DNA from: Darksidea phi
Taxonomy: Eukaryota > Ascomycota > Dothideomycetes > Pleosporales > Lentitheciaceae
Assembly: GCA_030770425.1 (NCBI GenBank)
Contig: JASJFT010000029.1
Coordinates: forward strand, 264,258 to 328,257
Direction: 5' to 3'
DNA length: 64,000 nucleotides
Positions 1 through 64,000 of the stretch are shown here, one piece after another. The position numbers and the translations under genes were made by a program. Within the stretch, counting starts at the first letter, position 1. Each line of letters begins with the position of its first letter. Below the pieces are notes generated by a model. The model made no database searches. It was not told the DNA's origin and saw nothing but the letters and a program-made list of their open reading frames with translations.

Positions 1-1197
1 AGCATCTTTGTAATTAGCATTAGGCAGTGAGTTCTTCGTCTCTTCTGAGACAAAATCAATGTCACCCTTCTTTTTCCTGTACAGTGTCTCTTGCAGTGTC
101 TGCATATCTATTTGTACGACTTGTTTAGCTTCAAGGCTAGCTCATGTATACTGGTTGAAGCCACAGACAATGGAGCAATATCTTTACCCTTGTCCTTACA
201 AAGAGCAGCAAACAACTTGTGGAGAGTACCTGGAGAATCGTGCGTAACGAAAGAGGGTCGGTCGGAGCAAATAGACGGTACGGTTACGTTACGACGGTGA
301 GCCCACGTTATGGAGATGGGCAAGCCCTTGTGATTTATGTTGTTCTCATTGCATTCGTCTTAGACCTTCTCCACTGGGTGCAACGGCGGTGTATCGGGTG
401 GCATGCATGGCGTTGTAGCAGTGAGCTCGTCGATGCAACCTTTCTTTTTTTTTTCGGCTCCATATTCTGTATTGCGAACGAATAGTGCAGGGTGGGAGGG
501 TCGAGCTCGAGCAATAAGAAAGTTCCAGACCACATTCAGAAAGTGGAGGAGAAGCTCGTGATGATGTGTTATCCAGGTAAGAGGCTTGTCACAAGCCTGA
601 AGTTCAAGAGAAAGACCTAAGTTCGGTATCGTTGTTTCATCCACCTGCAGAGCCCGCTGCTTAGCTTGGTCAATGAGAGCAATTGCCTTCACTGGGCACT
701 CGTGTACCGCTGTTATTGGCCATGCTTCGACTGCAGCGCCCAGCTCTTGCGTCAACCCTTTGTAACGGCTTGATCTGGGATAGGCTCAAACTATAGTACT
801 CATCAATCCGTTCTGGCAATATGTCTTCTACAGCAGGTGCTTCGTTGTTTGGAAAGCCAGCTGCTCATGAAATGAGCAAGCTCGGCTTGATGTAGACGGG
901 TGCATTCATTTCGCATGTAGCATACATCAATCTCACCGCCCTTCAACTTCTACGCGCATGCTAGGACAAGTGGAGAAGGACTTTTTTGTTCATAGAATAT
1001 GATATAAAACTCCAACAACTGTCATCATCGAGCTGTTGATAACAAAGAAATCCACTACGCAACACCTATCCACTCTGAAAAACTTCAATAATCAATGCAT
1101 CAAAATAACTAGATACATGAATTGGAAAAAATATTTAATAATGGTTGCAAATGTGATAATTAAGTTAGGTTACTAGCTCCAGCTTCAAACGCATAGC
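1..1197. other. Left-edge sequence without a convincing gene
   Basis: I see no family signature in this stretch. The longest frame is on the minus strand at 360-755 (131 codons, opening with an ATG at 755). It has an ordinary-looking first 80 residues but a low-complexity lysine run and no upstream partner exon that I could find, so it is at most the remnant of a gene. The sequence from about 1000 to 1160 is AT-rich, as expected of a 3' flank. Confidence 0.4.
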
Positions 1198-2340
1198 TCA
1201 CAACGCTGGAACACGGTTGCTAGACCGTACCGAGGATCCTGGAGCCCTCAACGCTTCAATCCCGCGCCAGTAACAGTGAATTGATCGCAGAAGTACTTCC
1301 TCGTCTGCCTTGCCTTCGAAATAAGGACGGTGCCTATAATCCAACTCTCCCTGTATGGGTTTAATGAAAAGGATCAATAAATCACGTGTCTTCCTCCAAT
1401 TGTGCTGGAGACCGAGATAGTCAACGTATCGGATCCAAATCTGCCTAGCTTGAGATTCTGCCAGAGCTTTCTCCTTAGCTAGAAGCGTCCTGCTCTCTAG
1501 TACAAGGAGGAAGTGGAATACCCGGAGCTCTTCCTCAAGCGAAATTTCGTCCCGTCGGTTCCATCGGCGATAATAAATCATTATGAAATCCCAAAAGAGT
1601 TTTGCTGTCGCACAGGGGAGGATTTTGGGAAAGCCGACATGCTGCACATCGATCATAATCTGGAGCAGACTCCTTATAGGCTCATGACGGGCAGTGTGCG
1701 ATGCAGCTGCAGTACCAAGGCAAGCGTTAGGATGAAGAGCGGCGTACTGAAAGTAGCGAATAGCCGGTTGCCACTGTGCGGATCGACCGTGGGAGTTACG
1801 TGGTCCAGTCCGAAGTGAAGAAGCTATATTCAGCATGATACCACTGAGCAAGGGCTTGAAGTCTGCGGTACTGTTTGTACGACGAAGACAAGCGTAGGGT
1901 TGGACGGCGAGCCAGAGCTTCTGGACAATGTAGGTGGTGTCAGCTTCAGGGAGCTGAACAAATGGTTCAAAGCGTTTCCACCAATCTTCCGCACGTTGAG
2001 GATGTTCTAATCCTGGGATCCAAGAAGTCTCACTGGGTCTCGGGGTTGTTAAAGCACGATTCGCCGATTCCATCCCGTTCAGGTTGAGACGCTGCGTCGT
2101 GTTGGCATGTGCATTATTGTTAATAGACGGAGCTGCATACATAACGCTACGACAGGTTGGACAAGTGCGAGGCGAAGGTGAACACTCAATAGAAGTGAGA
2201 ATACACTGGTGACCAAAATGATGACCACAAGCTAAGCGTACAGAGGGATGTTCTCCACTATACGGACGAAAACAGATGCCGCAGTCTTCGTCTGGAGTAT
2301 TCAGGCTTCGGATAAACTGGTCCCTTGTTAAGTTCGGCAT
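1198..2340 (-). CDS. RING-finger protein (putative E3 ubiquitin ligase)
   Basis: This is a single-exon frame of 380 residues starting at the ATG at 2340. A RING-type zinc finger occupies residues 20-63: C20-x2-C23, C38-G-H40, C46 and C60-P-T-C63. The fifth ligand position, which is C44 in the neighbouring paralogue (CGHWHCLSC), is Gly43 here, with His41 and His44 beside it. The cross-brace may therefore use a shifted histidine. After the RING the remaining 315 residues are helical-looking, with no domain I recognise. RING proteins usually act as E3 ubiquitin ligases; the substrate cannot be read from sequence. The gene lies 501 bp downstream of a broken paralogue on the same strand, and the two share the N-terminal layout (xx-QxxRSL-x5-D-x3-C) and C-terminal segments, so they arose by tandem duplication. 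Confidence 0.8.
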   Translation of the reverse strand: MPNLTRDQFIRSLNTPDEDCGICFRPYSGEHPSVRLACGHHFGHQCILTSIECSPSPRTCPTCRSVMYAAPSINNNAHANTTQRLNLNGMESANRALTTPRPSETSWIPGLEHPQRAEDWWKRFEPFVQLPEADTTYIVQKLWLAVQPYACLRRTNSTADFKPLLSGIMLNIASSLRTGPRNSHGRSAQWQPAIRYFQYAALHPNACLGTAAASHTARHEPIRSLLQIMIDVQHVGFPKILPCATAKLFWDFIMIYYRRWNRRDEISLEEELRVFHFLLVLESRTLLAKEKALAESQARQIWIRYVDYLGLQHNWRKTRDLLILFIKPIQGELDYRHRPYFEGKADEEVLLRSIHCYWRGIEALRAPGSSVRSSNRVPAL

Positions 2341-2841
2341 TTTGCTGGTTGCGGGTATCTTGATTGAATTTGAGCCTTCGAGAAGCAGCAGTTGCGTCTT
2401 TTATAGTAGCGAGGCGATGTGCACTGTGTCCGCAAAACTCTTGCAGTGGGAATTGCATTGTGTGGAAAGTGAGGGACGCAACGTCGACGTAGTGCGTGCA
2501 CAATCATTTCAACAAGTTTGCATTATGTAGATGATTAAAAACAAAACGTCCTTATACGAATTCATAGATCAGATCTCGTTTGACTGTGTGATGGAGACGA
2601 TTCAAACACTCATTCAGTACTAGCATAAACGAGAAGATGATAAAAAAGCCCGCAAGCACAAGGGGTATTACGAGAGAACATTCTGTAAATTGGAGCCATC
2701 TATATCTACTATTCAGTTATCATGTGGTGGTAAAGGTAGCAGTACTGAAGACTAAATGAAGTAGTGAAATTAATAAGCATAAATCGAATGGCAAAGACGT
2801 GTCACTGGTAATACTCTTACCCACTTCACAAAAAGCACGGA
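2341..2841. other. Spacer between the tandem RING genes
   Basis: These 501 bp separate the broken paralogue (upstream on the minus strand) from the intact RING gene and must contain the latter's promoter. No clear TATA box or other site was recognised. Confidence 0.4.
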
Positions 2842-3912
2842 TTACCCGTGGGGATGCAGCCGAACTTCATCAGAATTCGCAACGGCATGTCGAACCCGAT
2901 TCCACAATCGATTCAGTTCTGCTCCTTCTCCAGCCCTATCAGCAAAGAAGGGCTCACTTCCAAACGTGATATGGCTATACTCTGACACGACGGCGTGTTG
3001 AAGACGGTCTATCTCGTCTTTGATTCTAGCTTTGTACGTGGAGATTTTATAGTTGAGATGGTGGTCCACATTCCCCCACAGATTATGCTCCCATTGGTGA
3101 TACTGCTTAAGATAGGCTTCTCGGGGAAGATTGCAATTAATCCCTTCCGACATAAAATAACACAACGCCTAGTTCTCAATGACGACCAAGAAATGAAGGA
3201 TCGTCATCTCATCCTCAAAAGCAAGAGGCTCATCCGTAAAAATATTCTTGCAGAAGATGAGGTTGAAATTCCACCATAGGCGCGCCTGGTGGAGAGGTAA
3301 ACTAGGGGTGAAGAGCATGCCGGAGAAGTTGGACATGAACGTAACTAGGCTCCAAAACGGTTCCCGCTTGAAATCCGCGGCGGGCAGGTCCTCAGGATGA
3401 GCAATGGCGTAGGAAAGATAGCATCGCACAACATGATCTTCTGGATTCCAGGCAGCGAACTCGTTGAAATGGCGGTATAGTTTCACCATAATGCCTTCAT
3501 TGAAACAAGTATGGGAAGCAAAGGGTATGTCCTTGCCGAATTGAGTTAGCCGAGTCAGAGCGAACGGACGAACCACAAACCAGATGCGCTTTAGCAATGT
3601 CATATGCTGGGGGAGAGGTAAACTTACGATCTCCTCCCAGTCCTGCTGAAATTGACGCGCAGTTTCGAAAGGGATGCTCAAGGGGCGCGGCTGCAAAGCT
3701 GCACCATAGACGGGCTCCCGACAGGTGGGACATGTGTCTGGAGAAGGAGAATGCGCAACAATCTCAATAAGACATGACAAACAATGCCAATGACCGCAAC
3801 CCATTCGCACCGGTTGACGCTCAGGACTGTACACTTCAAGGCATACAGGGCAGCCAGTATCAGCCGGCACGACTAAGCTGCGAACATACTGGTGTTTATT
3901 TAGCGGCGGCAT
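2842..3912 (-). pseudogene. RING-finger paralogue interrupted by an in-frame TAG
   Basis: The frame opens at the ATG at 3912 with a canonical RING-HC finger at residues 21-64 (C21-x2-C24, C39-G-H41, C44-x2-C47, C61-x2-C64) and runs for 247 codons to a TAG at 3169-3171. The same frame stays open for a further 108 codons to 2842, with no shift. The downstream part aligns in position with the C-terminus of the paralogue at 1198-2340 (a local match is LHFLVVIE here against FHFLLVLE there, just before the stop). So the unbroken gene would be about 356 residues. I see no good intron that would remove the TAG: the nearest upstream GT dinucleotides have poor donors. It is a nonsense allele, a translated truncated RING protein, or a sequence error. 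Confidence 0.7.
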
Positions 3913-4611
3913 GCCGTAGCTGCTAAGTTCTACTTGATGGTCTCACTCTATCAGTTTGATTCTAAAGCGAGCTTAGAGTATGTAATCTTTTATAACCTGG
4001 CTTCTCTGAAGTTGTGAGCGGACATCGACCGCAGAGACCCTAATCCGCCTTTGTGATCGATGTCAGCGAACAATGCAATCCAAAATTAAATCGAATATTG
4101 GACGGACGAGATTTAGAGTCCTGCAACGCTTGTGTGATTAGTCATAGGATGTTGAGCGGACTTGTTGGTGTACTGCGGCCGATTGTATTATTGTAGTGAC
4201 TTGGTGACCTTCCACTTCACTTGGCTAATAATGACCAGGAGACATCTAACGAGACTAATCCAGACAACCGGTACACTCCGCCACTTGACGCCCATTTTCT
4301 ACTTCCATTAACTAGTGCTGTTAACGACTGCTAGTACCCCAGCGTCGGACTGGAAGCCGCAGAGGTACTGCTAGAGGAAATATTCAAACGCATAGCCTTA
4401 ATGCATGAAGTGTCCATACAAAATTCTGTACGGCTTCAAGTTCCTGAGCGTTTTTGTGATTTTTCTTACTAGAATATGTTTCATCAGTTGCGGAATATCA
4501 AGACTAGAGAGCGCGCTAACCAAGGTATCAGATACAAGGATCTGCGGCGTCGTCGTCATCATCATCATCATAAATCGGAACACTCGCATCCATCCCCAAC
4601 AGTGAAGTGCC
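3913..4611. other. Intergenic spacer with a short CAT/CGT microsatellite
   Basis: No gene is seen. A run of GTC then ATC triplets at about 4546-4571 is a simple-sequence repeat. The rest is presumably the promoter of the RING paralogue and the 3' flank of the NTF2-like gene; no specific site was recognised. Confidence 0.5.
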
Positions 4612-5960
4612 TCACCAATCGTCAATCATATCGTTGCTTTCCTCACTCTCAAAATCCATAACCTTCCGTGCCGCCTCACTCCCCGCCACAGGCAACATTT
4701 CCAGTCCATCGCCCTCTCCCTTGAACTCCTCAGGTATCACATCTGGATCCAGCAACCCCACCTGAAACAATACACTCGCTTGATCCCAATACATACGTTC
4801 GTTCCACACCTTACCACCCCTCATGCCCACAATACTGATGACGACGATTTCGACTTTTTTGTTGGTAGGAGAGACGGAGGGAAGCACCCAAGGCATGTGA
4901 CACGTGTGCTTGAACTGGATGTAAAGTTCATCGACGATGCGGTCGGTTCCGATAGTGCGCGAGATGAGGCGCATGTGGAGGCTAGGCGGGGCGTTGGGGA
5001 GAAAGTAATCTTTATAGAAGCGACGGATCTCTGCGGAGCCGTGGCCACCAGTCATGGTAGGGGTAAAGTTTATGAAGGGCTTGGGTTCAGTGGTGTATGT
5101 TTCCATGATCTTCTGGACATTTTTGGCGTGGTACTTGTCTGATTGGCGTTAGCATGGCACGTTGAGAGATATTGGTGTAATACTGACGCTCCAGGTTTTC
5201 CTCCCACACGCGCTCTAGATTCACCTCGGCGCCAAAGCCGCGGCGCACCATGCTCAAACTGCGACTCCAGGCCAGCGCATCGGCTACGGCGTCATACTCG
5301 TCGAGATCATGCTCGGCGAATCCCGCGTCGACGCCCTCGTACGTATACACGGGGTACTCAACCTTGTTCTGCAGCCCGCCCGCGCCAATTCCCGGTGTGA
5401 TCCGCTTTTGCACAGTCCGTCGCTTCCCTTGTATTCCCAGCGCCTCATGCCTCCGTGAAACCCCGACGGTCGATTCTTCGTGCGAGCCTTGCGCCAGATG
5501 AACCAGCACACGGAAAGAAGCGGACAAGCGCCTTTTCGGATCGGGTATGGTAGAAGGATAGTACGCGACCAAGGAGCAGAGCTTCGATGTCGCCGCCTTG
5601 GGCTCAGAATACACCTCGAGACACACAGACGCGGCGTCGCCGAACGCTACATGGCAGCTCGTTAGTCTCGGTCGCACATAGCAGTATGACAGTGACACCA
5701 TCTGCTGCCGGGTCGGGCTCTGTACCTACGATCGCATAGCGTTCGCCAATGCCCATGGAGTCGCCCAGGTGATGTAGCGTGTTGACGTACGTCTTCCCGC
5801 CTTTCCCCATAGGTACGTACTTGACATTGAACCCCTCGGCTCGCCATGCGCTCAGCGTCTCGACATCGAATTCGTCATCTTCGGCCGTTATGTAGAGTGT
5901 GGGTGTACTGTGCCTGAACGACAGCCAGCCGTTGTTGTCGGCGAGGAATTGGAGGGCCAT
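4612..5960 (-). CDS. Conserved fungal protein with NTF2/SnoaL-like C-terminus
   Basis: Three exons: 5726-5960, 5188-5646 and 4612-5138, giving 406 residues. The first intron (5647-5725) has donor AG|GTACAG, branch CTAAC and acceptor GTAG; splicing gives an in-frame join reading AIVAFGDAAS, so the apparent frame change here is an intron and not a frameshift. The second intron (5139-5187) has donor GTCAGT, branch GCTAAC and acceptor TCAG. The start is the ATG at 5960; an in-frame TAG lies just upstream. The N-terminal half resembles the alpha/beta-hydrolase-derived region of fungal proteins commonly annotated as carboxymethylenebutenolidase (dienelactone hydrolase). The last 165 residues look like an NTF2/SnoaL-type fold. 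No catalytic triad is obvious, so enzymatic function is uncertain. Confidence 0.8.
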
Positions 5961-6399
5961 GCTTGCATTCGCGACGAGGCTACTCAATGGCTAGACTGAC
6001 GGGATGCGCATGCGACGGGCGGCGTTGATGCGCGCAATTATGGCGACGGCAGTGGTGCGGGTGAGGCTGAGGACAGAGCGGGTAGAAGGTGTCTCGGGGC
6101 GGGCGGTTGCATAACGGGGGCCATATATGTGGGCATGGCCGGTGTGGCATCACAAGAGCGCGATCCTGCTGGTTACAGAGAGGGGTGGTGGGGTTCACTC
6201 GAGCCAGTGTTGATGCAGAGATTGATGACATCATCGAGAGCCAAGCGTCCCGTCTGGGTTTAGCTGATGGGACTCTCCCACTCTTTCACACTTGCCATTG
6301 TGATGCATTGGACACTAACTAGGCCTTGTTCGTACTCAGTCGACTACTAAGAGACTCTCCGTAGAAGCAAACCACTCCCCTGGATGACCGGAGGCCAAG
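5961..6399. other. Spacer, promoter side of the NTF2-like gene
   Basis: No gene seen. The stretch at 6000-6200 is GC-rich and frames are open on both strands by chance. It should contain the promoter of the NTF2-like gene. Confidence 0.4.
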
Positions 6400-7884
6400 C
6401 TAGACGGTCCCTGAGGCGCTCATCCAGTGTGCTATGACGTCGCCTGAAGAGCGTACTTCCAGATGGAGCACATTCCTCGTGGGCACCGTGTCAATACCAG
6501 TTCCCTCGAGCAGGCGCTTTGCGATACCATCCGGACGAACATACTTCAGCTCTCTCACGCGAGCATTATGCCCCAACAGCGCAAACCGACTAACATACAG
6601 GAATGTCGAGCTCGTCCCCAACGATCAGATACTTTCTCCGCAAGCTCGACCAAAAACCAGTAGTCCAGCCATGCCGACGGTCCGGAGAGAGAACCCGCCT
6701 GCAAACACCGCTATCGCGGTGTGTGAGAATAGAGCGTCTGATTGTCACCCATGCCTTTTGTTGCGATAACCACGCGCTTCTGGAAAGTGTAGTTGATAAA
6801 TTCGATGCGCTAAAGGAGCGACCAGGCATGTGTGCATGTGTCTCCGAACGCGGCTAAGATCGAGAAATTTCGCCGGGTCGTGCTTTGCGCTGGTTAGAGT
6901 GCTCGACGTTGGATTATTCATCCCAGAAGCTGACGTTGATATAAACTTCGGGTTTCACAGGAGGAAATTGTCGTCTAGTGAGGCCGAGTTATGGAAACGG
7001 GCTGGACGATACCGCAGCGCGAGATGATGCAACCCGCTGCCCACTTGCCGGTGTTGAATGAGGCCTCGTACCAGCGGCCTATAAGGAGTCTCTGTTGATG
7101 ATGTAACTGATAACTAACAGAATTTAGTTTCTTCAGTTGAGTCATATCAAACGTCTCCCGTACTAGATGATGAACTTGGTGGAACCTATTATTCACGTTT
7201 ACCCATACGGAGTTACTACCGGGATGCACAGGCACTGTGAACATCCGCCCTACGCCACGATCGTTCCAGAGAGGTGAATCCAGATCCTTTCCTTTTCTGT
7301 CGTTCAAGATGTCTCTGAGGGAGTATCCGCAGACGGGCCCGCGGAGCGCAAGCCTTTGAACCCATGATGGCTTTCGATGGCCGTTAGGTTTTGGAACTTT
7401 GAAGCGATCCCGTGACCAGCTCCATCCATTGCTCTGATGGAAGCGGCTATACGCCCTGTACTTATATCGGAGTCACGTACCTACCTTGCATCCACGAGCT
7501 GAACTTGACCATCAAGAGATCTGACTCCTTCCTGATCGTGGATCACCCCTTGAGCTTCACGTTCTCAATGGTCAGCCTCTTCAGTTGCTTGGCCCACTCC
7601 GGGTCGTCGACAATTTGTGTCACCTTCACAACACTCCTTGTAGAAAGAAGCAAAGCTCCTCCACCAGATGCTTTTTTCCGATCGCCGCGAAGATCCTGCA
7701 CGTGAGTCAAAAGCTGGCGACGCCGTGCGTGCCTAGATGAGAGCATGAAATGTACAGAAGTTTCGACAGGCAGGTGTAGACTCTGCGCTGCGGGCTGTAT
7801 ATCTGTGGGAGTCTGCGGTGCGGGCGCGGCACATGGGCGTTTTGTTGCCGGCGGCTCCAAAGAAAGGGGTCGACGCTCCGACAT
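6400..7884 (-). pseudogene. Decayed hypothetical gene
   Basis: Three protein-like blocks occur on the minus strand. The first, at 7543-7884, starts at an ATG at 7884, is proline-rich at first and then carries a charged helix ending LKRLTIENVKLKG before a TGA. The second is at 6975-7307. The third is at 6400-6621. The frame after the TGA at 7543 reads on plausibly for 16 codons to a GTAGGT donor-like site, so the TGA may be a CGA-to-TGA nonsense change. The phrase LTIENV recalls leucine-rich segments of fungal F-box-like proteins, but no F-box is visible. I could not join the three blocks with good splice sites. It may be one decayed gene or unrelated chance frames. Confidence 0.3.
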
Positions 7885-9720
7885 GACGATGAATAGATAG
7901 TTTGATGCAGTTGGTGCTGTGGATGTTGGGGGTCTGTGGGTGAAACATTTGAAGGGTTCCTCTGATGGTGACCGTGGAAGCCGCGTTACAAATGCTTACG
8001 TAACTGCAATCGGAAAAGGTGGGAAGCTGCAGTGACCAGCAGCCTGATTAAGAAGGGAATGCACGGGAGTCATGACTAAAAGCTCTTTTTGGTTGACGCC
8101 CGGCAGACTAAAGTTGGCTGCGCCCATTTACCCCTGGACCAAGCGTTCAACAGCTCCAGGTCCGATGTCACCAATCCTTTCCCTAAATAAGCCATTCAGC
8201 TAAATCATCACTATACGCACGTTGTCCGATGGAAGCGACGTTTAACGAGCAATGTATCACTACCTATAGTACCCTCTTGCGCCGTAATCCGCTACATGAG
8301 CCCTATCGTTTCATTCTCATAACACATTCATGCAACTGGCATGAGTGTCACTTTGTCCTCAGGTGAGATCAGGCATCCGTATGCATAGTGTTTTCAATTA
8401 CTGGAACCTTAATTGAACACTAGCTTCTAGAATAGTGTACTAGCAAGATGCAGGGTCCATACGTAATCAGCCTCTTTATTGAGACTCTCTTCAAAGCTCA
8501 TCATACCTGTGAGGAAAGGCCTCCTCCGTATAGCTTCACGAGAACCAATAAGTACATTTTCAGATTCAACTTTTGCTATTAAGAGCCTGGAAACTGCTTG
8601 AGGCGTACGAATTCAACCAGGCCTATAAGTTCTTCAGTTACGCTCTCCTTGTCTAGATAGCTGGTTAGAGTTGTGGGAAATCGATAACGAAAGAGGACGT
8701 GCATTGAAAGATGTCTTCCCTGACAGAATTGAGTGCAGTTCTTGCCAAAAACGCGCTTAGTTCCGATAAAAAAAAACCTGTGGTAAGCTGTTACAAAGGC
8801 CTGAAGGGTTTGGGTGACAGGTAAAACGTAGTCGATCTTCCACGGCGCTAATTATTTCCCCGTGCCTTGTCCTATAGGCAATTGAGACATAGTTCGAATC
8901 CATATACTTGCTCCATATGTCGCTGAGTCTCGGCATCCCTATATTACAATGGGAAAATGCATCGAGACCACAGGATGACCAAGTGCCTTGCTCGTGAATG
9001 CGAAGCATAACAACAATGGCCGCGCTTGATAAGAATCTAGCGAACCACCGGACATAGATACGTAGATCTACTAGATTAAATATGCGTAAGAATTTAGGCA
9101 GATCTGAACATACTTTTGTATGATTACGGATACCGATGCACTAGGAGGAGAGATGTATACCTTGACGCTGGAGTGTTTCGCACGTGGAGACAGATCGAGT
9201 GGGAAGTGAACCATAGAATTATCTAGTACTATTATACTCTCCAGCAGCTATAGTAGAAATTTTTGATTGAGATCTGCTGGAGTAAGACCAGAATACCTAG
9301 ATTGATAATATTATGGATCCCCGTCCCCGGGACGCCAACAACTAAATCTACATCGCGCCGCATGTTGCATCCTTCTAAAGCCCCCCCATGATACCCATAT
9401 GCAGCCTCGCTGGATATTAACCCAAGCAACGTACAACAATAATCTCGCTCGAAGCAAACAGCGCACTGTTCTAATTACTAAGAGCAGTCCCATAGGAACC
9501 AGCTGATCAAGATAACACAACCCCATGGCCAAAGCGCTGAAATAAAGCCACAACGTTAGACTAAAGGAGGCCGAGTCCAAGTTTGATCCTCATGATGGAG
9601 CAAGCCCGTTTGTTAGTTTCCGTTGCCGCACGGTTCATTTAGTATATTTCCGTCTAGGGAATGTAAATCTCTTCCACTTTGCGGCTCTCGGGTATCACTT
9701 CTTCCTGATTGTCTTTATCG

Positions 9721-9910
9721 TTACCTAAAAATCTCGTTCCTTTCGCCAAACGCTAGCGGGGAGGGTCGACCCGGGGTCCGATAAGACGCTATAGATAGCT
9801 TTGATCGAGTTTTGACCGCTCTTGCCTAGCAAATTTGCTTATTTACGGGATCCTGCCGCCCCCTACTACCCTACTAGCGTTTGGCGAAAGGAACGGCATT
9901 TTACGGTAGT
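9721..9910. repeat. Inverted-repeat element, MITE-like
   Basis: Two perfect 22-bp arms face each other at 9735-9756 and 9874-9895 (the arm begins CGTTCCTTTCGCC). Outside them the match continues imperfectly for about 14 bp on each side (TTACCTAAAAATCT on the left against the reverse complement CTACCGTAAAATGC on the right). The whole is about 190 bp with a 117-bp interior and no coding capacity. That form fits a miniature inverted-repeat transposable element or a long hairpin. I could not identify a target-site duplication. A degenerate further copy of the arm (TTTGGGAGAAAGGAACG) lies at 9984-10001. Confidence 0.55.
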
Positions 9911-11240
9911 AAGCGAAGTGTCTAGGCGCCCGTGGATAAATCTACAGGGAGCTTGGCTAGGCCGTCGATCATAGGGTAGAACTGTTTGGGAGAAAGGAAC
10001 GCCAAGAGTTTCGAAGGAAGGACTGAAGTGGGGCGAACGGGTCATATGCGCCCGCTATTCGGGGGCGGAAATGTGAGCGTGGAAGTTAGGATCTGCGGAG
10101 GGCTCACTAGGTAGACGGGTTAGGTTCGCACAGTGAACGCTCTAAGATGGTTACACCGCGGCCCGCAAACGGGTATTGGGGGTCATAGGGAGAGATGGAG
10201 TCTAATAATCTTCCCACATTTTGAAGTATTCGTGATGAAGTATCTTTCTATACTATCATTTTAGGTTATTTCGCGAGTTCCACGACGCAATATTACTATA
10301 TATTAATTAATCGGCGAGCAACCCACTCAGCCACCTTGCGCTTAAACGGCCGTCAGGCGCACCACGCATGCATGTCATCACGAAGCCCAGCCACTCATTT
10401 CATGCGCGTATTCACCGGTCAGCCCAATCCTCCAGCTGCCCGCTGCACGCTACCCGCCTAGTCTTTTCTCGACCGCACCTATGCAGTGGCATCTTGGTGC
10501 TTTCCGAAGCGCGAAGATAGAGCTCTAATTGTTTACATCTCGTATCCTGTGTAGGATATAACTGCAGTTTGTAGTTGTGGCCTATTATAATGCACATGTG
10601 GCTCAAAGAATGGGTGTGGGTAGAGATAATAGATATGTTGGAATTAAAACTGCTGTCAACCCCCAGATAGTCACGGAAGCTTACTCTACGGCGACATTTT
10701 CGCGCTGTCAGAGCCAAGACGATGCATGCATTGTACCAGACCCCAGGTAGTAGCGCCACCTTTCTTTACAGGTCGCTCAAGCCTTAATAGTGCACACTGT
10801 ATGTAGGTCAGTCGTAGAGCGCATCCCTACCGCTAAAATCACTCCACGTATCCGAAAACGGAACAAGGAGATGACTGAAGCATGCACCTGTATAGCCGAT
10901 CGGTCAGCACGCCTTACTTAATTAGGTAAGTCGATAATCGTAAACGGTAGCTTGCATGTACGATCCTTATGCGGGGGTCTCAGCATATGCACCCTTCTTG
11001 GGGCGGCGGAGGCGAGCGTCGGAAATAATGCCCGCGATACAGTCCGACCGACACCTTAACCAGTCACCTGTAACATTGACGCTCCTGAGTCAAAACGCAG
11101 CGCATGTAATAAGTTTTACTAGCTGATTCCTGGCATTTCATGACTGCTTTTGAGTTGCTGCTGGTTGTTACTAATGTGCACTAAAATCCCGACCCGCCCG
11201 TTGCAGCCATAGAACGTCACATCCCCATGGTATGGTACCA

Positions 11241-11260
11241 CCTGTCTGTAGACAGACAGG
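11241..11260. repeat. 20-bp near-perfect palindrome
   Basis: CCTGTCTGT-AG-ACAGACAGG is a perfect 9-bp inverted repeat around a 2-bp centre. It is followed closely by the 10-bp palindrome GATCGCGATC. It could be a binding site for a dimeric factor or chance; there is no flanking gene to give it a role. Confidence 0.35.
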
Positions 11261-12423
11261 ATCGCGATCATGGTGAGACCGTATCCCCATGCGGAATATA
11301 AGCATTGAAAGTCCCATTGCTAAACCCTGCCTAGGCAGCTCTCTAATCGGCAGTTGCTCAAGAATAAGGCGCCATGGGAGGTACGTAAGCTTTGGGTGGT
11401 CAGCATATTATATTGGTGAAACGCGAAACGCACCTTACAGCTACGGCTGCTTAACACTTTCAGGTTATCACGCGAAGATGGGCCTAATATTCGACCCGGA
11501 GTGTAACATTGAAGAAACAAGAGAGCGGATCGATTGCACGCATGCGGTGTTCGTCCGACCCAGAAAATAAACCAGCGTACAATGCACAACGCCAATTGCC
11601 AAGTGTCCTGAGTACTGTATCGGACCCCGAAGAATCCCCTTCCCCCTTATTTTGCCTTTCCCGTGGGGCGGCTGACGCTATCCACTCATCGCATCCCGCA
11701 TCCTGCCCATATAATCCCAGCGTGGCAAATAGGAGCGCAAGAACGATAAGCATGGGGGTATAATGCGAGAGCGCCACATAGAAAATAGCCCAAAGCTACA
11801 GTCCTACCTACACATTTTTGCCAGTTTGGCCGTCTGTGGGTGTGCGTTTCAATTTCGCGACGAGGCTTCTACATACCCACGAGTCGAACGCGCATCTTAC
11901 TTACCATTGAACGATGGATCTCATTACGATACCGACGATTATACCCCCGTATAATTATATTTCTTCGCAGATTACTATGTGTACCGTTACGCTGGGCATT
12001 ATCAGCGTCAGGTTATGGGCAAACTACAGTCACTCGAAAAAATTGCTAGCTGATGACTGTACGTAAGAAACTGCCTCTGCAGGGTGGCTGGCAGCTGTCT
12101 TGAGATGTGGGCTAAGACAATGTACAGACTTTTGCGTCGTCGCGCTGGCCTTGGTAGCAAGTTACTCGGCAACATCGTCAATGATGAATTGGGGTAGGTC
12201 TTATGTTTCCTAGGGGAAAGCTGCCATCGCATAACCAATTTCTTTGCGGCTTAACGATATACACCCTATGTTTTATCTCCTAAGTGTCTGAATGGAAGCG
12301 CTAACATTTTACACAGCGTTCAATTCAGACCCATCAACCATATCCATAAAATACATCACTCGAGTGCGTCGCACCCCCAAAAGCAGCGTCTTTCCCACAC
12401 ACTAACAAGCACAAAAAGCTAGC

Positions 12424-13321
12424 AGCGGCATGCATCTTCACCGCCACCTCCGCCATGTACTTCTCCAAGCTCCCCCTCCTCATCCTCTTCCTGCGCACCT
12501 TCGGCATCAAGCGCTGGGTACGCTACACCTGCTACTCGCTCATGGTCTTCACAGCCATCGGCTTCCTCGCCTCCGCCATGTACACCGGCATCCGGTGCAG
12601 TCCCGAGATCTACACTGCCGACGTGCCCTTCCTCTTCCAATGCGTCTCCGCAACCTTCTACACAACCGTATCACGGAACGCACTATCTCTCGCCGTCGAC
12701 GTAGTAATCTTCGTGCTTCCGCTACCCATAATATTACGGCTGAAAATGGCGCTACACAAGAAAATCGGTATAGCGTTAGTTTTTCTCACGGGCAGTTTCG
12801 CGCTGGCTGCCGGGGTGGTATCTTTGTATTTTCAGTCGAGTCAGATTAAAAGTACTTCTTCCAATATTACTAATGCTATGCTGGCTACGTGAGTTCCCCC
12901 TTCCCCTTCCTACCTTTCCTCTTTCCCCCCCTCACCCCTCCTCTCCCCTCCCCTGTTTTTTCCTTCTTCATGCCTTCTGACCCTACGTACCAGCGTCCTC
13001 GAATGCTGTATCATCATCATAGTAAGCTGCGCCACCGCCATGCACCTCTTCTGGCGTAACCACCTTCGCAAATCCGTGCTCTTTTCTCGCTTTGCTTTTA
13101 GCGCGTCGACCATCGGTGCGCGGTCCAAGAAAGGCCAGTCCGATGGCACGCCGCTGGGTGGCCGGTCCAAGGATTCTTCGGGGCCGATTCGTGTTACGAC
13201 TGATCATTATATTGAGTTGAGGGATCAGCAGGGTGGTGGAAGGGAAGATGGGAGCGAGAGTGGAAGGGGGATGGGGTATGAGGCAAAGGCGACGGGGAAA
13301 CGGTATGAAGGGTTTGTTTAG
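12424..13321 (+). pseudogene. Rhodopsin-family integral membrane protein, 5' exons missing
   Basis: Two exons are clear: from the acceptor at 12421-12425 to 12888, and 12994-13321. They are joined over intron 12889-12993 (donor GTGAGT, acceptor ACCAG, phase-matched). The first exon encodes transmembrane helices typical of the fungal rhodopsin-domain family, including the segment ATSAMYFSKLPLLILFLRTF, the usual K-hydrophobic helix after TM3. The last helix (ECCIIIIVSCATAMHLFWRN) is followed by a polar, Gly/Ser-rich cytoplasmic tail of about 85 residues. Only about 255 residues are present, against about 350-400 in the family, so TM1-TM3 are absent. Because the first exon begins at a splice acceptor rather than an ATG, and no upstream exon is found in 4.5 kb, I call it truncated. 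An ATG at 12455 would give a short protein. Confidence 0.65.
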
Positions 13322-13748
13322 GGTGTTATTTTTCAGGAAGGGTTGGGGGAGGGATGCATTTGGCATACTGGGGCGCGGTTCTGGTGGGATATAGCTTCCT
13401 ATTTGAGTTTGGGCAACGATTCGCGATTGTTACAATGATGGGGTTTAATATTAAGGAGATTATAATGAGGCAAGTTTACACTGGTCTTGCTTTACATGCC
13501 TCGAGAATTTGTTCATTGTGGTTTTCATTATAATTAGGTTGATGTAACAAATGCTACACTTGCTCTTTTTCCCTGACGGAAATAATCACAGTATCAGCCC
13601 AGGGGGAGGGGAAAAAAGGCCAGTATGAAGCAGATTGTACACAAGCCTCTAATGCAAATATAATCATTGTCATAGAATCAAGTTCTACATGTCCGAATAA
13701 CGAAAAGAGGGCGAATACAATTTGCCGGATCCTCCACCAGCGCAAGAC
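13322..13748. other. Convergent spacer
   Basis: Shared 3' region between the rhodopsin-family fragment and the P450 gene. It is AT-rich around 13430-13560, as expected for polyadenylation regions. No gene seen. Confidence 0.4.
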
Positions 13749-15426
13749 TTATTTTGGAGCCAACTCCACTCCAATCCGGTCAAGAATTTCGGCGAAGTTG
13801 ACGTTGTGAGTGTCGCATTCCGTCATGACAATGTCCTTCACCCATGGACCTCTCGGTTTGAAGGCAGCCTTGAATGGGAGTGGCTTCGTTACGAGGCCAT
13901 CAGTGGCAGCCATAGGATCCACGGTAAATGGCTCCCCAGTTTCTGACAGGCCCGGCTCGATGTCGAATGCCCATAGGACTTGAGCAATGGTAATCCATAG
14001 GACATTGCGTGCGACATGCCGTCCGGGGCAGAGTCGTCTTCCATAGCCAAAACCTACTGTCGGGAGTTCTCTGAGCCCACTGGAGGTGCTCTGGGTCCCC
14101 TGCCCCGGGCTCTCAGACGGAAGCCATCTTTCGGGCTCGAATGCTTCTACGTTCGAACCGAAGACTTCTTCCTCTCGTGTCATCGACCAATGATTCGGTA
14201 TCACGACCGAGTTTGCCGGAATTTTGTATCCTTTGTAGCTGCTCTCCACTTTTGTAAAGTGGGGGACGCCAGCGGCGCCAGCAGGTCGCCATCGAAGGAG
14301 CTCCTCAACAATCGCGTCGATATACAGCAGCTTTTGTCGGTCCGCGAAGTTGGGCAGCCTTTTTCGTCCAACCACGGAGTCGAGATAATTCTGGGCTTTA
14401 GCTATGAAACCCTGATTCGACGTAATGCACGCAACCACGAACCACATCAGGGTTTCGGTGCTAGCATCTAGAGCGGCGTCCGCCATGATACCCACGTCAA
14501 GGGCAAGCTCCTCAATGGACATGTCGATTGCCTCGTTGTCCAATGTCTTTTTCATGTGCTTAGAGAAGTTCCAGCCACTAGCACCGTACCCTTGCTGCAG
14601 ATTTCCGACGTGCAGGGCGCGCTGTCGCCCCCAATGTTGCTCAGCTTCGGCTTTCCAGGGGGCTAGGAAGGCAGGGAGGTTGTTCAACACGGGGAGTGAG
14701 TCGACAAGGTACTTTCCGACCTGGGCCAGCTGATCAAACTCATGGTTGACGGAGTGGGCAGCAAGAAGCACAGGGTCTGATGCAGTTTTAAGACGGAATC
14801 CGTAGAATAGCGCGTAGATGATGCTGGCCGTGGTGCGCTCAAAGTGGCCATGGCAATTGCCTCCAGAGCCTCCGGCGTTGTTGAGAAGGTCGTACAGCAG
14901 CTGCTTTGACTCGAGTTCCTGGAATGGAAGGTATGCACTGGCTGCTCGCATGCTCAGCACGGGGCTTTCCAGCTTCTGGTGCAACCTGAAGCGCTCGTCA
15001 TATGGTCTTAGTAGCATGTGCATGCCTTTCAGGGCCAGCTCAGCGGCCACCTAGAAGGCAAATACACGTCAGCAGCCATCTTACGAGAGTTGCCCGGCGG
15101 TTAAAAGAACGTACGACAAATCGTGGGCGGTCCGAGAAAGTCGCACCCCGCTTGGCGAGGAGGTCGTGGGCTGCAGCCGACGTGGACAAGACAATGACGG
15201 GTTGGCCCAACATGTTCAGGTGCATGATGGGCCCGTACGTCTTACTCCAGGCGTGATATTGCAGCCATGGATGCGATTTTGGTGCCTGGTGGACATTTCC
15301 GATAATAGGAAGGGCAGGAGGGCCCGGGGGTAGAGGCAGAGACGATTTTGCCGCATACGCTCGGAAAAGGTACAAGGATAGAAGCGAGGCGAGGAAGACG
15401 GCAGCGTAAAGTGCTAGCGAAGCCAT
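13749..15426 (-). CDS. Cytochrome P450 monooxygenase
   Basis: Two exons, 15115-15426 and 13749-15050, are joined over a 64-nt intron (donor GTACGT, acceptor TTCTAG, phase 0) to give 537 residues, the usual length for a microsomal P450. The protein starts with an N-terminal membrane anchor (residues 4-24) followed by the proline-rich hinge LPLPPGPP. The I-helix has ALDAST at about 297-302, the K-helix ExxR is E354-L-L-R357, the meander has FEPERW, and the heme loop is FGYGRRLCPG with the proximal Cys at about residue 445. It belongs to the E-class group I type seen in fungal secondary metabolism (resembling O-methylsterigmatocystin oxidoreductase-type enzymes in general layout). It is divergently arranged with the tryptophanase-prenyltransferase gene 573 bp away, so oxidation of a prenylated indole is the natural hypothesis. 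It needs a separate P450 reductase, which is not in the window. Confidence 0.95.
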
Positions 15427-15999
15427 TGTGGGTCAAATGGTGTAGAAAGTGGAACGGAGTGCAATCGAGTGAGATGAGAAGGAATCGAGTCGGCAGAGGG
15501 TGGGGGTAATTGAGTTCCGGACGAAAGTGTTGGGCAGGAATACCGGTGCAGGAGGCATGATCAGTGCGGACTCGGTGCACAGCATGGGTTCTTCTTACCC
15601 GCAGCCTCTGCCGCAGCCCTCGTCGCCCCGCCGCCTACGCCGCAAGCCCTCGTCTAGGCGCCGTTACACACGGTCTATGCGTTTACCTTGGCATTGCTAC
15701 ATCCCTACCGCCGGTAAGCGACTCAATAGGCGCTTCGGTCCCCGGCCCCCTGCAGTTAGCCGCATCTGTCGAGTACCCATTTTTTGGCCAAATTGAAGCC
15801 AGCAACGGCTCAGATCATGCGGAGTCGCTGCTGTTGGCATTGCTAACTACTTTCTCAACTTGCCCCTCGCGGCTGGCTACTAATGGTTTATAAATGCTCG
15901 CTAGCCGCGTATGAGCTTGTGTTTTCCCCTGTCCGTGCTAACATCTCTACATTGATCTTTCTTAGAAGCCAGTCCGCTACAGCAAGTTCGCATTAAAAT
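15427..15999. promoter_or_regulatory. Shared divergent promoter region
   Basis: These 573 bp separate the start codons of the divergent P450 and tryptophanase-prenyltransferase genes and must hold both promoters, which favours co-regulation. A TATA-like TATAAAT sits at 15889-15895, 105 bp before the fusion gene's ATG. A GCTAAC branch-like site followed by a TTCTTAG acceptor-like end at about 15938-15964 could mark a 5'-UTR intron. No operator of a specific factor was recognised, and no regulator gene is adjacent; the nearest Zn2Cys6 gene is at 34.6 kb. Confidence 0.6.
15889..15895 (+). promoter_or_regulatory. TATA-like box of the fusion gene
   Basis: TATAAAT lies 105 bp before the start codon at 16000, a plausible distance for a fungal promoter with a short 5' UTR. 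This is a sequence match only. Confidence 0.4.
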
Positions 16000-18885
16000 A
16001 TGAGTGTCCTGGCAGCAACGAATACTCCTCCACCACCCTCGCATAGTGCTGTGGTGGTGAGGTCTCTGCTGGCAGTGAAGCCCGAGGAGCGTGAACAAAT
16101 CCTCAAAGATGTCGAGTACAACATATTCGCCTTCCCGGCTGGACTCCTCACCTGCGATTATCTCTCGGATTCTGGCACCTCGGCCATGACAGACACGCAG
16201 TGGGCTGCCCGTAAGTTTTCCGCGACTAACACCGACAGATGCCCCAGCTCGACTTACTAGCTTCTTTCTTGTTCTTCTAAAAAGACCCTGTATTAATCTA
16301 TGACGCAGTGATGCGAGGAGACGAAAGCTACGGCCGAAATTGGGGATATTACTGCTTGCTGGACACTTTCCGAGACATTTTCGAGCGTGGCAACAACCCC
16401 CAACATGCCTTCCAAGGCATCATTACAGGCATGATTGACAGCGAATACTACCGAAACAAGCTCCTCGTATCCTCCCGAGACGGCTTCGTCAACGGGGGAC
16501 CTCACCAGCTTGAGCGTCCAAACTTCTTCATTGTGCCGCAGGGGCGCTGCGCCGAGGCCCTTCTCTTCTCTACCATGAGCAGTATGATTGCCGAAGGAGC
16601 ACCAGGAAAAGCTTCGCCTGCAATTATCAGCAATGGCTTCTTCGACACAACAGGCGCCAATGCTGCCGTCGTTGGCTTTGAGCTCCAGACCTTTACTCAA
16701 CCAGGCTTGAGCGACGCATTCCCCCAGGAGCTTGTTGGGAAAAAGAACTATTTCAAAGGTAACCTGGATGTAGCGGCGACAGAAGCCTACCTGGATCGAC
16801 ACCCAGGCCACGTTGCCATGATCTTGATGACCATCACAAATAACTGGGCCGCTGCCCAACCCGTCTCGATGGCCAACATCAGGAATACGGCAGCACTAGC
16901 CAAGCGCAAAGAGATTCCATTCTTCTTCGATGCCTGTCGATTTGCAGAGAACGCCTTCTTCATCCACGAGTATGAAGAGGGCTATGCCAACAAGTCGATT
17001 GCCGAAATCGTTCAAGAAATGTTCTCATATGCTGAAGGCTTCACTATATCTTTGAAGAAAGATGGGCTTTCAAACATGGGAGGCGTGCTATGCTTCCGAG
17101 ACAAGGGAATGTTCACTCAGAGATACGAGGGCATAGGCCTTCGTTTGAAGGAACGGCAAATTCTAGCCTATGGAAATGATTCCTACGGTGGCAGTAAGTC
17201 TTCTTTCTTCAATTGAAGCGATTATTTCTCTCTGAAAAAGAATGTTTCTGCCATTTCAGGACGTTGATAACTAATTATAATTATCAGTGAGTGGCCGCGA
17301 TCTCATGACAGCTGTAATGGGTCTCTACGAGGTCACAAAAGAGACCTATCTCCGTAACCGCATCGGACAGGTTCAATATTTCGCTCAAAAACTCCAGTCC
17401 AACGGGCTATCCGTTATCCTGCCCCCAGGAGGGCACGCTGTCTATCTCGAAATGGAGGAATTCTTCTTTGGCTGCGACAGGAAGCCGGATGACTTCGCCT
17501 CAGTTGGTTTCACCATCGAGCTGATCAAAGACTTCGGCATCCGCGCTGCAGAAGCGGGCCCTTTCGGGTGGGAGTGGGACAAGAAGTCGCCAGAGGAGCG
17601 CAAAAAGATTCCAAACCTTGTCCGATTTGCCGTCCCACGCCATGTTCAATCCGAAGAACATATCAACTACACAGTTGCGGCCATTAAATTGCTGCACAGC
17701 AGAAGGCACACGATTCCAAATGTGGAAATAGCAAGGGGAAAGGACATGAGACTCCGGCACTTTTCAAGTGGCCTGAGACCCATCCCAGTGACCCAAAGCA
17801 TCTCCGGTAGCTACATAGACGAGGCTACCAAGCAATTGTCACGTCTTTCCCAGGCCATCAATCTGGATCCGGCGGTGAAAGAACAGCTAATCAAGGCTTT
17901 GACGCTATCAGGGGGCGAATTTGGTCAAAGGCCAGTACCCAAACAGCTCGATCCCTCAGCATGGATCTCGAACGTCAGCAACGATAATGCATTCTACGAG
18001 TACTCCGTGGCACTGGACCAGAAGACCGGAGATGCCGAACTCCGCTTTCTCATAGAAGCTCAAGCAGACGGCAACAGGCTGACCAAAATGCAAGAGAGCG
18101 CAGTCCGCCTAAACCATGAGATCGCAAAGAACTACAGCTCAACCGTATCACTCGACCGTATGAATGATATCCAAGACCTCTTCCTGCCTGCCCAACCTGA
18201 AGGCATGTTTGCCGCATGGCACAGCTGTGCCGCCACCAAAGCAGGACCGGAATGGAAGATCTACCTCAACCCCTGCGCAACGGGCCCGCAGCAAGCCTCC
18301 TCAGTAGCCCGCGAGGCATTCGAGCGTCTCGGCCTAGCCAGTGCATGGCAGCTCCTGGCCAGCATCATGACACCCGACGACCCCGTGCTCTACTTCTCCC
18401 TCGACCTATCCCCGCACCACGTCCACTCTCGCATCAAAATCTACATCGCACATCCAAACGCCACCGCCTCAACTGTTGCCCAAAAGCACACCCAGATCTG
18501 CCCCAACGCCTGCGCTTACTCCATCCAACAATTCTGCGCCTCCATGGCCGGCGGCTCACTGGGCCCGTACACGGCAAAGCCGCTGTTATCCTGCTTCGCC
18601 TTCACGACCGAGGCGCCTGATCACCCGGTCAGCACTGTGCATTTCCCCGTCGTGGCGTACGCGGATAATGATGCGGAGGTCCAACGCCGCATGCAGCATT
18701 ACATCAGTGTGGCGAGTCTCCCGCCGGCTTATCAACAGCGTTATGCGAAGATTATAAGCGCGGTCCAGCGGAGGCCGCTTGACAAGGGGCGCGGGATACA
18801 CGCTTGGGTTAGCTTGAAGCAGAACGGGAAGGGGAAGAGATCAAATACTTTTTATCTGTCGCCGGAATTGTTCGGGCCGTTGTGA
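16000..18885 (+). CDS. Fused tryptophan indole-lyase and indole prenyltransferase (DMATS/ABBA type)
   Basis: Three exons (16000-16210, 16309-17193, 17288-18885) give one 897-residue protein. Both introns have GTAAGT donors and CAG acceptors, and both restore conserved motifs (DTQWAALMRGDE; YGGMSGRDL). Residues 1 to about 530 are a PLP-dependent beta-eliminating lyase: SDSGTSAMTD near the N-terminus, FDACRFAENA with Asp278 and Arg281, Schiff-base Lys321 in SLKKDG, and Arg478 in VRFAVPR. Specificity residues point to tryptophanase rather than tyrosine phenol-lyase: Asp183 in FFDTT (E. coli TnaA Asp137; Thr in TPL), His523 in LRHF (TnaA His463; Phe in TPL), and Ala455 where TPL has Arg381 (numbering from memory). 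Relative to bacterial enzymes there is an insertion of about 40 residues before the QGR loop, and HQGR is PQGR. Residues from about 540 to 897 are a metal-free aromatic prenyltransferase: Glu603 in EYSVAL (indole N-H contact), and basic/Tyr shield motifs WKIYLNP (Lys689), RIKIYIAHP and TFYLSP (Tyr888). The style is that of bacterial indole prenyltransferases. Predicted flow: L-Trp to indole, pyruvate and ammonia, then indole plus DMAPP to a dimethylallylindole. Confidence 0.92.
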
Positions 18886-19722
18886 GGGAAGTTGGCATTC
18901 TCCACTCGGAGGTTCTGCGGCGAAGTTGGGTCTTGGAAGGTCTAGGGAGGGTTGGATAGGCTTCGGTCTGGCTGGAGTCTTAGAAACACAATAGAAACCC
19001 TTACCAACATATATATTATGGGGCAAAAGGGCTCACAATATAGTGGTAGCTACTAGAATACACGAAATACAAAAGGGGTAGAACGAACCCAGCTTTGGCC
19101 GTATATCTAGGTTAAGTTTCTTCGGTATAAACCCCTATGCGAATATGCTACAAAATAACCATGAGCTATTAATAGAGATAAGATAATAAATCCATCTCTT
19201 CTATAAAACAGGATAAATTCTATTATTCCTAGAAGAAAAGAAAGATAATTTAGAGATAGATAAAAATTAATATTTAGACTAAGCTAATTAGGTAAATAAC
19301 TCTATTCTTACTTCCATAATTAAGTAGTATATAGAATCATTGTTGTCTTTGCCTCCAAGTCTTCTGCGCTGCCAATGATCGGCGACAATCCAGGTTCTTC
19401 GAATATTGTGCGTTTAGTGCACGGTTTGTTTCTTCTAGGTATTGAGATTTACGCCAAAGAACGAACAGGTGGTGTTTACTGTTCGAATGACGACGAACAA
19501 CGGAGCATAGACGCAATATGGCGGAAAGATTGTGGAATGCATTTTTAAGATGTAGCGAGCTGTTGAGAAGCGTGTAGGGAAGAGACTTCGTTTAATGTGT
19601 CTTGGGACGAGGAAGACACTAGCCGGAAAGGTGCTAGCTCCTCATGACGTATAGTCTAGGAAACAGTCGATTGAGTGCTGCATCGATCGAGAATACCTTT
19701 TCCATCAACAGCTACCACCGCA
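18886..19722. other. Downstream spacer with AT-rich relic
   Basis: No gene is seen. The 3' flank of the fusion gene runs into a strongly AT-rich block (see 19090-19340). From 19340 the composition returns to normal, and the end should contain the promoter of the small membrane-protein frame at 19723. Confidence 0.5.
19090..19340. repeat. AT-rich block, possibly RIP-mutated relic
   Basis: About 250 bp, strongly AT-rich and dense in TA and AA/TT steps, in contrast to the balanced sequence on both sides. No frame is open. This look is typical of repeats degraded by repeat-induced point mutation in Pezizomycotina. No inverted repeats or retroelement motif can be read, so the source element is unknown. 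Confidence 0.45.
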
Positions 19723-20085
19723 ATGGCAAATACAATACTAGCCTCCTCCTCTACTGCATGCAGCCCATCCTCTCAGTCAGCGGCTCTCTAACGAACCCGC
19801 GCGAACCTCGCCTTCTTCGTCAACCCCTCCACCGCACCAGCACCTGAATCCCGCCGCACTCGCGCTTTCCTCCGCACCGCTCGCTACACGCTCAAATTCA
19901 TCTTCTGGTACCTTGTCCGCTACGCCAAATATGCTGCGATAGGCTCACTTGCTGCGCTCGTTGCGGGCTCGGTGATAGGGTCTGTAGCATCGGGCGCTGC
20001 CTTCTTCATTGCGCCTCCGGGGATTGTGGGTGGGGCGGTGGTGGGACTCCTATGGGCATGGGGAAATATGGGTGGAGGCGGCTAG
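19723..20085 (+). pseudogene. Small membrane protein frame with an in-frame TAA
   Basis: From the ATG at 19723 one frame of 121 codons runs to the TAG at 20083-20085, broken only by a TAA at codon 23 (19789-19791). The downstream part is protein-like: a basic stretch (RRTRAFLRTARYTLKFIFWY) followed by two glycine- and alanine-rich hydrophobic segments (residues about 60-85 and 88-110, including GSVIGSVASGAAFFIAPPGI). It looks like a small integral membrane protein with glycine-zipper character. No ATG follows the TAA early enough to rescue translation, and I found no splice pair that removes it. The family is not recognised. Confidence 0.5.
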
Positions 20086-20262
20086 CAAAAAAGGCGGGCA
20101 AGAGAACGGGCGATCTGAGGAGAGATGGGAAGGATGATGCGCAGGCTGAAGAAATAAGGGAGGTACAAGAAAGGGGAGAGGGAAGGGGATTAAGGAGTGA
20201 TTCCTGGTGATTCCCGACATTATCTCGGCCAAGCCCAAGATGGGAATGCCAGTTTTTCGCAC

Positions 20263-20979
20263 CTATTCCTCCACTTTTCCCAGCATCAAATCGACAGCCT
20301 GCCTCCCCTCTGTGCTATATCCCTCGACAAACCGATCCCCGAATCCACTCACCCAACTTAAGTAAGTAACCTCGGGTTTCTCCCTGCAGAAGCCACACAT
20401 GAGCTCTTTGATATGCCCCTTCAAACCCCTCCTCGGGAACTCCTCTGCAATCTTATTCAGCTCATCTTGGTCGACCTGCACGAGTGCCTCGCCAATAGCC
20501 TGTTTCCCGTACTCAGCGCCAAACAGTTCAACCGCAATGCCCGCATTTGTAAGTGCAACTTCTGGCTCCTTGTGTGCAGCAACGATTGGGTAGGTGTGCA
20601 GCGCTATGCTGTCCCACACTAGCTGGATACGGTGTTTGTCCCAATCCGCTGCATGACCCTCGCGGAGGATGAAGTCTCGTGCGGCGTTTGCGCCGTCGAC
20701 TTCGAAAATCTTATCTTGCGAGCGGAACTCAGGGCTATGACTCCAACCAAGATCATGAAGGATTGTTGCAACGGAGAATGCTTCGAGATCGATGGCTTCA
20801 CGCTGGGCTGGTGGGAGACGCGAGATGATGAGCGTTCCGACAACCCATGATCGTGCGACGTGCCTATAGCCGATAGGATCCATGGAGTTCTCAGCAAGCT
20901 TAAGGGCCTTGTTGACGAGAGAAGTAGAGAGCACGGTGACGCCGGCTACAGTGCGCGTTGGAAGCTGTTGAGTGGACAT
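20263..20979 (-). CDS. HD-domain protein (metal-dependent hydrolase family)
   Basis: A single-exon frame of 238 residues from the ATG at 20979. HD-domain features are present in order: the first metal-binding His in YRHVARSW (residue about 39), the HD dipeptide in TILHDLGWSH (about residues 73-75), and further His residues in the IALHTYP region (about 125), with an Asp further on. Fungal members of this type are related to cyanamide hydratase-like and uncharacterised HD proteins; the substrate is unknown. It lies about 2.1 kb from the end of the tryptophanase-prenyltransferase gene but is separated from it by an AT-rich block and a broken gene, so membership in the same cluster is doubtful. 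Confidence 0.85.
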   Translation of the reverse strand: MSTQQLPTRTVAGVTVLSTSLVNKALKLAENSMDPIGYRHVARSWVVGTLIISRLPPAQREAIDLEAFSVATILHDLGWSHSPEFRSQDKIFEVDGANAARDFILREGHAADWDKHRIQLVWDSIALHTYPIVAAHKEPEVALTNAGIAVELFGAEYGKQAIGEALVQVDQDELNKIAEEFPRRGLKGHIKELMCGFCREKPEVTYLSWVSGFGDRFVEGYSTEGRQAVDLMLGKVEE

Positions 20980-21983
20980 TGTAATGATCGTTTCGCGACG
21001 GATGTGATGAGAAGACTTTGTTGTAGAAACTGCGAGTTGTAGTTTACTGTTGCTTGCATAATATCCATCGCGACATCTTTATACCACAGATCTTTCATTT
21101 CAGCGGAAGTCGTCCGCTCCATTCCCTTATGATCACTATTCAATCTTCTCGACGCCGCCTTTCGTAGAGTGCCTGAATGCTTCAACACCACCCTCGCAAC
21201 CAATCATTGGCAGAGAGGCTACTGATACTTACTGATTCTGAGGGGTAGATCGGCTCGGAGACCATATTACAGCCGCTCCGAGCGGCGGTCGAACTTCCGA
21301 TGCTGACAGGCCGACACGGAACGCGCCGTTTCAGGACGGAATGTCGCCGAATGATGGCTGACTTCTTTCTCCAGACTCGTTACGTCTGTCTCTGACCAGC
21401 AAAATTTTTGGCGGAACACTTCGACCAATCATGCCCCGCCGTTCCATCTAACCGAATATGTTGTGGAACTCAACAGCAACATATATCTCTCGCATCATTC
21501 GCAGCTCTCCTTTCCTCCAGCATTGTCGCAAGTTATGGCCTGATTCAGTGCTCAGCTCCCCTGGCCCGGAACTGGCGGTCTGCAAGGAGCAGCCAATGGG
21601 GTCCTTGCGGCAGCGTTTCCATAAGCTTAAGAGTTGCACAGCGTGCGGAGATGGGGATGGAGAGCCGATAAGAAAAGCGCGTCGGTTGTGGAAGAAAACG
21701 CTCACTCTTTCTACTTCCTTTCCTTCTCTCTCTGTCTTCCCCCGAACTTTCTGTCGCAATTACACTATTTGAGAGTCCGGCATTTTTTGAAATATATAAG
21801 AGTGTGATCACGTGACTGGCACATTCACATACGTCCGAGCTTCGGCAACCGAAACAATCAGGATCCAACAATCCCGGATCAGACGAGCTCAACATAAAAA
21901 GCGGTGTCAACATAAATCCACAAGGTCATTTTCATCACATCCTTTTGAATTCCTTGGAACTCATCCATTTATAAACGATTGCA
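20980..21983. other. Intergenic region between divergent genes
   Basis: About 1 kb between the start of the HD-domain gene and the small gene at 21984; it must hold both promoters. A TATA-like TATATAAG is at about 21793-21800. Overlapping open frames on both strands at 21400-21900 show no protein signature. Confidence 0.4.
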
Positions 21984-22211
21984 ATGCCCGGTCCTCAAAC
22001 CCGCGCTCTCGAACTCATGGTCCTGCAAGCGCACCGCGCCAAAGGTGTCCGCTACCCCACCGCCGCCCAGAAAGATTGTTTCAAAACGTGGTACTCGTAT
22101 GCGCTCAAGCAGGGCGAGGTCTGTAAGACTGAACCGAAAGTTATCCAGGAACATGGGAGGCATTTGAAAGAGACAAGGGAGCAGGCACCGGGCGGGAGGA
22201 CGTATTTGTAG
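21984..22211 (+). CDS. Small conserved-looking hypothetical protein, 75 residues
   Basis: The frame starts at an ATG in good context (GATTGCAATGCC) and has the composition of a soluble, basic, helical protein (motifs such as RALELMVLQAHRAKGVRYPT). It has no signal peptide and no membrane segment. I do not recognise a family. A single exon suffices, but continuation through a GTTAGT-like donor just after the stop cannot be excluded. Confidence 0.45.
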   Translation: MPGPQTRALELMVLQAHRAKGVRYPTAAQKDCFKTWYSYALKQGEVCKTEPKVIQEHGRHLKETREQAPGGRTYL

Positions 22212-22585
22212 ATTTGAGGTTAGTACTTGAACGAAGATGAGAGATAGATCCTAATATTTGCAAACAGGGGTGATTATGGTAACAAGCAGATCACAGTGTA
22301 CGGGAAGGGATGAAGACTGATACCTGTTACCATCACGTGGGAATATTGTGTCTTCGGGTTAAAAGCTGAGCTTGGTGATGGAAAAGGGTCAGGCAGATAT
22401 CTTGCGAAAGCACTCAAGTATCCTTCCTTTCTTTCGGAGTCAATGATCTTCCATCTCAGTCTTTTCTATTGAGATCAAATTTGTAGCACATATTGCCGAC
22501 CCAAGAAATGCTCCGCCTTTCCCCTTTCTTACTTCAGACAATACCGTAGCCCAGCGCAAACTACCGAAACCACTCCTCCTTCACG
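22212..22585. other. Spacer before the MFS pseudogene
   Basis: About 370 bp between two plus-strand genes. It must hold the 3' flank of the 75-residue frame and the promoter of the MFS gene. No site recognised. Confidence 0.35.
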
Positions 22586-23946
22586 ATGCCTGAACATGAA
22601 ACCCTCCGCACACTCTTCGCCCTCCACCGCCACCCAAAGAATCCCCAACGCACCTTTGAAGTAATTCGTCGAGCCACAGCCACAGTTCCAACCCAATATG
22701 ATGCCGAGGACGAAATATAACCGCAGCCGTCAGCCACCATCGACGTCGAACAGCCATACGAGATCTCACTTCTCCCAAGGGACTCTAAGAAGCCTAAGCC
22801 CTTAGAGCGCCCGTACAATGACTACCCACCAACATTCATACCGCTCCGTCGATGGTGGCTACTTAGTGTGTTCCGCATCGCACTACTGATACTGAGTGCA
22901 TTCATCGGGCATTTCAAAGCACATATTTATGCAAGATCTTCGCATGGGAAAGGATCAATGAGTACACTTAGGCATGTACTGAGCAAAAATCCTATATGGT
23001 TATTGTGCCCCACTCGTTGCATGGTTTTCCGACCATACTACACCCCGATGCAGGGCATTGGCAATTGTTTGCATCATCTCAGGGGTTTGTGTGATCTCAC
23101 TGGCCTTTGCGCCAAACTCTGGTGTATTCCTCTTTTGTCGGATAATTGTTGGGATGGGGCATGCGGCAGCGGAGGCCTTTCCCGTATCGCTAATCTCCGA
23201 TTTCCTTCCTTGGCCGGAAGTCTTCGTTGGTGTGAGCGGGTTCTGCATCTCGAGATATCTAGGGTATGCGGTCAACGAGAGTTTGGTTGGTATCCTTGAG
23301 ACCGGGAAGTTGAAGGGCTGGAAACCTACTATAGGCGCTACAGGCATTGCTGGTACGGTGATTGCAATCTTCATTGCATTTGTGATCAGGGAACCAAAGC
23401 AGCAGAAGAGCTTGGCTGTAGGCTTAAATGAAGAAACGACTTCGAGGAACACTACTAGCAACAAATCCACCACGTGGACAAACATCAATACAACGATAAA
23501 ATATATAGTCCAACCCAAAAGCCTTTAGCTCCTTATCATCTCCACTACCCTCCTTACCACCGCCTCGACAACCATCCATGCCTACCTTCCCGTCTACGTT
23601 CATAATCGCCCTTATTCACCCTCGCTACAAAACCCTCGGATTCACCATATGCACTTTCATCCAATCAAGTATTTCCGCCGCAGCTATTGACTTGGTGCGG
23701 ATAGGGATGCATCACGGAATTCGCTTCCGCCAGGGCTTCAAGGAGAGTCTAAAAAGATATCTGGCTGCTATCGTCCTGGTGTGCTATGTGCTCACTGCGG
23801 TCTGTATATTTGCGGCAGCTAGGCTGATACGGATGGATATGGGAAGCGCTGATGAGTTGGGTGGGCGGAGGACGGGGTTTGCGATGGGGATAGTGGCGGT
23901 TGTGGTGTTGCTTGTGGCAGTATTTCCGTTTAGTGTGAAGTACTAG
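22586..23946 (+). pseudogene. MFS transporter, broken by nonsense codons and frame changes
   Basis: The frame opens at an ATG at 22586 and reads a charged cytoplasmic N-terminus, a TAA at 22718-22720 in frame, and then continues (TIDVEQPYEISLLPRDSKKP) into a first hydrophobic helix. From about 22990 coding moves to another frame with MFS motif A (APLVAWFSDHTTPRCRA) and several helices ending in a cytoplasmic loop at about 23500. A TAG at 23526-23528 interrupts KSL-LLIISTTLLTTAS. Near 23600 the frame changes again for the C-terminal helices to 23946. The arrangement suits a spinster-like or general MFS permease. With two in-frame stops and two frame changes it cannot make a full transporter unless unrecognised introns repair it. 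Confidence 0.7.
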
Positions 23947-24502
23947 TCGGGGGGCTTGAGTAGGCCATTATTGTACGACTGCGTGCCCTTTCCGACGAAC
24001 AAGCCCCAAGCATGGAATACCGCTCCGAAAGCTATTGTAGCCTAGTTTAATTGCCTTTAAGGATGAATAGCTGCCCGTAACAATGAATGAGCTTTTGCCC
24101 CCAGTCACCCAAGTCCGATTGCTTCTTCTCTAGGGTCCAATGTTCCCCACGCAGCATGATGAATAAGACCCCCAATCCTATAGTATATATCATCCTTTTC
24201 ACAAGCAGTACCCCGATTAGTTCATTCTTCTGTACCATTCTTCCATATTCTCATTTCCAACCCCTTGTCCAATGTCCTGTTTTCAACATATTTCCCCATC
24301 CCACACGAAGACGAGTTCGTTTATAGGCTCGCTCCTGTAGTTTGCAATAGTCGTAATGGGGCGATATACATGTCGCCAACTGGAATACTCCTTAGGCAGA
24401 AGGTCCATTTCTATCCACAGTTTTTCGTGGTAGGATCCCAGAGTCGAATTCGCGGATGTGAAGGGTTGAAAGGTATAGCCCTGTCTGAAAAACACACGGT
24501 GG
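23947..24502. other. Intergenic spacer
   Basis: Convergent region with no recognisable gene. Short frames on both strands lack any signature. Confidence 0.35.
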
Positions 24503-24769
24503 CTACTCGTGAATGGAAGCAGAGAAAACGAGGACCAACGCGTACCACTGGCACTTTTTAATCAGACAATCTTGCAAGCCGTGAAGCGCTAGGAAATCTA
24601 CGTCACTGGAAAGCAACAGCTCTTCGTGAGAGAGCAAAGTTTCAATGGCCGTTTGCGCTTCTTCAGCATGGGAAGGTCCGTCAATGGGTTCTAAGTCTTC
24701 GTAAAACTGAGACAGCACTAAGGGCTCTATAGGTACTATTCCAGCAGTGTACACACTAGAAGGAGGCAT
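24503..24769 (-). CDS. Possible small acidic hypothetical protein
   Basis: A frame of 88 codons from the ATG at 24769 with an acidic, helical composition (EEAQTAIETLLSHEELLL). It has no known domain, and no upstream or downstream exon was convincingly joined. It could be a first exon, since sequence beyond the stop reads through other frames, or chance. Confidence 0.3.
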   Translation of the reverse strand: MPPSSVYTAGIVPIEPLVLSQFYEDLEPIDGPSHAEEAQTAIETLLSHEELLLSSDVDFLALHGLQDCLIKKCQWYALVLVFSASIHE

Positions 24770-26522
24770 GGGAGATTCTTTCTAATTATTTAAGCCATCT
24801 TCACCTGAGTGTATGAGGGGAAAAGTGCGCGCTTGTACGACAAGCAATAGACTAACCAGCGCTGTTCCATAGTACGATGAGCCAGAGTGACTAGACCCAC
24901 AAACGAGAAAGCCTTGCCATTCAGCCGAAGGCCAATACGGGAATGGAAAACCATGCTGAATACCCGCCCTGCATCTCATCTTGCTGCATGGGTTTCAGAA
25001 CAGAGAAGCAGGAAAGGTTTACGGGCAAGACTGCAAATGTAAGATCCGGCCTCAGACTTATTGGTGACGGTGATAATTCCATATAGGGTCTTTAGAATGC
25101 CCGAGCCATGCGTGAAGTTTCTGTTGGTGCACATTTTGGCACATCGGAATACTCTACCGGTGAACTGCATGTCATGCGTGTCCATGTTCCGAAGCGTCCT
25201 AGCTGGTAATGTCGATCAGAGGACAGTCCGCGTCTGGCGATGGAGGTATCAAGCTTTGGGTATGGGCCACCAATGCAGCGATGCGTATCCTCAAGACAGA
25301 GGTCTTCGCATTGGCTGACCGCCGAGCACAGTAGTAGACCTAGTGTTTGGTGAAAACAAACATTCGCCGAGACATAATTATTCCAACCAGGCGAACATCT
25401 TTTTGAAAATATTTGTTTATTTGCTTGCTCACTGACCAGAATGTACATTATACACCTAGGGGTTACCTACCACTTTTGACAAGTTCAACCACGGCCGTAC
25501 CAAGAGGACGATCAGAGTACAGGGGGAAAATTCGGGCTCGATACGGCAAAATGTAGTTCGCCGACTTTCTACTCGGGGTGTTGGAAAAGGTTTCGTCCTA
25601 CGACTATTCTTATACCCTGTCAGTCCAGTCTGCACGTCTTTACTATAGTAACTCTATGCCCGGGGCTTTTAGACCCCTTTTTGGAGGGTTTCTATCGCCG
25701 CTTGTAGAGTTACTTGCACCCAAAGTGTCAAGTCCAACCCTTACAACCTCGCCAGCTTTTCTTGCCTAGTCCCCACGCCGCCTTATGCTATCTCGTTTCA
25801 TACTTCCTAGATTCTAAGATTCACAACAACTAAATGAGCCCAAAATGTACCCACATCCATCCTATTAATATATTACCGACACCTCGTCTGCCATACAGGC
25901 CTCACTAGGATATGGTTAGTAAGCCGTTGTGGTAACGTCATCCGAAATCCCAAACATTAAACACCACACAATCACAGCCACGTAGATGAGACTTGCTCAC
26001 GGAAGGATTATGTTCTGGCTACAGCCCTATTCCTGCTGCTGAAATAGCAGTCTATTTTCATTCCTTTCGTCAGCAGCCGAGACATGTTGAATGCAATAAG
26101 CTTTGTGGGGTTTCGTTGATCCAAAGTCTTAACTTACTCAAGCCGAGCCACGTCTTACGTCAGAACTTTGTCTCTCGTCCATCGCCTGCTTTGGGGCCAC
26201 GGCTAGCAATACCTTCGTGGTGCCGCATACCCAGCGTGGCCTAGTCTCAGACGTGCGGGGTCATTGGGCCGACTTGGACTATCTTGTTGTACACAAGAAC
26301 ATCTTGCTGATGTTATGTAAGATCGTTTTGTTTCATAGAAGAACATGTTGACGAATTCATGCGGTGAGGTGGGGAAGGGTATGGAGACGCCGTTGTACAA
26401 CGTCAGCGTGTTAATGGGTGTGGCAAAGCTACGCCATCTTGCTACGCCGGTTTGCATCCGTTCTCAGACCTTGGGGATAAGCACACTTTGAGATTAAGAA
26501 AACTAGACGATGTAGACAGACA
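24770..26522. other. Gene-poor region
   Basis: Only short, signature-free frames on either strand (the longest about 118 codons at 25092-25448 minus). I see no transposon motif, no tRNA and no repeat. Confidence 0.4.
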
Positions 26523-26530
26523 TATAAAAG
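26523..26530 (+). promoter_or_regulatory. TATA box of the secreted-protein gene
   Basis: TATAAAAG lies 171 bp before the ATG at 26694. It is followed by a long C/T-rich tract (about 26570-26690), which is typical of strongly expressed fungal genes upstream of the start codon. Confidence 0.5.
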
Positions 26531-26693
26531 GCCGGGCATCGCAGCGAAGGTGATCATCATCACTACGAACGATCATTCCAAGCTCTCTCAATCAAAAATT
26601 TCCTCCTATTCTCTCTCGCAATATCTCTTTTCACCATCTCCCGTCAGCACTCCTAGAGTCTTTATCCTTTTCTTTTTCTAGAGACAAACCACC

Positions 26694-27245
26694 ATGAAGG
26701 CTACTGCTATCATCACTCTCACCACTCTCCTTGCCGGTGCCCTTGCCGCTCCATCAACAGCCACCCTCCGCCACGCCAAGCGTCAATCTCCTCCATCTGC
26801 AGATCAAGTCACAACCGCCATCAAATCCTGGTTCAACGACGTCACAAACGTAAATACTTTCCTGAACTTGGCGCCCAGCCAAAACGCGTTCGACCTCCTG
26901 AACGCCGCGGAAGAGGCCCTCCTCAACGCCAACGATGAGCCCAATGAACTTACCATCCTCGCCGGTCTCGGCGACGCACTCGGCACTGCGGGCCAACAAG
27001 CCGTCGTAGCACTGCAGGAGATCTTTGGAAACGTGCCGAGCAGCTTGCAGAATATCATCGATGATCCGGGAAATGCGGCGCGCGTGGAGGTCCAGTTGCA
27101 GCAGATCAATGGAGCAAGGTGCTGCACTGTGCTGCCGAGCTTGGACACGCTCTGGCCGGCGGCCGCCGCCGCGGCGGGCGTGAGCAACCCGGAGCCGGTA
27201 GTCCCGAGGCCGAATGCGTGCACCGATGGCACTACCGTTTGTTGA
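26694..27245 (+). CDS. Small secreted protein, Kex2-processed, unknown function
   Basis: A single-exon frame of 183 residues. Residues 1-19 form a signal peptide (MKATAIITLTTLLAGALAA), followed by a short pro-segment ending in a Lys-Arg Kex2-type site (RHAKR at residues about 26-30). The mature part is about 153 residues, helical and Ala/Leu/Asn-rich, with four cysteines (adjacent Cys-Cys in ARCCTV, and two in the last eight residues). The C-terminal third has an alanine run. It has the size and Cys content of a secreted effector-like or cell-surface protein, but it resembles no family I can name. The promoter has a TATA box and a pyrimidine-rich leader, suggesting strong expression. Confidence 0.85.
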   Translation: MKATAIITLTTLLAGALAAPSTATLRHAKRQSPPSADQVTTAIKSWFNDVTNVNTFLNLAPSQNAFDLLNAAEEALLNANDEPNELTILAGLGDALGTAGQQAVVALQEIFGNVPSSLQNIIDDPGNAARVEVQLQQINGARCCTVLPSLDTLWPAAAAAAGVSNPEPVVPRPNACTDGTTVC

Positions 27246-29542
27246 GGTTTCTAAGGAGGGTTTGGGTGATTGGCAGTGCTCTTGAGCTGAGGTGAGCTAA
27301 AGTTCGGGACAGGGAAATGGGTCTTTAACTCCAGTCATTACATTGTGCGGTTTTTCTTCTTGATTCTTCATTTGTAAAGGCATCTTCGCTCATTCAACCT
27401 ACTGTTTATAAGTTAGCATGGTGTACATTCATTAATCTTTTCTTGAAAGAAAACTTGGCTACCTTTACGTTTGCACTTGTCCAGCTCGCTTCTCCCGAGA
27501 ATATCAGTAGATAACCGAAAATCCACGGTTATCCGCAGAATCCCTGTAAGAGGGTTTCGTGAGCTGGATTGCACCTCGATCTTTTCCCCAGTTACCGAGA
27601 GATTATCTCATAAATCAGACTCTCAGGGAGTTGCAGCCGAAATTACGCTAAGCCAATCCAAGCCAATAAAGCCTTGTAATTAGTTCCAACCAGTCAGCTA
27701 GATGAAAGATTTCGAGGGGAGCAATCTCCGCGAGAGTTTAAGGAAGTTTAGTTCATCTTTATCGAATGAGTAGTAGCTACCGAGTCGTTAAACTCGGGGA
27801 ATAACCTAAAAGAGTAATTGGTTTGGATTTTCATAGTGGGAGTCTCTTTTGAAGGTCCGTACGAAACATAGTAGAGGTGCTATACCCACACCTTACACAC
27901 GATTCCTAACATTGTATAAGTTCCATTGGGGAGAAATCTCTTCGATATCTTCACTGTTTCCGCAGAAGTAGTCGGTGCTGTCTGTTTCGTGCTTGTTTAT
28001 AAGGGTTTTGCGGATATCGAATGTGAGATATGTCGAACAGAGACTAAGGGTCTTAGCCTTGCTAGGAGTCTTGGAAGCCTGCCTGCTGTGAGCTCGACGT
28101 AGAAGGTCGATGCCCCTAGAAGTCTGGCTTGATGACCGAAGGTTGTGCCGAAAGATCCAGCGCATACACTCTTTATCTTACCTGTGTCTTGTCGAGCTAT
28201 ATTCTTGAGTTTGCTGAGAAAGTGAGGCTGCCGCCCAATGGACAAGGCTAAAATTGGGGTTGCATGTCTTCTCCGGCTATGCAGGGCTTCTTCATTGATT
28301 GGACTTTTCAAGAAGTAAGGCTGCTTTCTAGAGCGCTATCGTATAATAGCAGCCGTATATACAAGTCGCTCTAAAGAGTACTCGGTCAGGTCTGTTGTAA
28401 AGCCTAAAAATCTGGAGGCATTAACAAATAGTGACTAATTACATTATTACGTCGCATGAATAAATGGCTAAGAAGGAAGATCTAGCGATGGAGATTATTC
28501 AATGCACAGGTCTGAACGACAAAGTGTATGTGATATATGGAGGAAGAGTAGCATCAAGAGGTGCTAAGTGGAAGTGCTTAGTAAATGAACGCTAACCTAG
28601 AACGGTAGTTGCCTCCACGTGAACGAAAAGCTCTCGAAATGTGTCAATCCCTTCCAAGTGTTATTAGATACCAAATGCTATGTCTTTTGTCAAGTAAAGG
28701 AAGACGTGGCTGTAGTGTGATAGAGCATATGGACGCGCACCACGGATACATTGCCGACTCAGCGCGTGCACGGATCGTCTGTCTAAAAGAGGAAGTGGCT
28801 GTGCCGGTTCGCCCTCCATCCGAAGCAATGAAACACTTCAACACTCCTCCGACGCCTCAGCGGCACAGTCGAGAAGGCTTCAGCGGGAACACGTCTTCCG
28901 CGACTATTTTCTAGTGCCACAAGCTACTATGGCTACCATGCGTTTCGCCTCGGGTGGTCATGAGATGTGCATGTGCACGCATGCCTCGTCCTCTAGTGAA
29001 AAGTGCAGAAGCTTTCACTTGAGCTAACCACTCGACTGATCTGGCTTCCGACGCCTCTGCTACACTGCAGACATCTCTAACCATAGGCTATACACGTCCC
29101 TGACGTGGATCTCCTGGCTACAATCTCGAAACACTCGGCCCGTCAGCACACTGCCCTCGGATACGTGCCCTCAACAGGAAAAGCGCGTTTCTGCCATCTC
29201 CCAGAAAAGTTCAACTAAGCTTCTGGAGTTGAGATCAAGCTTTCAGGTCCTCGCGCTTACAAAACAGCCCGCGAATGAGAGCTGCCGGGCACCCTATTTT
29301 CAGAAGATTCCTTTTGTTTGGCCGCCCAACGTCTGACCTCAGCCTTCCAACTTCAGCACCACAATCTCGGCAGCGCGTTTTTCCGGCACACCTGTGGCCA
29401 CGGTGACCCATCTTTGGGTACTTTGATGAGGCGCGTGCTGTTGTCAGCAGCCTTCTCTTGAGCGGGTGGCCTAGCCGCTGGTTCAAAGGATGCGCAGCAT
29501 CCGTTTGCAGAGGACGCTACGAGCCGCAGATGCTGATGCGTG
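27246..29542. other. 2.3 kb gene-poor region
   Basis: No convincing gene. Frames of at most about 105 codons occur on both strands (27893-28311 minus; 28609-28914 plus), with no domain signature and low-quality composition. Nothing recognisable as mobile-element coding sequence. Confidence 0.4.
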
Positions 29543-29549
29543 TATATAA
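29543..29549 (+). promoter_or_regulatory. TATA-like box of the ferritin-like gene
   Basis: TATATAA is 98 bp before the ATG at 29647, with a C/T-rich leader between them. Confidence 0.45.
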
Positions 29550-29646
29550 CACAATCCCCTTGAGTTCCGAACATTAGTTTCATCATCCATCTCATCTTCC
29601 GCTTTCCTCACCTCTTTCTTAATCCTAATACCAGTTTACAAACAAA

Positions 29647-30738
29647 ATGCGTGCTTCAGTCATCTACACTGCTGCCCTTGCAGGCATTTCGTACGCACTC
29701 CCGACCAAGAGCAGGCGCACCGATTTCTCCGACTTCTCTCCAGATGGCAAATACTTCCCGCTCGAAAATGGGTTCCCCAATCCTAGCCAAGATCAGATCC
29801 TCGGCATCCAAAAGCAAGCCGCCGGCACCCTTCCCAACGGTCCACCACCCCCAATCCTCAGCGCAGAGGGTGTTATCAACCTCCAGCTCATTGCGCTGAA
29901 CGAGCTTTTCGAAGTCGCCTACTTCTCTGAGCTTCTGCACAATGTAACCAACAAGGTGCCGGGCTACGATCTCGGGTACGGACAAGAGTACGTCTTGGAT
30001 ACACTCAATGCGATTGTCGCACAGGAACAGCTACATGCTCTTAACGCGAACGGCGCGTTGAAGAACTTTAAGCAGCAGCCAATCGAGGCTTGCAAATACG
30101 CCTTCCCCGTCACCGACTTCCAATCCGCCATCGCGCTCGCTGGAACGTTCACCGACGTCGTCCTCGGTACGCTCCAAGACGTCAACCAGAAGTTCGCGCA
30201 GAGCAGCGATTTTGGCCTTGTACGCGCCGTTTCTTCTGTCATCGGCAATGAAGCAGAACAGGAAGGCTTTTTCCGTCTCGTCCAGAAGAAGCGCGCTTCC
30301 GCCCAGCCTTTCCTCACCACCTCTACACGCGACTTTGCCTTCACTGCTATTCAAGGCTTCATCGTTCCCGGCAGCTGCCCGAACATCGATACGATCCCGC
30401 TCAAGACGTTCAAGCCGCTCAATGTACTCAGCAAGGATATTAAGGCCGAAACGCAGAACATCCGGTTCAGCTTCGCGAAGGCTGATGCCGGTACCGAAGA
30501 CTGGGCTTCTTTGTCCCTTGTCTGGATCAACCAGCAGAACGTGCCAATTGTTAAGGCTCTTGCCAACCCGAAGGTTGAGGGCGATACTGTCACCTTTGAT
30601 GCCCCGTTCCCTTACGACGAGTTTCTCATGAACGGCCTCACCATCGCGGCCGTGACTTCCGGCCCTAAGGCCTTCGAGACCGCTGACGAGGTTGCGGCCG
30701 CTGCCATCTTTGGCCCTGGTCTCATCGAAATTGACTAA
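29647..30738 (+). CDS. Secreted ferritin-like protein of the LsdA (late sexual development) type
   Basis: A single exon of 363 residues with a signal peptide (residues 1-18, ending SYALPT) and a basic KSRR just after it that may be a processing site. Residues about 70-245 form a ferritin-like four-helix domain: helix LIALNELFEVAYFSELLHN, then VAQEQLHALNANGAL with the E-x2-H pattern, and VIGNEAEQEGFFRLV with the second E-x-E-x2-E-like acidic cluster. The C-terminal 110 residues are beta-rich. This is the layout of fungal proteins called late sexual development protein or stress-response protein Rds1. These are secreted and nutrient- or development-regulated; any metal or oxidase activity is undetermined. 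A TATA box and pyrimidine-rich leader precede it. Confidence 0.9.
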   Translation: MRASVIYTAALAGISYALPTKSRRTDFSDFSPDGKYFPLENGFPNPSQDQILGIQKQAAGTLPNGPPPPILSAEGVINLQLIALNELFEVAYFSELLHNVTNKVPGYDLGYGQEYVLDTLNAIVAQEQLHALNANGALKNFKQQPIEACKYAFPVTDFQSAIALAGTFTDVVLGTLQDVNQKFAQSSDFGLVRAVSSVIGNEAEQEGFFRLVQKKRASAQPFLTTSTRDFAFTAIQGFIVPGSCPNIDTIPLKTFKPLNVLSKDIKAETQNIRFSFAKADAGTEDWASLSLVWINQQNVPIVKALANPKVEGDTVTFDAPFPYDEFLMNGLTIAAVTSGPKAFETADEVAAAAIFGPGLIEID

Positions 30739-31268
30739 ATGTTGAAAAGGGGATTTTTCGCATAGCGACGGCGTTAATGGGTGGCTTGATTTATACCCTG
30801 TTGATGATTTTTCATTATAGAAGTCCTTGTATTGTTAATACCCTTTACGCGAGATAATAATATAGTGTCTTCAGCTTCATCAGCACGATACGTCACACTT
30901 TACTTGGAATGCCGTGCGATGTAATGCTGACACGCTACGCCCACGGAGTAACGCTTGCCTTGATCGAGATCATTTTACGAGCACTCTAGATGGCATCCCT
31001 CGCGCTCACTATTCGGTTGGCAAGCAACAATTCGCGAAAAGACGGACCATGCTGTATGCGCGCTTTTCACTTCGAGGAGATATCGATTGATTTCTGAAGC
31101 TAGCCCGGGTCATGGAGTAAATAGGTGGTAGGAAAACGACGTACCGCGCCGCGGCACTTTGCGGCACTTTTTATCGATAAGCGATACACTACTACGTCAT
31201 CATAACATATCTGCACAATCCACCCCATTAACTATCCTGCTAAACACAATTCATCTCATTATCCTTCT
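30739..31268. other. Intergenic spacer
   Basis: 530 bp between two plus-strand genes. A near-tandem GCGGCACTTTGCGGCACTTTT at 31152-31171 is a short direct repeat just upstream of the SDR gene and might be a regulatory element. No gene seen. Confidence 0.4.
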
Positions 31269-32229
31269 ATGAAAATGCCGGTCATACTGATCGTTGGTGC
31301 CACACGCGGCCTCGGAGCTAGCCTAGCAAAGTTGTACGCCTCAGATGCGAATAATCACGTATTGGCGACGGCGAGGACATCGAATCCTCCTGCTAATGGT
31401 ACATCCTACTGCGCCTTTGTACCCTCACCGGCCTAGTTCATCGAATATGATGTACTAACAGCTCCTTTTCGAAGCCAAAAACCTGACCTACATTCCTGGC
31501 ATCGACCTAGCATCGCCAGATGCCAGCAAGAACTTGCTCGAATACCTCCACACAAACTCAACTTCCCACATCGACATCGTGATTATAACAGCTGGTTACT
31601 TTGCAACCGAATCCCTTCAAGAACCGTCGTTCGAAGCCCAAGAGAAGATGTATCGTACCTGCGCCATCGGTCCAACCATATTGGTCGCCAATCTCGCAAA
31701 CGATTCCGAAACACTTCTCAGCTCCAGCTCAAAAGTCATCTTCGTTTCTTCAGAGAGCGGCAGTATCACGCTCAGACATGAGAGCGAGGGCGGCGGCAAC
31801 TACGGACACCATGCGAGCAAGGCCGCTCTAAATATGAGCGCGAAGCTATTGAGCCTAGATCTAAAGGAGAGAGGTGTTGCGGTTGCGGCGGTGCATCCAG
31901 GGTTTATGCGCACGGAGATGACAAAGAACGTCGGCTTCGACAAGTTCTGGGACGATGGTGGAGGTATGCTGTCTTGGCTAAATGAAAGAGAAAATACTAA
32001 TCGTATTTAGCTGTCACGCCTGACGTCGCTGCGAAATCGCTTGTTGAGTGGATATCATCATTCGATATCGAAAATACAGGCCAATATTGGGCGCCGCGAG
32101 GCGCAGTGTAAGTTATTTTAGGAAATCTCTGGGTTGTGTCGAGCTAATTCCTTTAGCGATATTGGGACTGCTGAGCCGGTACTTGGTGCAAAGGACGAGC
32201 TTCCAACTCCCCTCCAGCTGCCATGGTAG
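31269..32229 (+). CDS. Short-chain dehydrogenase/reductase (SDR)
   Basis: Four exons, 31269-31398, 31475-31963, 32011-32107 and 32157-32229, give 262 residues. Introns have GTACAT, GTATGC and GTAAGT donors and AG acceptors with CTAAC/CTAAT branch sites. The last intron is needed to reach the family's usual C-terminal ending (LPTPLQLPW). The cofactor-binding Gly motif is VGATRGLG (residues 9-16), and NAG appears as TAG at 82-84. In the active-site region the usual YxxxK reads H155-H-A-S-K159 (GNYGHHASKAALN), so His stands where the catalytic Tyr is expected. I recall this as common to a group of fungal C-factor-like SDRs rather than a private mutation. Substrate unknown; a cytosolic oxidoreductase is expected. 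Confidence 0.88.
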
Positions 32230-32405
32230 ACCACAGCCCTAACCCAGATGAGCGACGATGCCATGGAGTAAGATTTGTGGTTATTTCTTAGACCGACATG
32301 CTCAATTGATGCCAACAAATGCTAAACCGACGTTGCCGCCCAAGTTCGATAAATGGTGAATATCCCTATTTATAATATAAAATTTCCCAACTCCAACAAG
32401 GAGAC

Positions 32406-33577
32406 TCACGCCTCTTGCTCCGTCTTCGGCTGATGGATGGGTTGGGCGCCGCTCTGGTAGTCCTCTTTCCCTTGCCGAGCAATCCAAGACTCGCAGTCGC
32501 CCAGTCGATCAGCAGTCAAGCCCGCAGAGCCAGGATTCCTCATCTCAGCCTCCAGTTGTCGCTGATAGCTCACCTTCCTTAACCCATTCGCTTCTCTGGG
32601 AGTAAGGTGTAACTATAACACAATAAGCAAGCAGTTCACAGTAGTGATCAAGAACGTTGACTTACATAAATCTCAATACCAACCGCATGTATGATCAACG
32701 CCACCTAGAGCGCCATGCCAAAACTCATATCAAGCGCCGCGCCAATTTCAGACGAGTGCTCTCCGTGGAAGTCTGCATGTACAACCGCTTCTTGCGCCGA
32801 ATTAGTTCCGTTGAAATAAGCTACACATCCAGGATATGTCACGAGTGTTTCAGCATCGGAATACATGACAAAATCGATTTTGCCGCAGGGCCAGGACATG
32901 TAGTACGAGTTGATAGAGGACATCACCATGGCGGTGATGATGAGAATGAAGCGGTTCGTGATGATAGAGCCAGCCTACAACGCGTTAGTATCGGATCGTA
33001 AGGGAGAGGATTGAGGATATGAACTTACGTAAAACCACCCTCTCAGCATCCACCCCCTATGCTGCTCAATCTGCAACCTCTTAATATTCACCACCGCCAA
33101 GACGAAGCACGTCGAACTCCCAATCCCGACAGTCCCGATCCAAGCCTGCACGTCAAGCCCGCCCCCAAAAGCACGCCGCACGATCATAAACGCACCAACA
33201 ATGCCGACCGTATATAGTAACAATGTAGTATGTCCCCCTATTCGGTGTACAATTATTGCTCTAAGGCGAATAAACGGTGTGAATTGGAACACGGCGATGA
33301 GACTTGCGGGCAATACGCCACCCAGATGGAGGTAGATGCCAACTTTGTACCAGCTGAAGTTGCGGTAGTAGTAGCATTCGCCTGGGGCGGCGCCGGTGGC
33401 GCCACCATCAGGGGGACAGAAGCTGTTGAAGTTTAGGTACTGGAGACGGGCGAGGGTGAAGCCGAGGAAGGCGCCGGCAAAGATGAAGTAGAAGATGAAG
33501 TTGTAGACCTTTGTGAAGCCGATTGGGATGCAAATGCGACGGGTGAACGAGGTTTTCAGGGGAGGTGACGTGGTCAT
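32406..33577 (-). pseudogene. DUF2306 multi-spanning membrane protein with an in-frame TAG
   Basis: Three exons, 33029-33577, 32666-32974 and 32406-32612, are joined over 54- and 53-nt introns (both donors GTAAGT, branch CTAAC in the first, acceptors GTAG and ATAG). The frame spans 354 codons with four or more membrane helices (for example YNFIFYFIFAGAFLGFTLA; GGHTTLLLYTVGIVGAFMI) and an HRIGG motif of the DUF2306 family. In exon 2 codon 273 is TAG (32705-32707), within FGMAL-stop-VALIIHAVGIE. I expect Trp here, so a TGG-to-TAG change would explain it. Everything else, including splice sites and the C-terminal tail to the TGA at 32406, is intact, so inactivation is recent, strain-specific, or a base-call error. 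Function of the family is unknown. Confidence 0.8.
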
Positions 33578-34568
33578 GATGATGGGCAGTTTGGTATGAG
33601 TTGTGAAAGCTATGGAAAAGCAGGATGAAAGATGGTACGATAGTATCTACTCTGTGTGTTGCTTTTCGGAGCGGTGTGTCTTCATCTTAATACATGTGGA
33701 ACCTTCGCATTCGCTACTCGATCCACTGGACTACCCACATCTACCGTATTGCGTTTCGAGAGATAGCACCGATGGCGGCATTAGACTGTAAGCTACCTAT
33801 CTCTGTTGCTACAGGCTCTCTCCCTCGCCGCGCTCAAATGCGAATATAGGGTCTGTAGATCCTACTTCGCCCATACACTAGCCGTGTTGCGATCTATGAC
33901 TGGTTGTGGGGTGGCATCCCATCTTCCCTAGCTCACTCACGTCACACAACGCACGACAGTGTGGCTTCAAGTTTCCAATTTGCTAAGTGCTAGGTACTAA
34001 GTCCTAACTTGAACTAGTTCCCCGCCGGTGCGAGATCGTCCCCGCCATTCAAGACGCTCTAGCTCAAACAGGTAAGGACGAGGATGTAAGCTTAACGCTA
34101 ATCTCCGCTGGCGATCGAGACCTTGTTCCGCACGCCCATGTGGAGAAGAACATTGTGCTTTTGCACTTCCCTAATATAATCTTTGAACTAGAGATATGTT
34201 CCATAGAAAAGAGCGTGATAAAGAGTGAGAAGGGGAGAAGCTTCATTTATCCATCTTTACCCGTGGCAAGTACGAGAACTCAAATCTGGGTGATGACGAT
34301 GTTGTACGAAACCACCAATACCGCGGAGAGGAACAGGGTCGTCCGTATGCGAGATCGTCGTTGGGGCGTGCTATAACAAGGCTATACCGGGAACGGTATG
34401 GCGTGACCTTGGAAGTGCTTCGAACATCGCCACAGATATTTACCGTGCCGCGAAGTACGCTTGCTACCATGTTATGCAGCCTGCTTTTCTTTTTTGGAGC
34501 ATTTCGCGATCTTCTGTGAGTGGGTAGATACGAATAACTATTTTGGAAAAACAATATTGTGTGTTGAG
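33578..34568. other. Divergent intergenic region
   Basis: Almost 1 kb between the DUF2306 gene and the Zn2Cys6 gene, so it contains both promoters. A plus-strand frame open from about 34007 to 34376 has protein-like composition but no start, no family and no joining exon; I treat it as unproven. Confidence 0.4.
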
Positions 34569-36322
34569 ATGGTTGGTGTTCCAGGTAAGCAGTACTCTCG
34601 TATTCATTAGTTGCTACCTACGTATCCGAGGCATAGGATCAGTAAACAATCTTTGCTGTACTACCATACCACCTTCTTTGAAGTCTCGCTTTAACGAGGC
34701 CTTCCTCTTGCAACGGGGCTCTTCACATTGCGGTATTCGTGCTCGTTCGTGCTAACTTCTAAAAGGCAGATCGAAGGGTTGCATTACGTGCAGGAAAAAG
34801 AAGAAAGGAGTGAGTAACCATATACCTGTTGTGTAGAAAACTAGACACGACTGATGAATGGTAGTGTGATCTGAAGCGCCCTACATGTGGGCAATGTGAC
34901 GCTAGAGGTCTGTCATGCGGCGGGTATGAAGACGGCCGCATCTTCATCAACCACTCCGCAAGAGCAGAGCCAGCTACTTTACGATACGCACCCACGTATT
35001 ACGCGGATACCGGGACTATCGCCAACATCGCCTCTACTCCGGAGCCTTCTATGCCTGTACACTTTCGGACCGTCAATCTATGCGACATCGATATCGTTCT
35101 TCCCCACAGCCTGGCACGCACCGCGCATAGCGAAAAATTTCTCCAAAATTTCTTCACCATGTATCCACCTAGCCAAAATGCCGCAAAGGGCTCGCAAGCG
35201 TTTGTCTCGGAGAGACTTTCCTTCACTGGCATCTTGTCGAACCTGTATGGCCACGATGAAGCACTTAGGCTTGCCCTTCTCGCCGTGGGCACAGCCATGC
35301 AGGGGACGGCTAGCGGAGATGAGAACATGGTGAAGCTGGGAAGAATGTTCTATTGCAAGGGGTTAAAGGAGATGCAACGCGCGATAAGCGATGAGAGGAG
35401 AGTCGGTAGCGAGGCGTTGGTCGCCGCACCCCGAGTTTACGGGATCTTCGAGATGCTGTTCGGCGTGGACGAGCCTCCGGCGGGGCAAGCGAAGAACTGG
35501 AGAAGCCATGCCTATGGAAAGCTGGCGTTGATGGGAGCTAGAGGGCCGAAGTTCTTTGCTGATGGCATGGCGCACCAGATCTTTGTGGAGGGCAGGATGG
35601 TTCCTGTGGGTTGCTTTCGCTTTTACAGAGTCCCCCGCTGACCAAGTTAGATATTCGCCTCTATATATTTGAGGAGAGCAACACCAATGAATGAACCGGC
35701 ATGGAAACAGATTCCGTGGGAGAAAAACCCAAAGAGACCAAAGGACCTACTGGTTGACATCATGGCTGAGTTCGGCGGCTTTCTCGAAGATCTGGATAAG
35801 CTATTTGACATAGAAAGACCGTTCGAAAGTGACTTATACACACACTGCATTAGGGCATGCAGACGGCTTGACAAAGCATTGAAATCGTGGGCCACCACGT
35901 ACAAAGACCTGATCTACGAGCCTGAAACCGAAGAAATCGTCCCCTACAAATTTCCGAATGCGCAACTGGGCCTTCTTTCAGTTTTATATTGGACCTGTGG
36001 CGTCGTTCTTTACGAGGCCTTTCCGGCAGCGCTGGACCAAAACGACCCACTCAACAATGCTCGGTTCTACGCTCGTCGTGTCGCGCTGAGTGTGCCATAT
36101 TATTTCGAGAAGACATGCGGCGTGTGGGGCGCCATTATGGTCTCATTCCCTATGGCTAATGCCATTTTGCATCTTAGGAAGTATGGCTTAGCGGAAGACA
36201 GAAAGCACGTGGATGTTCTCATGGTTGCTTGCCGCGATCCCAAGATACCGAATGCGATAAAAAGGTTTCTGGATAGTATCTGGACAGGAGCGAGTGAACA
36301 ATGGCACGCCACATCAGCGTGA
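34569..36322 (+). CDS. Zn2Cys6 fungal transcription factor
   Basis: Four exons, 34569-34584, 34766-34809, 34865-35605 and 35651-36322, give 490 residues. The binuclear zinc cluster is assembled across exons 2 and 3 and is exact: C11-x2-C14-x6-C21-x6-C28-x2-C31-x6-C38, with the basic block RKKKK. Splicing over 34810-34864 is required to join the third Cys to the first two, which supports the model. The rest is the helical fungal-specific regulatory domain, with the typical pattern VEGRMVP...PAWKQIPWE around the third intron (35606-35650, donor GTGGGT). It is a nuclear DNA-binding regulator of unknown target. It is not next to the P450/prenyltransferase pair (about 16 kb away), so a regulatory link is only speculative. 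Confidence 0.9.
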
Positions 36323-36850
36323 GACCCATGCCGCGACCAAGAGTCTTGAACAGATGGAAATGCAAGTGCTGAGCTGAAAGGTTGTGGCAATTAATGGGCT
36401 CAAGTCACAGTAAAGAGCTACCAGCAAAGCATCGCTCGCTTCCCAAGTTCCATCTCCCCCGCATCTTCCCGTGTCCTTTCTCTTGGCTTTCTCTTCTTTG
36501 TACAAGGTCGATCTAAAGACTACTGCAAGCCTTGCATCTCTTGCATTAGCTCGTTAGCCCCGCGGTCCCCAATCTCCTCACACTGTAACAACGGTCTAGC
36601 ACAACCCAGGGAACTTCCGGCCGAGAAAACTGAACAGCAGAATCATGAATCAGGCCGCTCAAGTAGAAATTGCGCTGCCACAACCGAGGTCTGGAAGGCG
36701 GGGATACCGGAAGCGCATTCCAAACATGTGCGAATCTGGTCCAACAATCTCGACCGGCACCACAAGAGAACGAGAAGAGTTATCCGATTGCATTACCGTT
36801 GTTAGAATACTAAAAGTCGCCTCCCCTATATGAGTCCTATTTCATGCTGA
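36323..36850. other. Convergent spacer
   Basis: 528 bp between the 3' ends of the Zn2Cys6 gene and the SRA/YDG gene. No gene recognised. Confidence 0.4.
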
Positions 36851-39456
36851 TCATTTGACTGCGGTATTATCTGATGGCTCAACAATAACATCCGGCGCAA
36901 CACTAAGACTACTGCTCCTCCTCACCACCTGTCTGCCACCCTGCTCTACGAAGGGATTCTTGAAAATAATCTTGATCCCATCCCTTACTACCTCAATGAA
37001 CCTGCCCGACTGATGTAGCGCCGTAGTGTCGTGCACTTTCTCTGTCTCTTCTCTGGTATGTGACAAATGAGACGATGATATTGGCGTAGTGAGAGACGAT
37101 GTAGGCTTGGATTTCGAGATCAAGCTCTGGAGGGAGATAGGAAGGGATGGTATTGAGCGGGCAGGCGAGATGTCCTTGAACGTATCATCGACCGAGACGC
37201 GGCGAGGGGCTGGATATTCGTAGCAGTTTATGGAGGGAGTGCTTGGTGTAATTACGTAGCCATACGGCAGGCATATGGCGTCTCTACGTTCCATCAAAAG
37301 CGGACTGGTCGGACTGATCGGTCGGAGAGGGATCGGCGAAAGCGGTGTCTCATGCGATGAGCCCGTTCGCTCGCGCCGCATTACCATCGGCGACGTGGGC
37401 TTCGAAACCACTGAATTCGCTCTGCGTTTGTAACTGAAGTAGTCGTCTCCACTGCTCACCACATCTTCAACGCCGTCGAATAGTTTGGCCATAGGATTGC
37501 GGCTGCGGACGAGGATAGATTTTCGGCTCTCCTTTTTCTTCAGGTCCTGCCTGGGGGATGCGACGGTCAGGAAGGTCTTGCGCTTCTTATCATCGCTTTC
37601 CCTTTTCCGCATAGGGCTGGGGCTGTTCCCGGCGCGGGGTTGTACGGTCCGCGGGCTCATCGTGCTGTTTCGTGAGACCCTTTGAGTCTCCTCATGCCCC
37701 ACGGTGGCCGGCGGGCTACTGGGCCGCGCATAAAACCCAAGTTCGGCTTCTACCCAAGGGGCCACTTCCGTAATATCTGAAATGCGATTGATGCTTGCAT
37801 TTGACATTTGATTTTGCAATGTCAGAGGGTGTGATGGTGAGTCGCTGTGCGATGACTCAGATTTGCTGTACTGGGTCGTGGGCCTTATGGTGGTTTGCGT
37901 CGGGACCCCGAGCATACTCTTAGGTAGAGCACGGAGTATCTCTTCATCTTCGACTTGGGGGTGTGGTAGGCCTACAGTCCCTGCTTGGCGCGAGGGCGGT
38001 CTTGACGGTGGCTCAGCGAACGGTGTAATCGGGTCCTTGAACGTTGTAGTGCGTGAGGCACTTGCGGATCCCTTGGATTGAGTCATCGGTAAAGAGACCG
38101 GAGGCGGCAGAGGTGAAATCGGTGGCGCGACCTTCGAGGGAAGAGGTCGTGCTTCTAGTTTGCCGAAGCCCGCATGTCCTCCATCACGTTGCATTTCACG
38201 GTAGACCTTTCGGAGACGTTTGTACTCCGTATATTGATCGACCTGGAACGTTGTTGGGATTTTGACGACTTCCTCCATTGGCACAGGATCTCTTCTCTCG
38301 AGTTGGACGTCTGAGCACCGTAGAACGTTAGCAAAGCTCACTGGTAAGTGTGCGTGTACTGTTGCATCTCCCTAGATGCGCTGCTAATTCTCGAAATGTT
38401 GCGTGCACGGCATTCCGGCGGAACGGAGATACGAACCGTATACAATATCCCCAGCTCGATACTCATCATTAGAAATCTTGGCAGTCTTCATTTGATGAAC
38501 GGTCCAGCCTACCACATTGTACCTGCGCGTCTGTGAGCAGATGCAGCTCGAACCTGTGTTGCACTCACAATCCTTCGTATCTCACCCCAGCTTTGGGGCC
38601 CCAGATACTGTTAATGCTATGGCTCCGGAGAACCCTAATAGGAGTCCTGCTCTTCGCTGTAGCGGCAGTCAAACGAAACCTTCCTTTGTCTTCTCTGCCG
38701 CAGCGGTACTTGAAGGTGGTCTCTGACGGCGCCTCGATCTCGCCGGTGTCCTTGAGTAGCATTGCGTATGCGCCGTTCTTGTCGTAGCAGATACCGCCCT
38801 CCGTCGAGTCGATGTCTATGATCCCGGCATGACACGCAAATAAGGGATTAATCCACCACCCAGATCCGCCTATGTTAGCAAGACTGAATGACAATGGCGC
38901 TGAAAGACTCACTCGCCGGCACGAAAGCCCAGGCTACCGTGTCGATGTGACCTTTTCGGTGAGATTTTGTCCGGACATGTGGTTTGCCATCGCTTGATGA
39001 GGGCCTGGCAGGCAGTAGAGTTAGTGCCGTGCTATCATTCGGTAGACACAGCAAACTGACCTGCTTGGACGTCTGCTCGACGGAAGCGATGCCCTCCAGA
39101 CACCCGCCTCTGCCGTACAAAAAGGGACGGAGATCTTCAAGTCGGCCGAACTTGGCAGTCCAAACACTGATGATCTTGTCGCAGTCGTCGCATAGGCGCC
39201 CCGGCCATCGAGTAGCTATGCCCGAGATGTCTAAGATGGCCTTGTGGATACCAGTGGCGCGTAGGTCCAGTGCAGTAATAGACGAAGATGTACACAGAGT
39301 TTGAAACATATCGTGCAGGAACAAGACGTCATCTGCCCGAAGGTGTTCTGGCCCTTCGCGAGCGATGACGGGGTCGAGCTCGTCTCGGATCCAATATGTG
39401 ACCTGACGCAACCTTGAACGGGTGACATCGCCTGCGCGAGACGAGCCTGGGTACAT
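36851..39456 (-). CDS. SRA/YDG-domain protein with long disordered C-terminus
   Basis: Five exons: 39061-39456, about 38923-39004, 38569-38869, 38437-38522 and 36851-38340; about 784 residues. Introns 39005-39060 (CAG|GTCAGT, CACTAAC) and 38523-38568 (GTGAGT) are clear. The second junction near 38870-38922 is less certain, because a better GTGAGT donor exists 10 nt downstream but breaks the frame. Residues about 150-320 match an SRA/YDG fold: GWWINPLFACHAGI, DKNGAYAMLLKDTGEIE, RFRLTAATAKSR, PIRVLRSHSINS and GVRYEGLYNVVGW. In known families this domain binds DNA with modified or hemimethylated cytosine (UHRF1, SUVH, some restriction enzymes). Here it lacks an associated RING, PHD or SET domain. 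The C-terminal 450 residues are Ser/Pro-rich and disordered, with basic patches (KKRKTF, KKKESRKS). A nuclear role in reading DNA modification is inferred. Confidence 0.8.
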
Positions 39457-39930
39457 GGTCGCGTCAAAGCTATGTCGAGTGATTCTGTGCGAGCAGATAT
39501 GTTGTTGAGGGTGCGGCTGTAAAGACGAGAAGGTGAGAAGCAAGCGTGATCACGCGGGGTGGTGAGGAGCACCTTCCGCACGAGTTAGGCAGTGTTGTTG
39601 TTTTGACAGAGGGCAGGACTTGCAGGATTATGTATCACAGGCCATGCGCAGCTAGCTCTCGAGTAATTAAGTGAAGGCCGAGGTGACGGCGGTCGGGGGA
39701 GGTGTTGCATTCGGGGTAGGCAGCACAGAATGCTCCTACCTCCTGTTAATAAGCCAATGAAAGCGCATGCTGCCCACCGCTCCCACATCGCTTTCCACGC
39801 CTGAGGGAACAGCTACGGTGTGACGGTTCTCTTCAAGCGAAGCCGTCTGCATGAACTGCGAGTATAGGGCTACACCGGAAGCTGATGGTATACTCGTGCA
39901 GTTGTAAGGACTGTGAAAATTCGAAGCAAC
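39457..39930. other. Spacer before the SRA gene
   Basis: 474 bp containing the SRA gene promoter and the 3' flank of the methyltransferase gene. No separate gene. Confidence 0.4.
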
Positions 39931-41720
39931 CTACGAATCCTTTCCTTTTCTCCTTTTCTTCTTCAGCCGCTTAGACGTCACAGGCAATACTCCCTCCACA
40001 GCTTTGCTCGCAATGTCTCCATCTTCGTCGCTGAAACCACTCCACCCCCCATCCTCTTCCACGGCACCGTCTCGACTTAAGAGGGCCGCTTCTTGCTCCA
40101 AGTCATCGAGTCGGACAAAGGCTGCTACGAAGAAACCCATTGTGCCTTCGTCAGTGCCCTTTTCACAGCGTATGCATGACTCGCGAATCGCTTCTGCATA
40201 CTCGCTGCTGAGATTAGCATCCTCTCCAACCTTCTCGGCCTCCCAAATGCCTCGTCTATTCCATTTCTTTAGGCCCTCGACTTGATGCTTTCTTTCTAAA
40301 ATGTGCCACCCTCTCTCCTTTGCAACTGGTGAAGCGAGTGCTCGTGCCGCGACGCCTTCGTTCTCTTCAAAGTGGATAGAACAAGTAGAATACGTAATTT
40401 TGCGCGCTCCTGGGAAGCGCATCGCATGTGTGAGGATCCGCAATTGAAAAGTGGAGAGCGCAGTGAGCCGTCCGGAGGTCCCGTCCTCAATAGGCGTCTC
40501 CTCGGGGGTCGAGTCCTCTAAAGCCACGCTAAGAGTAGTGTTTTTGTCTAATGTATCGTTCTTTCCATGGTCTCGCTTCCTTTTCTTGCTCTTGGTACCG
40601 TTTGTTGATGATGCAGATCCCACTGCTGCCTCGGGCAAATGCATCCGCATAGCATCATCCCGTCCCACGATCCCGCTACCAGAGCAACTGGGATCAAGCA
40701 GAATCGCGCGCACATTGGCAAACTCTTGCGAGTCAGGATCAGCTGCCAGAAAGTCGGCCCCTGCCTTGACCTTGACGAGCGCATTCGCGGATGCCAGCTT
40801 TACCATCTTTTGCAGTGTACCAGCTCGGGTTTTGTCCCTCTCGAAAGCAATAACCTTTGACTGTTTCCCAGCTGACATCCTCTCGGAAACAATGGCTGCT
40901 AAATGCGTGGTTTTATTCCCTGGGGCAGCGCATCCATCAATCACATCTCCATCCTCCGGTGTCACATCTAACAAATACGCTGGGAAACATGACGCCTTGT
41001 CCTGGAGAATGATGTGGCCGCTCGTATAAGCTAAAGACTTGCTCAAATCTATCCTGGGCGGAAATGCGAGTAGATTCGGAATGTTGGGGTCTTCGAAGTA
41101 TATCTTTGTAGAGCCTGCTGCAGCCATAACCGCATTTATGTCGTCTGCCCTTGTGTATCCCGCAAAGGTAGTAGACAGTAGCTGTTCTAAAGTCGATTTG
41201 AGTGTGTTGACGCGAACCCAGCGCGGGTGTCTACCGCCTCTCTGTGTGGCTTCCTGGCCCTCTTCCAGCTCTCCATCATTCACAGCCTGTCTGAACGCTT
41301 CCATCGTTGCGTATCCACGCCGGACGCGCTCCTTCGTGAACTCGGCACTTAGTCTAGCTTTATGTCTTTGTATAGCGAGCTTAAGGACATGGCCTGCCGG
41401 TGCAGCAACCCCGCCCTTCGAAACCACCAAATCGTGCGTGAGAAGTAAAGCGAGTATTGGAGTGAGCTGCACATCGCCGTCAGCCAGCCATCCAAGATCC
41501 CCCAGAAGCCCTTACTAACTTTCCGCTCGGCTCCAAGCACTCCACACCTCTCAACCACACCCTTCAACACCACGCTCCATTTCGACGCCTCGCTGATTAG
41601 CGCAAACAGCTGCGCAGGTGCACTCTTCAAACCACTGTTGTTATATATGCGCGACTTGAGAGAACCGCCAGCGCTGGACGTGTTGGCGAGGACCGAGGCG
41701 GCCTCATAGTAGAGCGACAT
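39931..41720 (-). CDS. RCM1: 25S rRNA (cytosine-C5) methyltransferase, Rcm1/NSUN5 type
   Basis: Two exons, 41520-41720 and 39931-41466, over a 53-nt intron (donor GTTAGT, acceptor GCAG) give 578 residues. The protein is of the NOL1/NOP2/Sun class. The N-terminal helical region starts MSLYYEAASVL, typical of the Rcm1/NSUN5 branch. The SAM-binding loop is DGCAAPGNKTTHLA, followed by VIAFERD, LDPSCSGSG (catalytic-cycle Cys 1) and TYSTCSIHFEENE (Cys 2, the nucleophile in this class). A low-complexity lysine-rich insertion (KSKKRKRD) sits between the two Cys motifs, and the C-terminal tail is lysine-rich (KRLKKKRRKGK), fitting nucleolar location. In yeast, Rcm1 makes m5C in 25S rRNA; the same role is inferred. 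Confidence 0.93.
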
Positions 41721-42072
41721 TGGTGGTTGATGGCGTTCGGGATATTTTTTTTGGTGGTGAGGTGGTCAAAGCTTTAAGCTTGAGCTTGGGCAGCCCCACT
41801 CCGACCTATGGTAGAGACGAGATAGCAGGACGAGCGCGGACGTCGGTGCTAATGGAGGGATCTCAAGCTTATGTACGCATGTTCATGCAGTGTGATTCGA
41901 TGTTGGAACTCCTATTCTCCGAATGGTTACTAAAATCTATACGCCATTTCGTACATCTCTCCTCATCGCTCGAACCAAAACCACGGCATATGCCAAACCA
42001 GCAAGAGAACCTAGGGTATATCAACTACCAACCTCCAGCTTCTAATTCGAACCACCCATCCACTCCTCACCA
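41721..42072. other. Spacer between Rcm1 and Arl3 genes
   Basis: 352 bp between two minus-strand genes. It must hold the Rcm1 promoter and the Arl3 3' flank. No further feature. Confidence 0.4.
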
Positions 42073-42820
42073 CTACCGCATAACCGGTGGCCTACTCTCC
42101 TTATTCCACCTAACTCTGCTACACAACCATTCCACAGCTTCCTGCACTCCCGTCCCCGTCAATGCACTACACGGTAGTACCCTACTATCCCTCACACTGT
42201 CGCCCTTCTCCCCCTCAAAAACTTTTCTGACGAAACCCTCCTTGATCCTTACAACTTCCACACAGTCCTCTCTATCCTGCTTATTCGCTAGTATCAGTAT
42301 CGGAACCCCACTCGCATCTTCATTTTGTAGCACACTCTCTAGCACTAGCCTACACTCCTCTAACCGTCCATCATCATCGTTGGTGGGGTTCGTAGAGGAG
42401 AGGTCCGCGAGGGTTGCGTTACCAACGTCTGACGAGTCGATGACGAAGACAATGGCGTGGCAGGAGGAGTAGTAAGATTGCCATAGCCCGCGCAGGCTAT
42501 GTTGGCCGCCAACGTCCCATATCTTTAGGTAGATGGGCGGATTGGGAGGTGGGAGGGTGACGGTTGCGACGTTCTGGCCGACGGTTGGGACGGTTTTTAA
42601 GTTCGGGTTTAGGGAGCTGTAGGAGGCTTTTATCTGTTCAAGGAGGGTTGTTTTTCCAGCGTTGTCGAGGCCTAGTAGCAGAATAGAGTACTCTGGCGAT
42701 GGGTAAGCTTGCGCCTGGTGCTGAAAGGCGTCTGGTTTCGTGGACCGTAGGAGGAACAAGGTGGTGCGTACCTTCTTTACTGGTTGCATGCAGGTATATT
42801 GACTTGAAGAGGTGGTACAT
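42073..42820 (-). CDS. ARL3: ARF-like GTPase, Arl3/ARFRP1 type
   Basis: Two exons, 42772-42820 and 42073-42692, over a 79-nt intron (donor GTACGC, acceptor CCAG) give 222 residues. The short first exon encodes MYHLFKSIYLHATSKE, and the junction gives EEYSILLLGLDNAGKTT, the P-loop. Next come the switch-1 Thr in TVPTVGQN, DVGGQ (G3), NKQD (G4) and SALTG (G5). The start Met-Tyr instead of Met-Gly is characteristic of the yeast Arl3/human ARFRP1 branch, which is N-acetylated rather than myristoylated and acts at the trans-Golgi to recruit Arl1. There is an Asn/Asp-rich insertion after the IDSSD segment (residues about 115-135) that lengthens the protein compared with about 200 residues in relatives. 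Confidence 0.93.
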
Positions 42821-43299
42821 TGTCTGATGGAGCTGGCTGCGGGTCTTCACATGGTCGTGGTTCGCTGACGATGCCTGGGAACCGGAGATAAACAGTGGGG
42901 TTTAGCGGGTGGTCCGAGCTTCAGAGACAACTTGATTCCCTAACGGTCAACCTTTCCTTCCCCACTCCCGCTGTCTTACCGGAGCTCGTCAGTAAGGTTT
43001 ACCTTCCTATTCCCCCGAATGATGCGTCGAAGTCTTCATATGTTGTTATATTGTGACATACAAGCCGTTCGGGGATTAGTCCATGCGTGATGTTGGGGCA
43101 GTCACCAATCAAGCGTCTGAACACGGGAAGGGGGTTGTGGTACCATGGCAACCCATAGATAAGGCGAGGTCACAATCTCCCTCTTCTTAGAAACAATTTC
43201 TCTTTCAATATCTTCTCATATCCAGGACGGATTCGGACAATGCGAACAATCCCCGAACAAACCTTGGAGTCGGTGTTGCAGCTAGCATACTACAGCCGA
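42821..43299. other. Divergent spacer
   Basis: About 480 bp upstream of the Arl3 gene. No other site or gene recognised. Confidence 0.35.
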
Positions 43300-45640
43300 T
43301 CGAATGTAGTGTAACTGTGGTCAAGCGACTATCAGACTATCAAAACACCCCATGCGCTCTCAAGAAAGTCATCGTTGAGGTGCCACTACTCAAACATACG
43401 CTCCAGAAGCTACACGATGGGTGTCAAAACAGTAACATGAGCCCCGATTCACAAGCAACCATTTCCCCCATATTGAAAGTCTGTGACCAAGAAATCGAGT
43501 GGGTCATCCTGGAGGGTATTATCCCCTAATCCTGAAGATTCGAAAACAACAACGCAAATCTGCGCTCGGAAGAGTCTGCATTATGACGCGAAGGTGGTCA
43601 AGACGATTCGCTAAGCTCGGAAGTACATACGAAGTTTTGTATTTACATCACTATTCTTAGAATGCTTCAAAGGTACATACGCCCCGTAATTTGAATAATT
43701 TCAGTTAAGAAAACTCAGATACCAGACTTGTGATAACCCGAGAGAGGATCAGAAACTTTCACGCACCTGACCTTCACCTTTTCCTTACAAGGCTCTAAAG
43801 CGTCGTCATCCTAGTGGAGGGTGATGGTTTCTCGACAATAACCGCTATGCTTCGTGGAAGTCAGAGCCAAAGTCGATCTTATGGTTATTCGGAACCCCAG
43901 GGTGCGAGAAATTGGCCCTGAGCTCTAGCATCATCAATCAAATCCAGAAACAAATCACTCGAAGTCTAGACCAGACGTTGGCATAATTTTATTTCGCGTT
44001 CAATGGTGCCAAGATGCAAGATCCCGAAGCCATGGTCATGTCCCTCATTGATCAGCTCTCGTGCTACGGCTTACAAGTCCCGGTCGAAGTCAGCAGATGG
44101 TTTGAATCGTGCGAAAATGGCTAACCACAAACTTTTATCCCCCTGACGTCTCGATGAATGCTCGGATAGGAAGGCGCTCCTGGAAATCCTCCCATATATG
44201 CGACATTGATGAGTTTGCCAACTTGCACCTACTGGCTACTTCTCGAATAGAAAAAGACATTGAAACTGCTTTGATGTCTGTCATTTCTCCGGACTCATCA
44301 TGTGTCTAATAAGCGATCTCGTGGAGCATGGCATCGAAACCTTCGTTCGCGACAGTCTATCGCAGTCGTACAAATGGCGCCACGATGCCTGGATACGCGA
44401 GGAAGTCCAAAGAACTATATGCAAACAGTCGCAGGGAATTTAGGTACGTTTGCGGAGTAATAGCTTCCAAAATATAATCCCTTGCGGTAGGTTCTGCTGG
44501 GCTGCTTGTCAAGTTGAAGTACTCGAGAAAAGTCTCGGCAAAGCACATTTACGACGGTTACTGGAAACATTTCCGAGGACACGCGACGAAACCTATGAGC
44601 GGATGTTATCGCTGTTTGAGAAAGATTGTAAGCAACATGCAGTAAGATTACTGCAGGCTCTAGCATTTTCCTTCCGACCTCCAGAGCTCAAGAGCTCGCC
44701 AAGATCGTAGCAATTGACCGCCATCGCCAGACTACATATGATGAGGATGAGAAGCTTTAAGATCCGCTCGATGCAACGAACACCCTCCACAGTCTCGTCA
44801 CTGTTCTCTCTCTCGGAAATGAGGCTATTCGGCTCGCGAAGTTAGACTTTGAAGGGGAATTCCCTAAGCACCGGATGGAGTTGAACCCAATAAACCATGT
44901 TATATTGTCTCACTTCTCGATCAAGGAGTACCTATCGTCCGACCGCATACGCGACAGTCGTGTGTCTGCGTATTGGCTCATTGATCAGCCATCCCACCAT
45001 GGTCTCAGTGAAAGCCCGCCTTTCTTAGTTGCTGCAGTGGCCTGGCCCTGATGTATGTCTACTGAAAATACAACAAAATTTTAACTTCGCTCAATACGCC
45101 GCCAACTTCTAGGTCCAGTACGTCAACGCATCAGAGCCAAACAGTGATCGAACAATCCTCCTAGTGGTTAAATTTGTTGCAAATCAAAGTACATGCCTCC
45201 GACTCCGGTGATCCACCACCGAGCCCAGTACATCTGGCTTGTTTTGCAAGCTTGATCATCGATAAGCGAGGAAATCCATACACAACATCCTTACGCAATG
45301 GTGGCTAAAATTAATCATCTTACGAATGGACGTCCTCCAGTTCCTCTGACGGAGAGGAAAGCTACATCGTTGCTATCGAGATTATTGAAACTCTAGAGTG
45401 CATCATATTTAAAGGAGCGGATGTTAACGCAACCGACAACTTTGGAAACACGCCACTCCATTATACAGCCCTACTACTTCATGAAAGCGATGCAGATCTC
45501 CTATTAAAGCATGGCGCCAACCTAACATATCCAACTATAACGGTCGGACCCCACTAGACATCATCTCGCAAGATTCGCTGGATATGAAGGAGTACCTTGA
45601 AGGCTTCGGTTGTGACACTGTACCTCGAGGAAGCGTTAGA
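43300..45640 (+). pseudogene. Decayed NACHT/ankyrin STAND protein gene
   Basis: Fragments of a fungal NOD-like protein occur in order but in several frames with many stops. At 43317-43529 is a helical N-terminal segment (KKVIVEVPLLKHTLQKLHDGC). At about 44109-44309 is the end of a NACHT domain (FANLHLLATSRIEKDIE). At about 44310-44760 is a winged-helix-like region (GIETFVRDSLSQSYKW, QSQGIFRW, ETYERMLSLFEKD). At 44880-44990 is NHVILSHFSIKEYLSS. At about 45410-45540 are ankyrin repeats (GADVNATDNFGNTPLHYTA). The P-loop part is missing or unreadable. The gene is clearly dead. Such proteins (STAND/NLR) act in fungal non-self recognition and heterokaryon incompatibility. Confidence 0.75.
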
Positions 45641-45883
45641 GAAGAAACGAATTCTTTTATGAAAGTCCCAGTCATCAGATGTACAGTAATGAGCCTCCAT
45701 GTTCACGTACATCAGGTAACGGGACAGAGAAGCGCATCGCATACGATCAACCATGGCAAGTATGCAACTGCGTACAAGATCTCACACGCGATCCCACAGA
45801 CTAATCTCACGCTCGCGCAGCAGGAACCAAACGTCTAGACTGCACAACCTTCGCACAAAGAAGCCGGCCTCCAAGCACGTTGA

Positions 45884-46306
45884 GTGTGGCACTTCTCCAA
45901 CGGCTCGTACATCGCGGATGCTATGACTCTAGCCCCGGTGCCGGTTTACCGCGAGACTTGCAAGCATGAGAGCTACTATGACTGCAACAGCACTATTTCA
46001 CAAGCACACTTTCGACAGTACGTCGCGGTGTCTATCGAGGGAGTGCTGGATGAATCGAAAGAAGGTCAGTTTCAGGACTGCATTTGGCATCAGTGTAGGG
46101 AAAGAAGGCATTGGTATAATAGGCAAGATATGTGGATTGCGCCTGGTGAGCCGTGGCGGGCGACGCCCATTGTGACGGCGGAAGGAAATGATACGGGACC
46201 GACGAGGGTGCCATGGGCGAAGCCGGGGCCTTCATGTGATAGCGTGGCGATGAAGACTGCGGAGAATTGGGCGTCGGAGCTGACGGGAGTTGATGAAGAA
46301 GAATGA
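45884..46306 (+). CDS. Cysteine-containing hypothetical frame, 5' end unclear
   Basis: This is a 140-codon frame after an in-frame TGA at 45881-45883. The same frame is open upstream from 45584 apart from a TAG at 45836-45838 and that TGA, so a longer ancestral frame of about 240 codons with two nonsense codons is possible. The 45884-46306 part is protein-like (YRETCKHESYYDCNS; ECW/CIWHQCRER), with six Cys and no signal peptide visible. No family recognised. Its position directly after the ankyrin remnant suggests it could be a distal part of that decayed gene or an independent one. Confidence 0.35.
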   Translation: MWHFSNGSYIADAMTLAPVPVYRETCKHESYYDCNSTISQAHFRQYVAVSIEGVLDESKEGQFQDCIWHQCRERRHWYNRQDMWIAPGEPWRATPIVTAEGNDTGPTRVPWAKPGPSCDSVAMKTAENWASELTGVDEEE

Positions 46307-46777
46307 GGCACGAAACCTGCACATCTGCGGATAATTTGAAAACAGCCCCCCAAGGCATCTTTAGAGCTTGGTAAGAAGTGTTGTAACGCCTAGGTTAACT
46401 AGATGGAAGGATGCAAAAGATTGATTCCTTCTAATGCCGCTCTCTTGCATACTTACAATATTGATCTTGAGGCGTGGTGTTTGGTATTTGCACTCAAGGA
46501 ATCTTCCGGCTGCGACACCTGCACTGATTCTCCGTTCACCAACGGGGAATACCACATTTGTAGTAGTGGGAGAATATAATGATTGCACCTTCATAATCGT
46601 ACGTGGATGCAATGAAGACCAACTAGAGAGGAATCAGATGGAGCTGGGAGAGTCAGTATGGCTTTCGGACCGTCGTTCTTCCACTAGCGGCTTGGCTGCA
46701 GCGAGCATCGTGAATGATCCTATGCTGCGAGGTCGTATAAACTCACACCCTCCTTCGGTAGAGGTCAATTGCCTACC
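46307..46777. other. Spacer before MSS51
   Basis: 471 bp, containing the MSS51 promoter. No gene seen. Confidence 0.4.
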
Positions 46778-48361
46778 ATGAGGTCTTCGTATACCTGCAA
46801 TAGGTGCCTCTCCCTCATTAAAGCCTCGTGGCCTCGCTTGCGGCCCTCGCCGGCCCTCCGCATCGCTCCCCAAAACTTCGCTTCGCGCAATCACTCCACC
46901 AAAGCTCCAGCACAATCTAAGCTCTCCCTGCCCCGACGAGGCATATCCACAACCCCGAGCCGGCAATTTGAACAATCATTCGAACCTGTTGACTATGTGG
47001 ACCCGGAAGGCATTCAGCGGAAGCTCGTTCTCACCGAGGATAACCTCTTCCACTCGTTCACGCACTCGCCGATACCTGAGATCCGCAAGCGCGCCGCTTT
47101 CATGCGACAACATGCCCATTGCCCGCATCCCTCGCACAAACCGACACGTGTAGCGAACCATGCGAATGACCCCGAGAGCCGCAAGTCGTCCGAAACTGGC
47201 GCCCCGCCCGCGCACGTAAACTTCGAGTGCCCAGATTGCGGTATCCCGGTATATTGTTGTGAGGAGCATTGGGCGGATGACTATGAGGCACATCTGGAAG
47301 TGTGCGACATTATGAGGCAGGCCAATGAAGACGACCACGATCTGCGGAGTGGAAGGTTCTTCAAGGAGTTCCAGTTCGCGGAGCCGCAAATCGAAGAGAT
47401 CTTGACCAACATGAGCAGCTGGGATACGTATTTGTATACCCGCGACTTTGATGCTTTAAACAAGGATCGAGAGATGCGGCAAGCGACGAAGCTGTTGACC
47501 TATCCTATGACGATAGCGAGTGTGATTAACGAGCTAAGTCCCTACAACATCCGGAAAGGAGGACGCATGACACCCGAGGGCCTTAAGAGCTTCAGCGGTA
47601 TGCATTCTAGACTCCCTGTTGAATGCTTTGACTGACCACACACAGCACTGCGACACTCCCTCCATCCTGCCCGTACCGGTGGCGGCGATTCCTGGAAGAA
47701 TGCCCGCCTCGCACCACCATCCGTTCGTATATTTGTCCTCGGCGCACGCGCAGAATCCTCTCTTCCACGCGAGACATGGATGCAGATGGCCTACTTGTTC
47801 CACCGCGTGCAATTCTCTCTGCATTTCATCGGCCCGGAGAGCATGGCAAACCGCGAAAACGAGCTTCCTCTCCCCGAACGCACACCATTGAACCCTTTCG
47901 GCGCCGTAGTAGAAGACCGCATTTCTAACGCCATGAAGATCAGCACGTTTGTTGAATACTACCACAACATACACAAGACGGGCTACTTTTATCCCTACGA
48001 CCCCTACTTTGACGTCTTCGTCTGCTTCCACCCGGGCTTTGGCAACCCGGCCTCGATGCATGAGTGGGAGGAGACACTGCCCCTTCTCCTTGAGACCAAG
48101 GTGCCTATCATTGCGACAGGGTACTCTCCGTGGGATACGCAGCAGGATGTTGACCTCTTGCACAAGCGGTACGGAAACGAGATGGATATCCTACTTGAGC
48201 CTGGGGAGAACATCTTTAGGAGCTTGAGGTGGGATCTGAATGATATGGATCCGCATGATATCACGTGTAGCAATTGGGGTTTATATGCCTTCAGGGGGAA
48301 GAGGTATGAGACCACGAAGAGAACAGAAGAGGCGGAGGTACACAGCGATCGAACGGCTTAA
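46778..48361 (+). CDS. MSS51: Mitochondrial translation activator Mss51
   Basis: Two exons, 46778-47597 and 47646-48361, over a 48-nt intron (donor GTATGC, acceptor ACAG) give 511 residues. The first 60-70 residues are basic and Ser/Arg-rich with no acids, a mitochondrial presequence. A Cys/His zinc-finger-like region (MYND-type) follows: CPHPSHK, CPDCGIPVYCCEEHW and HLEVC. The large C-terminal domain contains the family's typical segments (SSWDTYLYTRDFDALNK; FHPGFGNPASMHEWEETLPLLL; TGYSPWDTQQDV). In yeast, Mss51 activates COX1 mRNA translation and coordinates cytochrome c oxidase assembly at the inner membrane. Start chosen at the ATG beginning MRSSYTC. Confidence 0.93.
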
Positions 48362-49241
48362 AATATATGTAAAAGTAGATGTAGGTATGGACATGGACAT
48401 AATTGTAACAACATGAGCCAAGACTCCTTGCCTAATGAAGGCAGTCCTAACTACTGTGCTAAGCCACCGAGGAGTACGCAACTAGTAGTGTCCAAGAAGG
48501 CCTCGCATCCAAGCCCAAGACAGACAAGAACCTTGGACTCCAAGACCACAAAATCTGCCTGTCGCCCTCAGCCCGCACGCCAAGTCGACGATCCTCGGCC
48601 TGGTGCGTCTCTCGCTTGTACTTCGCGAAACTTAGTTTCTCTCCCATGGCCATCGCAGTGATTACAGGACACCGGACTCATTTCAGGTCGGCTACCAAAC
48701 AGGTGCTGTGCAACAAGATACTGGGACTTTGTACTCAAGTGCGCAGGGCGGTAACGCCTTGTTGCAAAGCCGTCGACTAAGTCGCCGCACCGGGCCGATA
48801 AGTCTCTGCGGAGACTGCCGCGCGACGGTCGGCATGCCTACGCAAGGCGCTTGCCTTACTTCCTTACTACTTCCACGCTTCCATCGCAGAACGAAGCGGG
48901 CATTTCCTTGACGGAACAAATCTGAAAGGGATCGGACTTCCGACTGTGGGTGCCTAGAGGCGGCTGTGAAAGGAGATGAGCCCGGGAGAGGCTTGGCGAT
49001 AGTTGGCGAGGACCATTTACGCGTCCGGAATTGTGTGAATGGCGCTGCGCGGGCCGTTTACGCTTGTCAAGCAATTATAAGGGAAGGATAAGAATGAGAG
49101 GATTCCTTCCTTTTCTCGTGCACATTGGGCACACTCTTAGAAAGTGTGGAAAAGCGATTTGCAACCTAAACGCCTCACCTACCTCCGGCGCCCACTACCT
49201 ACTGCTCGACTCCAAAGAAAGAGAGCATCGCATCTACCAAA
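48362..49241. other. Intergenic spacer
   Basis: 880 bp between MSS51 and the carbonic anhydrase gene, without a convincing gene. It includes the carbonic anhydrase promoter with a C-rich leader just before 49242. Confidence 0.4.
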
Positions 49242-50054
49242 ATGCTGCTCCCCTCCATCGTTACCCTCGCGGTACTCTTTCCCACCATCCTAGCCTGCCC
49301 CGACCACAACAACAATCAATTCAGACCCCAGAAGCGTGAGAGTAGCAACTCCAGCGCACTGTGGGCGTACGAAGCGTCCTTCAATTGGGGCAAACTAGAC
49401 CCAGCCTATCGCCTCTGCCAAGATGGTACACAGCAATCACCCATAGCGCTCTCCCTTAGCAACGGTCTGAGCTTAAACCACGTCCCCGAGTTCAACTATC
49501 CGTCCAATGTTTCCGGCAACTTCTACAACTGGGGCTACGGCCCGGCATTTACAGTTGCGCACAACGAGGAGGATGGGTGGGAGAGCCATCCTAGCTTCAG
49601 CTACGACAATGTAACCGTGTACCTGAAAGGCTGGCACATCCACGCCCCAGCCGACCACACAGTCGCCATGGTGCGCTCGCGTGCCGAAATGCATCTTGTA
49701 CACGTTGACGCACACGGCGAAGAAGCCGCCGTCCTCGCCATCCGTCTCGACCCAGGAAACCGCGATTCCGCCTTCTTCACCCAACTGCCCCCCATGATCG
49801 GCTTCACCGACCAGGACACCCAAGTACCCACTAGTATCGACCTCAACACCATGTTAGAGGCTGTTCTTTTCTTCAACGAGTTTTGGACCTATCAGGGTAG
49901 TTTGACGAGTCCGCCGTGTACCGAAGGTATACGGTGGTTCATGGCGAGGCAGATCGCGTGGGTGGGAGTTAATCAGATGAGGGCTATTTTGGGGGCGAGT
50001 ACGTATTCGGCGAGGGCGGAGCAGGAGGTTTGGCAGCATCGGATTAATGAGTGA
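49242..50054 (+). CDS. Secreted alpha-type carbonic anhydrase
   Basis: A single exon of 270 residues. Signal peptide 1-18 (ends TILAC). The alpha-carbonic anhydrase fold is marked by FNWG, the QSPIAL segment, zinc ligands His132 and His134 (KGWHIHAP) and His151 (AEMHLVHVD), and the threonine-199-type motif LTSPPCTEGIRW. Two cysteines (C59 and C in PPCTEG) could form the usual disulfide. The reaction is reversible hydration of carbon dioxide; the signal peptide puts it outside the cell or at the cell wall. Alpha-class enzymes are the minority in fungi (beta-class is usual). A Lys-Arg at 31-32 may be a propeptide cleavage site. Confidence 0.92.
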   Translation: MLLPSIVTLAVLFPTILACPDHNNNQFRPQKRESSNSSALWAYEASFNWGKLDPAYRLCQDGTQQSPIALSLSNGLSLNHVPEFNYPSNVSGNFYNWGYGPAFTVAHNEEDGWESHPSFSYDNVTVYLKGWHIHAPADHTVAMVRSRAEMHLVHVDAHGEEAAVLAIRLDPGNRDSAFFTQLPPMIGFTDQDTQVPTSIDLNTMLEAVLFFNEFWTYQGSLTSPPCTEGIRWFMARQIAWVGVNQMRAILGASTYSARAEQEVWQHRINE

Positions 50055-50564
50055 TGACGGGTAATGATCGATGCTATGGTCGATTGGTCTTTTGCATATG
50101 TATATATTAGATGCACAAGACTATATTACTACTATAGCCTCTATGAAAAGTAACCCACGAATAGTCAGGACTACATATAGCTTAGAACTTATATTAGCAC
50201 CGGTCAATGTAGTCTTCTTTCTATATTAGATAATACTCACTTGCCGATGTCAGTGCATTCCCTTCCAATTCTTATTCAATCACCGTCCACGCTACTCTGT
50301 AAACCGGCCCTCACAAATTCTAATCATCTCATTGTACATCAAAGCAGAAGGCTACAAAAGCACAAACCACACATTTCTACCGGATGATGTCATTTTCCAC
50401 GAATGATGAAAGCTTCCACATAACCCTCGCGGATAGATAGGCGTTGTGTCCCAAGAAGTGGGTTTGAGGTTCGCTCGATAATATGGAGGCGAGATCTCGC
50501 AAGAATAGGTAGGAAGGCAACGGCCGTCTCCGCCAAATGTATCCTAGAGTCCATAGTGCAACGA
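50055..50564. other. AT-rich convergent spacer
   Basis: 510 bp at the convergent 3' ends of the carbonic anhydrase and STAND-like genes, markedly AT-rich at 50090-50250. No gene seen. Confidence 0.4.
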
Positions 50565-53500
50565 TCAAACTTCGTCTTCGGAGGACTCTTCGTACTCGTC
50601 ATCATTTGCAGCATCGTCGGTGTCATCCTCTTCCTCTCCGCCATCGTTACCTAGCTCCATGACCACACCGAGCTCCCGTCTGCCTTGCGCATACTGCTCT
50701 GTATCCCGCCTCCTGATATCGTTTAATATCTTTTCCAGCTTAGGTTCCAGATGGTTTGTTACGAAAGCTTGGGGGTCGCCATCAAAGGCATCGTATTCCG
50801 CGTCGAAGGCAGGAATCAGTTCTTCTAGGAGGTCTACCAGGAATGCATCTTCCTTCTGGATCCTCTGCAGCGTTGTTGGCGAGTAGCGAGGCGTGGGTGA
50901 GATGTTTGTATTTGGATTGCCACTGTGTTGTATTCGCGCGATGTCGCAGCACGTGTGTCGGATATCTAAGGCGTCGAAGATGAGGAATCGGATGAAGGCG
51001 GTGACGAGCCACCGCGTCTCAGTGCCAACCGCAACCCCTTCTATCCAAACGGCACGTGCCTTTCGCCAGAGTTTCAGGAGGTCAACATTGGACTCCCTCC
51101 CCAATCCTTTCCCCCAACAAGTCATAAAAAGACAGCCATAGAGACTGCATGCGCAGGCGCAGCCGTCGGTATCGCTCCGGGCCAGTAGACAGAAGAATTT
51201 TGGTATAGAGAGTGAATAAGCGCCTGGAAATTGCCACCTCAGACCCACTTGCCACCCTAAACAATGCAATGCCGTGACAGTTGAGTCTGGCCAGCGCTCG
51301 AGCGCGTCGGCACCTTTGGATAAAAACCAATCGAAGTAATTAATGCGTTCTTCTTGCAGGCGCAGGGAGGTAAGTGTTACGATATGTAGCAGCGGTGAAA
51401 TCGGCGTGTGCCTACTGCAAATGAAATCGGTAGCCGAGATGTCCCGGAACCCTGCCTCGTAGAGTGTGTCCATCGTTTCGAGCGTCAGCGGATGTTCACA
51501 ACAATAGATGCTATGTGGGAGATGCCGCAATGAACAGTGGACATTGACTCCTGCGGCGAACAAGTGGCTCATTGCGCACCAAGCGTGTGCATCCAGTAGT
51601 CTATCTTCATGCCCATAGCATTGACCCTGAATTCCATGAGTTTCGACCAAAGCTTGCAGTTGAAGTCTTTCGCGAACCAATGCGGACACAACAGGGGTGT
51701 ACCAGGCATCAATACGTTTTGCGGAGCCATTCCAATAGAGTACGTCGCGAGTGATACCTTCCAGAGCATTGCAATAGAGTACGTCGCGAGTGATAGCTTC
51801 CAGAGCGGTTTGAAGAGTACCAATGCACGCGAGCTCATCACGTGTAGCCTTTTCTCTAGCATTAAGCCAGAATTCTAACGTCGAAATATTGCGAGGAAAA
51901 ATAGCCCTGGTGAGTAAGACTGGTCCTTTGAAGTATTCATGTTTTTGGAGTTCCTTAGGTCGTATCAATCGGTCTTGGAATAGAATCTCGCATCCTTGCG
52001 TCCATCCAATGCCAGTAGTAAGTTCAAGTAGGTAGGTGCCATACCGTGGGCAGATATGTGTCCGGGTGTTGAGAGTATGTTGAAGGCCTACTTCGGATTT
52101 GCGCAAGATCATTTCAACGACTTCGTCACCCTCAGGTAACGAAAGAGGATAATCATCGAGCCTTAATCGACCTAGGTGGGGTAGGACGTCGATATAGCAG
52201 TCTAATGATTCTAATGAGAACCGTACATCATGTTCCAGGAGCAATGAAGTCGCTTGCATATCAAAGGTACACCGTCCGCTAATCACAAAGTCAAGACAAG
52301 TCCTTTGGAGCACGTTGATTAGCGACGGTATATCGAAGCTATTTATTAGGAAAACATTACGGGTATTTCTTACCGGTTGTGGTCGTCTCTCTCATGCGCA
52401 GCGTGGGGCATGTGCTCAAGGAGACGTTTGACTATATCGGGTGTTGTCCGGCGTGGCATGTGCGAATATCCCATAAAGTACTGGAACGAACATAGGTTAG
52501 CTTTTCGCTGATGAAGTTGGAGTTCTTCGACCCACATGTAACAGGGTCCTTCCGTCATCTAGTCGATCGTAAGGTGTAGCTTTCCGTTCTTGGAATAACC
52601 TCAGCAACTCATTCGTAGCATTCTCCGCCGCATCTAAAGAAGCGTCTGAATAGAGAATAAATCGCTCCAGGAGTTCAAATGCGGGTGACGAATCAGAAAC
52701 AATGCGTCGAATCGTCAAAGCAGGCTTAATCTGCACCTCACCACCATTGAGATGTAACAGGAATACAGAGAAATCAAACTTGCGTTTCAGAGCTAGGCTG
52801 CAAAACGAGACCCGCAAATTGATGTCGGTGAGTGCTTGTTCCCATACCGCATGAGAGCAGTAGGATTCGTGTACGATAGTGCGTTTTCGTGAGAGGAAGA
52901 ATGGCCATCGAAGATATACTGAGGTCTCGGAGCGCTGTTGGCAATGGCAAGATGGGGTTGTTCGGTTCTTTCTACCCAAATAGCTCTTCAATCTGCGAAT
53001 GTCACGACACAGATGTCGGTGGTCAGAAAGATCGGTTTCGATCGAGCTTGGTGATAGAGACGAGAGAGTGAGAGTGTTGACTTGGTGTTCCTTAGTTACT
53101 GTTAGCATACGTTATATTCACGAAATCTGCAATTCCAACCTAAGGTCCTTGCGAATGAAAAGAGCGTGATTTTCGCATAATAGAACCCGATTTACTCATA
53201 CAGCTGGACATGCACTTAAATAGGGCTTGCCGGCGCTAGCTGAACAGTGGCAGACTATGTTATACGTACCAATCGACCTAGGGACGATACCACAGCAGCG
53301 AGTGTGTCCGATGTCTGAGTTGTACTCTCGAAGATCGGAGTTAGATCCTGCTGGATAGGTCCTACACTAGCCTGTCTTGAGGTCAATTGCCGGCTAGACG
53401 ATTGTGATGTGGCCCTCATCACCTGGATCTGTTCTTCAAGATGATGTTGCTCCCGTAATTTCAGTGATTGGTACCCTGCCTGTATAGATTGCGCCTCCTG

Positions 53501-54030
53501 TGTGATCAAACGTTTAACGTCTTCGAAGTCTGCCTGCTGCTGGTCGCTAGGCCAACCATTAGCTTCCGGTACAGCCATTCTCCGTCCAGTGTTACCTACA
53601 TTTGAAGTACCAAGAGTGCAGTGTGAAGGCTTTGCTGGACATCGCGGAGGACATTTTTCCAATAGAGAACATCGGCCTGTTTAAAGGGAAAACAAAGCCG
53701 TTCTTTGATATCGTCGAGGCACGCTCGAAACCCAGGCTGCTTCCTGCGATTGACTTGCTCAAGCCGCTCTCTAATCCTATCGATGGCAGTTGCACAAGCG
53801 ATAACGCTGGACCTAGTGACCGAAATGGTGGGAGTTGTATTAGCCTTCCCAACGACGTTCTCTAATAGCTCCAGGACGTCGCTAAGATGCCCACTCTCAG
53901 TGGCGATCTGTTCAGCCTTCTCTTTCGCGCCTTTTACGTCTTCAATGTATGAAATCAGCCCCGTACAGAGCGTGATACCAAGAGAAACGATGCCGACGAC
54001 AGAGCCCGTAGCGGAGAGGGGATCTGCCAT
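50565..54030 (-). CDS. STAND-like protein A: fungal N-terminal domain, coiled coil, ankyrin-like C-terminus
   Basis: Five exons (53600-54030, 53270-53546, 52536-53090, 52374-52480, 50565-52302) are all phase-matched, giving 1035 residues. The upstream boundary of exon 3 (53091) is the least certain, because that intron is 179 nt. Residues 1-144 form the helical N-terminal domain of many fungal STAND/ankyrin proteins (MADPLSATGSVVGIVSLG; FPFKQADVLYWKNVLRDVQ). A Gln-rich coiled coil follows (about 145-235), then a domain ending in TLLH and an ankyrin-like region. The C-terminal part has a cysteine cluster DGCACACSLYGC (about 836-847), IRHTCCDI (about 904-911) and a long acidic tail (EEEDDTDD onward). 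No NACHT or NB-ARC motif is seen. Exon 5 contains a 13-residue internal tandem duplication. It is paralogous to the gene at 55004-58341 with the same introns. A role in incompatibility or innate-like sensing is inferred from the N-domain only. Confidence 0.82.
51733..51810. repeat. 39-bp tandem microduplication inside the STAND-like gene
   Basis: Two adjacent 39-bp copies (51733-51771 and 51772-51810) differ by few bases, the first 24 bp being identical (CAATAGAGTACGTCGCGAGT onward). They encode LEAITRDVLYCNA and LEGITRDVLYWNG, residues about 624-649 of the protein. The duplication is a multiple of three and keeps the frame. The paralogue at 55004-58341 has a single shorter segment here. Confidence 0.85.
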
Positions 54031-55003
54031 TGTTGTGGGTATATTATGGACGAGATGTTAGCAGCAACGAAGGTGCAAACGCTAGCGATATTCATATCGG
54101 TTACAGCCAAGGCGACAAATTCCGGTCAGTGAGGCCTTGTTGTAAGCCCGCGATTGACTGCAGTGTCGGACGAAACCACAGCCTCAACGACCCCACCTTA
54201 GCCTACACACCAGGAGAGTGATTTCAGGCGCTGCAACGCCTTCATCACTATTTCTTTTTCCTAAAAACATGAAGCGGGTTCAAGGAAAAGTTGAGCTATT
54301 AGTATAATGGTAAGGGCTAAAGATTAGGGCACAAAGTCGGTAAAGATGATCTCGAGGGCATTAGTGTATGACAGCAACGCCTCTGTTATAGGACATTAGG
54401 TACTGACACCTGTCTGGAATAGCTTTATCGACTTCGCATCCCGCTCTTTAGAGCTAAATCCTGTGCGGACATTTTATTGGCGCAAACGCCATTGCGCAGC
54501 GCTCTGGAGCAATAACAGGTAACCCGCCAGCACCGTCCATCAAGGCTAAAAACAAGGTTAGTATAATTCAACAGGAGGGCATTAAGCAGACCAGGCAAAT
54601 GACATCCGATACTAACGTTGAATGCCGAGGTAAGCTAGCCGACAACCTAAAACGTTCTAGTGTCTGGATGGGGAAGTGTCGCAACAGACCCTCTAGAAGT
54701 ACTGTCACCCTCACTAATACAATTATGCTTTAAAGGGGGCATCTATAGGGCTTTATGTTAGCTATATCTCCTTTAGCCGGAATAGTCCACGTAAAACATT
54801 TGTTAACCAAGCCTTTTAAGTTCATAAAAGGCCTTGTATACATCTCGAAAACAGTTTTGATATGGTGTCGCTACCCAGGTTAATGATATGTTACTTTCGA
54901 CCCTGAGATGTTCGTTAATTCCTTCGACGTAAAAGAAAGGCTATATATTTCTGGTACGCCGAAAAGTTCGCATCCGAAACCCATTCAAACGTCTTCGCAT
55001 TCG
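54031..55003. other. Spacer between the STAND-like paralogues
   Basis: Nearly 1 kb. The sequence from about 54280 to 54920 is full of stops in all frames, has short AT-rich pieces and looks like decayed repetitive DNA, but no element motif can be read. The promoter of gene A lies at the left end. Confidence 0.4.
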
Positions 55004-58000
55004 TTAATCATCATCGTCCTCCCATACCCCTTCCTGATCACCCCATACCCACTCCACGTCACTATCTTCCGTCTCATCATTAACCCACTCCGTTTCAGTA
55101 ATTTCCTCGTCCTCGTCCTCATCCTCATCCACTTCCATATTCCTCATAAAAACCCCGATTTCCCTCCTCCCCGCCGCGAACGCCTTATCTTCCTCCCGCA
55201 ACCGCGCCAACACCCGATCCATCTCACCCACCATAGTCGAGTTAAAAAATGTCTCCACATCTTCAATACACTTATCAAACGACTTGTCAAATTTCTCTAC
55301 CATTTCTTCGAGAAGCACAACCAGAGGTGCATCCTCCTCTTGTACCATTTGTAGTTCTTCCTCATCATATCGCTGTCTTAGTTTGAGACTTATGTCAAGT
55401 TTCCATGAACGCATGATAGGTGAAATGTCGCAGCAGGTATGTCGGATACCGAGTGCAGTGAATACGGCGAGACGAATGAACTCTGTGACGAGCCATCTAT
55501 TTTTTGTCTGGGAGTGTGCTTCTTTAACATATTCCGCCGTAGTCTGCACGACCCTGCGCCACGAATGCCGTATGCTTCGCGTGTATAAGTCGTAACTGCT
55601 TTTCAACCCCTTGCAGAAAGAAGACACCATAGTACAACCTGCAGTGCTGCAGGAGCACTTGCAACCATCTGCGATTTGGCTAGGAAAGTAGGACCAGGAG
55701 TCCTCTCTGCACCTTGTGAAGTGGGCAGAGTAGTGGTAAGCCTCTTTTCCGAGGCGATAGCCAAAGCAGTGGGCTAGTGTGGTGTCAGAAGCGGGCCATT
55801 TTTCTGTGAGGTTGGCGCCGTGGGAGAGGAACCATCGAACGATTTTGGAGAGGCTATATGGCGTGTAAGGACCAGGAGAAGTTACGAGATTGTAGAAGAG
55901 CGGAGAGATAGAGAAATCTCTGGCATCATTATTAAGGTCCTCGGCGGTCACGTCGTGGAAACCAGCGCGGTATATTGCATCCAGGAGATGGGCGGACCAG
56001 CTATTATGGAGACAGAGATAGTGGTAAACGCTTCGTCTACTTGGCTTGAGGCAAAGATGAACCTCGATGCCCCGGTCTTCTAGCTCAGTTATAACTGCGT
56101 GAGCCCGTGCGTCAAGTAGTCTGTCACCTCTGGTCTTGATGCCGTGTTCTGCCGCTATCGCCTGGAGCTCCTGACGTTGTTCAACCAAAGCCAGAATGAA
56201 AAGATCGATCCACTCTGTTTGGTCGGTGTGTTGCCACAAGACAACCCACATCAAACTATCCTCAAGACTTCCCACGGTTTCCAGGTCCTTCATGCTCAAG
56301 CCTTTTCTGGCATCTAGCCAAAATTGGGCCAAATTGATATTGGAGGCCAAAATCGCGCATTTCAAAAGCGGGTCGGCATGTTGAGTTCCCACAGTAATTT
56401 CAACGCCATTCTCGAGCAAGATTTCGCATCCTCTCTTCCACCCCACCCATGTTGCTAGCTGATACAACGAAGCATTGCCCTCTCGGCTTTCCAACGTCGT
56501 CTTGCCCAAATGAATAACGCGAAGCAGCCCTTTTTCAGATCGAAGGACCACAGCTTTCATCTGCTCGGAACAATCCAACAAGTCTTCTGCAGACGCTGAG
56601 AGATGCAATCCAAAACCTGCCCTTCCCCACCTGATCGTTTTTAGATGTTTCCACATAGCGACGGATATGCCGTGGTCGATGAAGCGGTCGATGAGTTCGG
56701 AGTAGCTACTGACAGTGCAGTAGTCGAGGCATGTGCTGTCCATTGCTAAGTCATGCATCATCCATTTCCGGGGCGAGTAACACTTACTTTCCTTCATCGT
56801 CTTTCTCCATCGCGTGCATAGGTAGATACTCAAGAATGCGTAGCCCCATTGCTTGACATTGGGCGATACTACTTTGGTAGACATGAATAAGGACCGGATT
56901 AGACAACTCATCGCAAAAGTACTTTGAATGGTTAGTAAAGCGGATCGAGTCGAAGAGTAAGGGAGAAAAGAAGCACGAGCAACGTACATGCAACAAAGTC
57001 ATCCCATTCGGTAACCGATCATGTGGCGATGCTTTCTTCAATTGAAACAACCTTAGTAGCTTAGCCGCCGGCTTCTCCCATGCATCGAGCCTTCGAGCTC
57101 GGCCAAGACCCTTAAAAAATCCCCTTACTAATCTAAAAGCGGGCGAGCTTTCTGAGACGATCCGATCGCACTCTAACACTGGCGACATACTGACCGTGCC
57201 AGCACCATAAGAGAGTGCCAACCCGATGTAAGCTTTTCGTCGAAGCGAGATGCTGCACATGGTTAAGCGCACTTGTAGGTTTGTAACTGCTTCTTCGATG
57301 GCTGCGTACGGGCAGTCCGGAAGGTGGACACTAGATATAGTTTTGGTAATGGATACCGGCCACTGCAATAGCTCCGTGGTATTTGCCTGGCCGTGACATT
57401 TGCAATGCTCCCTGACGTATCGTTTCTTTGACGTTGTGCGGCTTATCTTTTTCATGTCGCTTGCAATGCCGTCGAAGCTCGACACGTTGTGTTCTATAGC
57501 CCGCGGCGTGAGAGAAGCGGGGGTCATACTGTCAAGTTTTTCCTCCTATTTATCGTTAGTTTAAAGGATGCTTTCGCTATCTCCAACAACGTACTAGCCT
57601 AGATAACTTTGACAACATTTGGGGAAATGCGACCGAGACGGTAGACAGGTCGGCAGCCATAGGGTCCAGATATGTGCTAACCGCTGCGAGCTCGGCTTGT
57701 ATTGTGTCCATGCGTTGACGAGACGCGTGTGACGCCGACTGTATAAGCTCTGTTTGTAGCATTGATTGTTGAGATGAACTCTCGTAACTGTTTCTCATTC
57801 GCTCTAGTAGAGCTTGATGATTTTGCTGGCTCAACTGTGCCGCCTGACTTATTTGGTACTTTGTGTCGTCTAATGCTTCCCTAAACCTCGTCAGCTGTAC
57901 CTTCTACTGGCGCATGGCGGAGACGAACAATTGCAAAGCGTGTAGCGCAATCTCTAAGTGTTGCTGCATGCTCGCTAACATATCTTTCAGGAACATTATA

Positions 58001-58341
58001 TCTTCTTGTTTGAACGGAAAGGCCAACCGTTGCCCCAGTCTACGCATTTGTTGTCGGAACTCAGACCCACCCAGAGCCCTCTTGCTTCCTAGCTTCTTCT
58101 CGATCTTCCCCAGAGCCTCTGCACAGGCAACGATACCCGCACTACTAGCCTCTTGAGTACCACTCGCCTCCTTCCTCTTCACAACGAGGTCTAACCTCTC
58201 CAGTAATCCAGCTAGAGTGTCAACCTGGTTTAATATCTGGGTACTTCTGTCTTCGGCGCTCTTCGCCCCGTCGACATACCACACGAAGCCTTTGCAGACC
58301 TGGAGGGAGAGCGACACCAATCCAACCGCGAGATCTGCCAT
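55004..58341 (-). CDS. STAND-like protein B, paralogue of A
   Basis: Five exons (57929-58341, 57595-57880, 56988-57545, 56788-56921, 55004-56735) give 1040 residues. All four introns fall at the same positions and phases as in gene A (2, 0, 0, 2), which supports both models. The N-terminal domain is residues 1-138 (MADLAVGLVSLSLQVCKGF; FPFKQEDIMFLKDMLASMQ), then a Gln/Ser-rich coiled coil, a conserved middle domain (DRIVSESSPAFRL; ASPHDRLPNGMTLLH), an ankyrin-like region, cysteine cluster DGCKCSCSTAGC (about 820-831), IRHTCCDI (about 894-901) and an Asp/Glu-rich tail with WVWGDQEGVWEDDDD at the end. The overall sequence identity to A is modest, so the duplication is old. No nucleotide-binding motif. 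Function unknown. Confidence 0.82.
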
Positions 58342-59209
58342 CGCATCGAAAATATTGAACGAACGTAATATCGATGGAAGCTAAGAGTGTGTAAATGGGG
58401 CTATTGACTGATCTCAAGGGAATTCAGGCGGCAACGTGTCTGCACATGAGGCTTGGGTACTAAGCCGAGCGGGGGTCTCAGGGCCGCGCCAGACGCAGGC
58501 CAATAGCGCGGCAAGCAGCTTTCTGCATCAGAATCTGCTCAACCTGAATGTGGATTTAGAAGTCAGTATATCTGAGATCACCGCTTTTTTATGGTATGTA
58601 GGATCTGCCCGGCTATAGATGTAATTGACGCTCACATAGCACCCTTAGACAAATCTGTGATCATCGCTGCATTCCGTGGCCATGCAATGTCGACTGCTTG
58701 ACAAAACTTAGCTCATGTGCTTCAGTGGCGTTGATGCGAGTTGAGCAGTGTCATTTTGGCGTACTGGTTTTAGCGATCACTAGTTTCCCTTCGTGAGGAG
58801 CCACCTTTGAAGACGCCGCCAAGACTATTTGATCAGGTATTGGAATTATGTACTTTGACTGGCTGAACAGACACAAAGTAGAGTAATGAAAAGACGACGC
58901 TGAAAGCGTCGTGGAGAACCTCGACCCGAACAACGGATGATCCCTCTGGCTAGTTCCAAAACGACTTTGCTTAATAAGATTAGCCACCTTGTTACTCTTA
59001 AGACAAAGAAAGGATCACAGCCGGGAAGTAAGAGATGATACTGCTGAAGAGAGGATTGCGTTGATAGTATGCCTTATCTTCTTATAGAGGCCCAAGTTGG
59101 TATCGTATATTGCAGTTGCTTACTTAACACTACCCACATTGAGCCCAATGCCCAACTTATAATTTAAGGGAAACCGCAACCTTTATCGTGCATGTACAAC
59201 CTCAATCAC
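58342..59209. other. Spacer between STAND-like B and carboxypeptidase Y
   Basis: 868 bp, with the promoter of gene B and the 3' flank of the carboxypeptidase gene. No gene seen. Confidence 0.4.
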
Positions 59210-60893
59210 TTACACCCAAAACTCTCCAGCCAACCACCTCTTCACCATATCGGCCGAAGCAGCGGGCTGATCATACGGCACCATGTGGCCACCAGCGTGA
59301 AGCCTCATGAAGGTGAAGTTGCCGCTGGACTTGACTTCGCCAATCTTCTTGCCATCGCCGCCGAGGAGGAGATCCTCCGTCTTGGCCTTGACATAGTCCT
59401 CCTGACCGGGCCACTCAAGAGCCTCAGTCCAAGCTTTGTTGCCGAGCCAGTTGCAGATATAGTCGGCATCACCAGCATAGACGAGAACGGGGATCTGCTC
59501 GAGGAGACCCGGGACAACACGGTGGTAGGGCTTCATCCAGTCACCTTGGAGCAAGAAGTTGCGGTTGATGTCGAAGTTGCAGCTGTCGTATGAGTTGACC
59601 TCAGCCCCGACGGCTTTCATGACGTCCTTCCTGTTGAGGTAGTTGCTGATCCAGTCAATCTCATCGTAGCAGAGGCTGTTGGCACCGCAAGGACGGCGGA
59701 CGTCGTATACGTTCTGACCGGTGCGCTGGTAGGGGCCGATCATGGCGTTGTTGCAGTAAATGGAGGCGGGAACACAGGTCCAGACGGATTCGGAGTTGTA
59801 GCAGTTCTCAATGAGACTGGCGCAACGTGGGTAGGCGTTATCCATGGACTTGCATGAGCCTTCGTCAAGGACGGCGGGCCAGCCTCCGTCACCGCAAGCC
59901 ATGGGGCGGTAATACTCGTATTGTGTGAGACCATCGGTCAGACCATTGCCGATGAGGACAGACTGGAGGTTGATGTTGCGTTTCTTGTGGGAAAGAATCT
60001 CCGAGGCAAACACGGGAATATAGTGGCCGGCATAAGATTCGCCCGAGATGTGGAAGCCCTGCTCGGCGTATTCAGGGAACTGCTTGAAGAAGAGGGTGAG
60101 GAGAGCGTAAATGTCCTTGCCAGCGGCCACGGTGTTGCTAACGGAGCCGCTGCTGTACGAGTAGCCGACATTGACGGGCTGGTCGATGAAGATAACGGAA
60201 GCATTCGAGTTCCACGAGAAGTCGTTGTACTTGACCTTGCCGTCTTTGGTGACGGCTGAAGGGCCAAGCTCCATGAAGAGGCCCATCAGCGACGAGCAGC
60301 CGGGACCGCCGTTCAGCCAGAGCACCACGGGGTCGTTCTTAGGGTCGTTGCGGGACTCAAAGAACCCTATCATGCCATTAACTTCGGTGGCAAATATGCC
60401 GCACGTCCGGGTACTCACAGTAGAACAGGTGCTTGTCTTCCTCATTGTCATCAAGGTAGCCGCTGTACTGCTTCACCTTGTCGACACCCAGCGAGCTCGG
60501 GTCGACCTTCTTGACCCGTAGATTGTAGTTTTCGAGTTTGCCGTCGATCTCGCGCTCCTTCTCGCCATCGGCATTCTCGACCCAGACGGCCTGGACGTCA
60601 GCGCCTTTCACGATGTGATCCCACTCGTGGTCGGGCTTGCGCGTGTGCGGCTTCGGGGCCGTGAAGAAGGATGCCTGCTCGAATGACTCTGGGAACATGA
60701 GTGCTACCTCGTCCCAAACACGGCGAGCCTCGCCGGTGAGCGACTTCAATGACTCCTCAAGGTTTTGGAGCGGCTTGGTCCATGAGTCCGTGGTCATGGA
60801 CTTGAGCTGCTCCTGGAGCTTGATAATCTGTTGCTGCGGCGCAATGGAGGCCGAGGCAGCTCCAACGAGGAGCGCGGACGTTATGAGCTTCAT
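59210..60893 (-). CDS. cpyA: Vacuolar serine carboxypeptidase Y
   Basis: Two exons, 60419-60893 and 59210-60366, over a 52-nt intron (donor GTGAGT, acceptor ATAG; the join reads FYWFFESRND) give 543 residues, the usual length of CpyA. Signal peptide 1-17 is followed by a propeptide with a charged helical region. Mature-domain motifs are [10 protein letters not shown] (oxyanion hole), GESYAGHY with nucleophile Ser at about 269, [13 protein letters not shown] with the catalytic Asp, and [11 protein letters not shown] with the catalytic His. Several Cys pairs of the mature enzyme are present. It removes C-terminal residues in the vacuole. Start taken at MKLITSALL, because upstream codons have no ATG. 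Confidence 0.96.
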
Positions 60894-61459
60894 AGCGGCT
60901 AACGGTGCTGAGCTTCCGGAGCTCAGCGCTTGGTATGTGTGGAGTCGCGGGGCTAAGGAATAGATACGATGGAGAGAGCGGCTGAGAGGGGTCAAGTAAA
61001 AGAGAGATAGCTGATGGGGGTTAGGATGAGAGGGAAGGAGGGAAGGAGAGAGCTCGGTGGAGGTGCGTGGTTTGTCCAGGCAACGGATGACGCAGGCACG
61101 AGCTTATCGGGTGGCTGGACAGATGCGCTAGGGCCTTTGGTCATGAGCTTCGCGTTTCAACAGTGCCTGGAATTGGCGCCGAGGCCAAGCGACGACGCCT
61201 TGCGCTATGTTCTTGATAATGGTAAAGCTATCTCGCATCTGCAACGACACAACGCACAACGCTGGGCATTCTATTGCGGCGAGGCGTATGCTTTGGTGGC
61301 GGTACCTGCGTGTACCAAAAACGGACTAGCGGCGTTGGTCAGCCAGGCATCTGCCCTATGAATCATTCTGAGTGTTCCCCGCCAAAACTGAAATATGGCC
61401 GGCCGCTATAATATTCCCCTCCACCTCAACACGCCCCGCAGTTTGGAAAATCGCCCAAA
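60894..61459. promoter_or_regulatory. Divergent promoter region of cpyA and SDO1
   Basis: 566 bp between two opposite start codons; it must carry both promoters. A plus-strand frame at 61014-61361 (115 codons) is open by chance and has no signature. Confidence 0.45.
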
Positions 61460-62460
61460 ATGCCCATCAACCAGCCCTCAAACCAGATCAAGTTCACCAA
61501 CCTTGCCATAGTGCGCATGAAGAAGGGTATCTACGCCCCACTACATCCCGCTAAATCCCGCTGCAGAAGTTGTGACTGAGGGTACTAGACAAGAAACGCT
61601 TCGAGATTGCCTGCTACAAGAACAAAGTCCTCGACTGGCGAAGCGAGGCCGAAAAAGATATAACGAACGTGCTTCAATCCGAAGACATCTACCTCAGCGT
61701 CAACAAAGGGCAACACGCCTCTAAAGCCGATCTCCGGAAAGCATGGCCGGGCATGGACACTAAGGCCATCCTCATGGACATACTCAACAACGGCGACGTG
61801 CAGGTGGGAGAGAAGGAACGTCATGCGGAGCTTGACCGGCTCAAGCAGGAGGTCATCGCTATGGTCGCCTCGAGACTAGTGGAACCCACGGAGAAGCGAG
61901 TGTACACGACGGGCATGATCGAAAAAGCGCTGGACCAGCTCAGTTCACAATCGGCAAGCCAACAAGCCGAGAAGGCCAACGACACCGCTACCGAGAGCGG
62001 AGAGACAGAAGAAGTCAAGGCGCTTCCAAGATGGACAGGCGTTGTCTTCCGTAAGGAGATGAAGACCGAAGAGGAAAAACTCCAGGATGCAAAGTCGCAA
62101 GCCCTTTTCGCCATGAAGTGCCTTGTTGCACATCAGCCCATGCCGCTGGCAAGGGTGCAGATGAAGCTACGCATCACATGCCCGTCATCTATCCTCAAGC
62201 AGGCCGTCAAGTCTGCCCCTAAGAACCAACGACAGAAAGGAGAAGCGAATGGAGAGGAGAAGGCGCATGGAACAGTCAAAGATGCTATACTCGGCTACTT
62301 GGCCCAACTTGACAGCCAAGACACGATGGGCGCTGAGTGGGAAGCTATTGGGTTGGTCGAGCCTGGAAACTACAAGACGCTAAACGAATTTATCAACAGC
62401 CATACCAAAGGCCGCGGCAGTGTCGAAGTGCTGGACAAGGCTGTTGGAGTAGACCTTTGA
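61460..62460 (+). CDS. SDO1: Ribosome maturation protein SDO1 (SBDS family)
   Basis: Two exons, 61460-61526 and 61589-62460, over a 62-nt intron (donor GTATCT, acceptor CTAG) give 312 residues. The joined N-terminus (QPSNQIKFTNLAIVRMKKDK, then RFEIACYKNKVLDWR) is the SBDS N-terminal domain, with the expected Cys. The helical middle domain contains KEVIAM-like segments and TTGMIEKAL, and the C-terminal domain (residues about 190-300) follows. A Ser/Glu-rich insertion of about 35 residues (TATESGETEEVK) makes it longer than the 250-residue yeast protein. With the GTPase Efl1, SDO1 releases Tif6/eIF6 from 60S pre-ribosomes. Confidence 0.94.
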
Positions 62461-63927
62461 ACTGATGCACGTCTGGAAGGCGAATGGCGAATGGCGTACG
62501 GCACCGCCTACCTCCACGGATGTGCCGCCAGTGGACGAAATGGAGATTCTGTTGGCTCCGATCTTGAGCTCCAGCGACACCGAGTGTAGTATCAGTATTA
62601 GGCGATGCGTTGGATCTTCGTGTCCAAGTCCCATTTGCTAAGCCTATCCGCGCTACCCGTTCCATATTCTCCCTCACTCGTAACGTCCATAGGAGCCGCC
62701 GATTCTCAACACACGTCCGATATCCACCTCCTATCACAGCTACGGGGCAGCGATTGTCCCAAAGACACTCTCACTTTGAGTAGGGACAGGTGAAATTAGC
62801 ACCACATTGAAGGCGAACAAAAGTGGAGAGCAGCAAAAGGCAACGTTAAACATGAAAACAAACGAGTAACGAACGCAAAGCCTTGATATTGAATACTAAG
62901 TGTATTCTCTCCCACTAGTTCCTACCGCACTCTTCATTCTACTTGCTCAGTCTATCGTGCACTTCCCGATCGGTCATGCACCATCTCCCACCCATGTCCA
63001 CCCTAGCATCACTGGTACCACGACACTCTCAGGAATTCTCACCCAGCTTCCCCACTAACGCGCATTGCTTGAAACGGCTAAACACGTTATTCCTGAAGTT
63101 TGACTCCCGGCCATTCATCGCTTGACAGGTGTACCAAGATGCAGGGTGCTGCAGCTCTTAGCGCGGGACTTTGATTCCTTGTCTACACTTCCTGTCGCGC
63201 CGTGTATGCGGCATTTTAGAAGATATTATCGGGGTATTGGGGGTTGGAGCCATGGAGTTGCGACCGTGTTGTTATTGGTGGATAGCAGTCTTTCTCTTTC
63301 CATGAGGCCACTTTAGTCGAGCGTTGCGCTGCTCAGCAATAGCATGTTTCCTTCACATGATACGAGTGTTAACATACCGCGTCATGCGAGCGACACGCGA
63401 CGCCGTACTCGTTTGCTTCACTGTTCATGTCGTACTTTCCAGTATCATACTAGCGACTATGTCCACGCAGACAACTCGCATAGTACATCGCAGCTCCTAT
63501 CAAGAAAAACTCTCTTGACATCAATCCTACATTGTGGCCCACGCGCGTCAATGTGCACTTCGCCCAATTACTAGAATATTAACCTATCATAATAAGTTAA
63601 GACAATGCATATGTAGATTCATGGCCTCGCGCTCCTTTACACACCTTGCATCACAGCGCTGTTATACTCGCCAGTCCCAAGCATCAACATCAGCCCCTGA
63701 GTAGTCCATCCGATTCCATTGGACCTAAAATATTCTCTGTGGTCTGATTAGCAACGCGATCAATTGGTTGAGAACGTCTTTGGCTAAATCTGGCCAGAGT
63801 TGAAGGTTGCGAACGAACCATGGTACAGTCTCCTGCGCCACGCATAACCCCTGTACCCCCCTCTACAAAATCTCGTCGCATTCTCGTACGATGATCACTA
63901 CAGTGCGCGGCTTTAGGGGTCTCTCGT
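62461..63927. other. Right-end region without a recognised gene
   Basis: About 1.47 kb with only short frames on both strands and no family signature. The left end is the 3' flank of SDO1. Confidence 0.4.

Positions 63928-64000
<73 letters not shown>
63928..64000. repeat. 73-bp poly-G run at the window end
   Basis: The window ends with 73 consecutive G bases. It is not a telomere repeat (TTAGGG is absent) and is far longer than genomic G runs tolerate. It looks like a two-colour-chemistry sequencing or assembly artefact at a contig end. Confidence 0.85.

Follow-up and report, generated by a model that had tools for sequence, protein, structure and literature searches.

The locus analyzed here lies in a 64,000-nucleotide stretch of the Darksidea phi genome (the window) and contains a gene that encodes a lyase and a prenyltransferase (PT) in one polypeptide, beside which a cytochrome P450 gene is carried on the opposite strand (Table 1). 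The fusion gene runs on the plus strand from an ATG at position 16000 to a stop codon at 18883 to 18885, and its spliced frame bears out the sequence-only reading of this DNA, which had proposed a single 897-residue polypeptide interrupted by two introns. At least 18 combinations of alternative GT/AG pairs likewise keep the frame open. Splicing at the chosen pair rebuilds a family block at each join, QWAA/LMRGDE and NDSYGG/MSGRDL (slashes mark the joins), which are the commonest join patterns in relatives among the patterns listed (the best six per join). The junction between the lyase and the PT, at about 17782 to 17815, falls within an uninterrupted frame of 534 codons (17281 to 18885) inside exon 3, so no splice choice could create the fusion. 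A termination or splice near 17780 had been named as a reason to abandon the fusion, and no stop is seen there in the genomic sequence. The same architecture recurs in the best homologue, which shows 81% identity along its full length, a match far beyond chance. A split gene or splice artefact was considered and rejected, because the junction lies in one unbroken exon frame and full-length relatives share it. At the level of the genomic sequence, the fusion gene is confirmed as real and not an artefact.

Table 1. Features of the fusion gene and the adjacent P450 gene (positions in the window)
Feature	Position	Strand	Basis
Whole fusion gene, three exons, 897 aa	16000..18885	+	Spliced frame; full-length homologues
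Exon 1 (lyase N terminus)	16000..16210	+	Spliced frame; donor GTAAGT at 16211
Intron 1	16211..16308	+	GT..AG; removal restores QWAALMRGDESY, common in relatives
Exon 2 (lyase core; presumed PLP lysine K321, codon 17058-17060)	16309..17193	+	Spliced frame; K321 in 74/74 aligned rows
Intron 2	17194..17287	+	GTAAGT..TATCAG; removal restores NDSYGGMSGRDL
Exon 3 (lyase C terminus, junction, and entire PT half)	17288..18885	+	Single open frame
Lyase half, residues 1-531 (tryptophanase-type, PF01212)	16000..17784 (span including introns)	+	Pfam, NCBIfam, and PDB matches; active-site alignment
Short linker, residues 532-541	17785..17814	+	Gap between end of tryptophanase match (531) and start of DMATS match (542)
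PT half, residues 542-897 (PF11991, DMATS type)	17815..18882	+	Pfam and PDB matches; active-site alignment; homologue model
Cytochrome P450 gene, 537 aa, exons 15426-15115 and 15050-13749	13749..15426	-	PF00067; splice model; contigs shared with fusion elsewhere
Intergenic region of 573 bp separating the start codons of the two genes (presumed bidirectional promoter)	15427..15999		Gene positions

The N-terminal half matches PF01212 at residues 53 to 495 with 176.6 bits, against a Pfam cutoff of 27, and the NCBIfam model of the tryptophanase subfamily (NF009709) with 472.5 bits, above its cutoff of 285. Scores for the tryptophanase equivalogs TIGR02617 (271.9 versus 825.8 bits) and NF053783 (311.0 versus 750) and for the tyrosine phenol-lyase equivalog TIGR02618 (266.6 versus 720.7 bits) are below their cutoffs. 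The PDB tryptophanase match spans residues 10 to 531, and the closest solved lyase, 8sl7 of Butyricicoccus, is 46% identical. Residues Y78, D183, N249, D278, R281, K321, R478, and H523 are identical to the aligned residues of the Proteus vulgaris tryptophanase; we take K321 to be the PLP lysine, R478 the arginine for the substrate carboxylate, Y78 an active-site tyrosine, and D183 and H523 the tryptophanase-type aspartate and histidine. Conservation was counted in a 74-row alignment of the Darksidea phi protein and 73 homologues, at sites chosen from the motifs of the former. K321, R478, N249, D278, and R281 are kept in all 74 rows, D183 in 73 (one gap), and Y78 in 66 (eight gaps). H523 is kept in 67 rows and is replaced by Val in five Colletotrichum rows and one metagenome row and by Leu in another metagenome row.

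The C-terminal half matches PF11991 (Trp_DMAT) at residues 576 to 839 with 42.0 bits, against a cutoff of 25, and the PDB DMATS match extends from residue 542 to 893 or 894; the DMATS subfamily model TIGR03429 scores below its cutoff (103.7 versus 163.85 bits). Among solved PTs, 6zrx/6zry, IptA (7w8u), and PriB resemble the PT half most in sequence, and its nearest relatives are bacterial L-tryptophan 5-/6-prenyltransferases. E603, R618, K689, Y691, R747, K749, and Y751, which are presumably catalytic, are identical to the aligned residues of the 6-DMATS 6zrx and are kept in 71, 67, 71, 70, 61, 64, and 71 of the 74 rows, respectively. The ABBA fold is a ten-strand barrel, and ten strands are predicted in the structure model of the 81%-identical homologue (P0001). 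The domain matches and the residues identical to the active sites of solved relatives agree with the earlier view that two complete domains with catalytic motifs are present. At least 5 of 16 PT sites differ in 5 of the 73 homologues (P0059, P0032, P0040, P0030, and P0048), which counts against a uniform function. Some fusions of Xylaria and Astrocystis (P0030, P0032, P0040, and P0059) keep the lyase sites but have changes at 8 to 11 of the 16 positions counted in the PT, and this pattern suggests that their PT halves have decayed or been repurposed.

The homologue search yielded 872 proteins at E values up to 0.001 among 7994 scored candidates, and the best 120 of the 872 were examined. The two-domain architecture, for which the sequence-only reading had recommended a database search, was found in 72 of these 120 proteins (both Pfam domains, counted by eye), mostly from Ascomycota. 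The fusion is not confined to the Darksidea phi genome, and dozens of such proteins are already in databases, commonly labeled as tryptophanase, beta-eliminating lyase, pyridoxal phosphate-dependent transferase, or hypothetical protein. Their sources include Lentithecium, Corynespora, Xylaria, Hypoxylon, Podospora, Colletotrichum, Metarhizium, and Mycena pura. The spacing between the conserved His position and the start of the PT is 17 residues in 45 of the 74 aligned rows, with a range of 10 to 32. Some of the shorter fungal lyase matches (e.g., P0097, P0104, and P0089) still hold PT pieces, and part of the shorter matches may be gene-model fragments of the fusion. The liverwort Riccia sorocarpa has two matches among the best 120 (P0050 and P0081), one a full-length fusion and the other a second lyase copy. 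Contamination as the source of these matches is unlikely, because both lie on very long contigs (31.9 and 52.3 Mb).

Trees were computed from 71 PT rows and 48 lyase rows, and both were midpoint-rooted and carried long-branch warnings. In the PT tree, 37 rows form one group (support, 98/96), which comprises the Darksidea phi protein, 27 sampled fusions including that of the liverwort, eight proteins without a lyase domain (from Penicillium, Aspergillus, Daldinia, and one other source), and one metagenome fragment. Together with 30 bacterial or bacterial-like rows, this group is split from the four classical DMATS copies of the Darksidea phi genome (100/100), which form a clade separate from the fusion PT half. 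Proteins with only the PT are nested among the fusions at two well-supported places (P0291 and the set of P0248, Penicillium, and Aspergillus) and at one weaker place (P0243), which suggests that the lyase was lost or split off repeatedly in the fusion lineage. The nested PT-only proteins of Penicillium, Aspergillus, and Daldinia are P0243, P0249, P0253, and P0280, and two Aspergillus contigs with a PT-only protein also carry a relative of the P450 (55% identical). The Riccia row falls inside the fungal group (98/93), which suggests a transfer, likely from a fungus to the liverwort. In the lyase tree, the lyases of fungi, the liverwort, and metagenomes (36 rows) fall together (99/95) and are joined to the Butyricicoccus enzyme (100/100), and 11 bacterial lyases adjacent to PTs, which are 31 to 34% identical, lie outside the group of fusion lyases. 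A bacterial PT-lyase operon as the origin of the whole fusion is unsupported for the lyase half, which groups with the Butyricicoccus tryptophanase in a deep placement that is unsure owing to long branches. As inferred from sequence, the trees fit a single ancestral fusion with a bacterial-type PT half, followed by loss or splitting-off of the lyase.

When contigs were matched by length, relatives of the P450 were found, among the best 120 P450 homologues, on 14 of the 120 contigs of the fusion search (13 fungi and one metagenome) and on 3 of another 58 contigs that came from the PT search. The top three matches (75 to 88% identical) are all on contigs with the fusion. Identities on the 14 shared contigs range from 52 to 88%, and three of these P450s, at 52 to 54%, are at the level of many P450s elsewhere. 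Some of the shared contigs are short (28.8, 57, 60, 107, and 122 kb). The P450 and the fusion of Monosporascus sp. mg162 have locus tags that are two apart. The other 106 contigs of the fusion search have no P450 among the best 120; because this list holds one contig per cluster, that absence is uninformative. The P450 is possibly the next enzyme of the pathway and would probably oxidize a prenylindole. No link to the pathway was drawn for the other neighbors (HD-domain-like, MFS, fungal rhodopsin domain, and others). An AT-rich block immediately downstream of the fusion gene, at 19000 to 19499, has 35% GC, versus 57.6% and 53.6% in the adjacent 500-base segments. Also downstream, an open frame at 20263 to 21078 on the minus strand matches the HD domain weakly, at 20.3 bits against a cutoff of 22, which it does not reach.

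A pattern-limited scan of a prokaryote collection in which each of 84,980 species is represented by a single genome gave 43 PT loci from 80 matched stretches. A tryptophanase frame adjoins the PT in 15 of the 43 loci, in the order PT-lyase in 14 of them (locus L042 has this order by its matched coordinates) and lyase-PT in one, from Nostoc (L017, the same genome as L060), the lone bacterium with the fungal order among the matched loci. In the family of Micromonospora sp. HM5-17, the PT occurs in 52 of 300 genomes, and the lyase adjoins it in 27 of 30 loci examined, where the loci are short and the three misses may be incomplete. In the order to which the Nostoc genome belongs, the PT occurs in 7 of 291 genomes, and the lyase is visible in one of the seven loci (Nostoc). 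Micromonospora sp. HM5-17 has a single open frame of 919 codons (L028:5791-8547, the same as L073) in which the PT precedes the tryptophanase. This frame appears to be an independent fusion with the halves reversed, although a sequencing error at a stop codon is also possible. Nine of 41 unfused bacterial PT/lyase pairs (the Nostoc genome counted twice) share a frame, which is not above the chance level of one third, so nothing is inferred from the shared frame. The P450 query, which is fungal-type and far from bacterial P450s, gave one distant match (L022; E value, 2e-8) in the 43 loci. Metagenomic DMATS proteins of 626 to 648 aa (P0309, P0311, and P0320) also bear a PF14518 domain, and PT frames of 638 to 650 codons in genomes around Nostoc (L059 and L061 to L065) may have the same architecture.

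Paired PT and tryptophanase genes of actinomycetes are treated in PMC3617294, which we take to be the report of Ozaki et al. (2013). According to PMC3617294, actinomycete Type A indole PT clusters contain a tryptophanase, IptA from a lyase-containing cluster is reported to prenylate tryptophan at C-6, and 6-prenylindole is a likely intermediate of 6-dimethylallylindole-3-carbaldehyde. That text and the bacterial loci with both genes substantiate the earlier mention of such gene pairs. The published Type A clusters also carry a conservon cassette, and the P450 remark in the same part of the text concerns that cassette, so no support was drawn from it for the role of the fungal P450.

Computation establishes the domains, fold, residue conservation, and distribution; the substrate, order, ring position, P450 role, and any channelling are inferences. 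On balance, and with limited confidence, the protein is probably a bifunctional enzyme that converts L-tryptophan and DMAPP to a ring-prenylated indole, pyruvate, and ammonia, the PT acting first, the lyase next, and the P450 last. The C-terminal DMATS domain would prenylate L-tryptophan with DMAPP to dimethylallyltryptophan, which the N-terminal PLP lyase would cleave by beta-elimination to dimethylallylindole, pyruvate, and ammonia; the product would most likely be 6-dimethylallylindole, and the divergent P450 would then probably oxidize this prenylindole. C-6 is favored by the nearest sequence relatives, and because 5-DMATS is about equally close in fold, the ring position is left open. By analogy, the PT-first order is likelier than its reverse, neither being proven, since the nearest solved PTs are tryptophan prenyltransferases, IptA is reported to act on tryptophan, and such PTs often stand beside separate tryptophanase genes in actinomycetes. 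The sequence-only reading had preferred the reverse, with the lyase freeing indole from tryptophan and the fused PT prenylating it before it escapes. The tryptophanase-type residues of the lyase half speak for that order, as does the short linker, whose mostly fixed length (45 of 74 rows) suits the passing of a volatile intermediate. However, the nearest solved PT relatives are tryptophan prenyltransferases, several with bound tryptophan, and IptA is reported to act on tryptophan (PMC3617294), so lyase-first action is less well supported and, although a serious alternative, unlikely.

The same tryptophan enzymes among the PT relatives, and the tryptophanase-like D183 and H523 of the Darksidea phi protein, weigh against another aromatic amino acid or indole derivative as the substrate (e.g., tyrosine, giving a prenylphenol). 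Such a substrate, at least in parts of the family, would be in line with the scores of TIGR02617 and TIGR02618 (271.9 and 266.6 bits), both under cutoff, and with the Val or Leu that replaces H523 in 7 of 74 rows, and we consider it improbable. It is very improbable that one of the halves is inactive or of minor weight, leaving a protein that is mainly a lyase or mainly a PT: the Darksidea phi protein agrees with solved lyases and PTs at their aligned active-site residues, and both residue sets are retained in most homologues. In favor of such a reading stand the five of 73 homologues with changes at five or more of 16 PT sites and the lyase-less proteins of Penicillium/Aspergillus and Daldinia nested in the fusion clade.

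With such a bifunctional enzyme, many fungi are predicted to make prenylindoles by a single protein, now annotated under names such as "tryptophanase," "beta-eliminating lyase," or "hypothetical protein." The two activities and their pairing are already known from bacteria as separate genes, and the fused eukaryotic form is widespread and apparently undescribed. No description of a fungal lyase-PT fusion was found among the papers listed (titles and abstract openings, with preprints and most subscription papers outside the scope), in line with the sequence-only reading, which knew of none. Liverworts produce prenylindoles. The title of one reference terms 6-prenylindole an antifungal metabolite of Streptomyces, and the mention of a fungal tryptophanase in PMC11355416 is a table entry unrelated to the fusion. 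More broadly, we tentatively propose, as a possible if somewhat doubtful reading, an ancient bifunctional family assembled from a long-form bacterial-type tryptophanase and a bacterial-type tryptophan PT. This family would have spread through Ascomycota, reached Mycena and a liverwort, and formed with its P450 a dedicated, undescribed two-gene prenylindole pathway, prenyltryptophan being handed between the fused sites. The fusion suggests that a bacterial-type pathway was transferred into fungi and onward into a liverwort, offers a ready test of whether two steps become coupled when a PLP lyase and a prenyltransferase are fused, and supplies a candidate one-pot biocatalyst and a small gene set for expression.

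Compared with known systems, the solved chain of the Butyricicoccus sp. tryptophanase (8sl7) is a tryptophanase alone, without a PT domain, unlike the fusion. The bacterial tryptophan PTs (PriB, IptA, Streptomyces coelicolor 5-DMATS, M. olivasterospora 6-DMATS, and CymD) are stand-alone proteins with 24 to 30% identity to the PT half. The classical fungal DMATS (FgaPT2 and DMATS1) have the fold and PF11991 in common with the PT half but show lower Z scores (34.7 to 36.5) and 14 to 17% identity. The Type A IptA/tryptophanase clusters, as described in PMC3617294, hold the same two activities side by side, and their DMATS is homologous to the fusion PT half. However, Type A-like actinomycete loci have separate genes, PT and then lyase (save the fused locus of Micromonospora sp. 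HM5-17), whereas Darksidea phi has one fused gene, lyase and then PT, in place of the separate genes by which a Type A cluster is recognized. By analogy, the Darksidea phi fusion may work like a Type A cluster without being one.
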